Positions 1 through 64,000 of a stretch of DNA of 64,000 nt are shown here, one piece after another. The stretch spans positions 124,001 through 188,000 of the forward strand of contig RSEE01000010.1 in assembly GCA_003971905.1 (NCBI GenBank), given 5' to 3'. The position numbers were made by a program, and so were the translations under genes. The DNA comes from Moniliella sp. 'wahieum' (Eukaryota; Basidiomycota; Moniliellomycetes; Moniliellales; Moniliellaceae). Below the pieces are notes generated by a model. The model saw only the letters and a list, made by a program, of their open reading frames with translations, was not told where the DNA came from and did no database searches. Positions within the stretch are counted from its first letter, which is position 1; the number at the start of each line of letters is the position of its first letter.

Positions 1-2590
1 GGTAGCAGAGCGGGCCATCAGAAGCATCACCACCAGAGCGAGACAGCTCATCCTCGCCAGCGGACTTCCGACCGCAGGATGGTGGCAACACGCGCTACAC
101 AGCGCCCGCTTCACACACAACCTCATGGCACCCACTCCTCATCCCGAAGGTGAAAAGTCACGGTACGAACGATACAAGGGGCACCCTTACCCGATGCCGA
201 TGCACCCTTCGGAATCCTTGCTTACCTGCATGTCCCCCCCATACAGCGCGACAACAAAATGAGCGCCCGGGCGGAGGAAGCAATGCTGATCGGGTACGAC
301 CATACCAGAGGAAGCAAGGGCTGGCTCTTCTGTGTGTATGACCAGTCCACATCGGCTTTCCGCCCACGATGGGCAAAACCGTACAAGTGGGGCACAACGA
401 TGTACCCTGCTGTGTTCCCCATGCGTTTTGCTACTGACATCTCCACTCGACCGCCGCAACAAATCCAACCGACCCACCCGACCGATCCGACTCCAACAGA
501 AAACTTTAAAAACCAAGCACACAAGAAAACCCTACAAATATGACCCGCAGCAACAACAGACTCGACACCAGACTCGGAACCCACCCCTACCACCACTCCA
601 CTCCCCACCCCACCCCTAACCCCATCCCCACAACCCCCCGCCGCTACCCACACGGGCGAGGCCACCCCCCGGGTCCCCTGGATCTCGCCACCCTACCCAT
701 TGCCGACAATCCGGCCGACACCGACTACCATGCCCACGCAGGCAGAACCCTGGCACCCAATCAGGGACCAAGCCTGTACCCAGCTACCAGGATAGCCACC
801 AAACACGCCCCCATGCAAGGCCTGGCACACCCTCTACCCGACATCCTTACCACCCTTCCTGGATGGCATCGCCCCGCCCGACCACACTGCCATGTCCGCA
901 CTGGCCCACCGGGGCACTCATCCCCCAGTCCAATTCACCAAGGACGGCGTTCCCTTGGCACCAAAAACGATCAAAGGATTGGAACAACACCCTGCATTCA
1001 AGCGTGTTTACAAGCGATGGAGGAAGAAATCACAACCCTTAACAACTTTGACACCTACGAATGTGTGCATGCCCCACCCGGTGCACAGGTCCTCATCGGA
1101 CTCTGGCGCATCACTACTAAGACGGACGCAGATGGAAACTTCCTCCGCTACCGAGCCCGCTGGGTGGCAGGCGGCCACCTCCAGTCCGCGGACACGTGGG
1201 GACAAACCTTCGCCCCTGCAGTTCGTACTCCGGCCATCCTCACCCTCATCGTTTTGGCCGAAAAGTATGGACTTCAAATGTTTTCTGCCGACGTAAACTC
1301 GGCCTACCTAAATGCCCCATTGCAGGAGCAAATTTACATGCGGCCGCCCCCGTATTTCCCCGCTCCTGCAGGCATGGTATGGCGCCTGAAGAAGAGTCTG
1401 TATGGCCTCCACCAATCCGGGGCAAACTGGGCCGGATACATCCGCGACCTTCTATGCCTCCGCCTCGGATTCATTCGGAGCCTCACAGAGCCTTGCCTTT
1501 TCATTCGTACCAGCCAGAAATGCGGAACGATCATGCTGGCGGTGCACACCGACGACCTGGCTATTGCATGCACATCGCACGCCGCATATGAGACGTTCCT
1601 TGCAGAGATCAACACCCACATCAAAGTGCGGGGAAATGGGCCCTGCACTACCACCTTGGATGTCAATACGACCGCATCGCCGGAAACCTTTACCTCTCTC
1701 AACCCAAATTCATCGAGGAAACGGCGGAAAAGTATGGTCTCGCAGGACCAAAGGTGCGCCACTTACCTCACCCCACCCACATGATTCCAGCCAGAACGGA
1801 CCCCGAGCCCCCTGCCACACCCCTTGAACAAAAGGACTATCAGGCCAAGATCGGGTCCGGCCTGTGGGCCGCACGCATGGGTCGTCCGGACGCCCTCTTT
1901 GGCGTTTCCGCTCTGAGCCGGTCCACTGCAGACCCATCCCGAGCCCACCGTGCTGCTGCGTCCGACTTCATCCGCTACCTGTACGGGACGAGGAACTACG
2001 GCCTACGCCTCACCCCCATCCCAGACGCACCGGCCCTGGCATGTACACCGACTCGGACCTAGCGGGGGATCCCGAAGAGGCACGCTCCACATCGGGATGC
2101 ATCCTTTACGTATACGGCGTCCCTGTTTCCTGGCGATCCTTACGACAACCCAAGAGCGTCAACAACACGGCCGCTGCCGAATACACGGCCGGGTTTGAGG
2201 GCTAGTCGACGCCAACTATGTCAAGAACATATTAATCGAGTTGGGTGCCATTGCTGAAGACGAACCCATTCATTGGTACTGCGACAACACAGCAGCTATC
2301 TCTCTCTCTCAAAAAGAGGGCAGTACCGGAAAGATCCGGGAACTACGCATCCGATTCCACAATGTACGACAACATGTGGCATCAGGCGAGACCATCCCCC
2401 ACCATGTGGCCGGCATCGACAACCAGGCCGACATCATCACCAAACCCGTTGGCAGACCCGTCCTCCTCAAGCAGCTCCCGAAGCTTCTCATCGAAGACCT
2501 CGACCAACTCAAGCGTAGCCTAGAGCCTCTGGCCAGCGGGGGTGTTGACCGGGAGGTCCGAGGGCCAATCACCTCTAAGCCACATTGACC
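1..2590 (+). mobile_element. Ty1/Copia LTR retrotransposon, 3' part, broken
   Basis: This is a fossil of a Copia-type LTR retrotransposon on the plus strand, cut by the left edge of the window. In pol order it shows the end of an integrase-like region (about 1-540), a proline-rich spacer (540-1000), a reverse transcriptase region (about 1000-1700, with recognisable Copia RT blocks) and an RNase H region (about 1900-2500). A purine-rich tract runs into a TG at 2543, which is a plausible start of the 3' LTR, but I could not define the end of that LTR and no 5' LTR is in view. The open frames are interrupted roughly half a dozen times, so it looks dead. It shares no obvious close identity with the second Copia element in this window, so it is probably a different family. 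Confidence 0.85.
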
Positions 2591-4398
2591 TGGTCCCTCT
2601 CACACATCAAACGCGCTGAACGCGCATTCGATCGGACTCGCTCGGGCCTCAGACTGGTCTAGCGCCCGAGCCGTTTCTTCTTTCTTCTTCTTCTTCTTTT
2701 TCTTCATCTCCTTTTCTTCCTGTCCTGGGCCTAGTCCCGCATCCTGTCTTCGAACCATCACCTTCAGCCTCTGTTGTCCATCAGATTTGCTGGGAGACGT
2801 AGGCCAATAAACGTTGACCGTCGAACGTTGCCGGCGTGCAGCGGCACGAGATTGTCATCGATCATCGGTGTATGCCTGAGAGGGTGCGTCAGTACTCAGT
2901 AGAAGTAAATCGCGTTCCTTTGCGCTTTGCCAAGCTGCTAGCTTCAAGCTTGGCAAGTAGTCACACGTGTCGCGTCAGCGTCACGTCCCCGCTCAAGTGA
3001 GTTGAACACGTGGAACGTGGAGTACGTTGACGTTGACGTGGAACGTTGACTAAACCTGTTGGCCAGCTGACCGCTGGCAGGGACAGTGGACCTGGCGACT
3101 GAGCGATGGCGGCCTCGTGTGGGTAGCACTTGTGATCCTGGGGTGATGGAATGATTAAGGGGCTTGCATATGGAGACGAGCAATGTGATACACATGGAGA
3201 CATGGGGTGGAGGGGTGGAGGGCGGGCGGGAGAGGATCGACAGGAGGGTCCAGGCGTGGGTGGGTAAACAAGCAGATCCCAGTGTCGCATGCAAATGTGG
3301 AAATGACGGGGTGGAGGCCATGTTGGGTTGGATCCTGCCAAGCCGTGTGGGCGCACGCGGTGGATGCGGGTGCAGCGGCTGTGTGGCGACGAGCGCCACG
3401 GAGAGCTGGAATGGGCAACAAGCATCGAATATCGATCCCATGCATCGGCGCATCAGCAGCATCAGCAGCATCAGCAGCCATTAATCATTCGCCATTAAGC
3501 TTTGCGTGCAGCAGAGCCGCCTGGCGCTGCGAGCCGCTTCCCCTCGCATCGCTCTGCTGGCGTGGCAGGCGACAATTTCGAACGCAAACACACAGTGTGC
3601 TGGCGGTGTGCGGCTGGTGCCAGTCGCCCAGGGCCAAGACTGCCTGCTGGAGCGGCGCCGACGATCAGTGATCGATGATCGATCGATGAGGGGGGCTTGG
3701 CAGTGCCATCCATGGCATGGTGGCATGCCCGCGGCCACTCGCGCCGCGCCCGCCCAGCCCGCCGCCCCATGCCCACTGCAGACCATCGTGCCGCTCCTGG
3801 CCGCTCTGGCCGCTCCCAGCTCGCATCCCAGGCCTCCGCGGCGCCGCGCCGCACCCGTGCCACGCCATGGCGCGGCGCAGCACCAGTGTGCCTGCGGGCT
3901 GTTGCGCGGCACCGCCAGGCACGGCTGGGCGCGGCGCTGGGCGGCTGCTCCCTGGCTGCCCCCTTGCGGCTGCTGCTGCTGCTCCCTGCAGCTGGGGCGT
4001 TATCGATGGGCGATTGGCGATAATTATCGGACGCAGCGCATTTGCACCGCCCGTGGCTGCTGTGTGGTGCGGCCTCAGCCTGCGCACGCACCAGCCCACT
4101 GTGCGCGCGGCGGTGCTGAGTACTGGAGTACAGAGTGGTTGAATCTTGCATGCTCAGTTGGCTGGGCGATTGAACATTGCAGTGTGCGCCCGAATGGCAG
4201 CAGCCCACTGCCACTTGCCGTCGCCGTCGCCGCCACCCATCCCGCCCGCGCCACAACCAGCCCATCTCGCCCCCACTCTCGCCCCCCCCTCTGACACCCG
4301 CCAGCCTCTGCGCCTCCCGCGTCCCATCCCTCCCACCACCACCACCACCTCCTCTCCTCCTCCGCCCCTCCCCCCCCCTCCCCCCCCCCCCCCCCCCC
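2591..4398. other. Intergenic: possible LTR remnant, then GC-rich upstream region
   Basis: No gene is supported here. The first few hundred bases include a pyrimidine-rich stretch (about 2680-2720, TTC runs) that may belong to the LTR of the upstream element. From about 3490 the DNA becomes very GC-rich and ends in long C runs directly before the ATG at 4399. Long open frames on both strands in this part have biased, repetitive composition and no family resemblance; I treat them as chance openings. The stretch probably holds the promoter and 5' leader of the hydrolase gene. Confidence 0.5.
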
Positions 4399-6681
4399 AT
4401 GTCCGCCGCCCCCGCCCCACCGGTGCCCCCGCGCACCCGCCCCTCGACCCGTCCCCTCGTCCTCCTCCCACTCCTCCCTCCTCGCCCACGCCGCCGACCC
4501 CCATGACCACGACATCCATCTCCGCGGACGCCTCTCCGACCTGTTTGCACGCGCCCCCGACCTGTGCCGCTCCCTCGGCATTGCTCCTCCTGTTGACTTC
4601 CCCTCCCAGGGCGCCGGCGTCGACAGCGAGTTCTGCATTGCCTCCCCCATCTGGAGCAAGCAGCCGTTCAAGGTGCTCTACTTGTCTACTTTGGCGTGTC
4701 CCTCGGCATGATCCAGATCCCCTGGTGGTGCCTCAGCTCCCTCCCTCGCTCTGGCCGCGGCCACCGCACCTGGTCCTGGCGCCGCGCCTTGCTCGTCAAG
4801 ATTTACCAGAACGGAAGCAGCATGACCTTCCGCACCCACTTCAACCTCGGTCGCGATCTGACCCGCGCCGTGCCCCACTCCGCCACCAACGGCAAGTTTG
4901 CCTGGCTCAATCAGCTCCCGCTCTCCCAGGCGCCCGGCGAGATTAGTCGGTGCTTTGCGCTGCAGGGCCTGCAATGGTCCGACAAGGTGCCTGGCTTTTG
5001 GTTTGGCGACCACCGCTGTACCGGCGGCTGTCGCCCCGGCTTCCGCAGCAAGGTCATCCGTACCATCCAGCGCACCTCCACTCTCGGTTCCCGCCCGGCA
5101 CCAGAAGAGTTGCAGGAGCACAGTCTCCGTCCGGAGCAGCAGGGATGTGGGGCATGTTTGCGCGCGCCGGGCCAGACGAGCCTGTGCTGCTGCACTTTCA
5201 CGGTGGTGCCTACTGGATCGGCACCTCGCACGAACAAGACTTTACCAGCAGTGTCACCCACGAAGCGCTCGCTGCTCTCCACCGTCTCTATGCACAGCAA
5301 GATGCCGCGCCGGCGGGCGAGGCTAAAGGTCGTCCGGAGCGCCAACGCGTTCACCGTACATTTAGCGTCGACTCGTCTGTGCATGCCCAATCGTCCCCAC
5401 TTGGGATCTTGGCCTGCACCACTGCTCGATGGCGTCTCGAGTTACCTCTACCTCGTCCGCGATATGGGATTCAAACCCAAGAACATCATCGTCGTCGGCG
5501 ACTCGGCAGGAGGCAACCTGGCGCTCGCATTGTGCCGGTACCTGCGGGATGAGAAGTTGGAAGAAGTCCCGGGGCGGTACGTATCCCCCCCCCCATACAC
5601 ACTCACGTTGAGCTTCTGTACTGACGTCTGCTGGGCTGGATTTAGTCTGCTTCTTTTGGCGCCGTGGGCCGACGTGTCGCGCTCGCATTCGGGGCCGTTG
5701 AATGCGCCCAACCCGCAATCGAGTGTGCATCTGAACCGGAAATCGGACATTATCCATCCGTCGAAAGAGTACCGCAACACGGCCGTGTCGACGCTGTTGG
5801 GCAACTTGCCCGCCAGCGAAGCCTACACCAAACCCCTACCTCTCCCCTGCGTCGTTACAGTTGCCGCGGGACAAGGGCGGCATGGGCCCGCACTATGGCT
5901 TTGAAGGTTTCCCAGCCAAAGTCTTCATTACTACAGGTACAGCCGAAGTGTCCTACGACCAACACGTAACACTTGCCACACGCATGGCCATGGGAACCAC
6001 ACACCACCGCCCCCTCTACCTCGGCGACAAGTGCTGTCAACGTCTCGACCCGGTCCAGCTCGCCGAACGACCTTCTTACCCCCGCCCCCTTAGGTCTACC
6101 TTGGACTTGGCTTCGATGGCCGCGAGTCAGACCAGTCTCGGCTGGCCCGGTATGCCAGCTACCACCCCGCCCACACCAGGGTGGGACTTGGACCTGTCCC
6201 GGTCCATGTCTCCAATGGAGTATGTGGACGATAAGTTGCATCCACCTGTGCGGGGCGACCGTATGGACCGCATAGGCCGTATGGACCGTGTGGACCTTAC
6301 CTCCTCCACTGACTCGCTCAAGGCCCCTTTGCCCCGATCACCTGTACCCCTCACACCCTCCGTGTCGCCCGGTATGGAAACGGGAACCGAGCCGGGAACC
6401 GAGCCGGGACCGAACCGGGGACCGAGGCAGGCACAGACCTCGGGACGGAACCGGGTGACGCGCCACCCGCCACCGTACCTGCGCACCACCACATTTCCCA
6501 TGGTCATGCCATGGCGCATGCACATGCCCATGCTCGCCTGCCCCGCGCACATCCCCTCGAAGATCGCTCGGTCGTCTTTCATGAAGCCGTCGGTGCCGTG
6601 CACGAGTACTTACTCTTCGATTGGTTCGAGCCAGAACGGTCTCGTACCTGGGACGAGATTGCTCGGTGGATCGATGCGTGA
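4399..6681 (+). CDS. Membrane-anchored alpha/beta hydrolase (lipase/esterase, steryl-deacetylase-like)
   Basis: The protein looks like an alpha/beta hydrolase of the hormone-sensitive-lipase/esterase type. An N-terminal hydrophobic segment around 4690-4740 ('GVSLGMIQIPWWCLSSLPRS') suggests a membrane anchor. The oxyanion-hole motif HGGAYW is at about 5200, the nucleophile elbow GDSAGG at about 5500, and the C-terminal 'VHEYLLFDWFEPER' (about 6600-6650) supplies the expected catalytic histidine region. An intron at 5577-5645 has GTACGT and TTTAG ends and joins 'EEVPG-R-LLLLAPWAD' in frame. The start is the first ATG after the C-rich leader and is uncertain. The frame changes several times (near 4480, 4690, 5150, 5430, 5830 and in the low-complexity part 6000-6550), which I attribute to missing bases. 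The region 6200-6550 is repetitive and poorly conserved. The substrate cannot be inferred. Confidence 0.75.
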
Positions 6682-8881
6682 GCCGACGGGAGGTGCCAAC
6701 CCTCACCCACACCCACACCCACACGCTGACGCAGACTCCTGGCCCCCTTACAGACAACAAGGGAGTAAGAGCGTAGCGCGTCATGCGTGGTGTGGACCTT
6801 TTCCCTCATTTCCCCTCCTATCATCCTACCCTCCTACCCTCGTGCTTTCGGGCCTGCTTCGCTGCTTCCCTCCCCACGGACTCTTCCACGTTCTTGCCTT
6901 TTTTGTATTTGCTTTGTTCGGCAGCGTACGTTTTCTTTCATTCGCTTTTGCTCTCGCTCTCGCTTTTGCTCTCGCAGCTTCTTTTTTCGTCCCGGTTTGG
7001 TTCGGTTCGGTTCGGTTCGGTTCGCATGCGCTACACTCCCCCCTTCCCTCCTTACACCGACCTGATGTTGATGGTTTTTCTTGCCCCTGAGGCGCCTGAT
7101 GGCTTTTTCCTGCTCGTGAGGGCGTTCCCTGAGGGCGTTCCTCGCACATTGGAGGCGGCGGCGGGGGGGGATGGTTAGAACCTACCTCTCGCCCTCATTC
7201 GCCTCGTTTATTCTCTGAATAATTTCTCCCCTACCAACGTGCCAACGTAGATATACACTTGGTCCACCCGGCTCCCCCTCCCTCCCCCTCCCTCCCCCTC
7301 CTCCCCATTCCATTCCATTCCATTCCATTCCATTCCATTCGGTTCGGTTCTGGTCCATTCCTTGCCATTTCTTGTTCAATATTCACATTCGCTCATCCTA
7401 TCCGTTCCTGTTTTCTCCCCTCTGTTAAACACTAAACGCTAAACGGGAAGCTGGAAGCTTCAGTGAAACGTTTTTACCTGCCTCCGAACGCGAAACTGCG
7501 TACTGCGTACTTGGTACTTGGTACTTGGTACTTGGTACTCGGATCGAACCGGTTCCATCTGGTATTACAATACTACACCGTGACTGACGTGACGTGACGT
7601 GACCGTCGTAGTCTCCGGCTGGGGTTTGGATCAAGATCATTGAAGGTACAGTGTTGGCCATCTTGCATCAGTAGTCAGTAGTCACTGATGTTGAATCCTT
7701 GGTGTGCTGAAGCGAATCTGTTTCGCCCTCGTAAGATGAGGCCTGAGGCTCCACTCAGCGCTCACTAGTAGCTCATTAGCTCCCTATAGCTCGAAATAGT
7801 CACTATTAGTCACGGTCTTTCCCACTCAGTCATGCGCAAACACTTGAACGTTCGCATGGGGTTCCTTCTTCCCAAGATGCATATTACGACCTTGCTCCCT
7901 CCCCACTCGACGAAACCATGATTCCCATCTTGCATCAGCACATCAGCATCATTATGAACCTTGGTGGTTTACTACCCCACTCGAACGTGTAGTAGGCGGA
8001 GTCGGACGGACTCCTAAGGCCTATAATCGGTAACCGAAGAGGAAGAGCTGTCTCAAGTAACTAGTAACCGCCACTTGCGACTCCGGAGGTAAAGGGAGAA
8101 AGCTTAACGAGAAAGGAGAGGCGAGAGAAAGTAGTAGGTACGGAGATGATCTAATATCTAGCCCTCCACTGGCTCAGCCCTGAGGGGCAGAGAACATATA
8201 AGGAAGAGTCGGACAAGATCTAAGACGCAGTAGTATGAAATAGGTGGGTCATGTGTCGAATGTGCTGTGGCACCGAGACTTAACAGTAGAAGGGAAGCTT
8301 ACGACGTTGAGCCACCGGGTGGCTCGGACTTTGGCCAAAACGTCCCTTCAGTTCCTCCTCAGACCTAGGAGTTCCGATGTCTTCTCTCTCCTGAGGCCTA
8401 CTGAGACTGTTTTCCTTGTTTCGCAGCTTTTAGCCCCTGGTCCGACTCGTTGCTTGATGTTTACGTTCCTCTGTAGCATGTAGGCGTTGCTGGTTGGCTT
8501 AGACCACCGCTACCACCACCACCAGTGCGATTGTATCACCCTCGAGGACGATCCAGACTCCAGGTCTCATCATATGGCCGTGGAGAGAAGACAAGAGAGG
8601 AAGCGAACATAGCAGCTCAAAGGGAAGGGAAAGCGCAGGCGCGCGGTCAGGGCACTGTGGCCTAGTACCAGTAGTTCCAGCTCCACACAGGGTCGGTGTA
8701 GGACAGCCTGTCAGATGTCACATGTCACATGCCACATGTCACAGGCCACCTCTGTGGTGCAACGTGGCACTCGCCCTACTCCGCCGTCGCCTTCCTCACA
8801 TGTCACAAGAGCCCCCCCGTAGATTTTTAATCCCGGGGCGCACTCGATAACAAAGTGCTGCCACTATCTTGTGCTTGCCGC
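6682..8881. other. Intergenic 2.2 kb with short tandem repeats and a solo-LTR-like segment
   Basis: I see no gene. Short tandem arrays are present: GGTTC units at about 7000-7022, CATTC units at about 7308-7345, and a TACTTGG-type 9-bp repeat at about 7507-7540. A degenerate LTR-like segment lies at about 8100-8240 (listed separately). The last 300 bp probably contain the promoter of the F-box gene, and a CACATGT-type repeat cluster occurs at about 8717-8745. Confidence 0.5.
8100..8240 (+). mobile_element. Diverged solo-LTR-like fragment, Copia-type
   Basis: The order of motifs here (TTAACGAG, GA-rich block, GGAGATGATCTAAT, then GGGGCAG-AGAACATA and GAGTCGGA) follows the same order as in the 160-bp LTRs at 50930-51089 and 61495-61654. 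The match is imperfect with several gaps, so this would be an old fossil from a related family. No internal region is attached. Boundaries are approximate. Confidence 0.4.
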
Positions 8882-11525
8882 ATGCCGAGTCCTCTGCCGT
8901 TCGAAATTGTCTTCCAGGTCGCCACCACCGGGGTGCTCGACCCGCACGACCTGGTCCACATGTCGCGGTGCAGCAAAGGTACGTCTGTCTCCCTTGACAA
9001 GAAGGACTTGAAACCCGTGCCCTGGTTCCGTTTCTGACCGTGCTGAGGAGGGCAGCGTGGCACACCGCCTTGGACGGGGAGGTGATGTGGCATCGACTTG
9101 CGGTAAAGTTGCTCCATCTCCTTCACTTCGAATGGAGCTGTCGGATGCCGCTGTGCATGTTGGATTCGATACGCCCATTCCCCGCACATGGAAGGGGCTA
9201 GTGGTCGCAGCCGAGTTGCTGGAGGAAGAATTTGGTTGGACGCTGACTGGTCGTCCAATTTCGCGTACAACCCCCGAGCAAGATGGTTCTGCTTTGCTTC
9301 TGTCTGCTTCTGCTTCTGCTTTTGCTTTTGCTTCTGCTTCTGCTTCTGCTTCTGCTTCTGCTTCCCATGGGGTAGCCGAGTTGCTGGCTGAAGAATTTGT
9401 TTGGGCGCTGACTGGTCGTCCGATTTCGCGTACAACCCCCGAGCAAGATGGTTCTGCTTCTGCTTCTGCTTTTGCTTTTGCTTCTGCTTCTGCGTCTGCT
9501 TCTGCTTCTGCTTCTGCCCCTGCTTCTGCTTCTGCTTCTGCCCTTGCTTCTGCTTCTGCTTCTGCCCCTGCTTCTGCTTCTGCTTCTGCCCTGCTTCTGC
9601 TTCTGCTTCTGCCCTTGCTTCTGCTTCTGCTTCTGCCCCTGCTTCTGCTTCTGCTTCTGCTTCTGCTTCTGCTTCCCATGGGGTAGCCAACACGGAGGCG
9701 ATGCTTGTAACTGAAGAGACAGTCAAGCAACTGCCAAAGTTGACCCTCTTTCTTTGCCCTGTACTCAATTCGGTGCGATGCTGGCGTGCATTGAAATGAA
9801 CGAATCTTACCAAGGCGATTGTATGATTCCCACTTTAGAGGATCGAATTTGTCCAACTGGGGATGAGGAGGAGGAGGCCATCTCTCAGTACCGGCCCAAA
9901 CAGCCCGACGTCCACTTATGCGGAGAAGCATGGCCACGCAAAGGATTGTTTGTGGGGCGCTGGGCATCAGGTTCGTCCCTTTTCCTCCCTTGTGCATCTG
10001 CACATATGTATACGCCTCTGACGATCCATGATCCCGGTCACACCAGATTCGAATTACCAGGGCGACCGATGGCTCGTGTATAGAATGCATCAATGCCAAG
10101 AGAATCCTTATAAGCCCTCAAATGGCCGTATCGATGACACTGCCTATCGCACAGTGGCCATACCTATTGCGCAGGGTTCATTTGTGTATTGCCGAGAAAC
10201 AGGGGACATGCGTACATCCTGTGCGTATAGGGGTTGCCTCAACTGTTGTGGGGTAATGGTTGTATTGACGCTCCTCCTTTCCTTGCAGCCATTTACCGTT
10301 GGATCCTCTGCCCCACCAAGACAATTTGGCGAAGCTGCAGACGATCAACTGGGATACAGCTACGGTTGGAGAACCGCTTGAACTCAAGATCCCCAGCACG
10401 TGTCCCAATTCGTTCTACGTCGATGGACCATGGATTTATCTATGGACGTGCGATTATTCCAATCGCCAAGACGTGTGGCAGGTGCACAACCGATTCTCCG
10501 GCCCTAAGTGTCTCTACTCGCTCGAGGATCTTTTGGCTCTACAGAGTGGCAGTGACCCCAACGTGCCTGTCACCCACTTCCGGCTGGATGGAATCCTCTT
10601 GCCCGAGAGCACTGCTCATCTTGCGCACTATAAGCCCGATCAAGAGCAACCGCACGATCTGTTCTTCATCTCCTTTACGGCCTGCCCAGACTCGGAAAGC
10701 TGGGCTTTTCTCTTGGGCGAGAAGACCAGGGAGTCGGAGGATGGCTCAGAGCCATGCCGGACTCGTCTGGTCGTCGTGAAGAATTTCAAAGGCCTTTTTG
10801 CTTCGCATCAGTCGACGGCATCCCTCTGGGTTTTCACCGTGGACGTGGACTATCTCATCGAGTCAGACCATCACGATTACCACCGTGAGTATGTGACCAA
10901 TGATCCTGATCGAACGCTGTGCAGATTTGTGGCACCCGTTCGGCACCCTGCCTTGGCCGATGGTCGAGCCTTCCTTCCCTCGACCGCCTCTTGCTGGCGA
11001 TACACCGTGGATAAAGCGGGGCACGTGAGTTACACACTAATCACTCGGTTCATGGTGGACCATGCTCATATGATTAAAGTCGGGTGTCTTCAGATCAATC
11101 TGCTGGACTGGAAGCACGCTCGCTCCGCGTCCGACGTACGCGTCTTGGCTTCTTTGCCTCTCCGTCCCATCCGCCTCGACCAGGACGGCCCAGCCCGGTT
11201 GGTGGGGAAAGACCTCCGCGTGCCTGGTCCATTAAATTCCCCAACCAGTAAGATGCTCAACATCTTGCCCGGCGCCCTTGCGATGGGCTCATCGCTCTTA
11301 TCCTCCACGGGGCTGCTGGTCTTCCTCGATTCCCAATGGGACGACTTGCTCCACAGTGTTACTACAAACCTTCGCTTCTCGTATGCCTATTCTGGTTTTT
11401 CCGACCCGTCAGAGACCATTGAAGAGTATGCCAAGGAACTGGGTGAGGACTGGGACGCCCAGTTATCCATGGCCTTCCTGTGGGATTGGGGCCGACGCGC
11501 GCGCGATTGGTTGAAGGACCACTGA
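8882..11525 (+). CDS. F-box domain protein with internal hexanucleotide expansion
   Basis: The N-terminus 'MPSPLPFEIVFQVATTGVLD' followed by 'PHDLVHMSRCSK' and, after a 77-bp intron (8979-9055), 'AWHTALDGEVMWHRLAVK' reads as an F-box, the domain that docks substrate adaptors onto SKP1 in SCF ubiquitin ligases. The first exon is 97 bp and the splice restores the frame. Next comes a tandemly duplicated segment with serine/alanine-encoding repeats (see the repeat entry), then a long C-terminal part from about 9750 to the TGA at 11523-11525 with no domain I can name ('NSFYVDGPWIYLWTCDY' lies in it). Further introns are likely near 9970-10048 and 10205-10288, and one of 69 bp at 11025-11093 (GTGAGT...CTTCAG) whose removal keeps the frame. 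The frame changes around 9110-9130. The target of the F-box protein is unknown. Confidence 0.7.
9209..9684 (+). repeat. Tandem duplication with TTCTGC hexanucleotide arrays
   Basis: Two copies of one unit start with AGCCGAGTTGCTGG at 9209 and 9374, and a third start (AGCCAACACGG) follows at 9685. Each unit has a unique head (encoding 'AELLEEEFGWTLTGRPISR' in copy 1 and a near copy in copy 2) followed by an array of TTCTGC/TTTTGC/CCCTGC units, about 60 bp in copy 1 and about 220 bp in copy 2. Both copies end TTCCCATGGGGTAGCC. In the frame of the conserved head the array encodes serine-alanine repeats. Confidence 0.9.
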
Positions 11526-11931
11526 AGGTCGTCGCATCAGCTGCCGTATGGACGGTCTGGAGGGGCGACATACCAAAATCGATGATTATTATAGAAACGT
11601 GGAGGCTGTCCAACAGGGACTAAGAGCTGGTAGGCGTTGCGCTCTCTCTCCGAACGTGTAGGGCTCTGGATTTCACAGAAGAGAGTACTCCTGCGAAAGT
11701 CACCATGGTACTGGCCAAGACAGACTAGTAAGCTCGGCTGGTACTGCACGCGAACTGCTAGTGCGATTGCATCCCCCTCGAGGGCCATCCGTCCTCTAGG
11801 TGTAACATGTAATTGCTGGCCACAGGAATGGCGTATGGCCACACAGACAACGCCAGAGAGATTTCAACTTTCAAGCCAAGCACCGGGCGGAGGCACGTGT
11901 GCTTACGTACTCGGCTGGATTCCGCCGCGAT
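11526..11931. other. Short intergenic region with a dispersed repeat
   Basis: There is no gene. The segment at about 11755-11805 (GTGCGATTGCATCCCCCTCG and following) closely resembles 8520-8565 on the other side of the F-box gene (GTGCGATTGTATCACCCTCG and following); both are preceded by GTAGGCGTTGC some distance upstream. The pair flanks the F-box gene in direct orientation. The region must also hold the end of that gene and the promoter of the next. Confidence 0.45.
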
Positions 11932-13830
11932 GTTTCAGCTGGTCTTCCTGCTTTTGGTTGCCCAGCACCCCCGCACGGCCGGCCGAGGGCGCCGCCACCA
12001 TCCTCTCGCGCTCCTCGTCGGCCATGCGGGCGGCGCAATGCTTGCGCGCACGCATCCCCCCCGCCTCGTGGACACGGGGTACATTAAACAGTCCTTTCTC
12101 TCCGTCCCGCAAAAACTACAACTCACGTACCCCGGCCGCGCTCCCGACGCCGAACGCGTCTTGGCCCAGGCCGAGCAGCGCTTCGAACACAGCTTGTCAA
12201 TGCAGGTCCTGGCGGCGCCGATGGAAAAGGACATCTTGTCAGGATTGACTGCCCCTCGTTCCCTCCATCTTCCGCTCACATTTTTGGCCGTGTCGAAGCG
12301 TCTCGAACCGCCCGCGGCGGCGACAGCGGCGGCAGCAGCAGCGCAGAAAGCAGAGAGGGATGAAGTGGATGAGGAGCAGGAGTCGGACGACGCGGAAAAA
12401 GGGGATGAGGATGCATCCTCTCCGGCCGTTTGGGATGCCGATCAACCTGACCCCTTTAATCCCATGATTTTAGGGGAGAATAAGAGGGCCCGAAAGCTTA
12501 AGGCCGCAGCTGCGGCAGCTGCGCTGGCGGTCCAAAACCCTGACAAGCCATGGAAGGCACCTGAACCCGTGCTCAAAGGACGAGCTAAGAGGAGAGAAGT
12601 GCTGGAGAATGGAGAACGACGCTTCCTCACTGACCCCCTCGAAACACGCCGGTTGCGTTTGTCGCGTGCACGCAGGACCGTGGTCCAAGCTACGCATGCG
12701 GCTCGTGAGGCTCGGGCTTGGACTGTGTCGTACGAGGTCCTCCTCGTCCCTCAGCTCTCCTTTGCTGCTGCTGCCCCTAGGGAGGAGCTCGACGCCTGGC
12801 CGCCCCCACTACATCCCGACATGTACTTCCCCATACCAAGCGGGATTGGATTTTCCTTCACCCCGCATTTGTTGGTGCGATTCTTGACACCAGTACGCTC
12901 CTCTCCGTTCTCGTTTCTTTGGTCCGGTCCGCACAGTACTGATACACTTCCCCACCCTCTTCTCCCTTCTTTTGTCTTTCTCCAGAGGCCACCTTCAGTG
13001 CCACCCTACTTGCCTACAATATATCCCCCGGGCAGGAAGGTTCCGACCGCAATGCGCCGAAACATGTCAAATCGTCGATCGGGCTGTACATTTCGACCCT
13101 AGAGCGCTGGACACGCGGCACACCCTTGGGTCCCACCCAGCCCATGGTTGGCGAGGAAGACCCCTGGATGGACCGACCACTACGTCTGCCCGTGTGTGCG
13201 ATCGCAGCCGAAGCACCGGAAAGCGCCATCCGGGAAAAAATCACGTTCCACATCCCGTTCAACCTGACACACCTGTGCCATGCGTCGTTGCAAGCCGAGG
13301 TCTTGGTAGCTGCCGGTTGGACGGCGGCCCAAGTGTTTGCCCTCTTCCCGCTCTTGGCACCGAAGGACCCAGCAGCCCTGCCCCCTGCTTCGGAGGAAGA
13401 AACCGACCCGGATGCCCAGCCCTCCGGCTTGCGCGCATCCCGCGACAGCGCCGACATGGATGGCGAGGCGCCCCCAGCCGATCTGGTTGGTAGCGATCGC
13501 GTCGCTGCGGCTTCAGCGGGATTTGCCCCTGAGCACCTGGACGAACTGCGCCAGTTGCTCGATACATCCGGTATCCTACCCGACGGATCTGAATCCAAGG
13601 GCCAGGGCTTCTCTCCGGCCGTGCTGGCGGCCATCCGTGACCGGGCGGCTGCCCTCGTGGCTGCGCACGACCGACAGGACCCGCCCGCGCCCGCGCCGGC
13701 TGAGGACCAAGCCAACCCCATCCTCCTCCGCCGCCTGCCGCGGACGGAATCGGTGGCGGTTCATCTGTGGCGTCTGATGGTGTGGCGCCATCAGCCGTTT
13801 GAGGCGGAGGGGTCGTTGCTCGACTACTGA
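11932..13830 (+). CDS. Hypothetical protein, two exons, family not recognised
   Basis: I do not recognise this protein. Exon 1 runs from an ATG at 11932 ('MFQLVFLLLVAQHPRTAGRG') to 12892. The intron at 12893-12987 (GTACGC, pyrimidine-rich end, AG) joins 'VRFLTP' to 'ATFSATLLAYNISPG' in frame, and exon 2 stops at 13828-13830. Visible features are a conserved-looking start ('HPPRLVDTGYIKQSFLSVPQ'), an alanine- and acid-rich insert at 12315-12420, a lysine/arginine-rich stretch at 12480-12700, and a proline/alanine-rich acidic C-terminal half. The reading frame is intact on both sides of the intron, which is unusual in this window. The hydrophobic first residues could be a signal anchor, or the true start could be a downstream ATG near 12038. 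Confidence 0.6.
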
Positions 13831-14062
13831 TTAATGCTTGGGCATGGTTAAGATCTAAGATCGCATGAGCGGCTCTGGGGGTGAGGTGGGGAAGTAGGGA
13901 GGTAGTTGTAGCGTGGGTTGCACGTGACCACGTGATCTGCAATGGGTGGTCACACCGGTCACGTGCCCCCAGCGAGCACGCGTAGCCAAGCAGACCCAGT
14001 CCAACCTCCACCTCCACCAGCCGGTTGCCTCCGCCACACACCACCACCACACCTCCACCACC

Positions 14063-15677
14063 ATGTCTCCGCGCCCATCGGCACGCCCGCCACGCCTGCG
14101 CGCGCCATGCGCTCCCGGATGCAGCGCCGCTCCTCCCTCCTCCCTTCGGCCGTGCCGGGCTCCCAGCGCAGGGCGCCCAGCCCCATCAAGCCCCGCATCC
14201 TCTTCCCCCACCGCCCCCGTTCCTCCTTGGGCGGCGCCGCCCAGTCCCAGCGCCGATCCCGCGGCCGCACAAGCGGCCTGCTCGCCATCCCTCTTCCCCT
14301 GCACTCGAGACGCTTGACGACACGGACGAGCAGGCGTGGTGGCACGACTTGGGCGAGGTGGAGCCCAGCTCGGATCTGGTTCGGCGTCTCGTCCAGGCCC
14401 TGGAGGAGCAGAAACAGGCCCATGCGGCCCAGCGCGCCAACGCGGTGCAGGTACGTCTTTGTGTTTCCGGAGTGGGGGATTAATTGGTGGGGTAGTGGTA
14501 GTGGGAGTCGGGACTGTGATTGTGACTGTGCGCGAGAAACTGACGCTGCTTGGTTCAGCTGATCCAGGAGCAGCAGGCGTTCCAAGCCAACATGCAGCAA
14601 ACCACTCGCCTGCATCAACTGCAGCTGCAAGAAGAAAAGCGCAGGAACCAAGAAGCACTCGATGTGGCCGAGGACGAGTTTTCGAACCAAGAACGTATCT
14701 TGGCCGCTACACAAAAGGACAATGAACGATTGATGATCCAAATTGGGTTGCTGCAGTCGTCCCTGGACGATTGCGTGTACGCCTTGGCTGAAGCGTATGG
14801 CGCGAATGAATGGCAGTCTGTCTTGGAACAGGCTGCTGCCGAACGCGCTGGCAAGACGGACGATTCGAAACACCCTCGTCTCTCCTTTGGCTCTTCCGCC
14901 CCGGCTGAACCCCTCCACCGATCCCTCCAAGCTCGCTCTTTTGCCCTTCACAATAACTTACCCCCTGTCCCATCCGACCAGCGGTCTTCCTCCTCCTTCC
15001 AGCACCTTCACAACGTCAGGCACTCAGCTGCTTCCCAAGGGCCCACCCCCAGTGCCGCACCAGGGGGGCTCACGCCCTGGTCCGTCCCACACCAGGACCC
15101 GGACGCAGAAGAGGATGAATCCGAAGTCAGCCTCTTGCTTCAACCCACCTCGCACCTCGCCTCCCAAGACACCTCCCTCGCTCTCGATTCGTACAGCGGC
15201 GAAACCGATTCGGCCGGCCACCTTGGTCCTGCCACTTTGGATGTACCCATGCGCACGCCCAAGTCGCGTCGGGTGAGTAACATGACCGCCGTCACCGCCC
15301 TTACCCCACACGAGTACTCGTCCCAGATGGACGCCTCGTTTGCCACACCTGGCGGCGGGGACGAGGAGCTGGAAGATCGCGATGAATCGGTCTTGGTTCC
15401 TGATGCGGCCCAAGAGGAGGAACAAGTCGATGGGCACAGTGAACACCGTGCGCAGAGTGAGCAGAATGAGCAGAATGAGCAAGAACATGACCCGCATCGT
15501 CTGAAGCTCGAGGCGGTACGACTGGCCTTGTTGGGCATGCAACGTGACCTTGCGCTGGACGTGTACTCGCGCCACGAATACGTTCGTAAGGCCGACGAGA
15601 AGATCTCCACGTTGGAAGAGTTGGTGGCGAGCATGGCCCGCGGGCATGGAATTTCTCTCCCGGCTCTGAGAGCGTAG
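14063..15677 (+). CDS. Coiled-coil protein, two exons, function unknown
   Basis: The ATG at 14063 sits in a CACCACC context. Exon 1 encodes a basic, proline/serine-rich head, then 'DLVRRLVQALEEQKQAHAAQ', which starts a long coiled coil. The intron is 14451-14558 (GTACGT...TTCAG, 108 bp), and exon 2 continues the coil ('LIQEQQAFQANMQQTTRLHQ') to about 14850. A disordered serine/proline-rich middle and an acidic stretch with QNEQNEQ (15440-15490) follow, and a second short coil ends the protein ('VRKADEKISTLEELVASM'). The frame drops by one twice within exon 1 (near 14100 and 14270), as expected from lost bases. The architecture would suit a scaffold or cytoskeletal/spindle-pole protein, but I cannot assign a family. 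Confidence 0.6.
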
Positions 15678-16239
15678 CGTGTAGCACGAAGCGCGCAGCG
15701 CAAAGTCCAGCAGCTGTCTTCCTTCCCTTGGGCCCTCCCCTGGCACTGAATACTGAATTCGAATGTGTGAGCGTCAGATATGCATATAGGTGTTGAACTT
15801 CAACGTTGAGCACGGTGAACTTCCAGTCGGTGCACCTCTTCTCACTTTGTTGCGGACGGAGCGGGCCGCACGGCCTCTCACTAAGCGACTGGGGCGATCG
15901 CGAGGATCAGGGCGGGTTTGTGCGTTTCCTCCTTTCAAGGAGAACAGCCGCACCTCTAACCGAACCAACTTTCATGCCCCACGAACCGAGAGGGGGCGCA
16001 CAACCGACGCTTGAGTTCGCTGGTCTCGATTATCGATTATCGATTATCGATTCTCGGACGGGGCCGATCGAGTGACTAGGCACTAGTGACGCGCGGAACC
16101 GGAACGGCACGGTGATTTTTTCAGTCTCTGTCCCACCACCGACTGCTGGACGCCCCATCCACGTACCCCACGTATCCGCCGTACCCCAAGTACCCCACCG
16201 TACCCTCCAACCAACCTCCCCGCTCCGCCTGCTTGCACC
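15678..16239. other. Intergenic, 562 bp
   Basis: No gene is visible. A tandem ATCGATT array lies at about 16028-16050, and runs of GTACCCC units (about 16160-16205) lead to the next gene. It probably contains the terminator of the coiled-coil gene and the promoter of the next gene, both on the plus strand. Confidence 0.45.
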
Positions 16240-17926
16240 ATGGTAGCGCCCAGTGGGACCTACGCTGCCATCGTCTTCCCGTGGCACTTGCCAAGAGCGC
16301 TGTGCGGGCGCTGCTGCCTTCCTGGCTATGCGACGGGTGCGAAGGCGAGCCTTTGCAGCCGATCCCGTCGGACGTATGGACGGCACTTGGTGTGCCCCCC
16401 GCTACCGCCCACGACGCTCATCTGCTTCTCGTCCAGCTCGGATGGCAAGCCGGCACAGGTATCGGCCCCCGCGCGTTCGGCTTCCACTTTCATGAGTTTA
16501 AAATCGACGTACCCTACGTCGCTCATCCCCAGTGGACTTCCTTGGTCCACTCGCATCCCTCCCCCAACCTCGACCCGGACCTGGGGGTACACGTACCCTC
16601 CCGCCGCAACTCGTCCTGCCCAGCATTCACTTTCAAGCTGGCCATTGGATTTGACCGGAGGCTGCTCCACCTCGCCGGGTTTATCGCCCGGGCCCCGAAC
16701 GGTGCCTGTACGCCGGCGCGGGCATACTACACGCCCTCAAACGCGCACTTTACCTCTCCCGTTCACCCACCAGCGTCGCCGAGACAGAGGATGGCACACG
16801 TCCAGCAACACCTGCAGGCGCAGATGCAGATGCAGATGCAGATGCAGGAGGTACGGGTGCAGGTACGGGTGCGGATCCATGTTCCCCCACCGCATCCACG
16901 CCGTACGCACAAGGTGTCTACCCACACACTTCCCCTTCGCTCGCTGCCTACCCGCCCCACGCGCCATCCATCTCCTATACCGCTCCCCAGTGCGTAGCCG
17001 TCAAGTTCACCTGCGTCCCCCCGCCCACCACGGTAGATACGGCTGGTACGGGTGCCGCGGCAGGTACGGGTACCGCGGCTCCTACGCCTAGTGGTTCTGG
17101 TGCCGCGGGTACGGCTGGTCGCTGTACCGACGCGGCGGGGTGGGCGGCAGTGCAGCACTTGTTGGCGCTGCCGTGGTTTGGCGCGTGGACAGGTACCAAG
17201 TTGGTTGAGGTACGTATTCCGTATCCCCCCGTCCCGTACTGTCTCGTGCCGTGCCGTACCGTAGGCTGCAAGGCGTAGGCCTCAGGCGGTCGGGGTGTTG
17301 AGAGCCAAGCCGTGCAAACGGGCAACGTGAAGGCTGACTATAGTGACCTTCTTTTCTCGGGTTTGGGGCATATGGTTTGCTGTTTTTCTGTGGGGGGGCG
17401 CATGGTACACGTTACATGGTACACGTTACACGGTACACGTTACACGGTACGTTGCTTGCTGGATGGGATACCTATATCATCTCGCGAAATAGTTTGCATT
17501 TGACTTTGCTCCTCCCGCGTCCTCCTTCACCACATCCTCCGCATCATCCTCCGCGGCATCCTCCGCGGCATCCACCCCATTCTCACCAGCCAACACGCCT
17601 TTGCCCGTCGAGACCTACCAAGTCGCGTCCGGGACGCTGTACCCGCGCTTTTTGGGCTCGCCCACGTCGGTCGCCGCGGCGGCAACGCTGCTGCTGCTGC
17701 TGCTGCTGCTGCTCACGATGGTGCACAGGATGGTACGCCGGATGGTCCGCCGGATGGTACGTCGGATGGTACGCAGGATGGTATGCAGGCTGGCGTGTGT
17801 GGGCGCGGACTGGCGTGGGCCTCGCTCGATGCGCACAGCGGAGTTCGCGTGCCAGCTACCCCGGCCTGGCGGTTTACCGCGCGGTTCCAGGGCCGCGAAC
17901 GCGCGCTGAGCACGTACCGCTCCTGA
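16240..17926 (+). CDS. Acetoacetate-decarboxylase-like protein with repeat-rich insert
   Basis: The protein begins 'MVAPSGTYAAIVFPWHLP' and continues after one frame step with 'ALLPSWLCDGCEGEPLQPIP', 'LLLVQLGWQAGTGIGPRAFG' and 'FHFHEFKIDVPYVAHP'. The arrangement of a short Trp/Pro start and a 'HEFKI.VPYV' block resembles fungal proteins of the acetoacetate decarboxylase-like fold; this is recognition by memory and only moderate. An intron at about 17210-17589 (GTACGT...CACCAG, 380 bp) is far longer than others here. Exon 2 has a CTG run (17688-17713) and a 12-bp minisatellite (17715-17790) that encodes 'DGTPDGPPDGTSDGTQDGMQ' in one frame. It ends 'WRFTARFQGRERALSTYRS' with TGA at 17924-17926. 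The glutamine/methionine run at 16820-16850 is also repetitive. Several single-base frame steps are needed. Confidence 0.5.
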
Positions 17927-18192
17927 AACTTCAAGGGACAGTAGGTGTGCATGAGGACGTGTGTACGTGTCTACGTGTGTGCGTGTGCGTGTGTAGGCCT
18001 GTGTGGGGTATGTGTGCGTGGGTGAGGGAGAGAGGTAGCTAGCTCAAGATGCATTGTTACGTTGGAGGTGGGGGTGGGGGTGGGGGTGGAGACCACCGCG
18101 TGTTTTTTTGGGGGGGAGGAGCAAGGGAGGAAAGGAAAGGAGAGGAGAGGAGAGGAGCGGAGAGGAGAAAGACGACAAGGGAAGATCAAGGA

Positions 18193-19045
18193 TCATCGTT
18201 GGGCATTAGCAAACCCAGGCGGGGGTGCATTGGCAGGCGGAGGCGGCGAGCCAACGGCGGTGGCGGCTGAGACGTCGCAGACGGGGGCAAACCCAGGCGG
18301 AGGCTGGGACGGATTGAATCCCGGTGGCGGACGGGTGGGCACAAAGCCCGGCGGCGGCACGCGAGGGTTAAACCCCGGCGGCGGGACCGAGGGATTGAAC
18401 CCCGGTGGCGGCCGGGGGGGGTTGAACGTAGGAGGAGGCACGTGCGGAGGCGGGAAAGGCATCGACATCCCCATAGATCCAGAAACTGGCACGGGAGGTC
18501 CAGCGGCCCGAATGCCCCATGGTCGAGCACCGGTCCCAGGTCCACTTCCTGACTCTCCCCGCCACCGAGGTACCCCCACCAGTTACCGACGCAGGTGGAG
18601 CCGTTGTGCCCGGCGGAACGCCCAGTACGAACCCGTCGTCACCTACGCCCAAGCGAATCGGTGCCCGGTAATCGGGACCTGGGTCAAGCCACGCGCAGCA
18701 CGAGGCCCATTGAGCCCCATCAGGCGCACGTCCGTCCCCGTCGCAAGCGAATTGGGACGCGGGAGGTGATGCGCATCGTAGCTGCGCGCCACGCCGTCAA
18801 TGATTTCTTGCGCTTGGGCTTGGTCGACGTTGGCGTAGTAGTCGCGCACGTTGGCGAGGTGGTTGTGGCCGGTATTGTGCACGCGGCGAACTGGGCAAGC
18901 AAGCAAAGAAAGACAGAAAGAAAGAAAGGGTTAGAAGACGCGGGGGCAAGGGTGCGAGGGTCGGGCGCCCGAGGCAGAAGGACGTACCAGCAGGCGAGTC
19001 GTGGGTGAGGAACACGTCGCAGTAGTCGCAGTAGTGCTTTCCCAT
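18193..19045 (-). CDS. YHC1: U1 snRNP protein C (U1-C)
   Basis: U1-C stabilises the pairing of U1 snRNA with the 5' splice site in the nucleus. Exon 1 is only 58 bp (19045-18988) and encodes 'MGKHYCDYCDVFLTHDSPA', the diagnostic start of the family. An intron at 18987-18891 (GTACGT...CCCAG, 97 bp) interrupts the zinc finger, and exon 2 continues 'VRRVHNTGHNHLANVRDYYA', giving the C2H2 finger (CxxC then HxxxxxH). The body 'QAQEIIDGVA' and a proline-rich tail follow. The tail carries six PPPGF units (about 18200-18440), like the Pro/Gly-rich tail typical of the family. Two frame steps lie near 18660 and 18570. The gene is convergent with the decarboxylase-like gene (267 bp apart) and divergent from NUC1. 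Confidence 0.92.
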
Positions 19046-19448
19046 GGCAGGCCAACGCGGTGCACAGCGCACAGACCGGGAGCAGGAGGTGGAGGTGGTG
19101 GCGATGGAGGTGCACGGGCAGCTCTGGTGCTTGTTCGACCCAGGCCAGGCGGGCCAAGCAGCGGAATGGGCGGTGGTTCCGCCCCCCCCCCCCGATGGTT
19201 GCTCCGAACACGTGCCATTTTGAAATGGTCAAGAGCTGCGTTTCCCATTTCACTTTCCCACCCTCCGTTTCCCAGGTCGAAAGCACAGCGCCCATTCCCC
19301 TTCCCCATTCCGCCCGTCGGCAGGCGGAAGCAAGGCGGAAGCGGAGGCGGCGGGCGCTTCGTTTCTTCTTGATGCGCTGCCCCGCTGCGGCGGCGGCGGC
19401 GGCGGGCTGAATGCCTCCTCCCCACCGCGTCCCTCGCCCACCGCCGCC
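19046..19448. promoter_or_regulatory. Shared upstream region of YHC1 and NUC1
   Basis: These 403 bp separate two divergent start codons and contain no ORF of their own that I trust. The stretch is GC-rich with GGTGGA units (19085-19110) and GGC units directly before the NUC1 start. No specific factor site is certain. Confidence 0.45.
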
Positions 19449-20576
19449 ATGTCGTTCCCGTGCAACTGGGCCTGTTCGGAGGCGGCTTGGCTGTCGGAGC
19501 AGTGGGTGGCTTCTTTGCCACCCGCTCCAAGCCTGCTCCCAACCCCGCCGCCCCTGCAGCACCCGTCGCAGCCCCCCCCGCCGGCCGGCTACAGCACTGG
19601 CTCCCGCCCGAGGCGGCCTCGGCCGCCATCCCCTTCTTTAGCCGCGACACGCTCAAGTGGACCGGAACCACCCCTGGGCCCGTATCGGATCTACTGGAGA
19701 ACCAAGCGTATGTGGCTGGGTACGACGTCGGTTGCGTCATCCGGCCTGGACGGCGGAACACATTAGTGCGCAAACGTTGTTGCGCGGACCGCAGCCGCCT
19801 GGCGCACCGCCCCGTGGCGATCGCAAAAAGTCCACGTTCCATGAAGATGAGCGGGTCCCGCCCGTTCCGCGCGCGCTTGGCCGATTACTTCGCTCGGGCT
19901 ACGATCGCGGCCATATGGTGCCCGCGTCGGACGCGCGCATTAATCAGGCGGCGATGAACCAGACGTTTTCCTTGACCAACATTTGTCCCCAGGTGGGCGA
20001 AGGGTTTAATCGCGATTACTGGGCTGGCGTGGTGCGTATTTTTTGTTTTTTTGTGTTTTTTTGTGGGTTGTTGTCGGGTTGGTTGGCTAACGCGCCGACG
20101 CAATGCAGGAAGAGTATGTGCGTGACTTGACCAACAAGTTTGCGGACCTGTAGTGTTTACCGTGCCTCTGTACCTGCCCAAGCCGGATCCAGCCAAGCCA
20201 GGCAAGTTTAAGGTGGAGTACGAGGTGATTGGCAACCTCCCAATGTGGCTGTTCCCACCCACTTTGCCAAGGTGATCCTCGGTGTGCAGGGCACCAACCC
20301 GCCCGCGGCCACGCCAGCGTCGGCACTGGTGCAGCAGGCCGGCGCACTGGCTTTGGATGCATTTGTCATTCCCAACGAGGTGGTGCCCAACTCGACGCCG
20401 CTGCGCTCGTTTGCCTGCCGGTCGAGGCGGTGGAACGGGCGAGTGGGCTGACGCTCTTCTCGGCGCCAGTCAAGGCCAAGGCACGGAGCCTGTGCGACGT
20501 GGCGGGGTGCGAGGTGATCATCCGCCAGTTCAACGACAAGGCGAAAACAGCTCAAGGGCTGCCTGCGCCCAAGTGA
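19449..20576 (+). CDS. NUC1: Mitochondrial DNA/RNA non-specific endonuclease (EndoG type)
   Basis: This is a sugar-non-specific nuclease of the EndoG/NUC1 family, which in fungi sits at the inner mitochondrial membrane and acts in mitochondrial DNA turnover and cell death. The N-terminus has a short hydrophobic anchor ('LGLFGGGLAVGAVGGFFATR'). 'LLENQAYVAGYD' precedes the catalytic block 'SGYDRGHMVPASDA', which contains the family DRGH motif with the general-base histidine. 'TFSLTNICPQVGEGFNRDYW' carries the metal-binding asparagine region. An intron at 20032-20108 (77 bp) joins 'YWAGV' to 'EEYVRDLTNKFADL'. The C-terminus 'EVIIRQFNDKAKTAQGLPAPK' ends at TGA 20574-20576 or just before. At least four frame steps occur (near 19462, 19730, 19840, 20150 and 20420), all fitting missing bases. 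Length of about 350 residues is normal for the family. Confidence 0.92.
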
Positions 20577-21263
20577 TTGATTGCATTGGCTGGCTGTGTG
20601 TGCGGGGGGGTAGGCGTGGCAGATGTAAGGGGGCAGGTGGGAAATGTGATTGGGTGGCTGTCGTTGGGCAGCTGCGCATCTGCAGACGCAAGGAGGCGCC
20701 CCGCGCGTCGGGAGCGCAAGGGGTGGCTGTGTTGTGTCGCTTGGTGTGCCTCGGAGCGCAAGGGGTGGCTGTTTGTGTCGCTTGGGTGCGCCCCGCAGCC
20801 GCGGAGGGCCGGTGGCGCTGTGCGCAGCTGCGGCTTATCCGCGCTGAGGCTGCGCGCTAACCCCGCCCGCCGCCAGCCGATGCCCGCTGGGATGCGCTGC
20901 TCCAGGCGGCTGCGATGCATGACGCGCATGACGCCATCCATCCCCGCTGCTCCCCCGCCGGCTGCGCGCACCAGCACACTCCGCCCGCCGGCTAAACGCT
21001 ACAGCCAGCCACACCCGCTGCCGCTGCTCCATCCCGCCGGCTTTGGCGTCTGTCCGCGGCTCTCCGCCATTGAGAGATTATTGCGACGTCTCTGGGCGCT
21101 GTCGTCCCCTGGCTCCTTGCGGTCTCTGCGCATCCTCCTTTACAGCGTTACCCTCCATCCCTAATATACATCCCTCCATGCCCACATCCTTGTCCATGAA
21201 ATATACACCCCCGTGTCTGCCCCCCCACCTCCACCTCCACCTCCACCGCCCCCTGCCCCCATC
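20577..21263. other. Intergenic 690 bp, GC-rich
   Basis: No gene is supported. It contains two copies of an AGCGCAAGGGGTGGCTGT unit (about 20711 and 20756). Overlapping open frames are low-complexity. It ends in a CT-rich leader with CTCCAC units (21227-21250) directly before the ALDH start. Confidence 0.45.
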
Positions 21264-23077
21264 ATGCGCGCACCCAGCCGCAGCCCCTCCTCCGGCCCGC
21301 CGCCGCCGCCCTCCGCCTCGCTCGTCCGCCGCGCCCTCTCGCCCCGCCTTCGCCGCGCCCTCTTCGCGCCCAGCGGCCCCCCACCGCCAGCCCCCTCGGT
21401 GCACTGCGCCCGCCCGCCCGCCGCCCGCACCTACAGCACCGCCGCCCCCGTGCCCCACGTCACCTCGACCTGCCCCACGGCGGCACGGCCAGCTTCAGTG
21501 GCGGCCTGTACATCGAGTGCGTTTCCCCCCTGCCCTCGGTTCCCGATCCCTTTCGTGCCAGGCCGGACAGAGCGCATGGTGGCTAACGCTATATCGCTCT
21601 CCCTGTTCGCTCTCCTCTCCGTAGTGGCCAATGGGTGGCGTCCCAAACGGGCGAGACGCTGGACTGCTTCAACCCGGCGACGAAGGAAAAGATCGCGACC
21701 ATTGCGCAAGGCGATGAGTTGGATATCGAATTGGCTGTCCAGGCGGCCCGGCGGGCGTTCAAGACGACCTGGGGGCTGCACACCACGGGGCCCCAACGCG
21801 CCGTCTTGCTCAACAAACTCGTGCGTCTGATCGAAGACAACTACGACGAGCTGGCTGCGATCGAGGCTATCGACGGGGGAAAACCTTTGTCGATCGCCAA
21901 GTCGTTCGATGTCGCCCAACTGCTCGAAGCGTTTCGCTACTTTGCCGGATGGGCCGATAAACATTCAGGCCAAGTCTTGTCGGGTGAAAACCCTCATTTT
22001 TCCAGTACACGCGCCTCGAACCGATCGGCGTATGCGGCGCCATTGTACCGTGGAACTACCCGCTCATGTTGACGGCTTGGAAGTTGGGCCCGGCCTTGGC
22101 TACGGGCAACACGGTGGTGCTCAAGTCGGCTGAAAACACACCCTTGTCCGCTCTCAAACTGTTCGAGTTGATTGACAAGGCTGGTTTCCCCAAGGGCGTC
22201 GTCAACCTCGTCACGGCCTCGGTACCGGTGCAGGGAACGCCATGGCCGAACACATGGACATTGATAAGATCTCCTTTACGGGCTCCACACGCGTCGGCCG
22301 CGTAGTCATGAAGGCCGCAGCCAATACGAATTTGAAAAAGGTCACGCTCGAGTTGGGAGGCAAATCACCGTCGGTCGTCTTGGCTGATGCCGACTTGGAA
22401 CAGGCCGTATCATGGTGCACGATGGGCGTCAACTTTAACATGGGCCAAACTTGTTGCGCCGGAACGCGGATTTACGTTGAGGAATCGATTTACGATGAGT
22501 TCCTCGCCCGGCTCAAGGAAAAGTTTGACTCGATCCGCGTCGGCGACCCGTTTGACCAGGCTACGTACCTCGGTCCTCAAATTAGCAAGGCCCAGTACGA
22601 ACGGATCTTGCACTTATCGATGTGGGCAAGACCGAAGGCACCCTCGTCACAGGTGGGCGGGCGCTCGACGCAACGCGCTACACGGGCCAAGGTAAACCCA
22701 ATGGCTGGTTCATCGAGCCCACCATCTTTGCCGATTGCGCTGAAGACTCAGTGATCAGCAGGGAAGAAATCTTTGGCCCCGTGGTGGTGGTGCACAAGTT
22801 CAAAGACCACGACGACTTGCTGCACAAAGCTAACGATTCCATGTACGGTTTGGCTGCTGGCGTGTTCTCGCGCGACGTGAGCAAGGCTCTCAAGACCGCA
22901 CATGCGCTCCAAGCTGGTTCGGTCTGGGTCAACACGTACAACGCCTTATCGGCCCAGGTCCCCTTTGGAGGGTACAAGGCCTCCGGCATCGGTCGTGAAA
23001 ACGCTAGTTATGCCTTGGAAAATTACGTTCAGGTCAAGGCCGTCTCAATTAACATTGATGCGCCCAACCCATTGTAG
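21264..23077 (+). CDS. Mitochondrial aldehyde dehydrogenase (NAD(P)+)
   Basis: The enzyme oxidises aldehydes such as acetaldehyde to acids. The start '[16 protein letters not shown]' opens a basic, serine/proline-rich leader of about 70 residues ending near '[13 protein letters not shown]', consistent with a mitochondrial presequence. The intron 21517-21624 (108 bp) joins 'SGGLYI' to '[18 protein letters not shown]'. Clear family blocks follow: '[20 protein letters not shown]', '[17 protein letters not shown]' (NAD site), '[12 protein letters not shown]' (catalytic Glu), '[12 protein letters not shown]' (catalytic Cys), 'EEIFGPVV' and '[13 protein letters not shown]'. The stop is TAG 23075-23077. 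Four single-base losses are evident, each in a short homopolymer: near 21462 (C), 22001 (T), 22210 (G) and 22610 (G). Adding one base at each restores textbook family sequence, so the gene is almost certainly intact in the organism. Confidence 0.95.
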
Positions 23078-23824
23078 GTCAGTTGCATCCGTTGCATTCG
23101 TTGCATCCGTGGCATCTGTTCACCTCGCACCACACCACCACCCCAACCACTCGAATTCTTTCCTACCCATCTCGCTTTCAGCCTATCGTGAACCCATCCA
23201 TGGTGGGAAACCACGAACCCCTCCACTCACAGATCGCTTATGAATCTCGACGCATGCCCCCCCCCCCCTCCTCCCAGTTTTGCTCTTTTTTCCCCTTTTC
23301 TTTTTTCTTTCCTCCCTCGCCACCTCCTAGCTACTGCGCCGGCGCTGTCAATCTCGTCTTGTCCGGCGCGTACCTACTATGCCTTCTTTCGGAGTTGGTG
23401 CCATTGTCCCCTGACGCCTTTTTCCGAGTTCCTTGCTGCGTTCAGCCTAGGCTGCCTTGCCTTCCATACCTCAATACCATGCTGTTTTTTTTTCTTTCGC
23501 TTCGTCTTCCGCCACGGAGTGCGGTGCAGTAGACCACAGCACCCGCCAGACCAGGATCCACGCACCAAACACTAAGCACCAAGTACCACGCACACCATGC
23601 TAGATGCGGAGGACTATACTATACTAGACCATTGACCAGTTCCCTTCCATCCTGCATCCTCCTTGCTTTGGTCCAACATGTCATTCCCCACCGCGTCAGA
23701 CACTCCTCCCTACTCCCCCTCCTCGGTTCGGGTCTGGGACAGGGGACACATCCACCCCCGCCTCCCGCCGTCCATGGTTAACGTCTAACCTTGAAGTGCG
23801 ACATGGGACATGTGACATGTGACT
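23078..23824. other. Convergent intergenic region
   Basis: These 750 bp lie between the converging ends of ALDH and the THO1 gene. There is a GTTGCATCC-type repeat at 23082-23110 and a pyrimidine-rich stretch at 23270-23330. I see no gene. Terminators of both genes must lie here. Confidence 0.45.
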
Positions 23825-26800
23825 TCACGCCCGAGGCGGCGTCGTAGCCGCCGCGTACCGATCCTCATCTTCCTCCCCCTCGCCCTCCTCCGACGTCAAA
23901 CTGCCCTCTGTCGACACGGCCCAGTGCGAGTCGGGGATCAAATCCGATCGCCCCACTTGGCCTCCCCTTGCAGGTTCAGCTTCTCCCTCGGTAGCAGTTA
24001 CCGTTCCACCACCCGTTCCATTCGCTCCGTCCGTTTCGCCCGTTGCCCCCGGCGTACGATCCCGATCCTCATCCCATCCCGCCTGTCCTGCGCCCCGCGC
24101 GCTTCGCCGGGATCGCGATCATGTTGCGTCCCCCGCGGCGGCTGGCTCGCGGCCTCGGGTTCGGGTTCGGGTTCGGGTTCGGTCTGGGTCGGGGTTTGGG
24201 TCTGGGTTGGAGTGGCGCGGGTGGGTGAGAGCTTGGTCCTGCGCTGGGTTTTGCGCTCGGACCGCGACCCCGCCTGGTCCTGGTCCTGGCCCTGGTCCTG
24301 GTCCTGGTCCTGGTCCTGGTCCTGGTCTGGTCTTCGTCCTGGCCTTCGTCCTCGGCCTCGGAGGCAGAAGGAGAAGCAGAAGGAGACGCAGAGGCAGAAG
24401 CAGAAGCCGAAGCTGAGGGGGAAGAGAGGGAGTCTGATTCGAGCTCGGTGAGTGGCGAGGAAGGTTGTGGTTCGGTGTAATTTCGCGTCCGCCATCGGCA
24501 CGTCCGTGCGGGTACACCAGTTGACCTTGTAACGCTTCTCGCACCAAGCCCAGATCATCAAATGGCGCTAGACTTAACCGTTTCAGCCCCTCGGCTCTAG
24601 GCGGCCAAACGTAAGCCCCGCCAGGCTAGACTCGATTGTCGCTCAGTACGCTGCAGCCAGGCTTGCCCCGCTGCCGATCCCGATCCAGTGCCCAATCCCA
24701 TGGCTCGTTCGGTCGCCAGTTGGTGTTCAATCTGCTTGATGCGGTCCTGGGCAAGAGACGCTCGGCTGCTCGCTTCCGCCAGCACGGACGAGGAGGGAAT
24801 GTGGGCTCGCATCACACCAATTTCTTTCTCCACCTCGGCTAGCTCAGCTTGCTTGGCTGCCAGCTGGCGCTGCCACGTTCGCTAGGTTCGGTGGGAGGAC
24901 TGGGCGTCAGCGTCGGTAGTTTCGGCCGTTGCAGCCGTTCCCTCACCACCATCCACCGCCGTACCTGTACATCTGTACCTGCACCTGTACCTGTAGTACC
25001 TGTACCTTCCTCCTGCACCAAGATGTCAACGAGGCCACTTGCTCCTGCAGCTGGTCCCGCCTCGCTTCTAGCGATGCACTTGGCTCTTGAGCGAGATGAC
25101 GGTGGTCCGATGGGCTTGCAGCGCACGCAATTGTGCTTTCCGACGCCACAGTTGTTCTCTTGCCTCGCGACCCGAGTAGGTAGTTCCAGCTCCTTCCGTC
25201 GCTCCTGCTCCTGCCGCCACCTCGTCCCGCTGGGCATCCAACTGCCGCTCCAGCTCCAGCCAGGCGCCACGTACGTACTCACATCCGTCCCGCTCAAGGG
25301 GGGGAACTCGAGTTCCTCCAGACCGTCAGTCGGGACCGTAACGTACTCCCCCTCTTCGTTTTCACGGCGGCGCGTGCCGGCGCGCGGGGGCGGGACACCA
25401 TCTTGCCAAGCGCCTGTAACGCCGCGGTGCCAAGGGAGAAAGTAGGTTGTCCTGCACGCTGGGTACGCATTCGCTTCAAAGGTACTTCCCACCGCCGAGC
25501 TTCGTCCGTCTCGACGGCGGGACATCGAGCACAGGTGCCCGCTCGTTCTTCCATGTGATCCACGCGTGTTCTAATCGAATGGTACGCAGCATGGCAGATA
25601 CCAGCCCGTGTCGCCGGTTGGGCACAACCAGCTTGTCCAACAAGTCTAGCACCGCACGCCATTGTCCACGACAAAATTGTTCTTCCTTGTCAGATAAGAC
25701 GTAGGGCCGGTGACTGATCTTGTTGCTCGTCTCGGTCCACACTTGCCTCCGTTGCGGCGTAAATTCTAGTAGGTATTGCAGCAGAATCAGGATTTGGAAC
25801 AACACTTGCCGTCGGAAAGAAGGATCGCGCACCTACCGTTCGTAATCAGTATAGAGAACGAATGGGTTCAACACGGGCGCACAGGGGAAGGGGGGGGGGG
25901 GGGGGGGACCAGTGTCACACGTACTTCCGATGGGAAATTGTCCTTGCCAGTCAAGTACTTGGGGTAGAACGAATCCTCTTCTTCTTCTTCCTCCTCCTCG
26001 GCTTCCTTCTCGCCTTCCGGCGGGGTAGCAGGTGCATCCAGGTCCATGCCACGGCACCCGCATCGGCAGCGCACCGACGACACGCGTCGCTTGCCAGGAA
26101 GTAGCGTCTGTTTTTCTCGTTCCTCCTTGGCCGCCGTACCAGCCAAGAGTTCCTCGTACGTATTGACCCGATGGAAAAAGTGCAAGATCTCCACGAGCGC
26201 GCGGGCCAACTCGTGCATCGATCCCTTGGACGTAGTGCCTTCCGTCGGGCGCACGTTGCCCTCCAACGGATCAGGTTGCGCTAGGTCCAATAGGTTGGGG
26301 GGTAAGACGGTGGCTTGCTCAAACAGCACGGCTGGGTTGCGGAAGAAGGTCTGGGTGGCCCAGAACAACGCGTAAAACCGATCGATGGAAGCACAGGGCC
26401 ATCGGATTCGGTGGAACTCGTAGCGTCGCGCCGACGCTTGCCTTGGGTCGTAGTGGTCCCTGCTGGACGCTGCGGGCGCGGGGGCAGGCGTTGGTGCGGG
26501 TGTGGAGGCGGGCGCAATGGAGACCGTATCCCATTCGGTGATGTTTTTCAAATTAAACTCGCCCTTGAGGTTGCTGGCACTGCGGTCTCCCAAAGGAAAG
26601 GCAACCGACAACAATGTTGCTATCCGCCCGGCCAACAAGGTATGCGCCATGACGGGCTTGGATAGGCGGCGTAGCATTTCGTTGGCCATACGAAGCACGA
26701 CAGGGCCCTTGCCGCGCCGGGGACGAGGTTGCGGAATAACCGCTGACGTCGTACATGGAGGTAATCCAACAACGCACCAAATTGGTCTGTCACCAACAAG

Positions 26801-27160
26801 TCCGATGTCCCTTCGAGTGTGACCAGCGCCGCGACCGGGTCGACCACCCCCGCTTCCTCTAGCGCAAGCAGCGCATCGCACCGATCCAACACACGCTCAA
26901 GCAAAGGGAACTGATCCAGCACCCAGCGCGACACGTACTGCGACGTAGCTTCGCCGTAACGCTTCTTCCTCCTCGGGCCCACTGGGCGGGACATAGGATG
27001 CCACCTCGGTGGCCAGGGCGGCGAAGACCGAGGGCGGGAGCAGGCCCGTCGCCGGCCCGCTCGCCCGCGCTTCGTCCAGGACCCGGTCGAGGGAAGCGAG
27101 CAGCGGAGCGAGCCGCGCGTACAGCTGCGGGATTGTGCCGGACGCCGCCGGTTGGGCCAT
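23825..27160 (-). CDS. HPR1: THO complex subunit 1 (THOC1/Hpr1)
   Basis: THO couples transcription elongation to mRNA export in the nucleus. Diagnostic blocks on the minus strand are 'EDSFYPKYLTGKDNFPSEV' and 'RDPSFRRQVLFQILILLQYL', 'SHRPYVLSDKEEQF' and 'LEHAWITWKNERAPVLD', followed by 'LEFPPLSGTDVSTYVAPGW', all in THOC1 order. An intron at 25833-25924 (92 bp) splits the central block in frame (SE-VRD) and contains an 18-G (C on the coding strand) tract. The start is ATG at 27160-27158 ('MAQPAASGTIPQLYARLAPL'). After a coiled-coil-like part (24600-24850) the C-terminus is disordered, with hexanucleotide-repeat-encoded dipeptides and an acidic end; the most plausible stop is TGA at 23827-23825. 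The frame steps several times (near 26940, 26710, 25480, 25160, 24620, 24070). The C-terminal end is the least certain part. Confidence 0.88.
24155..24345 (-). repeat. Two hexanucleotide arrays in the THO1 C-terminal coding region
   Basis: GGTTCG units run at about 24157-24186 and CTGGTC units at about 24271-24335 on the plus strand. On the coding strand they read as CGAACC and GACCAG units and encode dipeptide runs such as EP or DQ/RT depending on frame. Confidence 0.85.
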
Positions 27161-27573
27161 GGCGCGCGTAGGGGAGGTGGAGGTGGAGGTATTCAGTGGA
27201 TGGGCGAAGCGCCGATTGGATGGGCGAAGGCCGCGCGGAATTGCGTCGGCACTGCATTCCGCCGCGGCAGGCGAGGATGGATGGTAGCTGAACGTTTCTA
27301 TCCTGCGTCTCGTGGCCACCGCTGGCACCATCCAGCCACTCTCGCCGCCATCCCATCCCATCCGCCCGTCGGGCGCAAGTCAGGCCGTGATGGTTGCGAA
27401 TTAGCATGTGTGTATATGCAGTCGACGGGCCCATGGAGGAGACTATGGCGTGCGGTGCAAAGAGTGGCAAAAGGTAGAAATACAGTGGCACATCTATTGG
27501 CTGTGGGGCAGCCGAGACGCTCGCTCGCCCGCTTGGCCCCATCCAACCGAACCGCGAGCAAGCGCTCCGCACG
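27161..27573. other. Intergenic between THO1 and SDHAF4
   Basis: These 413 bp separate two minus-strand genes. The part next to THO1 has GGAGGT units (27172-27190) and repeats of GATGGGCGAAG (27198, 27220). It should hold the THO1 promoter and the SDHAF4 terminator. Confidence 0.45.
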
Positions 27574-27998
27574 CTAAAAATCGGTCGAGCGCCCGCCAAA
27601 CGTCCATTCGCGGTCCCATGCAAGCGGGTCCTTCTTCGGGCCGCCAATCTCGCCCGTGGTGGGGTTGACCTCGCCATCAAAGTCGGGCTGGATGGGCTTG
27701 CGCGCATCGGATGGAGCTCCTCGGTGGGGTGGTGAACTGGAGCTTGTCTGGGGCAGGGTTAGGCACGGCGGCAACAGAGGAAAAACGCATGCAAGCGAGA
27801 CTGCACTCGTACTTTGGTTCTCCTTGACCAGCCGCTCAAACTCGGCCTGGTCTTCCTTGGGCAGCGGCATGGGGCCAGGGCGGTTGAAGGGGAGCGGCGG
27901 GTCCTTGGCTGCGTGTGCCGCGGCGGACGTGGCGAGCGTGCGCAGCTGGCCATGCGCGCGGGCAGCAGCGACGCCAGGCGGAGACACGCGGGGGGCAT
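27574..27998 (-). CDS. SDH8: Succinate dehydrogenase assembly factor 4 (SDHAF4)
   Basis: SDHAF4/Sdh8 is a small mitochondrial matrix chaperone that binds flavinylated SDHA before it joins SDHB. The C-terminal signature is clear: 'DFDGEVNPTTGEIGGPK' then 'EWTFGGRSTDF' directly before the stop TAG (27576-27574). The N-terminal part has an arginine/alanine-rich presequence and 'PMPLPKEDQAEFERLVKENQ'. An intron at about 27812-27748 (GTACGA...CCCCAG, 65 bp) separates the two halves; the splice as drawn leaves the frame off by one, so one base is probably missing nearby. ATG at 27998-27996 is the likely start, with a frame step before 'LATSAAAHAAKDPPLPFNRP'. Size is about 120 residues, normal for the family. 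It is divergent from CLP1 with 227 bp between start codons. Confidence 0.88.
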
Positions 27999-28225
27999 GG
28001 AGGTGGGGGCGGTGGGGCAAAAGCCATCAGTCATCTCCAGCGGCGCATTACATTGCCACCCGCCGGGTTAGGTAAGGGCGCATTAGGCCTTAGGTAAGCT
28101 GCGCGCTCGGGCATTGAACGTTCAAGCGGGCATGGGCCGCCTCGCCCTTCGCCTCGACTCCATCCCATCTCCACCCATCCCCTCCCTCTCCACCTGCCCG
28201 CCGTCGGCCCCCGTGGGAAGGCGCC

Positions 28226-30164
28226 ATGGACCCCCCCACCCGCGCCATCGAGCTTCCTCCGCACAGCGAGTGGCGCTTCGAGCTCGAGAAGGGCGAGCAG
28301 ATCTGGATCCGCGCCCATCCCGGCGGCGACGCTGACGTCTTTGGCGCCGAGCTTGTCCCGGGCCCCGACCGGTGGTATCCGTTTGGCGATGAGGCCAAGG
28401 CCGCCGTCTCCACCTTCCGCGGCGCGACGATTGATGTCAAGGGCACTGCTCCACCGACTACATAGCCCCGGACGTCTCGCCCGCACGGAGGTGTACAGCA
28501 ACATCCACCTCGCCCTTGAACAACAGCGTCTCCAGGCCCGTGCTGCCTTGCGCGCCAACCAGGGCGCGCTCATCAAGCAACTCGCCGATGCAGAGTGGCA
28601 ACGACTGCAACCCCCCGCCGTCGGGCGAGAAGCAGGACCTCTACTCGCCCGCCGGACAGGGCCCTCGTGTGTTGGTCGTAGGTGGCGAGGCAGCAGGCAA
28701 AACTTCGGTGGCCAAGCGCTTGGCCAATTATGCCCTGCGCAGCCCCGCTCTCACCTCCACCCCGTCCACTTCGCAGCACGATACAGCCTCCCGATCGCCC
28801 AGGCCAGGATGATGGCGATGCGCATGTGGATCAAATTACTGGGTGGTGGCCAACAATCATCAGCCTCGATCCTTCTACTGTACGTGCTTGTCCCCCGCCT
28901 TGCCTTCATTTGATTTTCTTTTTTTTCGCAAGGCTAACTTCCTTGTTCTACTCCCTCCTTTTCCCATCTCTCTGCATCAGGGTGCGGTTCCTTGCCCGGC
29001 ACGATATCTTCGGTGCCGCTTGCCCCCGTCCCGTTGCCCATGCTTTCGTCTGCATCGCCAGCGCTGCCGTTTGGCGTGTTTGGACAGACGACCGGGTACC
29101 TCGTGCCGAGTGCGGCGGTGGGCAAGAGCGTAGCACCCTTGACCCTTTGGTATGGCCACAAAGACCCAAGGGAGAACGAGGCTCATTTGCAGCAAGTCAT
29201 TCATCAGTTGGCCCAGCTCACCGAACGTCGCTTGGCGCGCGACCCTCGTGCCCGCATGAGCGGCTTGATCCTCGATACACCCGGCGTCACACGGCAGATG
29301 GGCGGTCGAAGTATGCTCTGATTCAACATATTGCCAAATCGTTCCATGGTGCGCACTCATTCTTGCCGATTTGGCTGTTGGGAAATGTAAAGACACTGAC
29401 AGGATTTTCTCTTTTTTTCCCTTTTTTCTTCTTCACGTTGGTACAGTCGATGTCATCCTTGTTCTTGGCCACGAGAAGCTCAATATTGAGTTGACTCGTG
29501 CTCTGCCGGGAATCAAGGTGGTCAAGATCCCCAAGAGCGAAGGCGTGGTGGAGCTGGACGAGTTGTACAACGAACGGGTGGAAGCCCTCCAAATTCATAA
29601 TTACTTTTACGGTACTCCGGCCCAAGCTGGTACGGGCGGGATGGAAGGCTTGGGCGACGTACCAGACCTCCGAGCGTTTTCTTCCACATTGAACTTGGAC
29701 TTGCTCGAAGTATACCGTGTTGGTCAGGGCGCCTTGGCACCCACCTCGGCCTTGCCCATCGGCACCTCTCGCACCGTCACAGCAACCCAACTTACCAAGC
29801 TCAATCAGGCAACCGATACAGAAGACCAAAACGTCATCACAACAATCTCTTGGCTCTGCTCCAACCGCCACGCGACGGTGGAGGACCCGGTAAAAAGGAT
29901 TCAGAGGTGGACCCGCCACCGTCCGAGGAAGAACTGATTGGTGCGCCCGTCTTGGGCTTTATTGCCATGTACGTACTTTCCCGTTACTTACCCTGGCTTG
30001 CGACGACATGCGCTGAGAGGGATAACTGACGTTTCTGGTGGTGTGGCGGCGGTGCAGTACCGGCGTCGACGCGGCAGCGCAAGATGACGGTGTTGGCGCC
30101 CATGTCGGGCCGTCTGCCCAGCAAGACAGCCATGGTGGGAGACTTGGACTGGCAAGATGCCTAA
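28226..30164 (+). CDS. CLP1: mRNA cleavage and polyadenylation factor CLP1
   Basis: CLP1 is an ATP/GTP-binding component of cleavage factor I(A)/II in the nucleus. The start 'MDPPTRAIELPPHSEWRFEL' and 'DRWYPFGDEAKAAVSTFRGA' are the N-terminal domain. The P-loop is 'VLVVGGEAAGKTSVAKRLAN', followed by 'ISLDPST' and 'RMSGLILDTPG', 'ALIQHIAKSF', 'VDVILVLGHEKLNIELTRAL', 'VVKIPKSEGVVELDELYNER' and the C-terminal 'VLGFIAITGVD' and 'LAPMSGRLPSKTAMVG'. Introns: 28880-28980, 29349-29446 and 29969-30057 (with AACTGAC before the acceptor), each joining the conserved blocks. The stop is TAA 30162-30164. Frame steps occur near 28442, 28490, 28613, 28760, 28993, 29300, 29900 and 30080. The gap between P-loop and LDPST is about 25 residues longer than I expect for the family. 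Confidence 0.95.
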
Positions 30165-30590
30165 GCGTTGGTGGGAACCGCCCCACCCTCGCTTGTCGCT
30201 CAGCAAAGCCAAGGCGCCTGAGCATACAACTTCCCCCTCTCGTCTCCCTCGACAAGACGCAGGGCAGTAGAGATACGTTCAGAAAACAAGAACCTAATCT
30301 ATTCTTCTCGGGAGCCACTCTGTTCCTTGATGTCTGTCTTCTAGCGAACTCGGGGGTGGGGTGGCTGGACGTGCAACGCGATCCGCTATAGTCCTATGGG
30401 GAGGCACTTCTGTGCTACTGTGTAAGTTGTTGTAGTGTGGTGTATAGTGGAGTGGAGTGGAGTGAAGTGGAGTGGAGTGTGCAAGATTCAAGATTAAAAA
30501 TATTCAGACCGTAGGAACCTCATCCAACCTCCCAACTGCCTCCCGGCCATGGGGCCAACCGGCCGGATCGGACGGGTGCACGTCCGTGCC
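30165..30590. other. Convergent intergenic region with GGAGT repeats
   Basis: These 426 bp lie between the ends of CLP1 and the ABC1-like kinase. A GGAGT pentanucleotide array with one variant unit occupies about 30446-30480. No gene is visible. Confidence 0.5.
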
Positions 30591-33101
30591 TTAGCAGTTG
30601 GGGGTAAGCCAGTCGAAGCGCACCCACGCATCAATCACGCGCGAGTCGGCAATCTGGTTGACCCATGCGCGCGCCTCGAGCAGCAGGTAAAACCGAATCA
30701 TGGGCAACAGTTTCTGTACGTTCTGCAGCTCGTCCGCGTTGGGCAAGTGTGGGACAAGACCTCGTCGTCAATGACAGTTTGGACCGAGATCTCTTTGCCG
30801 ACGAACGGAGTACGGGGAGGGAGCGGGCAAAGACGTCCAACTCGGGGTCCAGTTGCCCCAATCCCTTCCAATAAGAGAATGGAGAGAACCGTGTTGATAA
30901 AGTCGGCTTCCATCTTGACGTGGTGCCGACGGACCAAGGTCAACGTTTGCGACAACAAATCGCCAATCTTGATTGCTCCCAATTTAAACGTGGATTGACG
31001 AACGCGGTTGAGCAACTTGGACATCTTGTCTTCAAACCCGGCTTGGTCAACGACCAAGTTAGGGAACCGAGACCGTTCGGCCATCAGCTTGGCTGCCAAC
31101 GGCCCATCAAACGAGGCAATCGCAGCAAATAGGTCGATAAAGTTTTGTCGGTTTTGCCCCGACAGTTGCACGTCAGCCCAGCATCGAGCAAAACGAGTTG
31201 GGGCAGGTACCCAGCTAGGTCCAGACGCGCCAGTTCTCGGCCCAAGACGTTCCGCTGGGCTGCTTGGCCGCCCGCCGAAGCGTATCTGCCACCTCGTCGT
31301 CCACCAACTCCTCCTCGTCCCACTTGTGTTCCGCCTTAGACGCCGCCGGGCATAGTCCGGGTCCCACCGCGCCATCAGGCGCACCAACAAGTCCTTCAAC
31401 ATTGACTGCGTCGTCGGCTTGTAGAACTTGACCATAATGTTCCCGGGGTGCATGTCGGCGTGGGTAAAGTTATCACGAAGGAGCATGTTGAGGAACGTGT
31501 CGAGACCAATGTCGGCCAGGCGATGATCAAACGGACCGGGCTGCCCGCGCGCCGTGTGACTCAACACGTCGGTCAACGGTACAGCATTCTCCCACGTCTC
31601 AATCAACAGTTCTTGGTGGTAAACTGCACCAGCGGCTCTGGGAACGTCACGGCCGACCGGCGCCGGGCAAAGTTGCGGGTAAATTGTAACAAGTTTTCGG
31701 CTTCGTTGCGCAGATCCAACTGGCTTAGCATCATCCCTGCAAACACATCCACCTCTTCTGGTAGACTGAGCCACTCGGCCCCAGGAAGCAAGTTGATGAG
31801 TCGAGCAAAGAAGGACATGATCTTAATGTCGCGTACGATCGTGCGGTGCACATGGGGATGCAATACCTTGATGGCCACAAACCAGTAAACACAGGCTCGG
31901 GAGGCGCATCCTGCTCAAACGGCGCAGCCAATTGCCGTCCAATCCGCTGCACCTCCTCGCCCAAGGGACGCGTAAGTTTCTGCACCTTACTCGCGTCCGG
32001 TTCGCCTGCTCCGGTCGTCCACCACGTCCACCACGCCGTCCTTCCCGCTCCCACTACGCCACCAATGCGCCCGGTCGTCCGCTTGCGCCAACACCGCTGT
32101 ATCCACCTTGGGAGGAGGCACCAGGTCCGCACGCAGTTGCGCACTATACACTTGCGCACCGCACCTACCCCCATCGGCGTCGGATCCAACCGCTCGAAAA
32201 TCGTCTCCAGCTTTCGCCCACAAACACGCGCTCAATCACACGACGCGTATACGCCATACTGTGCGGACGCCCATTCGCGTGCAACTTGCCAAACGCCTCA
32301 ACAGCGCGGGCGGGAACAGGTCCGACGCGACCGGCCCATTGGCCCAGCTGCACACACGTCAACCGCAAGTGCAGGTCAAAAGGTCAGCGGGATGGACTTA
32401 CTGCCAGCACACTCGACAAGCAAGTGAGAGGGAGAGGGGGAGGGAAGGGAACGTACCTTGACAAAGGTGGGCCGGCGAGTTCGAGGGCACACGAGGAGGC
32501 GGTACCAAACCAGTGCGCCGTACCGTGGGCCATCGAGATGACCCAGGTGGCCCACGCGGCGGGATCGTCCATATCGGCGGGCGAGGCGGCAGTGACAGGG
32601 CCGAGGAAACAGATGGGCGCACTGATCAAAACGGGGAGGAAGAGGCAGACCAAATACACAAACCGGCCCGCCGTGCCCAGCGGTTCCCACACAAACGTGA
32701 CCCAGGTCACACGCAGTTGGTTGCCCAGCGTGCGCAGAGGTAACGACCAGCTGCGCTGGCGCGCTTGGCTCTCCTCTTGCTCCGAGAGCGTAGGCGCGTA
32801 CTTTTTGATTGTCTCCTCGTTCAGATGGCTCCAGGGCGAGAAGTTGTCCGCGTCAGGCACGGGGGGGGGCGGGGTGCTCCGAGCGGGTGAGCAGAGAGTA
32901 CAGCGCGAGCGAGCCAGCGCCAGCGGCGCCGGACAGAAGATACAGTCGCCAGGAGGAAGAGAGACGAGGTGGCGGGAAGAGGTGGAGTGGCAGCGGGAGA
33001 ACGGGGGCGGGCGCAGCAGGCTGGATACGGGGCGGGGAGGCAGGCGAGCGGGAAGGCGCAGCGCGGGCGTGCGCAGACGCCCGCACAGGCGACACACGCA
33101 T
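30591..33101 (-). CDS. ABC1/ADCK (UbiB) family atypical kinase, mitochondrial
   Basis: This belongs to the ABC1/COQ8/ADCK family of atypical kinases, which act at the inner mitochondrial membrane in lipid or coenzyme Q homeostasis. The N-terminus is an Arg/Ala/Ser-rich presequence ('MRVSPVRASAHARAAPSRSP') followed by a hydrophobic segment ('LYLLSGAAGAGSLALYSLLT'). 'ELAGPTFVK' joins 'LGQWAGR' across an intron at 32456-32348 (109 bp), so the family KxGQ motif is split by the intron. Later blocks are 'PMGVGAV', 'MAIKVLHPHVHRTIVRDIKI' and the catalytic 'NFTHADMHPGNIMVKFY'. The C-terminus ends 'VRFDWLTPNC' at TAG/TAA 30593-30591. The HADMHPGN form and separate region suggest an ADCK2-like paralogue over COQ8 itself. 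Multiple frame steps occur (32860, 32310, 32150, 31910, 31610, 31260, 30760). Confidence 0.88.
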
Positions 33102-33609
33102 GCCACAGACCCACCGAGGGAAGAGCAGAGGACAGGAGGGCGGCGGCGACGGCGACGGTAACGACGACGGCGACAGCGACGACGACGGTGACGACGACGG
33201 CGACAAGGGCGACGGCGACGGGACGAGCAGCCAAGCAAGCAACTCAGTATTCAGTCGAACAAAGCATGACGTCACGCCGCCTCGCCTCCAGATCGACATG
33301 CGTCGTGCGTTTGAAACTTGCACGCCGCCGTCGCCACACTGCGCCCGTGCGCCCCGCCGCCGCCCTCACGCGTCGCCCACACACTGCCCCCGTGCGTCCC
33401 CGGGAGCGCGCGCGCCGCCCGTCCCACCTGCAGCACAGCAGTGTGAGGTGGCAGCTTCCCAGACCCACGCGGGCAGTGTGTGGCGCGCCCGGTGTACGTA
33501 AGCCGCCGCCGCCGGCGCCCCTCGAGCCAGCCGGCCAGCTGAGTGCCGCAGCTGCTCCACCACCACCACCGCCTCCTCCACCTCCACCACTGCCCCCCCC
33601 CCCCCCACC
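33102..33609. promoter_or_regulatory. Divergent promoter region of the ABC1 kinase and tropomyosin
   Basis: These 508 bp separate the two start codons. A GAC/GGC trinucleotide-type repeat (GACGGC and GACGAC units, about 33138-33222) is prominent near the kinase side, and CCACC units precede the tropomyosin start. Open frames over it are low-complexity and I do not call them genes. Confidence 0.5.
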
Positions 33610-34260
33610 ATGGACCGTATCCGCGAGAAGCTCAACTCCCTCCGCGCCGAGTGCGATGCGGCGGTTGCCCGTGCCGAGGAGAGCGAGGCCAAGGTCAAGG
33701 AACTGGAGCACTCCAACCTCAAGGCTGAGCAGCAGATCGCCTCGCTCGAGCACCAAGTCCAGGTCCTCGAGGGCCAGCTGGAAGACACCGAGTCCAAGCT
33801 CAGCTCCCACAAGCAGGCCGCCGAGGAGGGCGAGGCATCGCGTGGCCACGCCGAGTCTCTCAGTGTCAAGGTCGCCCAGCTCGAGGCTGAGCTCGACGCG
33901 GCGGAGACCAACCTTCGTGAAGTGACTGAGAAGTACGTTGTTTGCTCCCTCTCCCCTACTTGGTTTTGTTTTTGCACACTTGTTCTGCTCTGCTGCACTG
34001 TTCCATATGCTCTGCTCTGCTCCTCTGTACCCTCCTTTTCGCTTGCGCCTCTCTCTCTCTCTGCTGCTTGAGAGCAAAACTGACCTTTTATTGCTTAGGC
34101 TGCGTGTGACGGACGTGCGTGCCGAGGGCCTAGAGCGCCAACTGACGTCGTTGGAGCAAGAGCGCGAGAACTGGGAGCACAAGTACGAGAGGCCCAGGCC
34201 AAGTACTTGACCAGCAAGCAAGAGCTGGACGAGGTGGTGCAACAGATGGAGAGCCTCTAA
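33610..34260 (+). CDS. TPM1: Tropomyosin
   Basis: Fungal tropomyosin is a dimeric coiled coil that binds along formin-nucleated actin cables. Exon 1 starts 'MDRIREKLNSLRAECDAAVA' and shows an unbroken heptad pattern through 'LEAELDAAETNLREVTEK'. The intron 33933-34098 (GTACGT...TTAG, 166 bp) joins the AAG codon of 'TEK' to 'LRVTDVRAEGLERQLTSLEQ'. The end is 'LTSKQELDEVVQQMESL' with TAA 34258-34260. One base is missing near 34192 (in 'HKYEEAQAKY'). With it restored the protein is 161 residues, the length known for Cdc8 of fission yeast and Tpm2 of budding yeast, which is strong support for the model and for the error interpretation. Confidence 0.96.
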
Positions 34261-35704
34261 GCCAAGACGTGGATTTCCGGGAGACAAAAGAGCTCGACCA
34301 AGGGAGGCATCCCTTCCCTTGCGTTTCATTCCCTCCGCTGCGCTCGCTCTCGCGTCCCAGTTCCGCCCTCCCCTCCTCCCCAGCTGGTTTGTCACGCTGC
34401 CCCTGCAGTTGGGATCGGGGCTGGGCCGATGCCTCCCCCCCTGATTGGCCCGTGGCCCTGTTATGGGCCCGGCCTGTTTTGTACCCATGTCTTGGTCGTG
34501 CCTTCCAATCCACCCCTTTCCACCACCTTACCCTGCTGCGTACACACAGGCCATGCCCCTGTCCCGTTGCCTCCCCAACCCGTAACCTCTGTGCCTAGGT
34601 TTGCTTGTAGCCCCTGCAGACCCCAGCCAGCAACCACATCGTTCCTGCGTCCTGGGAGTGTGCATGTTATGTGAGCCGACGACTGAGACTGAGATGCTTC
34701 CCCAGAAAAGGTAGCATGTTCCCGACGCGGGTCGAATGGGGCTTTGTTCTTTGAGTTGGGAGGGGGCGGGCCTTGAGGCGGGACAGTAGCAAGTAGTTAG
34801 CCTCCTTCCGCTAAACCTGGCAGTTTGAGACGTTTGGGCCGATGTGGGATTTGAATCGGGGTGGAACGTGGATACTGAGTCTTGAGTACTGAGTACTGAG
34901 TACGCTTCATACGGTAAGTGATTTCGCGTGGGTTTATATATACTTTTTGTCTGGTCCGAGCATGCCCGACGATCGATCTCTTTGGCCACACCAAACGCTC
35001 TCCTCCCCCGGGCATGCGAGACCAACGAGAGCAACACCTCCTGGACACAGGGGCGCGTGCACATGTGATGCATGATGACGGAGCGGGCGGATGGATGGGA
35101 TGGGAGGGGGGATGGAGGACCGACGTGGGAGACGGTGCGAGCTGGATCGGGCGGAGGATGATCGTCTGACAGCTAGGATGGCTCTGGGATATGACTCGTG
35201 GGAGATGATGAGGATGTGGTTGGGGATGGGGATGGAGATGGAGATGGGTGTGGGGGCTGATCGGCCCGAGGAGACGGGGCAGGAGGGAGCAAGAGGGGAG
35301 CGGCCGTCTGGATAACGCGTACCGAAGCTTGACGCGTGACGCGTGACGCTTGACGCTTGACGCTTGGGGGCCGGGCAGCGCGGCACAGGGCAGTGTGCAT
35401 GCCAGGTGCCCTGGGATGACAGAATTCAGCAGCCGAGGCACTGCACCAGCGGAGACGCGTGTCGCACGGGGGCAGTGCGCTGCGCGAGCCGCCAGCCGAG
35501 GGCGGCAGGGGGGGGTGCGGCTGCGGTTTCCCGCGGCGGTGCACACACACACTGCCCGTGTGCCGGGGACAGGGGCGGCACGCGGGCGGCGCGGCGGCAG
35601 TGGCGGTGGGCGTAGACACACCAACATGCACTCGCCCAGCCCGACTTGTATGCGGTGGGCACCACTCCAGCCGCCCCGAGCAACACCTCCTCCTCGCCGC
35701 CGCC
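34261..35704. other. Intergenic 1.4 kb with ACGCGT motifs
   Basis: No gene is supported. The tropomyosin 3' region comes first. Repeats include TTGAGTACTGAGTACTGAG at 34880-34900 and a tandem GACGCGT/GACGCTT array at about 35331-35368. ACGCGT, the recognition core of MBF (MCB box), occurs at least three times at 35315-35345 and again at about 35456, upstream of the next gene. Whether they act as MCB elements is inference. Confidence 0.5.
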
Positions 35705-38700
35705 ATGTCCCCCCCGCCCTCCGCTGCGCTCGACGACGAGTCGGACCGCACGCCCTCCCCCATCTTCGCCTCCGGCGGCGCCCTGTCCGACCTCGACGAC
35801 GACCACCTCGCCCTCCCCACCCCCGGGCCCTCCGGCGAGGACATGCACCGCATCTCCGCCGACTGGCCCGAACTCGCCCAGCTGCGCGCCAGCACCGCCC
35901 TCCTCACCGCCTCCGACGTCGCCTCCATCGCCACCCAGCTCGACCACACCACGCTCCAGGGCAGCGGCACGCTCCCCGACCTCGAACCAGCGCGCCTGCT
36001 GCGCCATGTCCAGGTGCGCGACCGCCAGGTCCAACTCCTCGAGGCCCAGCGCGACTCGATCCGTTCCGCCGCCCTCTCGGCCTTGGCCAGCGCCAGCCTG
36101 CAGCTCGAACGTGCGGTGCAGGTCGAGCGTGGGCAGCGCGCACGCGTCGAGGTCGAGCTTGAAGGCGTCAAGAAGCAGGCCATGATGCTTAGCCAGCGCC
36201 TGGGCCAGAGCGAAGCCCTCAACCAGCAGCTCAAACGCAAGCAGAAGGAGACGGTCATTAACGAAGTCTCCGCCCACGTTGCCCTCTGCGGCCAGGCGAC
36301 AAGGGAATCCTGCCACTACCACCGCCGCCACCACTACCCCCGCCACCGCCGCCAACGCCCCCCCCACAACAACAACAACAACACAATCTTCCCCCCGCAC
36401 CACGCCCGCTCCCGGACCAGCTCTCGCAGGCCTGTCCCCAGCCCTCACTCTTGCTACCCCCCCCCGCCACACCCAACACACCCCAACCCCGGCCAGCGCC
36501 AACCCCCCCGACGACCGGATGAGCATTAGCCCGCCCTCGCTCAGATCCCGGCCCTTCCCTCCAGTCCCCTGTGAGTGTGCATACCGCCGAGACGCCTACC
36601 CTTCAGCCCGTGCCCCAGTAGTACTATTCTCTGCTCTTTTGGAAGCACTGTGTTTGGCTGACCCGCGCACAGGATGACACCCATCCCACCTCGCCCATCT
36701 CGTCCATCATCAAGGACCGAAACAAGTTGCTGGCAGACAAAAAGTTCTTAAAGGCGCGCGTGCGGGACGCCGAGCTCAAGTGGAACGCATGCAGCACGAG
36801 CTGGAACTCTTGCGCGGCTTTATGGTGCGCAGCGATGGTAAACGGGTAAATGGTGGTGGTGGTGCAATTACGGCGTTGTGGACGCATCGTCCATCCCCGA
36901 TGGACCCGCTGGTGCACGTTTGCGCGCCAAGGAAAAGGCTCGGCGCAAGAAAGTGGCTGTGATGGGCGATGCCGAGGCCGAACATTTACTCCTCGCGGCC
37001 AAGACGCTGCGGGAAAAGGAAAAACGGGATTTGCAGCGACAAGACGAATCAAGGAGAGGAGAACGTGAAATTCGAAGGGCCGTCGCAGCCGCGGCGTACC
37101 CGCCTCTGGAACGACGCAGACGCGAACCAGCGCCGTCAGAGCCAGCACCGCCCGGGCACCCGAACTGGCGGCAGTGGCGGCGGCGAACATGCTTCCCCTC
37201 TGCCTCGGACACCGGATAAGAATGGCGTGTACGCGGCGCCCGTCTGTCGCCGTCCCGCGTGCGGCGGCCGGTGCCCACCACTCCGTACTCGGCCCATGCA
37301 CTGCAGCTCGTTTCCCACCCGAGCCGTACGCGCGCCCCGTCGCGCTAGTCCCCAGTGGCCCTCGACCTCCCGCGTCGACCCCACAGTGTGCCCCTCGGCT
37401 CGTCGCCGTATGGCTACACCTCTAGTCCCACGAGGGTCGATTGGCATGGGTATGGCGCAGTCGGGCATTGATGGCCTGCTGCAAGCAGCCCATCTGGTTA
37501 CCCCCGGGCGGTACCCGCGTGCCACGCGCTCCATACAAGGATGACGAGGTAGCAACCAGTGCGTCGCCCAAACGAAGGCGTGTCAACTCCTCCACCCCAC
37601 GCCAGTCCGAACCTCGTGCTCCTCTCCCTTTGTCCACCGGAGGAGTTTCGACTCACCTTCCCGTCCACCGCTGCGCTCGCCCCACTCCCAGGTCCATCGG
37701 CCCCACCTGCCCCATCCCACCTCCCATTCCCAGGACCAACGAGGCGGCTTGTCCGCCCTGGATGTACTGGCAGATCAAGCGGCTGCGAGCCAACACCCGT
37801 CCCAAACTTCCGATTGGTCCGGCGCAGCGGTACCGACGAAGATGCCGATCGGCGCAACCGGACCCGTACCTCCTCCTTACTACCCGGCCCAATCTTCCCT
37901 CCCCCACCGCTACCCACTGCCAACCCTCCCGCCTGGGTACTATCCTGGTGCCCCGTACCCCGCGCCCTCCGTATGGAATGTACAGGCCGCTGCGCCGCGT
38001 CGTCGTGACGAGTAGTGTGCCTCCAGTGCCGGTGCTTCGGTCCTGGTCCCGTGCCACCGCGCCTGCCGGAAGAAGGATCGCCAGCGAAAAGGGTCGGAAA
38101 CAAGATCCGACGGTCCGACGCGTTCCCTACATTCGTTGACCGAGCCGGAAGATCGCAAGTTGCGCGCGGCGATCAAAGAGTATGGTCAACGCTGGGAACT
38201 CATCTCGCGCGCGGTGGGTACACGCTCTTACCACCAGTGCCGACAACGGTACCTCCTCATGCGCAGGAAAGAGGCGGCGCAACAAGGTCACTCGCTCGCC
38301 AACCATCCTCGCTTGGATGCCGATCGCGTCGGCCCCTACTACGAAGAACCCGAGTCCAAGTCGCCCCCTGCCCCGCCGGGCGGCCAAGAGGGCAAAGAAG
38401 GCGAGAGTCAAGGCGAGGGCGAACAGCGGCGAGACCACGCGCACGAAGAAGGTGCAGACGCAGGGCAAACGCACAAAGGGACGAAGGGAGCGAAAGCGCA
38501 AGGGCAAGTGGGAGAGAAAGGGAGATGAGGGGGAGAATATCAAGTCGGACTCGCTCGACCGGATCAGTGGTCAGAGGACGAGTTGGCCGAGGCAGAGGCA
38601 GCGGCTGAGGCTGAGGCAGAGGCGGAAGCCGAGGGAGAAGCGCAAGCGGCTAAGGCTGCGGCTGCGGCACAGGCAGACGCTAAGGCTAAGGCAGAGCACG

Positions 38701-38881
38701 GTGCAGCCTCAACGACGACGGCAGAGGAAGATGGGGACGTGACGATTCGTCGTGCGCCGGTACGCGAACCCAGGCACGAGCGCGGGGTAAGCGACATCAT
38801 CTCACGACCTCTTGCCCCCGCCTTCTCCGTTGCACAGGGACGGTACGGGTGGAGCAGGGTCGATTGTGGCGGGGCGCCGTA
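35705..38881 (+). CDS. Coiled-coil protein with C-terminal Myb/SANT domain
   Basis: The N-terminus 'MSPPPSAALDDESDRTPSPI' leads to a coiled coil ('LLEAQRDSIRSAALSALASA', 'VEVELEGVKKQAMMLSQRLG'). A Thr/Pro/Asn-rich stretch is followed by an intron at 36571-36672 (GTGAGT...CACAG) and a second coil ('IIKDRNKLLADKKFLKARVR'). Basic stretches, 'SGIDGLLQAAHLVTPG', 'SALDVLADQAAASQ' and a Pro/Tyr-rich part follow. A single Myb/SANT-like repeat is clear at 38140-38275 ('EDRKLRAAIKEYGQRWELIS' then 'RSYHQCRQRYLLMRRKE'). The tail is rich in Lys/Glu and Ala/Glu repeats. A further small intron at 38787-38837 is possible; either reading stops at 38881. About ten frame steps are needed. I assume one gene; a split near 37250 into two genes is possible. 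It is probably a DNA-binding nuclear protein; the family is not recognised. Confidence 0.6.
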
Positions 38882-40218
38882 GGTCGCACAATCGCACCGT
38901 CGCTCCATCACCATTGTACACTATTAGTGCCCCTAGGGCGCATTTTCTTGATTCACACCACCGCGAGGCGAGGAACGAATGCATTCTGTGCTGCTTTTCT
39001 TTGTTCCGTACCTCATCCATTCAATCATCTGCTGCTGCACCCCCAACGGACATTCAAAGGATAGAACCAACCCCGCACCGCTGGTGGCAGTATAGAAGCT
39101 GGATGCGATGGTAACTTAAAAACGAAAGATGATATCTGAGATCTGAGATGAGACCGTCCTGCCTGCTCCACCCAGCTGAGAAACGAAGAAGAAAGAATGC
39201 TGGAGTCACTACTACAGTCACTAGCCATGTCTCATGATCTCATGAGCCGCGGACAAGGCCGGGGTCAGAGTGGTCTCGGTCAAAAGCTCTCAATATATCC
39301 AGACGCGCAGTCCGCAGTCCGCAGTCCGCAGTCCGCAGTCCGACGACGTCCGACAACTGAGATATTGAGGTTCGACGTTCGACGGTACACCCTGTCCAAC
39401 CGCTGATCTCCTGTTGCCTCGGACTTGCGGGGATGCCCGCGGAACCTCCAGGCCGCCAGCCACTAGTTCGCAGACACCACAAATTCCCCAATGGCCTGAA
39501 CTCCCCCGCTTAGCGCTTATCAGCCTCGGGCCTCATGCATCATGCCGCAGCAGGTGCACGGACCTCGTCGCTTGTGTTTCCTCTTTTTCCCTTTCCCTTT
39601 CCACGTGCTCTTCGTGCTCAGGATGTGGCAATCTGACCGCCCCTGAAGCCAGCTCATGTCTGACTCCAACGATCTGATGCGCTGTGCGACTGTGACCCAC
39701 GGGGTCACAAATCATCTTGTAATCAGATCCCCTCGACATGAACGAGAGCGAATCGGACTGCGAACACACAGGAGCACAGACACAGGCGCAAGCGCTATTC
39801 GCGCGAGACAGCGGCCTCCGACCGAAGACTGAGTACAGTCGCAGAGAAGACCGGTCTGGGACAGTCGCTCTCCTCTCTCCACGCATCCCACCAGACCTTA
39901 GCCACACGCGCACCGAAGCCTCGAGAGAGACAAGGACCGGACCAGTGCACGGCCCATCCTCTCTCTTGCTTGTGCAACGCTGTAAGAGACACGTTGCTCC
40001 GTAGCATCGAGAGTTGCTAGTTGCTGTGCTTCCCCCGTGTCAGGACCCAATACCAGCGAGTATCCTCTCTCCGCAGTCAGGGTGTTTCCATCCCCAACTC
40101 TGGCTAGTAGGCTACATATGTAGGCGTTCCTGCTGCGTCTCTCCTCCTTTTGCTCTCCTCGTCATCTTCCCACCCGCGTCCGTCTGACTTCCTCTCTGCC
40201 TCATATCCGCTGTCGACC
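38882..40218. other. Intergenic 1.3 kb
   Basis: No gene is visible. A heptanucleotide array (CGCAGTC units) lies at 39306-39342, and palindromic TCTGAGATCTGAGAT-type sequence at about 39132-39150 recurs at 62207-62225. The last 200 bp are CT-rich and probably form the promoter and leader of the O-methyltransferase. Confidence 0.45.
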
Positions 40219-41418
40219 ATGTCGCTCGCCCAGACCCCGTTTCGCCTACTCAGAGGCAGCCGCCTTCTCTTGTCCCCACCAGTCGTCACCACTATCACTT
40301 CATCGGCGATGCCACTCAGGGGTTGCCGCGCCTTGTCGTCGTTGCATTCTTCGCCGCCTGCTTTAAGCACGCGCCGCGACCTGACACGGAGGCGGGCAAT
40401 GTCATTCTCGCCGGTGCGGCCGTGAGTAACGCCGACGATTATTATGAGCAGCGCCTACAGCAGTGGCTGAAGCGTTGGACAAACGTATTGGATGAAACCA
40501 CTGTCCGAGCCCTGTTGGCGACTTCCAAAGCGTCCTTGACACTGGGCAACATTGCTCGTTCCGAAGCCTTCCACAACCATTTTCTCTTGGCTGACGAAGC
40601 TGCATCATGCCCCGATCACATCACCACGCCTCAGGATTTCGCCCGGTTCATGTCGTTGGATGTAGACATTACCCGCTCTCATGGCATCTTTCCCATGGGC
40701 GTGTCCCTATCGATGGGAAAGTTTCTCCAGACCCAAGTACGCCTCATGGGCGCACGCCGTGTCCTGGAACTCGGCACGTTGGGTGGATTCTCTACGTTGT
40801 GGCTCGCCTCGGGCGTAACTGCACAACCTCTTGGTGGGGGCAATGGTGCTCGCTCCAACGGAGCAGCCAAAATGGTCACACTGGAGCTCGACCCGGCGCA
40901 CGCCAAAGTGGCGCAGGCCAACTTTGACTTGGCTGCCCGTTTGGGCGTTGCGCTGCCCCCCATTGATGTACGTGTGGGACCGGCGCTGGATACGCTGCGT
41001 GCCATGCCCACCCCAGCCACATCGGACGAGGCGTTTGATCTGATTTTCATTGATGCCGACAAGGAATCGTACCCTGAGTACTACGAAGAAGCCAAGCGTC
41101 TCTCTCGTTCAGGCGCTGTATTGGTACGTTCATACTGTCATCCCTCGTTTTCCCCTTTGTGTGCAGATGTGGATTTTGGGTGAAGAGAAGCTGACAGTTG
41201 ATGGAATGGGGGGTTGTACCACTACTTTCTCTGCCTTCTAGATCTTTGACAACATGAGTTTTGGTGGAAAGGTGAGCGACCCGGCCGTTCCAGACTCGGA
41301 ATGTGGTGGACAGCGCGGCGTTCTCAAACTTGCTGAGAAAGACGGTCTGGATGCCTATTCAATCCACACTGCCAACCCCAAGTCGGGCTTTGATGCGTTC
41401 ACGACGGTGGTGCTCTGA
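40219..41418 (+). CDS. Class I SAM-dependent O-methyltransferase (caffeoyl-CoA/catechol type)
   Basis: The enzyme transfers a methyl group from S-adenosylmethionine to a hydroxyl acceptor; family members commonly need a divalent metal. The leader 'MSLAQTPFRLLRGSRLLLSP' is Arg/Ser-rich and could be mitochondrial. After one frame step (near 40390) the frame is open: 'HGIFPMGVSLSMGKFLQTQV', the SAM-binding glycine-rich block 'RVLELGTLGGFSTLWLA', 'MVTLELDPAHAKVAQANF', and 'DLIFIDADKESYPEYYEEA' with the acidic metal/SAM residues. An intron at 41124-41241 (118 bp) joins 'SGAVL' to 'IFDNMSFGGKV'. The stop is TGA 41416-41418. The acceptor substrate is unknown. Confidence 0.88.
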
Positions 41419-41911
41419 GCGGGGGCGGGGTGCTGTAGTATGGTACGCTTTATGAAGCTGCTGAACTTTCAACTCAATCATGGAACCAAACTATGTATTC
41501 CATTTCGCGACTCTTTTCACAAAAAGGCACCGCCTCAATGAGTTCTTAGCGCGTAGGTCTTGATGAGTGTTTGGGTTCTGACAGTCATCCCAATATTGCA
41601 TCAGGACGCAGTGGACCAACTACTTTGGGAGGTGTAATGGGGGGTCTGTATCCGCACGGCCTTATCCTTTTCGCCTCCGTCTTCTCTTCTATCTTCGCTT
41701 CTGTCTTCGCTTCGCCCTTCCTGTTTTCTGGTGCGGCGTCCATATTGCTGGACCCCTGTGTGCAACAGGTTATAGGGAGCGCACGCAACCCTAACCCCTT
41801 CGCCGACGCGATGAGGTCAGCTGAAATGTTCAGTGCATCCATGTTCACATCTGCCCTGTCGTCCTGCCGACCAAAAGTGCACTCCCCCCTCCAACTGCTC
41901 CCGGCTGCATC
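41419..41911. other. Upstream region of RTF2
   Basis: These 493 bp precede the RTF2 start codon. The frame is open through much of it in phase with RTF2 exon 2, but the conserved family start lies downstream, so I read it as untranslated. It contains CTTCTGTCTTCGCTT-type pyrimidine repeats (41685-41715). Confidence 0.5.
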
Positions 41912-42725
41912 ATGGTACGCTAACCCCCCCACCCCCCGGCTCCTCGCAAAACTGACATCCACTGCCCCGCAATCTAAGGGAAACGATGGCGGATCGATTG
42001 CGCGGCGAGACGACCTGGTCAAACTGCGTTCCTCGGCGCCCGACGGGGCGGCGGACAAGCACGCGTCGTTGGCGCGGCAACGCTGGGCCGTCTGTGGGCT
42101 GAGCAAGGAGCCGTTGCACCCCCCTGTGGTTGCTGACGAACTGGGGGAATGGTTCAATCTGGATGCGCTGCTTGCCCACCTACTCGCCCGAAAGTCGGCC
42201 GTACCCGCCCAGGACCACCAACCGGACCCGATCCCGTATGTACGCAGTCGAAAAGACGTGACCCAACTCGCGCTCCGGCGTAACCCAGCCGCCGAGGAGA
42301 AGCTTCCTTCGGATCTAGCAGAGGAAGACATTCCTCTCCCATTTGTCTGCCCACTCAGTGGCAAGACTCTCTCAGGGGCACAGCGGTGTGTATTCTTGGC
42401 CTCGTGTGGGTGCTCGTTTGCCGAATCGGCCTTGCGTACCGTCGTGGCTCCGCCCAACAGCCCGTTTCCCACCACAGGGAAGGTGCCTTGCCCAGAATGT
42501 TCCAAACCCTTCTCCCCGCCACCATCCTGGTTCCGCACCGCCCCCACCGCTCCCCCCAACGATTCCATGCCCACTTCTGACGTAGTCCCTCTTCACCCTC
42601 CCGAGGCAGAGCGGGCAGAGCGGATGGAGGCAATGTACGCGCGTCGAAAGGCAGAGAAAAAGTCCAAACGCAAGCATCGCTCCGACGAGGGAGGAGAGAC
42701 GAAACGTTCAAAGCGAAATCGGTGA
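41912..42725 (+). CDS. rtf2: Replication termination factor 2 (RTF2)
   Basis: Rtf2 proteins carry a C2HC2-type RING-like fold and act at stalled replication forks and, in fission yeast, in splicing. Conserved blocks are 'GNDGGSIARRDDLVKLRS', 'WAVCGLSKEPLHPPVVADEL', 'LPFVCPLSGKTLSGAQRCVF' and 'LASCGCSFAESALRTV', then 'CPECSKPF' and a lysine-rich tail. The frame is intact from 41979 to the TGA 42723-42725. The family begins Met-Gly-x-Asp-Gly-Gly. Here the Gly codon is directly preceded by an acceptor (CTAAG, 41974-41978) and the only fitting Met is the ATG at 41912-41914, followed at once by GTACGC. This gives a 64-bp intron (41915-41978, with ACTGAC inside) right after the start codon, so the first coding exon would hold only ATG. 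Confidence 0.92.
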
Positions 42726-43351
42726 TCCCATGCTCCCCATAATATAAACGACCACGCAATATCCCTCCTTTTCGAGCCGCAGCCTTCCGGGCAATAGCGA
42801 GCCCACATGGTCTGTCGTTCGCGGTACATACATATGACGTCTGCTTGCTTCTTGCGCATCTCCCCAGGCCTTATTTCTGCAAGGGACGGTGGCAGGGGCG
42901 CAAATTGGTGATAGCCAAGGTTAAAGTTGTGGGGCTGAGGAACCCGGCGCAGCCGTGGATTAATAACCACTGGCTGCCAGTCGGAGAAGAAGGGGGCGGG
43001 AATTGAGCGGCAACAGAAGTAACAGGGATGGCGGTGAGACAAACAACGAACGCCCTAGAATCCGTATTGTGTTAAGAGGTGGTGTCTCCCCCTGTGCTCT
43101 GACGCTCCACTCGATCATGCAGTAACCGTCCTCAATCGCACAAGCATCATGCATTATGAGATGGAAAGTTTATGTAGGGTCAGTGTTGGTGGGCCAACGT
43201 TCAACGTTCAACCACCGGTCGGAAGGGAATGTCGACTGCGGGATGTGTGGCTCGCGGATTGGACCAAGGCACGAATAAGGGGCATTTCTTTTCTCTCAAT
43301 ACCCTAGCCCCGATCCTGTCCTCTCTGCATCCATCTCACCTCATCGCCACC
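42726..43351. other. Intergenic 626 bp
   Basis: I see no gene. An inverted motif of CAACGTTCAACGTT type is at about 43195-43210. It should hold the RTF2 terminator and the promoter of the next gene. Confidence 0.4.
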
Positions 43352-44156
43352 ATGCCCACCGCCCGTTCTGCCTTGGTCGAAGCAGTGGAGACGGACGATC
43401 GTCGTTCATGGGTTGGCATCACGGGAACCGCGACCGTGTCTGACCTGGAAATGGAGCGGCAAGACGCACTGCTCAACATATGCCAGTTGCAAGCACGGAT
43501 CTACCATTTTTTGCATTGGTTTCAGAAGGGGCTGTTGCGGCGGCTGACTGCACAAATGCAAACACACTGGACTTCGTCTGTGCCACGGCAGTGTGGGAGG
43601 ACGATTGGGAGCGTGCTACCTGGCAATGGCCGGGTGGAGCTGATTGGGCCGTATTGTTGGCTGATGTGGAGAAAAACGAACGAGAGCTGAAAGCGGCACT
43701 GGCACAACGACTGGAAGCAGCCGGCCCCAATGGCGTAGTCACGGGTATCGGCGACATCCTTGCTCGTTATTGGAACGTGGAGGAGGTCCACACCCTCGCT
43801 CAATTGGCGGTTGCAGTCAATTTGACCCAAATGCGCATGGAGCTCGACGAAAAAACGAACCCGGAGCTGGCGCTGTTATTGGACCAAACCGCGGGAGAGG
43901 TGCTCAAGGACGAACACGCTGCGCTTTGGACGAACTTGACGGTAACGGAGATCATTGCGAGCATGAGCTTGGGGGATCATCTCAATGTTCAAAGCTACCT
44001 GGATGCTCTTTATGCGGCGACGGATCTGTTAGCTGCGCAAGAGAGCAACAAGTCCCTTGAAACCGAAAAAGACCAATTGCGAAAGGTGATCGATCTACGA
44101 GGCGTGGCCAGCAGTGGCAGAACCAGTTCCTGGAAGCCATTTTGCCTTTGTCATAA
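43352..44156 (+). CDS. Hypothetical alpha-helical protein with C-terminal coiled coil
   Basis: I do not recognise the family. ATG 43352 is in a GCCACC context and starts 'MPTARSALVEAVETDDRRSW'. One frame step near 43500 leads to 'AVWEDDWERATWQWPGGADW', 'LLADVEKNERELKAALAQRL' and a helical body ending in a likely coiled coil ('AAQESNKSLETEKDQLRKVI'). A second step near 44090 gives the end 'GQQWQNQFLEAILPLS' with TAA 44154-44156; without it the frame runs to 44217 through low-complexity sequence. It is the last gene before the gene-poor block. Size is about 265 residues. Confidence 0.6.
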
Positions 44157-44558
44157 ACCGTTAGGGCCCCCTTTTCGACCGCCCCCGCCACCAATAGCCT
44201 CTCAACCATTACTTTAAGAGAATACTCCCCTCCCGCCTCTCCCTGCTGCTCCCCATTTTCATCATACTCTTCCCCCCACACAAGCGTCATTTATATCAAC
44301 AGCCTGTAGAGAAGACAAGGACGACTATGGTGAGCGACAAATGGGAGAGCCACAGGGGGCAACAACACTATTTCTACAAGCAATCTGTATATGGGCAACG
44401 AAAGAACAAGGAAGTACTAAGTATCGGATTTTAGGGGTAAACGGGGGCTGTGGGCGGGCCAGCGGAGGAAGACTCACGTAGCAATGTGGGCGATCATTGG
44501 CCAACAGGCCAGGAGAGGTTGTACTCCCTTCCAAGTCCCAGGAGAAGTGGTGGTGTCA

Positions 44559-44616
44559 CGGGCGGGCACCCCAAAGGGGCCCGCCCGTTGGGGGTGTATA
44601 CAAAGGTGCCCGCCCG
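44559..44616. repeat. GC-rich inverted repeat (hairpin)
   Basis: CGGGCGGGCACC at 44559-44570 is exactly complementary to GGTGCCCGCCCG at 44605-44616, and GGGGCCCGCCCG between them gives an alternative pairing with a 3-base loop. The surrounding DNA has GTTGGGGGTGTATACA and GGTGGGGGTTCATATG, a second direct near-repeat. Confidence 0.75.
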
Positions 44617-44653
44617 GTGGGGGTTCATATGATCCCTTGGAGATTCTAAGGCC

Positions 44654-44762
44654 GACTCACGGTAGTTTCGCGTTTGGGCTGTGATTGGTGGGTCCGAGCG
44701 GGGCTAGGGACAAGAAGGGGCCTCTCGGCCTATAGCAGAGGCGGTTGCCAGTGTGGCAAGGC
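44654..44762 (+). repeat. Dispersed repeat, copy A
   Basis: This segment (GACTCACGGTAG ... GTGTGGCAAGG) matches the reverse complement of 55522-55637 over about 110 bp with scattered differences. A shorter related start (GACTCACGTAGCAATGTGGG) lies at about 44470. The shared core includes GAGCGGGGCTAGGGACAAG. Confidence 0.8.
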
Positions 44763-47700
44763 TCGTAGCACCAGCTTGGGCGGCAGTAGCGTGTCTGAAA
44801 CGGGATGGTGAGTGGGCAGCCGAGACCCACACTGCGGGACAGGAGTTGGACTAAGACCGGGCGCCGCGTAGTTGGACACGGGATCACACGCGTTTGAACT
44901 GAAGATGAGCTAGGCTTCGCTTGCGAACTGGGTGGTCTAAGGGACGGAGAGCTGAAGGAGGAAGCTGGAGGAGCACAACTAAGAGGAGGAGTTGCCTGTA
45001 CTGGTTTGATCAATAGGCGTGGAGATTAGGGGGCATGGCCACAATGAGCCGTGGGGGGAACCACGATAACAGATAATGACTAAAAGGGAAACAACGCTGC
45101 GGGGCGATGCGGGAGCAGAGTCGACAAGAGCTACTCCAGAAGCTGAACGCTGCGATGGTCGCCATGTGGTTGAGCACAGCAACCCGCTGAGCCACAATAG
45201 GTTCTCCGCCATTCCATCCACCCCGTGCCTCCGGCTCTCTGACAAACAGGTTCAGGTTAGTCTCCAGCTCCGCACGCTGTGCCCGGCCGGGACAGCATGT
45301 GCAAGTGTGGCGTCATGTCCTCTCGCTGGAGCACTTCATGGCTTGTACTCGCACCCAGGCCAGGTTGGAGCGTTGCATGAGGCAGTGCGGGAGCCCATTC
45401 TCCCGCTCGTGCCCTCCATCCCCGACACCCACGTCCACAAACGAACCTACTGTGGAGGAAGAAGAGAAGATGGGACGAGGCGTGGAAAGAGGGCACAGGG
45501 CACCGACTACCGCGTGATGGCTCCTGGAGCAATTGGAGGATCTGGAATGGAGATGGACCCACGCTGCGCGACACAGGAACGCAGGAGGCGCAGAGCGCGT
45601 ACCGGATGGTGGTGCGTGAGAGGACTGCGAGGCCTTAGAACACGAGAGAAAGAGCTGCTGCTAGAACAAGCAGAATGCGACAAGAACGCCAAGTACCAGG
45701 GACGCACTCAAGAGCTATTTTCCCCCTGGTTTTGACGACGCGAGGATACTACGGCACAAGACAGCGAGCAAGATATTTGCACTTGGAAGGATTTGAGTAC
45801 TAATTTCAATGGAAATGGTTCCTCACTCGATGTCTACCACGTTATCCGTGTCCACACGCTCTACTTCGGGTACGGGACCGGATGGCGAGCACCAGGGGTG
45901 CTGATATTCTGCCGATCCCCCTGGTTCCATAACTCAGTGGTGGCGCTACATGGCGCTACCAAGTAACTCACGCCAAGATGAACGGGTCGGTTTAGGCGGA
46001 GCGTATCCCTGTCCCAGCCTTAAATTCTGTCAATGATATGAATGCAGTAGAGTGTAGATATGGCAACACCCAAAATCATCTTGTGTGTGAGGTGAAAATG
46101 ATCCTGGTCTGTCGCACATACTATATTGGTACAGTCAATTGCCAAAGGCCATGTGCCCACTCTTTTAGACGAATTGGTTCGGCAGTTGGCCTGACCCAAA
46201 TGTCAAATATGATTCTACATGAAAGGAAAACTAGAACCTAAAGGTGGTAGTGGGCAGTCATCTGCTTCAGGTATGCAATCCCACTAAATGAAACCCGGGA
46301 ATATGTCGCGGGAACCGGGGCTGTGCGCGCTATTGAATCATAACCCTGGTTAAGGACAACCAGACAACGACCTCTACGTTTAATATGATTGGAATAAGGA
46401 TGGAATGCACGCAGTCGTTGATATCAATAGCAAATGATGCATGATTAATTACACTACCACAAAGCCCTGAGGTCGGTAACATGGAACTTATACAATCGTG
46501 CTCAGCGATGCATGTTTGCGAGAGCAAGCTGAAAGGAATGGATGGTACTGTTCTACAGAACTTCCTTCTTCTTTCCTCGGAATGATCATTTGCCAACGTG
46601 TGTACGAACTTCGATGGTGCCCTACAACGGGGAATACGAGAAACTCAAACATTGTGAACGATTTGAAATGGCATCGGTTGCGTCATTAAGGGCTCCAGTG
46701 GGAGGCGCAGCAAATAACTGAAAATTGAACTGGCACTGCCGTGAAAAGTTAGGAATTATTCCTAGTAGTGATAAATGCCCGTATATACAACGAGCAGATG
46801 AACTCCCCTATTCCAGGGAAAAGAAAAGGTAAGATCCGACTCAAGATACCGAAGGAGAACCATTTTTTCAGTAACGTTGATATGTGACCGCCGGTCAAAG
46901 TTCTTAACCCCCATGAGATATTATGTGCTGATAATGTCAAACGAAAGCGGGACCGCAGGAGTAAGCCGCACAGGTTTGATTGGACGACACCCTTTAAGCG
47001 AGAGATGGAATACAAAGGTTTGTTAGGCGAGCCAGCAGGGTCATGAGTCATGCACAATGGTTTTTGGTCCCAGCGGTGCATCAGGTTGAATTACCCTATC
47101 CCTCGACCTATGGACAGTGCTGCCTTACCTATCCTGCGCATCTTTTCCCTGTCATTTCTCTTTCTTCCCTACTCGAATTCGCACCTGCATCTCTTGCCCC
47201 TTCTTATATGGGTGAGGGTATACCGTTTCATCGTTGTCCCGTGCACAGTTTCAGGTGAAAACTGTAGCCATCGTTCCTCGTCCATCACTTTTCCGTTCCG
47301 CCTCCTCCACTGTTGGGGCTGGGGTTGAATCATAGCCTATGGACCATCCTGCAGCACCGGCGGAGCTGCACATGCTATTAGCTCTGAATTGCAGAATATT
47401 GTGGGATGCCTCAATCAGTTTTCGGCCCAATTGCCTGCGATTAATATACTATTGACATGATCGCTTGTTCAACTCTTTCATCGCCTACTTGAGTGCTGAC
47501 TCCATACTCCTCGCCTGCACCCGTCTTTTGCCTATCTGTACTAGCCTCAACATACTTAAATGCCGTGCCCGACGCTGTTTTCCCATCCGCTGCAGCTTGG
47601 GCTACCCTCGACGTGTTGTCGCTTTCATGTTATAGCTTCACGGGTACTTGCTTCTTATCCATAGTACACCCCATCTCTCGTTGACAAGCCGCCATTTGAT

Positions 47701-47811
47701 TTGCCGAGGACAGTGTCACCTTGTTGGTGTATATCCTGCAGTCCGTGAATACTCGATTCTATTTGTGAGTGTGTGGTATGAGCCAACGCAAATTCACTCC
47801 AATCTAGGCCC

Positions 47812-48111
47812 ATGACGTCGAATCATGAGATACACATGCTTCCCGTACCCCAGGAGCAACAGGAGAGGCGGCGCTGTGTGTGTGGGCAAAAACCAATCAT
47901 GCCTACTATCATGACATTGTATCGGTGCGGTCGTTGTCATGGTGTACACCAGCTCCAGGAGATGTCAATGTGGAATGTCTGCCACGGTTCAGGTCCCACT
48001 GGTACCAAGCAATTTTGCACTCGTTCCAGGACCCTGCGGACCTTTAATTGTCTCGGGCAGTTTTTCCTTCCTCCTGAGCTCGCATCAGTTTTCTGGATGA
48101 TGCAGTCTTAG
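47812..48111 (+). CDS. Small ORF with paired CxC/CxxC motifs, doubtful
   Basis: This 99-codon frame starts 'MTSNHEIHMLPVPQEQQERR' and contains 'CVCGQKPIMPTIMTLYRCGR' followed by C-H, i.e. two cysteine pairs with zinc-ribbon-like spacing. It stands alone in AT-rich DNA with no neighbours or visible promoter. It may be a chance frame or a remnant. No function is proposed. Confidence 0.2.
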   Translation: MTSNHEIHMLPVPQEQQERRRCVCGQKPIMPTIMTLYRCGRCHGVHQLQEMSMWNVCHGSGPTGTKQFCTRSRTLRTFNCLGQFFLPPELASVFWMMQS

Positions 48112-50929
48112 AGCCCTGTCGCAAGAGGACTCTGATAATTTAGAATCTAGTTGCTCTGATATGTTGTCAAAACCCCAGGTACACTGCACGACGGATGGTT
48201 TTTAACGTGAAATCAGTCTGAATTCCCCTCTCATCTCCACCTGCTTATTCTGTCCAGTGTTTCCCCATTTTATGACCACACCCCCGCTACCTCTCCTTTC
48301 TTTTTTGCAAACCTTCCCACTCAAATATCAGATATTTCCTGTTTGGATATGTGATTGGTCCCAACAAACCCAGCGAAACACATAGCATTTGTAACACAGC
48401 TGAACATGAAAGAGTTACCTCCCCGCCGCTTTTGTATCTTTGATAATTTCTATTTCACTTGCTTATTCTGATCTTTACCTTGCCCGGATCAACATTTTTC
48501 ATGGAACTCTGCCCTCTCTCTGCCCTTTATCTCCTGGCATTTGAATATCACCACGCATGTTTATACCCGAAGGGCATTGGTGCTGGATGCAGTCTTGGCG
48601 ATTTTCGTGTTGAGTGAGACGCCACCTGTGACCCAGCCCATTCCGCCTCCGGTTTATTCCGGAGTAGATCTTCCCGAGACTTCTGCCCCCAGTAATTCAT
48701 TTCCTTAGTCTATCATCTCCCTCCTCACCGGTAGCAGACCGCTGGGTAGATCTCCTCCGACATTTCGGTCTCGCTCTTCAAACCAACTGCATGTATTGAC
48801 AGCCTGTTAGGATCTTTGCTTGTTACCTTATTTTGCTGCAGACACAAAATCCAGTAAATGATTCGTCCAATGCAGGGGCGTCGTCTATGTTAGTTGTTGT
48901 GGTGTAAAGCGTGTCGGTCCAGAACTTGTCGTAGTTCAAGCAGGCAAATATTTCAATCACATTTCTGTAGTGCATGTCGGCTCTTGCCTTTGCGCATGCC
49001 CGTGAGCCCCACCCGTAGGCACTGGCAGAAAGTGTCAACATGCAAGGTCAATGTATATTAGCAAAAAGGATAGAGTTAGACAGAAGAGGGAAATTACAGC
49101 AAAAGAAATCCTCAAACCCCCATGCTAAGCAGTTTGGGCGGGGGCATGAGACAACAGTTGTGAGCAATGGGTCGTAATACCTCACGTTAAGACGGCGGAG
49201 CCCACCATCCTTATCACCACCGAACCCCTTGTCCCCCTCCCACTTCCTCCGTTTTCTACGGCCCCCATTTGCCACTTCTTGTTCCACGACCCCTCTTCTT
49301 TACTCGAGAACATTATTTCTTCGTTGGCCTTATGGTTAAAGGGAGTGCGGGAGATGTCCTCAATGCGACCATTGGCTTTCTTAACCATTGGCTTTCCCTG
49401 TCAGCACCATGGCCCGAACGTGGAATGTGGACGACAATAAGGCGGGTGCCGTTAACCGTTAACCAAACCATTGCAGGAGCTATTGCGGATGAGCATGACT
49501 AGCATACCTATCTTGAGACGAAGCTTATCAGGAGGGGAACCAGCTGGGGTGGGTTTGTGCAGTCTCGATGGGGAGATTCTGAATGAAAGACACAACTTTG
49601 TCCGGTCGTAGTAGAGAGCACATCTCGTGGGCCTCGTCTGGGAAGAGGTCCGTAGCCGAGTCGTGATGCATGTTCGACGTTAAGCGTGGCGATACCATCC
49701 CAGGCTTTCTGAATGAGGGCGGGTTACCTGTTCCACGGCCCTATTTGCTCATCTCTCTTCCTTGTTTCCATCCATCCCCTTGCTTCCCTTCCCTTACTCC
49801 ACCTCTTCCTAACCCCCCGCCGCTGCCTTTTGCACCATCGCTCCCTTTGCACCACCGTCCCCATTGGCACCAACGCACCTCTTCGAGCCAGTAGTGAAAG
49901 CCTTGACGACGGCAGACAAAGCGTATACATCCACGCTGACACTACCGTTTGCTGTGGCAGGGGGTGGCGCACGGGTAGGATCCACAGTTGATATGCCTGA
50001 ACATTGGCCAACATGCCACGCTGTGATGGCAGCCCTTGTTTGGCAACCCGGACGCTGTGCGCATCCTTTGACTCAGAGATACGCAATAGACACGCAAGTT
50101 GTCGACAGCAACGTTGGAAAGGGGTAGCTTGAACTGCCTTGGAGAGGAGATGCACTGTCACAGAACTGATACTGGAGCCACCAAGCAGCAGAGCCCCGTC
50201 CGCTCTGAAAAAGAAGCGTGTTGTGTAGTCAAAAGGGCTGGGAGGGATAAGAGACTGAGAAAAAGGGGCTTTGTCAGTGACAGGAGCGTTGCAGGAGCAA
50301 AACACATACGCCTGAGCTCGTCTGTAGGAATTTGCTACCAGTGGTAGTAGGCATTGAGCGCGAGTGAACCGTCAGGTGGCAATGGTCGCTCCGCCCGTGA
50401 CGACGGCGGTGTGCTTTGGCATGGTGGTGTATAGGTGACCCAGAAACACTGGACGCGTCGAAGCGGCATGTCATATGCCGGTAGTTGGAGCTGACTTCGT
50501 AAGCCGTTGCACGGACAGAAGCGAGAGCAATATAGAATTGAACGATATAGGGTTCCCATGAAAAGTTGTGGGTCGTGCAACATGGTAGTAGAGACAGTGC
50601 ATAGAAATCATCCCATTTGACGTGTTGCAGCGCGTATTCACGCCTTGGACGGAGCAGTACGTCATACCTCAACCCGGATCTTTGTATTTCAGTAGGATAA
50701 CGATGATGTCGGTGAAGCTTCACTTCAACAACGGGTAGTACATTTGAGAGATGATCGATACTCGATACTCGATGACTGTGTGTTTCGACATGATATGTGT
50801 GACTGTGATAGAGAGTACTGAAGCTATATGGCTACTAGCCACGCGCCACGCAACGCGCACTCTCAGCTCCTCATCTCTCTCTTACATGCCCCCCCCCCCC
50901 CCCCCCCCACTGTTCAACACCGTCCCCTC

Positions 50930-51089
50930 TGTTAAAACGAGGACAAAGGCCTACGGAGAGAGAAGAGAGAGAGGAGGTGATGGATCTATTCCAAGAGAGG
51001 AGCCCATTAGGGGCAGAACATAGGGGAGAGTCGGATAGAACAGCGCGATGCGTGATGCGTGATCAGCTGCATGCATGATGGCGCCGACA
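50930..51089 (-). repeat. Copia LTR (3' LTR in element orientation)
   Basis: This 160-bp sequence begins TGTTAAAACGAGG on the plus strand, ends GCGCCGACA, and matches 61495-61654 almost throughout. On the element strand it begins TGTCGG and ends TAACA, the usual TG...CA ends. A G-rich tract on the element strand lies just inside it (51090-51105) and would be the polypurine tract. Confidence 0.95.
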
Positions 51090-52810
51090 GCCCCACCACG
51101 ACTCGACGCTAGGATCCGACGAGATTGGAAGAGTGACAAATCAAGAGCCAGCTGGCGAGAGGAATCTGAGCCGAAAATGGGCTTGATGCGGGAAGTCTCT
51201 ACAGCCCCACCAGGATCCGGCGTGCGAGCGTGAGGTAGCGACCTACACTGGAGCGTTGAACCGTATACGGTAGGAGCTTGGTAAAATCATTCGCGGGGTT
51301 CTCGGTTCCAAGAACCTTGTGCCACAAAATGCGCCCCGAATCGACATGCTCGCGGAACCAATGGTTGCGAATGTCCACATGACGAAGGCGTCCAATGAAA
51401 CCAGGCCGAGAGATAATTGACAGGGCAACAGCCGAGTCGCTATAGAGATCCACCGGACAGTTGGAAGGTACTAGTTGAAGCTCGACCATGAGGTTACGAA
51501 TGCGGAGAGCGTCGCGGGCGCCCTCACTAATAGCCATCATCTCAGCTTCAGCGGGTCGAAATTGCCGTAGTGGTTGCTGGGCGCTGCGCCAGTGCACTAG
51601 GGCGCCAAAAACAAACACAGCGACCCCTGTTACCGACTTGCGTGTGACCCTGTCGCCGCCCCAATCGCTATCGGTAAATACGGCAATAGGAGGTGCCGTT
51701 CGATTGATCCTGAGACGCAGAGACCAATCCAATGTACCACGGAGGTAGCGGAGGACATGTTGTGCGGCGCTGCGGTGTGCAGCAGAGGGATCCTTGTTCC
51801 AACGACTGAGGAGATGTACGACAAATGACAGGTCGGGCCGGCAAGTCTGCGCGGCCCAGCTGAGGCTCTGCACAATCGACATATAGCGCTTATGCTCGGC
51901 GACAGTGACAGGGGCTTCGTCCGTGGACGTGGCGGGAGAGGTGTATCAGGATTGATAGGCAACGAACAGGGTTGCACTCGAGCATGTCGGTGCGGGCGAG
52001 TAAGGCTAACAGAAATGCACGCTGGTCGCAGTCAAAACCATCAGGGCGAGTAACATAGTGCACACCCAGCATCTTACTGAGTAACCTTTGTCGCCAATCT
52101 TGATGTTGAGACCGAGTTCGTCCATGAATGCGTCAAAAGCAGCTTGGGACGGGGCCATGGCCATTCCGTCATCACAGTATATTGCCAGCATGATGGTCGT
52201 ATTCGCTCGTTTGCGTATCCATACGTCCTGTTCTGTTACTGTCGAGCGGAAACCAATATCTCGTAGCTTGCTGACGAGGTGGCGGTGCCACGCAGCGCCG
52301 GAGGCTGCAAGGCCATAGAGGGACTTCTTGAGTCGCCAAACGTTTGCTTTGTCGGTGTGAGAAAACGATCGGGAGGCTTAACGTATACCTCATAGGGAAT
52401 GGGGGCATGGAGATATGCACCCTTGCAGTCAAAATAATATGCCTGGAGGCCTTGCGCTTACCTCCCACGGCTACGGTGCGAAAAGACTGATGTGCTGCGC
52501 CACTCGAGAATGTGAGGGCCTTGGGCAACTCACTTGTATCCTCCTGGTTTCCTTGAACCACAATAGGGCTTTCCGTTTGAGGAACATATTCTCTGGGGTG
52601 ACGCCAACACTGTAGACGGTGCGGGCACCCAAGATCTTCGTTCCGGCCGGAGGGCGTGGCACTTCTTCAAAGGCATCCATGGATCTGAGCCCGTCAAGCT
52701 CAATGTGTTCGGCCTGGCGCCACTGGGGCCACTCAGAGGTGGCCTTTGCTTCACGCTCGGTCCGAGGGGCAAGGGGCACACCGTCAGCAGTGGTGCCGAC
52801 GGTCGGGGGA

Positions 52811-55521
52811 CACAGCGGATTTCAAAAAGAGGTAAAAGATATCAGCGATGTCAGGGAGCTGACATCGGCGACGTTTTTGCATGGTTTTGAGGAAAATGAT
52901 GTCAGCGACGGCGCAAACGAGGTCGTTGATATCAATGATGTGCAGCGCGGGGGGCCAACTGCCGGCTACATGTGAAACTTTGCATCGTTTCAAATCGCAC
53001 CCGGCCACACCATTTCGTGTCTTCTAGCAAATGCTACCATCAGAACCACCTAGTCAACACGCGTCCTTCCTATACGCGCTCACGGTAGCTGGCCAACGCA
53101 GGTATTCGATTTCGCGTCGCACGGAAGGGTGTGCTCTACGGGGACATGCGTCTTCAGATTAGCCAGGGGAACATCGGCAATTGGTGGGCCAAGGTCTAGT
53201 CGTCAGGTAAATGGAAGCTCATTTCATGTGGACCAAAAGGCAGGCCATGCAGGACAACATTGTGCCCACTGATAGGGGTTTGGCTCATCAGGCGTCCATC
53301 CTGCGGCTAGTTCTGCTTGAGTACAGGGCAGCAGGGACGACTGGTGAAGCCCCGCTGAAGATAGGCTTTTGTTGGTCCTTCACATTGCTTTGACCCCGCA
53401 AACGAAAGTCATGAAAAAGTCTGTTGGGTTCTCCGAGCAAACCGACGAGATCATCGAGAGTCGTTCGTCCTGATAAATCCATAGTCGGACAGGCGCGTTT
53501 GAGAGACGGGTCTGAAACCGAAATCCGTCAAGCGAGACTGTCTCCAAGAGAGGTTAGGCTGTCGTATACGCGGACTTGACACTTCTTCACCATCTCTTCT
53601 TCTTGTTCCATCAGGTCTGTGTTCTCGTGAGCCAACCGTATGACCCATTCCACGTTGGTTCCGACAACAGTAAGGTGTTGGATGAGACCGGAGTTTGGGC
53701 CCCACTGGTCCGTGTAGTATACGTCCTTCATCGCAGTGTTCCGACTCGGCCTGATATTCATTGGACCAGATCAATTGTCGGTGGTCACAGAATGACCCTG
53801 ACCCCGTCGAACGGACCATAGCGAACGACACCAGTTCGACAATGAATACGGCTAACGACAGGTTTTACTTTTGCGGACCGGCATGCCCTTCAACTGTTCC
53901 TTGACGCAAAACTCCACCTTTTGCTTAATGAACGCGGTGTTGCGTGTGCGATCTGTCCCAATGTCCCGGAAGATTGTCATTGGAAGTCTCCGCTCATCAG
54001 CTGGCCGTCTGGCAAATAATAAAGGCGATGTGCAGAGTCACGTCGCGTCGCGCCAGCAGAGGCCCAGGGAAGTACCGATGCCCAGTAGCTCCCGCGATAA
54101 AGGTGACCGGCTAGAGATAAAGGTGACCGTGCCAACATACGCGCTTGTATAGTTAGAGCACAGTCGTCTCGCTTGGCAACACATCGCGAGCCGGATGGTG
54201 AAGTGGGATTCGCGTTAATCCATCCACCCCATCTTGCGGGTGGAGATCATCTGAGACATCACACATAGTCAACGTGGGAACGGTGAAAAGATATTATTTT
54301 CCCACTCCAGCGTGGAATGGTTCCAGCGTGGAACGGTGGATAAGGTGGCGACGCAGCAATAGCTAATCTCATCAGTGACAGGACCAGTTCGGCGAGCTCT
54401 CGCCGCATAGACCTTTTGGTAACCATAACTGGGTGATGTTGATGACGGCAATGAACGGATTCGTAAAGGGTGCGAACATATTGCTATCAATCGGGCCGTG
54501 GTGACGTATTATTGTTTCCGACAGATCCTCAAAATACAGAGATGGAGAGTGCAAAGGAGTGCGTCTTCTTGTGAGGCATCAGACTTGTGTGCGCGCCGAG
54601 TTGATCGCCGCTCTGGCTTGGATCCGGACTGAGGATCCGCTGTCGCTTCGCGTTCGGTAGGCGGGCCAGCCGACTGTGAGCAATGCACGTTTCAGCCATG
54701 TCCTCCATCCAAAAGCGTCTTCCACATCGCCATTTTGCGTGGGAGACCCAGGGGGCCATCCAGAGAAGGGCTGAAGGTGCAATTCAGGGGAGGTCACGTC
54801 TGGTATATTAATGTCAGATGTGGACCGGTAGAGATGGTGGCCAGCGCTCGCCGGTTAGAACCAGCTGAGATCGTACTTGCGCGCCGGGGCGCATGGTGCA
54901 CGAATGATGCCTGCTGCATTAGTGTCCGGTGTTGCAGCTTGGTTATTGGACGCGACCCGGTGTGCCCGGTGTGATCTTGGTGACGTCGGGCGTCCCTGTG
55001 TCGAAAAGCCGAGTACGGGCATAGACCACATCCGGTGCACATCCAATAATCCCTAACAATGCTGGACATGCTTCCAGCCAAATATAGCTGGAGCAGGAGT
55101 TGGAGGAGTGAGGGCACCAGTACATCGGTGCCGATACATTCAAGTCAGGTTACCCACTGCGAGCGTTATGAGAATGTGCCAATCGACTTTCACTGTTGGC
55201 CTGATTGCTTCAATCTGGCCAAACACTCAACTGAGTACGCAACCTTATTCGCCGATCATCGATCATCCAGCGACAGTTGCCTACACTTGTCAACACATGT
55301 TACACATATGTCACGCCGGGCGTAGATTGAAGTCCGGCGGAGCCTACGCGCGCCTTTCGCCTTACTAGTAACCCCATCCCCAGGTTGGTCATGCGGTCAG
55401 ATTCAATCTGGAAACGATAGTCTCCCGGTACCCTTTTGCATTATACCTTGCTACGTAGGTTGCCCCTGCGGCAACCGCCCTCCTTGTTTGCCCAGTCCCC
55501 CGTTCTTTCTCTATGCTGCAC
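52811..55521. other. Left part of the insertion, no gene recognised
   Basis: Apart from the left inverted end and its repeat, the stretch 52950-55520 shows only short frames. On the minus strand 53530-54000 has two coding-like pieces ('DVYYTDQWGPNSGLIQHLTV' and 'RDIGTDRTRNTAFIKQKVEF') that could be remnants of an element protein; I cannot name a family. Confidence 0.4.
52830..52925 (+). repeat. Degenerate subterminal repeat, left end
   Basis: GATATCAGCGATGTCAG, GACATCGGCGACG, GATGTCAGCGACGG and GATATCAATGATGTGCAGCG are variants of the same GAYRTC-motif found in the right-end minisatellite. The left set ends GATGTGCAGCGCG and the right set ends GACGTGCAGCGCG, in the same orientation. Confidence 0.65.
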
Positions 55522-55637
55522 AGCCTTGCCACACTTGCAGCCCCGCCTCTGCTATACGCCCAGAGGCCTCTCCTTGTCCCTAGCCCCGCTCAGACCCTGG
55601 CACCAATCAGCCCAAGCGTGTAACTATCGTGAGTCAC
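55522..55637 (-). repeat. Dispersed repeat, copy B (inverted relative to copy A)
   Basis: This is the reverse-complement match to 44654-44762. It sits inside the insertion, about 11 kb from copy A, which lies outside the Copia element. Confidence 0.8.
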
Positions 55638-55952
55638 CTTATAGGATCTCCCCATGGATTGTACCACTTAACCACCCCCGGGCCCCCTGGCAGCGCCCAC
55701 CCTTACACTGCCTGGTGCAGAGAATGGTGGGCGCAGCTTTTTCCCTGCAGCAAAGCGCCCCAGTGGTTCTTCAGTTAGGACCCTGGCTATCCAATTCCGG
55801 CCAGGGGCAAAAAGGACTTTCCTAGTGCGTTGTATGGAGCCCCCGCATGTGAGTGGCGCAATCTCCTCTACCCCCATACTGTAGCCCACACTTGACAAAA
55901 AGAGCCATCCAGCCCCCCTGGTCCTGCCTCTTTCCTCGCACACCCCACCAGC

Positions 55953-57746
55953 ATGGCTCGCCGCGGTTCAAACAGAGTAAATGCAAAAGCCCACCCAGGC
56001 AATGCTCACGTGAACACCTCTTGCGGACGCAGCAACATCGCCGGTGCCGCCCACACCCGTACCGCGAACAATAAGCGAGGTCGCCAGGCAGCCGAAATGG
56101 ACGAATCGGACATGGACGAGCCTGCCCCCAACCGGACTCGCCGGCCCGCCTTCACCTGACGGTCCCTGAGACAGCAACACGACGATGAAGACGCGCAGGC
56201 AAATGGTCCGGAAGCGTCGATCAAAATGACGCAAGCGATCCACAAGATCACCCCCTTGCCCCTGAGGGCGTGCGGGATGCCATGGACCAACATGATGGGG
56301 AACCCTGGCTGCAAGCGCTTCAAAGTCTGCGTGCTGAACTTAGGAACGACGTCAACGCCATACACCAGGAGTGAAGTCCGCGCCACCAGGAGTGAATTCC
56401 CCGCCGCCCTCCAACAACAACAGAACGATACATCAACTAGGTTGGATCTGATTTCCGATCTGGCCTTGCGTCGCGAGCACGACGAGATGGACCGCTTTGG
56501 AGACTTGAGACGCACTGTGATGCGTCACGACACGGACATCAATGACCTTAATGACCGAGTCCGCAACCCGGACAATGCGGCCGACGTGCAACACAACGCG
56601 GTTGAGCGGGTCAGTATCACCACAGGATCATATACCACAGTATCACCGCCCCCTCATGCACACAAAAAGCACTCTCACTGACCTAACTTACATATGTTCT
56701 CTTTGCGTCTGACAGCGATACTTGATCAACGACCTCGTCTGGGTTTGTCTCCTGTTCAAGGCACCCTGGAAGGGCCAGCGAATGGCCGACTTCGTTCGTA
56801 AGTTCGCCAGAGAGCACGTTACTGATGGTGGTCTAGAGGCCACCGCTCTCGAGATCAACCCGACTAGACCAGCGTTGAACAGGGACACAGACCGCTACAT
56901 CCAGAGGCGGGTAACGCTCAACAAATGCTATTTGAAAGAGGTGCGTTAACCCAAACGCCGAAGCCATCTATTACTAACAAATAACACATCGTCCAGTTGC
57001 CGGAGAGCATGCACCGTACCGATCAAGGAAACGGAACGCGCACAATTGAAGACTTTCAGGCTGAGTTCGTGCGTCATAGGTTTCCCGTCTACTTTCGCAG
57101 CCTCTCCCCGGGAGAGCTCACTGTCGCCAAGGAGCGCGTCCGAATCCTGGTACGTACTGGCCCCGCCTTTTCACGCGTTGCTCTCCTCGCAATATGGCCA
57201 CAAAACTTATCTCTCACCCGTTCTCATCAAAAGCGCTTCTGTTGCTATGCACCGAACGACATTGACTTCCGGACGGAAATGGATCGTGTCTCACAACATC
57301 GCAACTTCCCTGACCCATCTGCCCTGTGCACCCTCTTGCTCAACCGGAATCTGAACAGCGGCAGGCGCTGCGATGACATATTCAGTGCCATCACTGTCTC
57401 TTCGTCCGATCATAAGTACGTCGCCACCCCGTTGTCGTCCAGCAGGTCATCTGACTTTTTTCACACATCTCGCCCCGCAAGCTATCTACTGGGCTGGACA
57501 AGTGCATGGGAGAATTTCGAGGGCATTGCGGACACGCATCTTCCGCAAGGTAACCCTGAAATTTGTACTGCCTGGCATGCGACCCGTGCAGAAATCACCC
57601 ACCTCCGTCACATCGCAGTAGCCCGGGCACAAATAACAGACGAAGAGGATGCAGGGGACATCGAAGGCACTGCAGTCAACCTCTTTGACGCAGAGGGCAC
57701 AGATCGGGACGACGACCGCACAGACGACTCTGAGACTGAAGAGTAA
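55953..57746 (+). CDS. Intron-bearing gene of unknown family inside the insertion
   Basis: I do not recognise this protein. ATG 55953 starts 'MARRGSNRVNAKAHPGNAHV', a basic head, then an acidic 'MDESDMDEPAPN' stretch. A TGA at 56157 interrupts the frame, which reopens in phase, so either a small intron or a real stop lies there. A helical part follows ('LDLISDLALRREHDEMDRFG', 'VMRHDTDINDLNDRVRNPDN'). The intron 56610-56715 joins 'AVER' to 'RYLINDLVWVCLLFKAPWKG'. The intron 56941-56996 (56 bp, with a perfect TACTAAC branch site) joins 'LKE' to 'LPESMHRTDQGNG'. Further GTACGT donors at about 57151 and 57416 suggest two more introns. The C-terminus is acidic ('DRDDDRTDDSETEE') and stops at 57744-57746. 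Conserved splice signals argue for a recently functional gene. It could be an element protein or captured cargo. Confidence 0.6.
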
Positions 57747-57944
57747 TTTGGCGGCTATACATTCCAAAGACCTCTCAATGGCAAGCCCCCAAGTCCATAT
57801 TGACCCATCGCAATGCAAAAAGTACCCTCGAAGACGATTGCACTGCATTCGATGGCGCTAGAATGAGTAGTAGTATAAAATGTAATACCAATAGTAACCC
57901 AGGGAGAGCGAGCATAGGAGAATCAGATTCGTCAGATACGTCGC

Positions 57945-58195
57945 CCAGGGCACGCACGTCAATGACGTTTCTGACGTCCAAGGGGGTGACGTCGGCGACG
58001 TTTCTGATGTTCAAGGGGGTGACGTCGGCGACGTTTCTGACGTTCAAGGGGGTGACGTCGGCGACATATCTGACGTTCAAGGGGATGACATCGAGGACAT
58101 AACTGACCTGCAGGGGGATGACATCGAGGACATATCTGACGTTCAGGGTGGTGACATCGGCGACGTCACTGACGTGCAGCGCGCTGACAGAATTG
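57945..58195 (+). repeat. 33-bp minisatellite, right end of the insertion
   Basis: About seven units of 33 bp with consensus close to GACGTTTCTGACGTTCAAGG plus GGGTGACGTCGGC. In one plus-strand frame each unit encodes DVSDVQGGDVG; later units vary to DIEDISDVQGD. The array follows the gene's stop by about 200 bp and ends about 55 bp before the inverted end. Confidence 0.9.
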
Positions 58196-61100
58196 TCTCA
58201 CCCACGGCAAATTACTCCTCTGGCCTTTTTATATCAAAAACATAAATGATGTCTTTTGGTGATCCGCTGTGGAGGGATGCGGAAACGGCGTTGCCGGCGG
58301 GGAATGGCTTTCTTTTTCGGCCTTGGTGTAAGGGATGCGGTGGCAGGATCAGGGGAAGAAACAGTAATAGTAGGGGGGATTGGGTGGGACAAAGGGGGAT
58401 GACGGGCGGTGCGCGCATGGCCCGTTGGGCTCCAATCGGGATCAAGCTCAGCTGGCGGCTCATCCGTCAAGGGAGGCGCATGCGCATCCTTGGGTTGATA
58501 GAAATCAGGGGGGTGACGCGCCCGAGCCGGATTGCGACGGGGGGAGCTTCAGCCCCACCAGGTGTAGAAACTTCAGCCCCACCAGGTGTATTATCCAGAC
58601 GGTCACGAAGCCCATCCGGTGGCGTACCCGGCAACGATTGGGCCTGGCGTTTCCCAGCCCGGGGTTTGTGGGATCCCACATGACGTCGGTGCACCACGCC
58701 CTGTACGAGCAGTGGCCGTCTTCTGTGATAAACTCAAATTCGTATCCCTTGGAGCCGAGCGGATCGAATCCGACTAGCATGCCAGGGCGGGCGCGCGGCG
58801 CGGCGCGGTGGCCGCGCTCGGGACCTAACAAAGTACACCAGCCGGCCGCACCCCAGGGTGCCCCAAAATAAGAGCTGCGTGGGAGGGGGCGGTCGTGATA
58901 GCGTTCAAATGGTGAGGGGGCGCCAATGCGGCCGACACACTAACGTTGGCATACAAAGCTGCCGCGACAGCGGCGTCAGCCCAGTACTGAGACGGTGCGC
59001 GGGCGCCGGCAAGGAGGACGCGGGTACGCTCCTGTATAGTGCGAGCGGCGCGCTCGGCGTGGCCATTCTGCTGGGAGGTGTAGGGGGTGGTGGTGGTGTG
59101 CTGGATCGGTGCCATGACCGGCAGCAGTGAGGAGGTGCGGGACACGGGAAAACTCAGTACCGCCATCGGTGTGGAGACGGAACTGGCGCCGTGGCGGGTG
59201 AGGAGGCGGCGCTCCTCGAGGAGAATTAAGTTGGCTAGTGCCATTGCAGCGTCGCTCTTGCGCACCAGCGGAATGGCCCAGAGATAGCCGGTGCAGTCGT
59301 CGACTACGACAAGTAAATTGCGCTCACCCTTCAGCCCCGTCGGCCAATCTGTCACTAGATCGGCATGCAAGTGCGCCAGTGGGGCAGCTGCACGTGCCGT
59401 GTGGCTCTCAGGGAACGGGCGTCGGGTGCCCCGCCCCGCCGCGCACGCCTGACAAACGCAGGCCGCGTCGGCCTCGGCTGCATGGGCCTGGGTGGAAGTG
59501 ATGCGTTGCGCAACTGGCCCCGTGGCCGTGAGGCGGGGAAGCTGGCGCCAACCAACATGGCCATGGCGGGCATGAGCAGCCAGTATCCGGGCATAGTCGG
59601 CCACGGCGGCACGGGCGTGGGCTTGAATGGGGACGTTGGGGACGTCGCAATCAACCACATAGCCATTAGCGGTACGGTCGTAGCGAGCAACAATTGCGGG
59701 ATCGCTATGGATCACAGCGCCTTGGCGGTGTGCAAGGAACTCTACTCGATGACCAGCGGCATTAGCCTGCGGTACAGAGAGTAAGTCATGGTCCAATTGG
59801 GGAACAAGCAAGCAGTACAAATCAAGGACACATTCAGTTTGGACTGTGGAAGCCGGGAGGCGGACCCGCTTCACCCCACAGCCTGTCACCGCAAGCTTCC
59901 TAGACGCGCCAGCCAACTCAACCCCCCAGTCGCTGGCTCGAGGAAAATGAAACCCTCGGGCGAGCGAACCATGCTGGGCGTCGCGCCGCTGTCAACTACC
60001 AGCTTGTGGAGCGCAAATGCAGTGGTGGGTGGTGGCGAAGACTGCGGATCAGGAGGCGGAAAAGAAACGGGGGGTAGGCCTTGCTTGCTCACGGTAGGGG
60101 CAATAGGCTCTTCGAATGTCGGAGCTGATGGTAAGGCCAGAGACGAGGGTAGTAGGGAGGCATATAGGTGCCGGGTGAATTGGTGAATACACCGGGGTAG
60201 TTCCTCGGGCGTGGGCGTAACGGCTCACTGCTGTGGCCGGATACGAAAAATTGGAATGATTTAAGTTGCGCGACGTCGACATGTTCTTCAACTCCGGATG
60301 CAGCGACCAGCATTGTGCCTCTACATGTATTCCGTTGGGATGAAGACGACAGGGGCCAGTGCGCTCCGCGCGCGCGCCCTTTCTCTCTGTGCGAAGAAAC
60401 AGTTTTGGTGACGAGAAATGTATCCTCAATGTCTAGGAACTGCAGTGCTTGGCTCCGGGTTTTGCCCTGGAGCTGTTGCTCTTTCACGCGATTTGGCTCG
60501 GGGCAGCTATTGGCAAGAACGCTCCAAGCACGAACACTGAGCGGGAGTCCAATCATTTCGCCGATGCCCACGATCCGTTCGATGCGGGCAAGGAACATGC
60601 GCGCCGTCTCCTGTGCCGCAGGCTTAAGGGCGTCGAGACGGGAACTGATATCACTCTCAAGTTTGACTTGGCTGGGCCGATTGCGCTCGCACATGTTCCG
60701 GTACATGCCCGAGGCCGAGCCGCAGGCAACGTGACTCTGCGTGGTCGAGTCACATTTGGTTAAAAGGACATACTCGAGCCTCCTGTCGATCAGGGCTTCC
60801 TCCGGAGAAGAAGGACCGTTGACGACTAGGTCCAGGAACTGGTATGCCGAGAGCTGGTTGCGCGTATCATAATCATAATCTAGCCAATGTGTCGTTCCGA
60901 GTTCCCTGAGGGCAAACTGTTTCCTTTAGCCAGCGCCCTGATCATCTCCTCTTCCATGGAACGTGTCTGAGAAGGGATTTCGGAAATCATCATCGCAGTA
61001 CTACTTTGAATGCCGTACTTGCGGACAAATAAGGGTACTCGTGCGTGAATGTAGGTTGTGAATTGCATCTTGTGCCTGTTCCGTGGACCACTCGGGGTGG

Positions 61101-61494
61101 ACATCTTGGAGATGCAACAAGAACATGAGCTCATGACGGGTTAGGTTGGTTTTCGGGGAGTGTTGCCTCTCGACGGAGGGGGTTGTGCCATCGTGGGCAA
61201 TTGGGGCGTCTTCACCGTCCAGACGCCCGGAGGCGGTGCTGGGGTTGGCGCGGGGAACTGCGGGCTCGACTTGGGTAGCTTCGGCAGGAAGAATGGCGTC
61301 GGCAGGCATGCTGTCGGCGCGCGGGTTACGCTTCTTCTTGGAAAGGGGTGGAAAAACAGTATCGGCTCCGGAACGGAGGCCAGGCATTCAGCCGTGTTGG
61401 GTGGGGGTAGGTGGGGAAAATATAAGTAGGGCTCAGGCGGGCAGACGAGAGAGGTGTAGTCTCCGCCTACTCAGAGGACAGTGTGGGCTCAACC

Positions 61495-61654
61495 TGTTAA
61501 AAACGAGGACAAAGGCCTACGAGAGAAGAAGAGAGAGAGGAGGTGTGGATCTATTCCAAGAGAGGAGCCCATTAGGGGCAGAACATAGGGGAGAGTCGGA
61601 TAGAACAGCGCGATGCGTGATGCGTGATCAGCTGCATGCATGATGGCGCTGACA
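61495..61654 (-). repeat. Copia LTR (5' LTR in element orientation)
   Basis: This 160-bp sequence is the partner of 50930-51089. The bases immediately inside it (61494 leftwards, reading GGTTGAGCCCACAC on the element strand) occupy the primer-binding-site position; I could not match them to a specific tRNA. Confidence 0.95.
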
Positions 61655-62647
61655 ACCCTCCCTTTCCAGTCTACGTTCCCCAGACTAGAGGTCTCTCTGA
61701 TCTCAGATCTCAACACTTTTCTTGGCAGTGTATGCGTCATGCCAAGATGCTCGAAGCTGAAAAAGACTCAGTACACTCTCGCAAGCGCGTAAGCCAGCAT
61801 TCATATTCACTTGATTGATGTTCGATGATTCACATCGTCTTGGTATCACATGCATCACAACACCGATCCCACGCCGACCTGCTTGGCGCCGACCCAATTG
61901 TTTTTCCTCTCGTCATATTATGGCGCAGGGCATATGAACCAGCACATAACGAACCCACGTCCGATTGCGGACTTCTTCTCTCTGCCTAGATACTGTGTAG
62001 TATTGATAGTAGATATAGCTGAGAAAGCCTGCAATGTTTGGCTTGGCACTGACTATAACACTGCGCAACAGGGAACGATACCATGCCTCTGGCAACCCAC
62101 ATCAAGCCTATGCAGATGATGATCGTCGAAATGGCCATGTTTAATGAACCGCAATATTGTCGTCATATACACGAAACCCTGTGTCTCCTTTTCGATCGCG
62201 TCTCGATGAGATCTGAGATCTGAGAGGCCGAGAGGTCCAAACGCCGAGAATGTGACGTTTGATCGAAGCAATGTGCGACTGGGTAGTGAGTCTTCGGAGG
62301 ACCTCAGTCGTGCGCTTGTTCTAGAAGAGAGAGTTGCCAGAACTGGCCCCACATTATAACCACCAACACCTCTACGCAATATTGCTTGTTGGTTGTCGGC
62401 ATTGAAAACAGAGCGCCACACACCCCACATTGCAAGTTGCTCACTCCACCTTCTCTCTCATCCTATTACCACTTGCTCTCTCCATTCTTGAGAGAGCCTA
62501 ACAGTTTAGGAACAACGAACTTTCGGGCTTTTCTCCAACTCGCATTCGACGTTTCCGAAAAGACGAAGACGTTGAAGAGACTCTTTGGGACCGTGGTTAT
62601 GACTTTTTGCCGCACACTGTCCCCTCTTTACTTTGCGGAACTCGAAT
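61655..62647. other. Intergenic between the Copia element and the copper-fist gene
   Basis: No gene is visible. Short palindromes around AGATCTGAGATC occur at about 61698-61712 and 62208-62224. The last 250 bp, with CT-rich sequence (62440-62490), are the probable promoter of the copper-fist gene. Confidence 0.45.
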
Positions 62648-63774
62648 ATGCCCTTTTTGGATGGCAAAAAACTCGCTTGTCAGGCCTGCATCAGTGGCCA
62701 TCGGAGCAACAAATGCGCCCATTCTGATCGCCAACTGTTCCAAATTCGCCCTCGAGGGAGGCCCTGTCGTGTCTGTCGCTTTTGCCGTGAATGCGCCAAA
62801 ATGAAGGAGGAAGGGAAAGAAGGGGCGCCCACGGGACGATGCACCTGCCTTGACCTGCCGCCACCTCTTCATACAGTCCTTCCGTCTCTCGCCCGCCAGG
62901 AACGAAAACGCCGAGAGGCTGCTGCAAGACGATCAAAGCAAGCTGGGACATCTACTTCCCTCATCGAGGCCGAAACCTCCCCTAGTGGAAGTTCGGCGGA
63001 CGGGTTTATCCCCTGTCCCATTGGTACCCCCGAACCTGTCGTCAGCATGGCGCAAACGTCCAACCTTTACATTCGTCGCCACACCCTTGATATCCCAAGA
63101 ATTGTATGGTGTACAGCGCCAACACACGCAGATGCTTATTCCTCGCCCCACGAATCAAGTGCCCCGCCGCCTCCGCTTCTTCGCCTGATGGTACCACCCG
63201 CCACCATCTGCACACAGCGAGTGACTCGGCTTTGATGGCGTCGACCCTACCCGAAATGCAGCCTCTGGCTCCTCTGCCTAGCACCAGCGCACTAGAAGCG
63301 GGGGTTGATTATCACCGCACCTTCAACCTGGAGCTGAACGACATGCCTGAGTTACCGAAATATCGACCATTTACCGTCTCCACTTCTTCATATCACGACT
63401 GTACCACATCTGCTTATTCGATCCACTCGCATCCCAACGTTTCTCACCTTAGTTTTTCGCATTCGAACCTTCCGCACTCAAGCCGCGACTATCGCATCAC
63501 GACCGGTGGGATGCCCGCCGTCATATCTTTTCCAAGCTCCAAAACACCATCACAAATAATGACTTTCCAGCCACCCCCTGACGAACAGCTCCGGCATAAC
63601 ACAGAGCAGAGCTTTCTCGCCGTCTCCGCGTTGAATTGGCAAAGCCCTCAAAGGGATCCAATTCTGCAAAGGTCATGGCAACAGGAAGGGTTCCCTCTCC
63701 TTCCTGACTTCCCCGAGATCGTCTGGCCTGCACCCCATCATATACCGCCTCCTCCTCTCTGTCCTGGCAGTTGA
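62648..63774 (+). CDS. Copper-fist DNA-binding transcription factor
   Basis: The N-terminus is a copper-fist domain: 'MPFLDGKKLACQACISGHRS' then 'NKCAHSDRQLFQIRPRGRP', with the CxxC-x8-CxH zinc ligands and the RGRP minor-groove motif, and further cysteines through 'TGRCTCL'. Family members (Ace1, Mac1, Cuf1, Haa1) control copper, iron or acid-stress genes in the nucleus. A basic stretch follows ('RQERKRREAAARRSKQAG'), then a long Ser/Pro/His-rich region typical of activation domains, ending at TGA 63772-63774. The frame drops by one around 63190-63220, consistent with a lost base. I see no Cys-rich (CxC repeat) copper-sensing block in the C-terminal part, so a metal-sensing role is not shown. 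Confidence 0.85.
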
Positions 63775-64000
63775 CCCTGTTGGGAGCACCTCTTCCTTCC
63801 CCCAGTCTTTCGCCCAGCCTGAGGTCCCAGAGGGAAGCCTCCCCATTCCCCGCGGACCACTGTCCTTCTCTTCATCTCTTTCACAAGCATAGCCGCAGAG
63901 GTCCAAAAACCGTTGATCACCTACTGTTGCTACCCCCATCCTTTCAAAACTGCATCGATTTTCTCCTCTTTTGCATCTTGACACTTCCAGAAGAGCCCAT

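Follow-up and report, generated by a model that had tools for sequence, protein, structure and literature searches.

The question raised by this locus is whether the block at 52811-58271 is a mobile element and, if so, to which kind it belongs and whether a gene inside it could have moved it. The window, i.e., the whole stretch of 64,000 nucleotides (C10:124001-188000 in a genome of 69.5 Mb in 223 contigs), was first described from its letters, and this first-pass annotation proposed a mobile element with 20-bp inverted ends starting CACAG. Such ends are present, 17 of 20 positions matching between 52811-52830 and 58252-58271. With 18 inverted pairs listed in a 7-kb stretch, a 20-bp inverted repeat is unremarkable by itself; the ends of the element are certain because copies across the genome share them, not because of the repeat as such. 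The block is a real mobile element with CACAG...CTGTG ends and is inserted into a minus-strand Ty1/copia retrotransposon. The element and its host comprise the following features:

52811-58271, plus strand: whole transposon copy, 5461 bp (same-edged copies and 12 uninterrupted sites)
52811-52830, plus strand: left terminal inverted repeat, CACAGCGGATTTCAAAAAGA (inverted-repeat search and genome end-pattern matches)
58252-58271, minus strand: right terminal inverted repeat, CACAGCGGATCACCAAAAGA (inverted-repeat search and genome end-pattern matches)
52809-52810, no strand: left copy of the 2-bp target duplication, GA (uninterrupted sites and end-pair survey)
58272-58273, no strand: right copy of the 2-bp target duplication, GA (uninterrupted sites and end-pair survey)
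51202-52808, minus strand: host Ty1/copia, reverse transcriptase/RNase H side, interrupted by the transposon (RVT_2 and uninterrupted sites)
58274-59916, minus strand: host Ty1/copia, integrase side (weak rve match and uninterrupted sites)

The host element is recognized in Pfam by RVT_2 at 52009-52377 (45 bits, above cut-off) and, on its integrase side, by a weak rve match (17 bits, below cut-off). The 300-bp left flank of the block matches 14 further loci in the genome, 12 of which were read across the insertion site, the two others being a partial match (C148) and one that is only 78% identical (C34). All 12 are uninterrupted, with a flank overlap of exactly 2 bp in 11 of them and of 4 bp in the diverged L062. 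The edges therefore lie at 52811 and 58271, exactly where the first-pass annotation had placed them, and the duplication is GA; the 12 sites are in keeping with these edges.

With the whole block as query, at least 86 matching stretches were found across the genome, a lower bound, as scores were computed for 40 of 448 candidates. Besides the block, three copies are 96-97% identical and near full length, three further ones are at 93%, and a second subfamily stands at about 84-85% identity to the block. The ends of the family read CACAGCGGAT, and the end pattern CACAGCGGATYWVMRAAAKA, allowing up to two mismatches, has 74 matches in the genome vs. 3 for a reversed control. From the list of end-pattern matches, 17 facing pairs less than 7 kb apart, including the block, were picked by eye (spacing 171 to 6797 bp), and all 17 were inspected. 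They carry CACAG..CTGTG termini, from which four pairs (L002, L005, L048, and L049) deviate by a single base. A 2-bp direct repeat adjoins the ends in 16 of the 17, L002 being counted among these only by taking the last base of one end as mutated and L005 being the single pair lacking a 2-bp match. The duplications are GA, TG, AA, TT, TA, TA, TT, CA, TG, TA, CC, TC, TA, TA, AA, and TA, i.e., TA in 6 of 16 and other dinucleotides in 10 of 16, copies with just one recognized end being left out of the count. The original proposal stood or fell with other copies sharing both ends, and these pairs supply them.

Regarding short copies, six were read. Five (171, 310, 482, 516, and 759 bp) arose by deletion and retain both ends, of which the shortest has about 64 bp on the left and about 129 bp on the right; shrinkage may have come before or after insertion. 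The sixth (L051, C111:102747-104126, 1380 bp) keeps both ends around a foreign interior, which resembles other repeated DNA in L016, L021, and L026 and not the block. Incomplete copies are also numerous: 40 right-end matches were scored, out of 51 candidates, vs. 25 places with left-end sequence, and many copies (on C64, C95, C106, C175, and others) have a right end with no recognized left end. In two pairs of copies, each pair looks like one insertion duplicated together with its surroundings: L013 and L025 have a common flank (95% identity), while L019 matches L020 at 96% over 3.7 kb.

Inside the ends, the element carries repeats on both sides:

57964-58178, plus strand: right subterminal 33-bp minisatellite, about 6 units, TGAYRTCGGCGAYRT motif (TRF and motif count)
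52837-52941, no strand: left subterminal variants of the TGAYRTCGGCGAYRT motif in both orientations (motif count; repeat families D2 and D4, pair I7)

A 33-bp minisatellite had been announced about 55 bp from the right end; the array is there, but its distance from the end is about 93 bp. The degenerate units of the same motif claimed inside the left end are present at 52851-52879 and 52923-52949. Allowing up to three mismatches, the motif has 24 matches in the block vs. a mean of 1.24 and a maximum of 6 in 200 mononucleotide shuffles. Variants are concentrated at both ends, 19 of the 24 lying within the first 131 or the last 334 bp; since the motif was taken from the array, the right-end matches are circular and only seven left-end matches are independent.

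Taken by its structure, the family probably consists of decayed, non-autonomous DNA transposons that moved by cut and paste and belong to the CACTA-like (CMC/CMCT) type. Of the features by which CACTA/CMC elements are recognized, terminal inverted repeats of the CA(C)..(G)TG type, a target duplication within the 2-5 bp range (2 bp in 16 of 17), and subterminal repeats at both ends, where the left-end matches are independent of the source of the motif, can be found here; the Tnp2 (Transposase_21)-type transposase expected of autonomous members was not seen in the copies scanned. The likeness to CACTA elements proposed at the outset thus holds up, with CACTA-like ends and subterminal repeats in an element that is apparently non-autonomous. 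Counting against it are ends that start with CACAG and not CACTA, the failure to find a transposase with the family ends in the copies scanned, the distance of the Tnp2 genes found from any listed end, the 3-bp duplications of fungal EnSpm families and the different ends of Plavaka, the two weak pairs L005 and L002, and the origin of the motif in the array itself. Canonical CACTA (EnSpm) elements in the strict sense have CACTA ends and 3-bp duplications, vs. CACAG ends and 2-bp duplications here. With no transposase found between these ends, membership in CMCT is one that we infer.

dSpm is a defective derivative of the CACTA/EnSpm transposon. The present family shares CAC..GTG ends, asymmetric subterminal repeats, deletion derivatives, and short duplications with CACTA/EnSpm (CMC) elements and their defective derivatives, such as Tgm of soybean (PMC2613891); unlike CACTA/EnSpm, it has CACAG in place of CACTA, 2-bp instead of 3-bp duplications, and no Tnp2 gene found inside. 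A survey describes CA..TG ends and duplications of 2-5 bp for most CMCT elements (PMC12730594). The fungal EnSpm families reported there, similar in their CAC..GTG ends, differ by duplicating 3 bp, and PlavakaA and some PlavakaB elements have 2-bp duplications as here, but Plavaka ends are TGT..ACA or CATCA..TGATG (PMC12730594), from which the present termini differ. KDZ elements (Kyakuja, Zisupton) duplicate 7-8 bp (PMC12730594) vs. 2 bp in this family. SmTRC1 is a CACTA relative with 2-bp direct repeats (in 7 of 14 copies), and some of its copies lie inside LTR retrotransposons, like the copy in the window; unlike it, SmTRC1 has ends beginning CCC and encodes a Transposase_21 protein (PMC1636069).

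It could also be hypothesized that the family belongs, as a non-autonomous member, to a different superfamily of cut-and-paste elements that duplicates 2 bp, e.g., as a relative of PHIS/Harbinger or of ESTA, and that its likeness to CACTA arose by chance. This is unlikely. PHIS and ESTA lineages do have TA or 2-bp duplications (PMC12730594), and TA makes up 6 of the 16 duplications; the other 10 are not TA. ESTA duplicates TA only (PMC12730594). Subterminal repeats at both ends together with CA..TG ends also fit CMCT better.

If the CACTA-like reading is right, the cutting of the ends and the insertion would be the work of a transposase that an autonomous relative provided in trans. A helper or the transposase may bind at the subterminal repeats; in CACTA elements, subterminal repeats are bound by TNPA-type proteins, and movement occurs in trans (PMC2613891). 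The interior readings described below could be relics of the genes of an autonomous ancestor. Rather improbable is a more specific proposal, namely a separate lineage of the CMCT clade with CACAG..CTGTG ends, 2-bp duplications, and 33-bp subterminal repeats with a TGACGTC-like core, the autonomous form of which would carry an undescribed transposase as well as a pair of genes in divergent orientation, one of them with a Cys/His finger. If an autonomous partner sharing these ends came to light, it would settle which transposase lineage is responsible here for 2-bp duplications combined with CACAG ends. The CACTA-like, non-autonomous family is new as a family only and of an ordinary kind; no publication naming it was found in the literature searched, and it may, on weak evidence, be undescribed. 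Being defined by its ends, it is a clean aid to annotating the genome; without them, the block would be taken for an orphan gene next to a minisatellite.

The absence of a visible known transposase, noted in the first-pass annotation, was borne out by Pfam scans of the window copy and of other copies. Neither the stop-free open reading frames of both strands nor the minus-strand read-throughs (three frames in the window copy, L010, L006, L013, and L025; one frame in L004) gave a transposase in the element. The plus strand was scanned as stop-free open reading frames and, beyond these, just in an extra segment of L017. This 1557-bp segment (L017 2445-4001, C31:33444-35000) occurs in that copy only, at the position of the minus-strand Cys/His reading described below, and several stretches of its minus strand are open; just its last ~85 bp recur elsewhere (C8 and C77). 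As a candidate for the missing transposase core it was rejected, giving no Pfam match above cut-off in six frames. Transposase genes of the Tnp2 (CACTA) type do exist in the genome, one on C17 (52.6 bits, above cut-off; L064 4431-5483) with a relative on C62, and Tnp2 matches below cut-off lie on C34, C127, and C44. None of these Tnp2 genes lies within 60 kb of a listed family end, and the two Tnp2 regions read, on C17 and C127, have no DNA in common with the element beyond chance. The weak Tnp2-like gene of C127 (L065, below cut-off) was also rejected as a partner, with no common DNA and translated matches at chance level. Profile searches of the genome for Plavaka (PF18759) and KDZ (PF18758) gave no match, the control being silent in both cases, and an Rfam scan of the window gave no informative result for the element.

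The interior of the element contains two readings:

55953-57746, plus strand: relic reading of a spliced gene, composite of 493 aa, broken here, of no known family
54794-55117, minus strand: relic reading with a Cys/His stretch (C2H2-like, our label), function putative

The minus-strand reading lies in the left half of the element and is decayed. Its Pfam matches are all below cut-off; judged by layout alone, it may be the N-terminus of a transposase.

What had been called the one good gene of the block was not confirmed as such: 55953-57746 needs several introns to splice to about 493 residues, and its exon 1 has an in-frame TGA and small indels in the window copy. GT..AG-like introns can be found in several copies, and exon matches number 126 genome-wide, many of them holding stops. 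The composite protein has no Pfam match above cut-off, and its comparison with the PDB gave nothing better than E 0.8, with matches only at E about 0.9. A protein database search with the composite and the left reading gave no match, a miss that says little as the genome's own Tnp2 control was equally empty.

With regard to selection, variable sites among copies are nearly even over the codon positions of 55953-57746 in window coordinates, where the phase of exon 1 is blurred after about 56150 by the indels of the window copy. In these coordinates, subfamily comparison has exon 1 leaning mildly to third positions in 3 of 4 group comparisons and exons 4-5 leaning to second positions in some. 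With CpG-type sites excluded, exon 2 has 24/52 at third positions vs. 15/42 and 11/42, and a first codon scan gave ratios up to about 1.6 (higher in single small windows) on the two strands alike and in frames that conflict. Counted along the L017 frames that are free of stops, variable sites by codon position are 80/175, 80/175, and 62/174 in exon 1 and 120/269, 129/269, and 121/269 in exons 3-5, i.e., no third-position excess in either. In each of the 6 group comparisons made in the same frames (exon 1 and exons 3-5), third positions have the fewest subfamily differences. Within exons 3-5, such differences are enriched at second positions (p 0.008 to 0.045, uncorrected), e.g., 14/250, 22/258, and 6/259 between A and C (p 0.008, uncorrected). 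This second-position bias argues against the L017 frame, and another frame is possible.

Because it is broken, matches nothing known, and has no third-position excess, 55953-57746 is probably a relic, a reading without visible selection, and the earlier suggestion that it could be the protein of the element is not supported. That its product is a new transposase or helper moving the family is very improbable, even with the 126 exon matches, the recurrence of the reading in diverged copies with plausible splice sites, and the third-position lean of exon 2. Against these stand the broken window copy, the lack of a third-position excess in the L017 frames (exon 1 and exons 3-5), the third-position minimum in all six subfamily comparisons, and the empty Pfam and PDB results.

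A retroelement or segmental repeat instead of a DNA transposon, to which the many right-end-only copies with varying left edges and the two copy pairs resembling segmental duplicates might point, is scarcely conceivable given the inverted ends, the 17 facing pairs (16 with 2-bp duplications), the exact uninterrupted sites, and the lack of a reverse transcriptase in Pfam scans of open reading frames and minus-strand read-throughs, and it is already refuted for copies with both ends.

Elsewhere in the window, matches to Rtf2 and to steryl acetyl hydrolase can be found, which together with a Ty1/copia reverse transcriptase suggest a fungal genome. A second Ty1/copia reverse transcriptase lies at 540-1784 on the plus strand (RVT_2, 109 bits), and long TTCTGC hexanucleotide arrays occupy 9287-9675.
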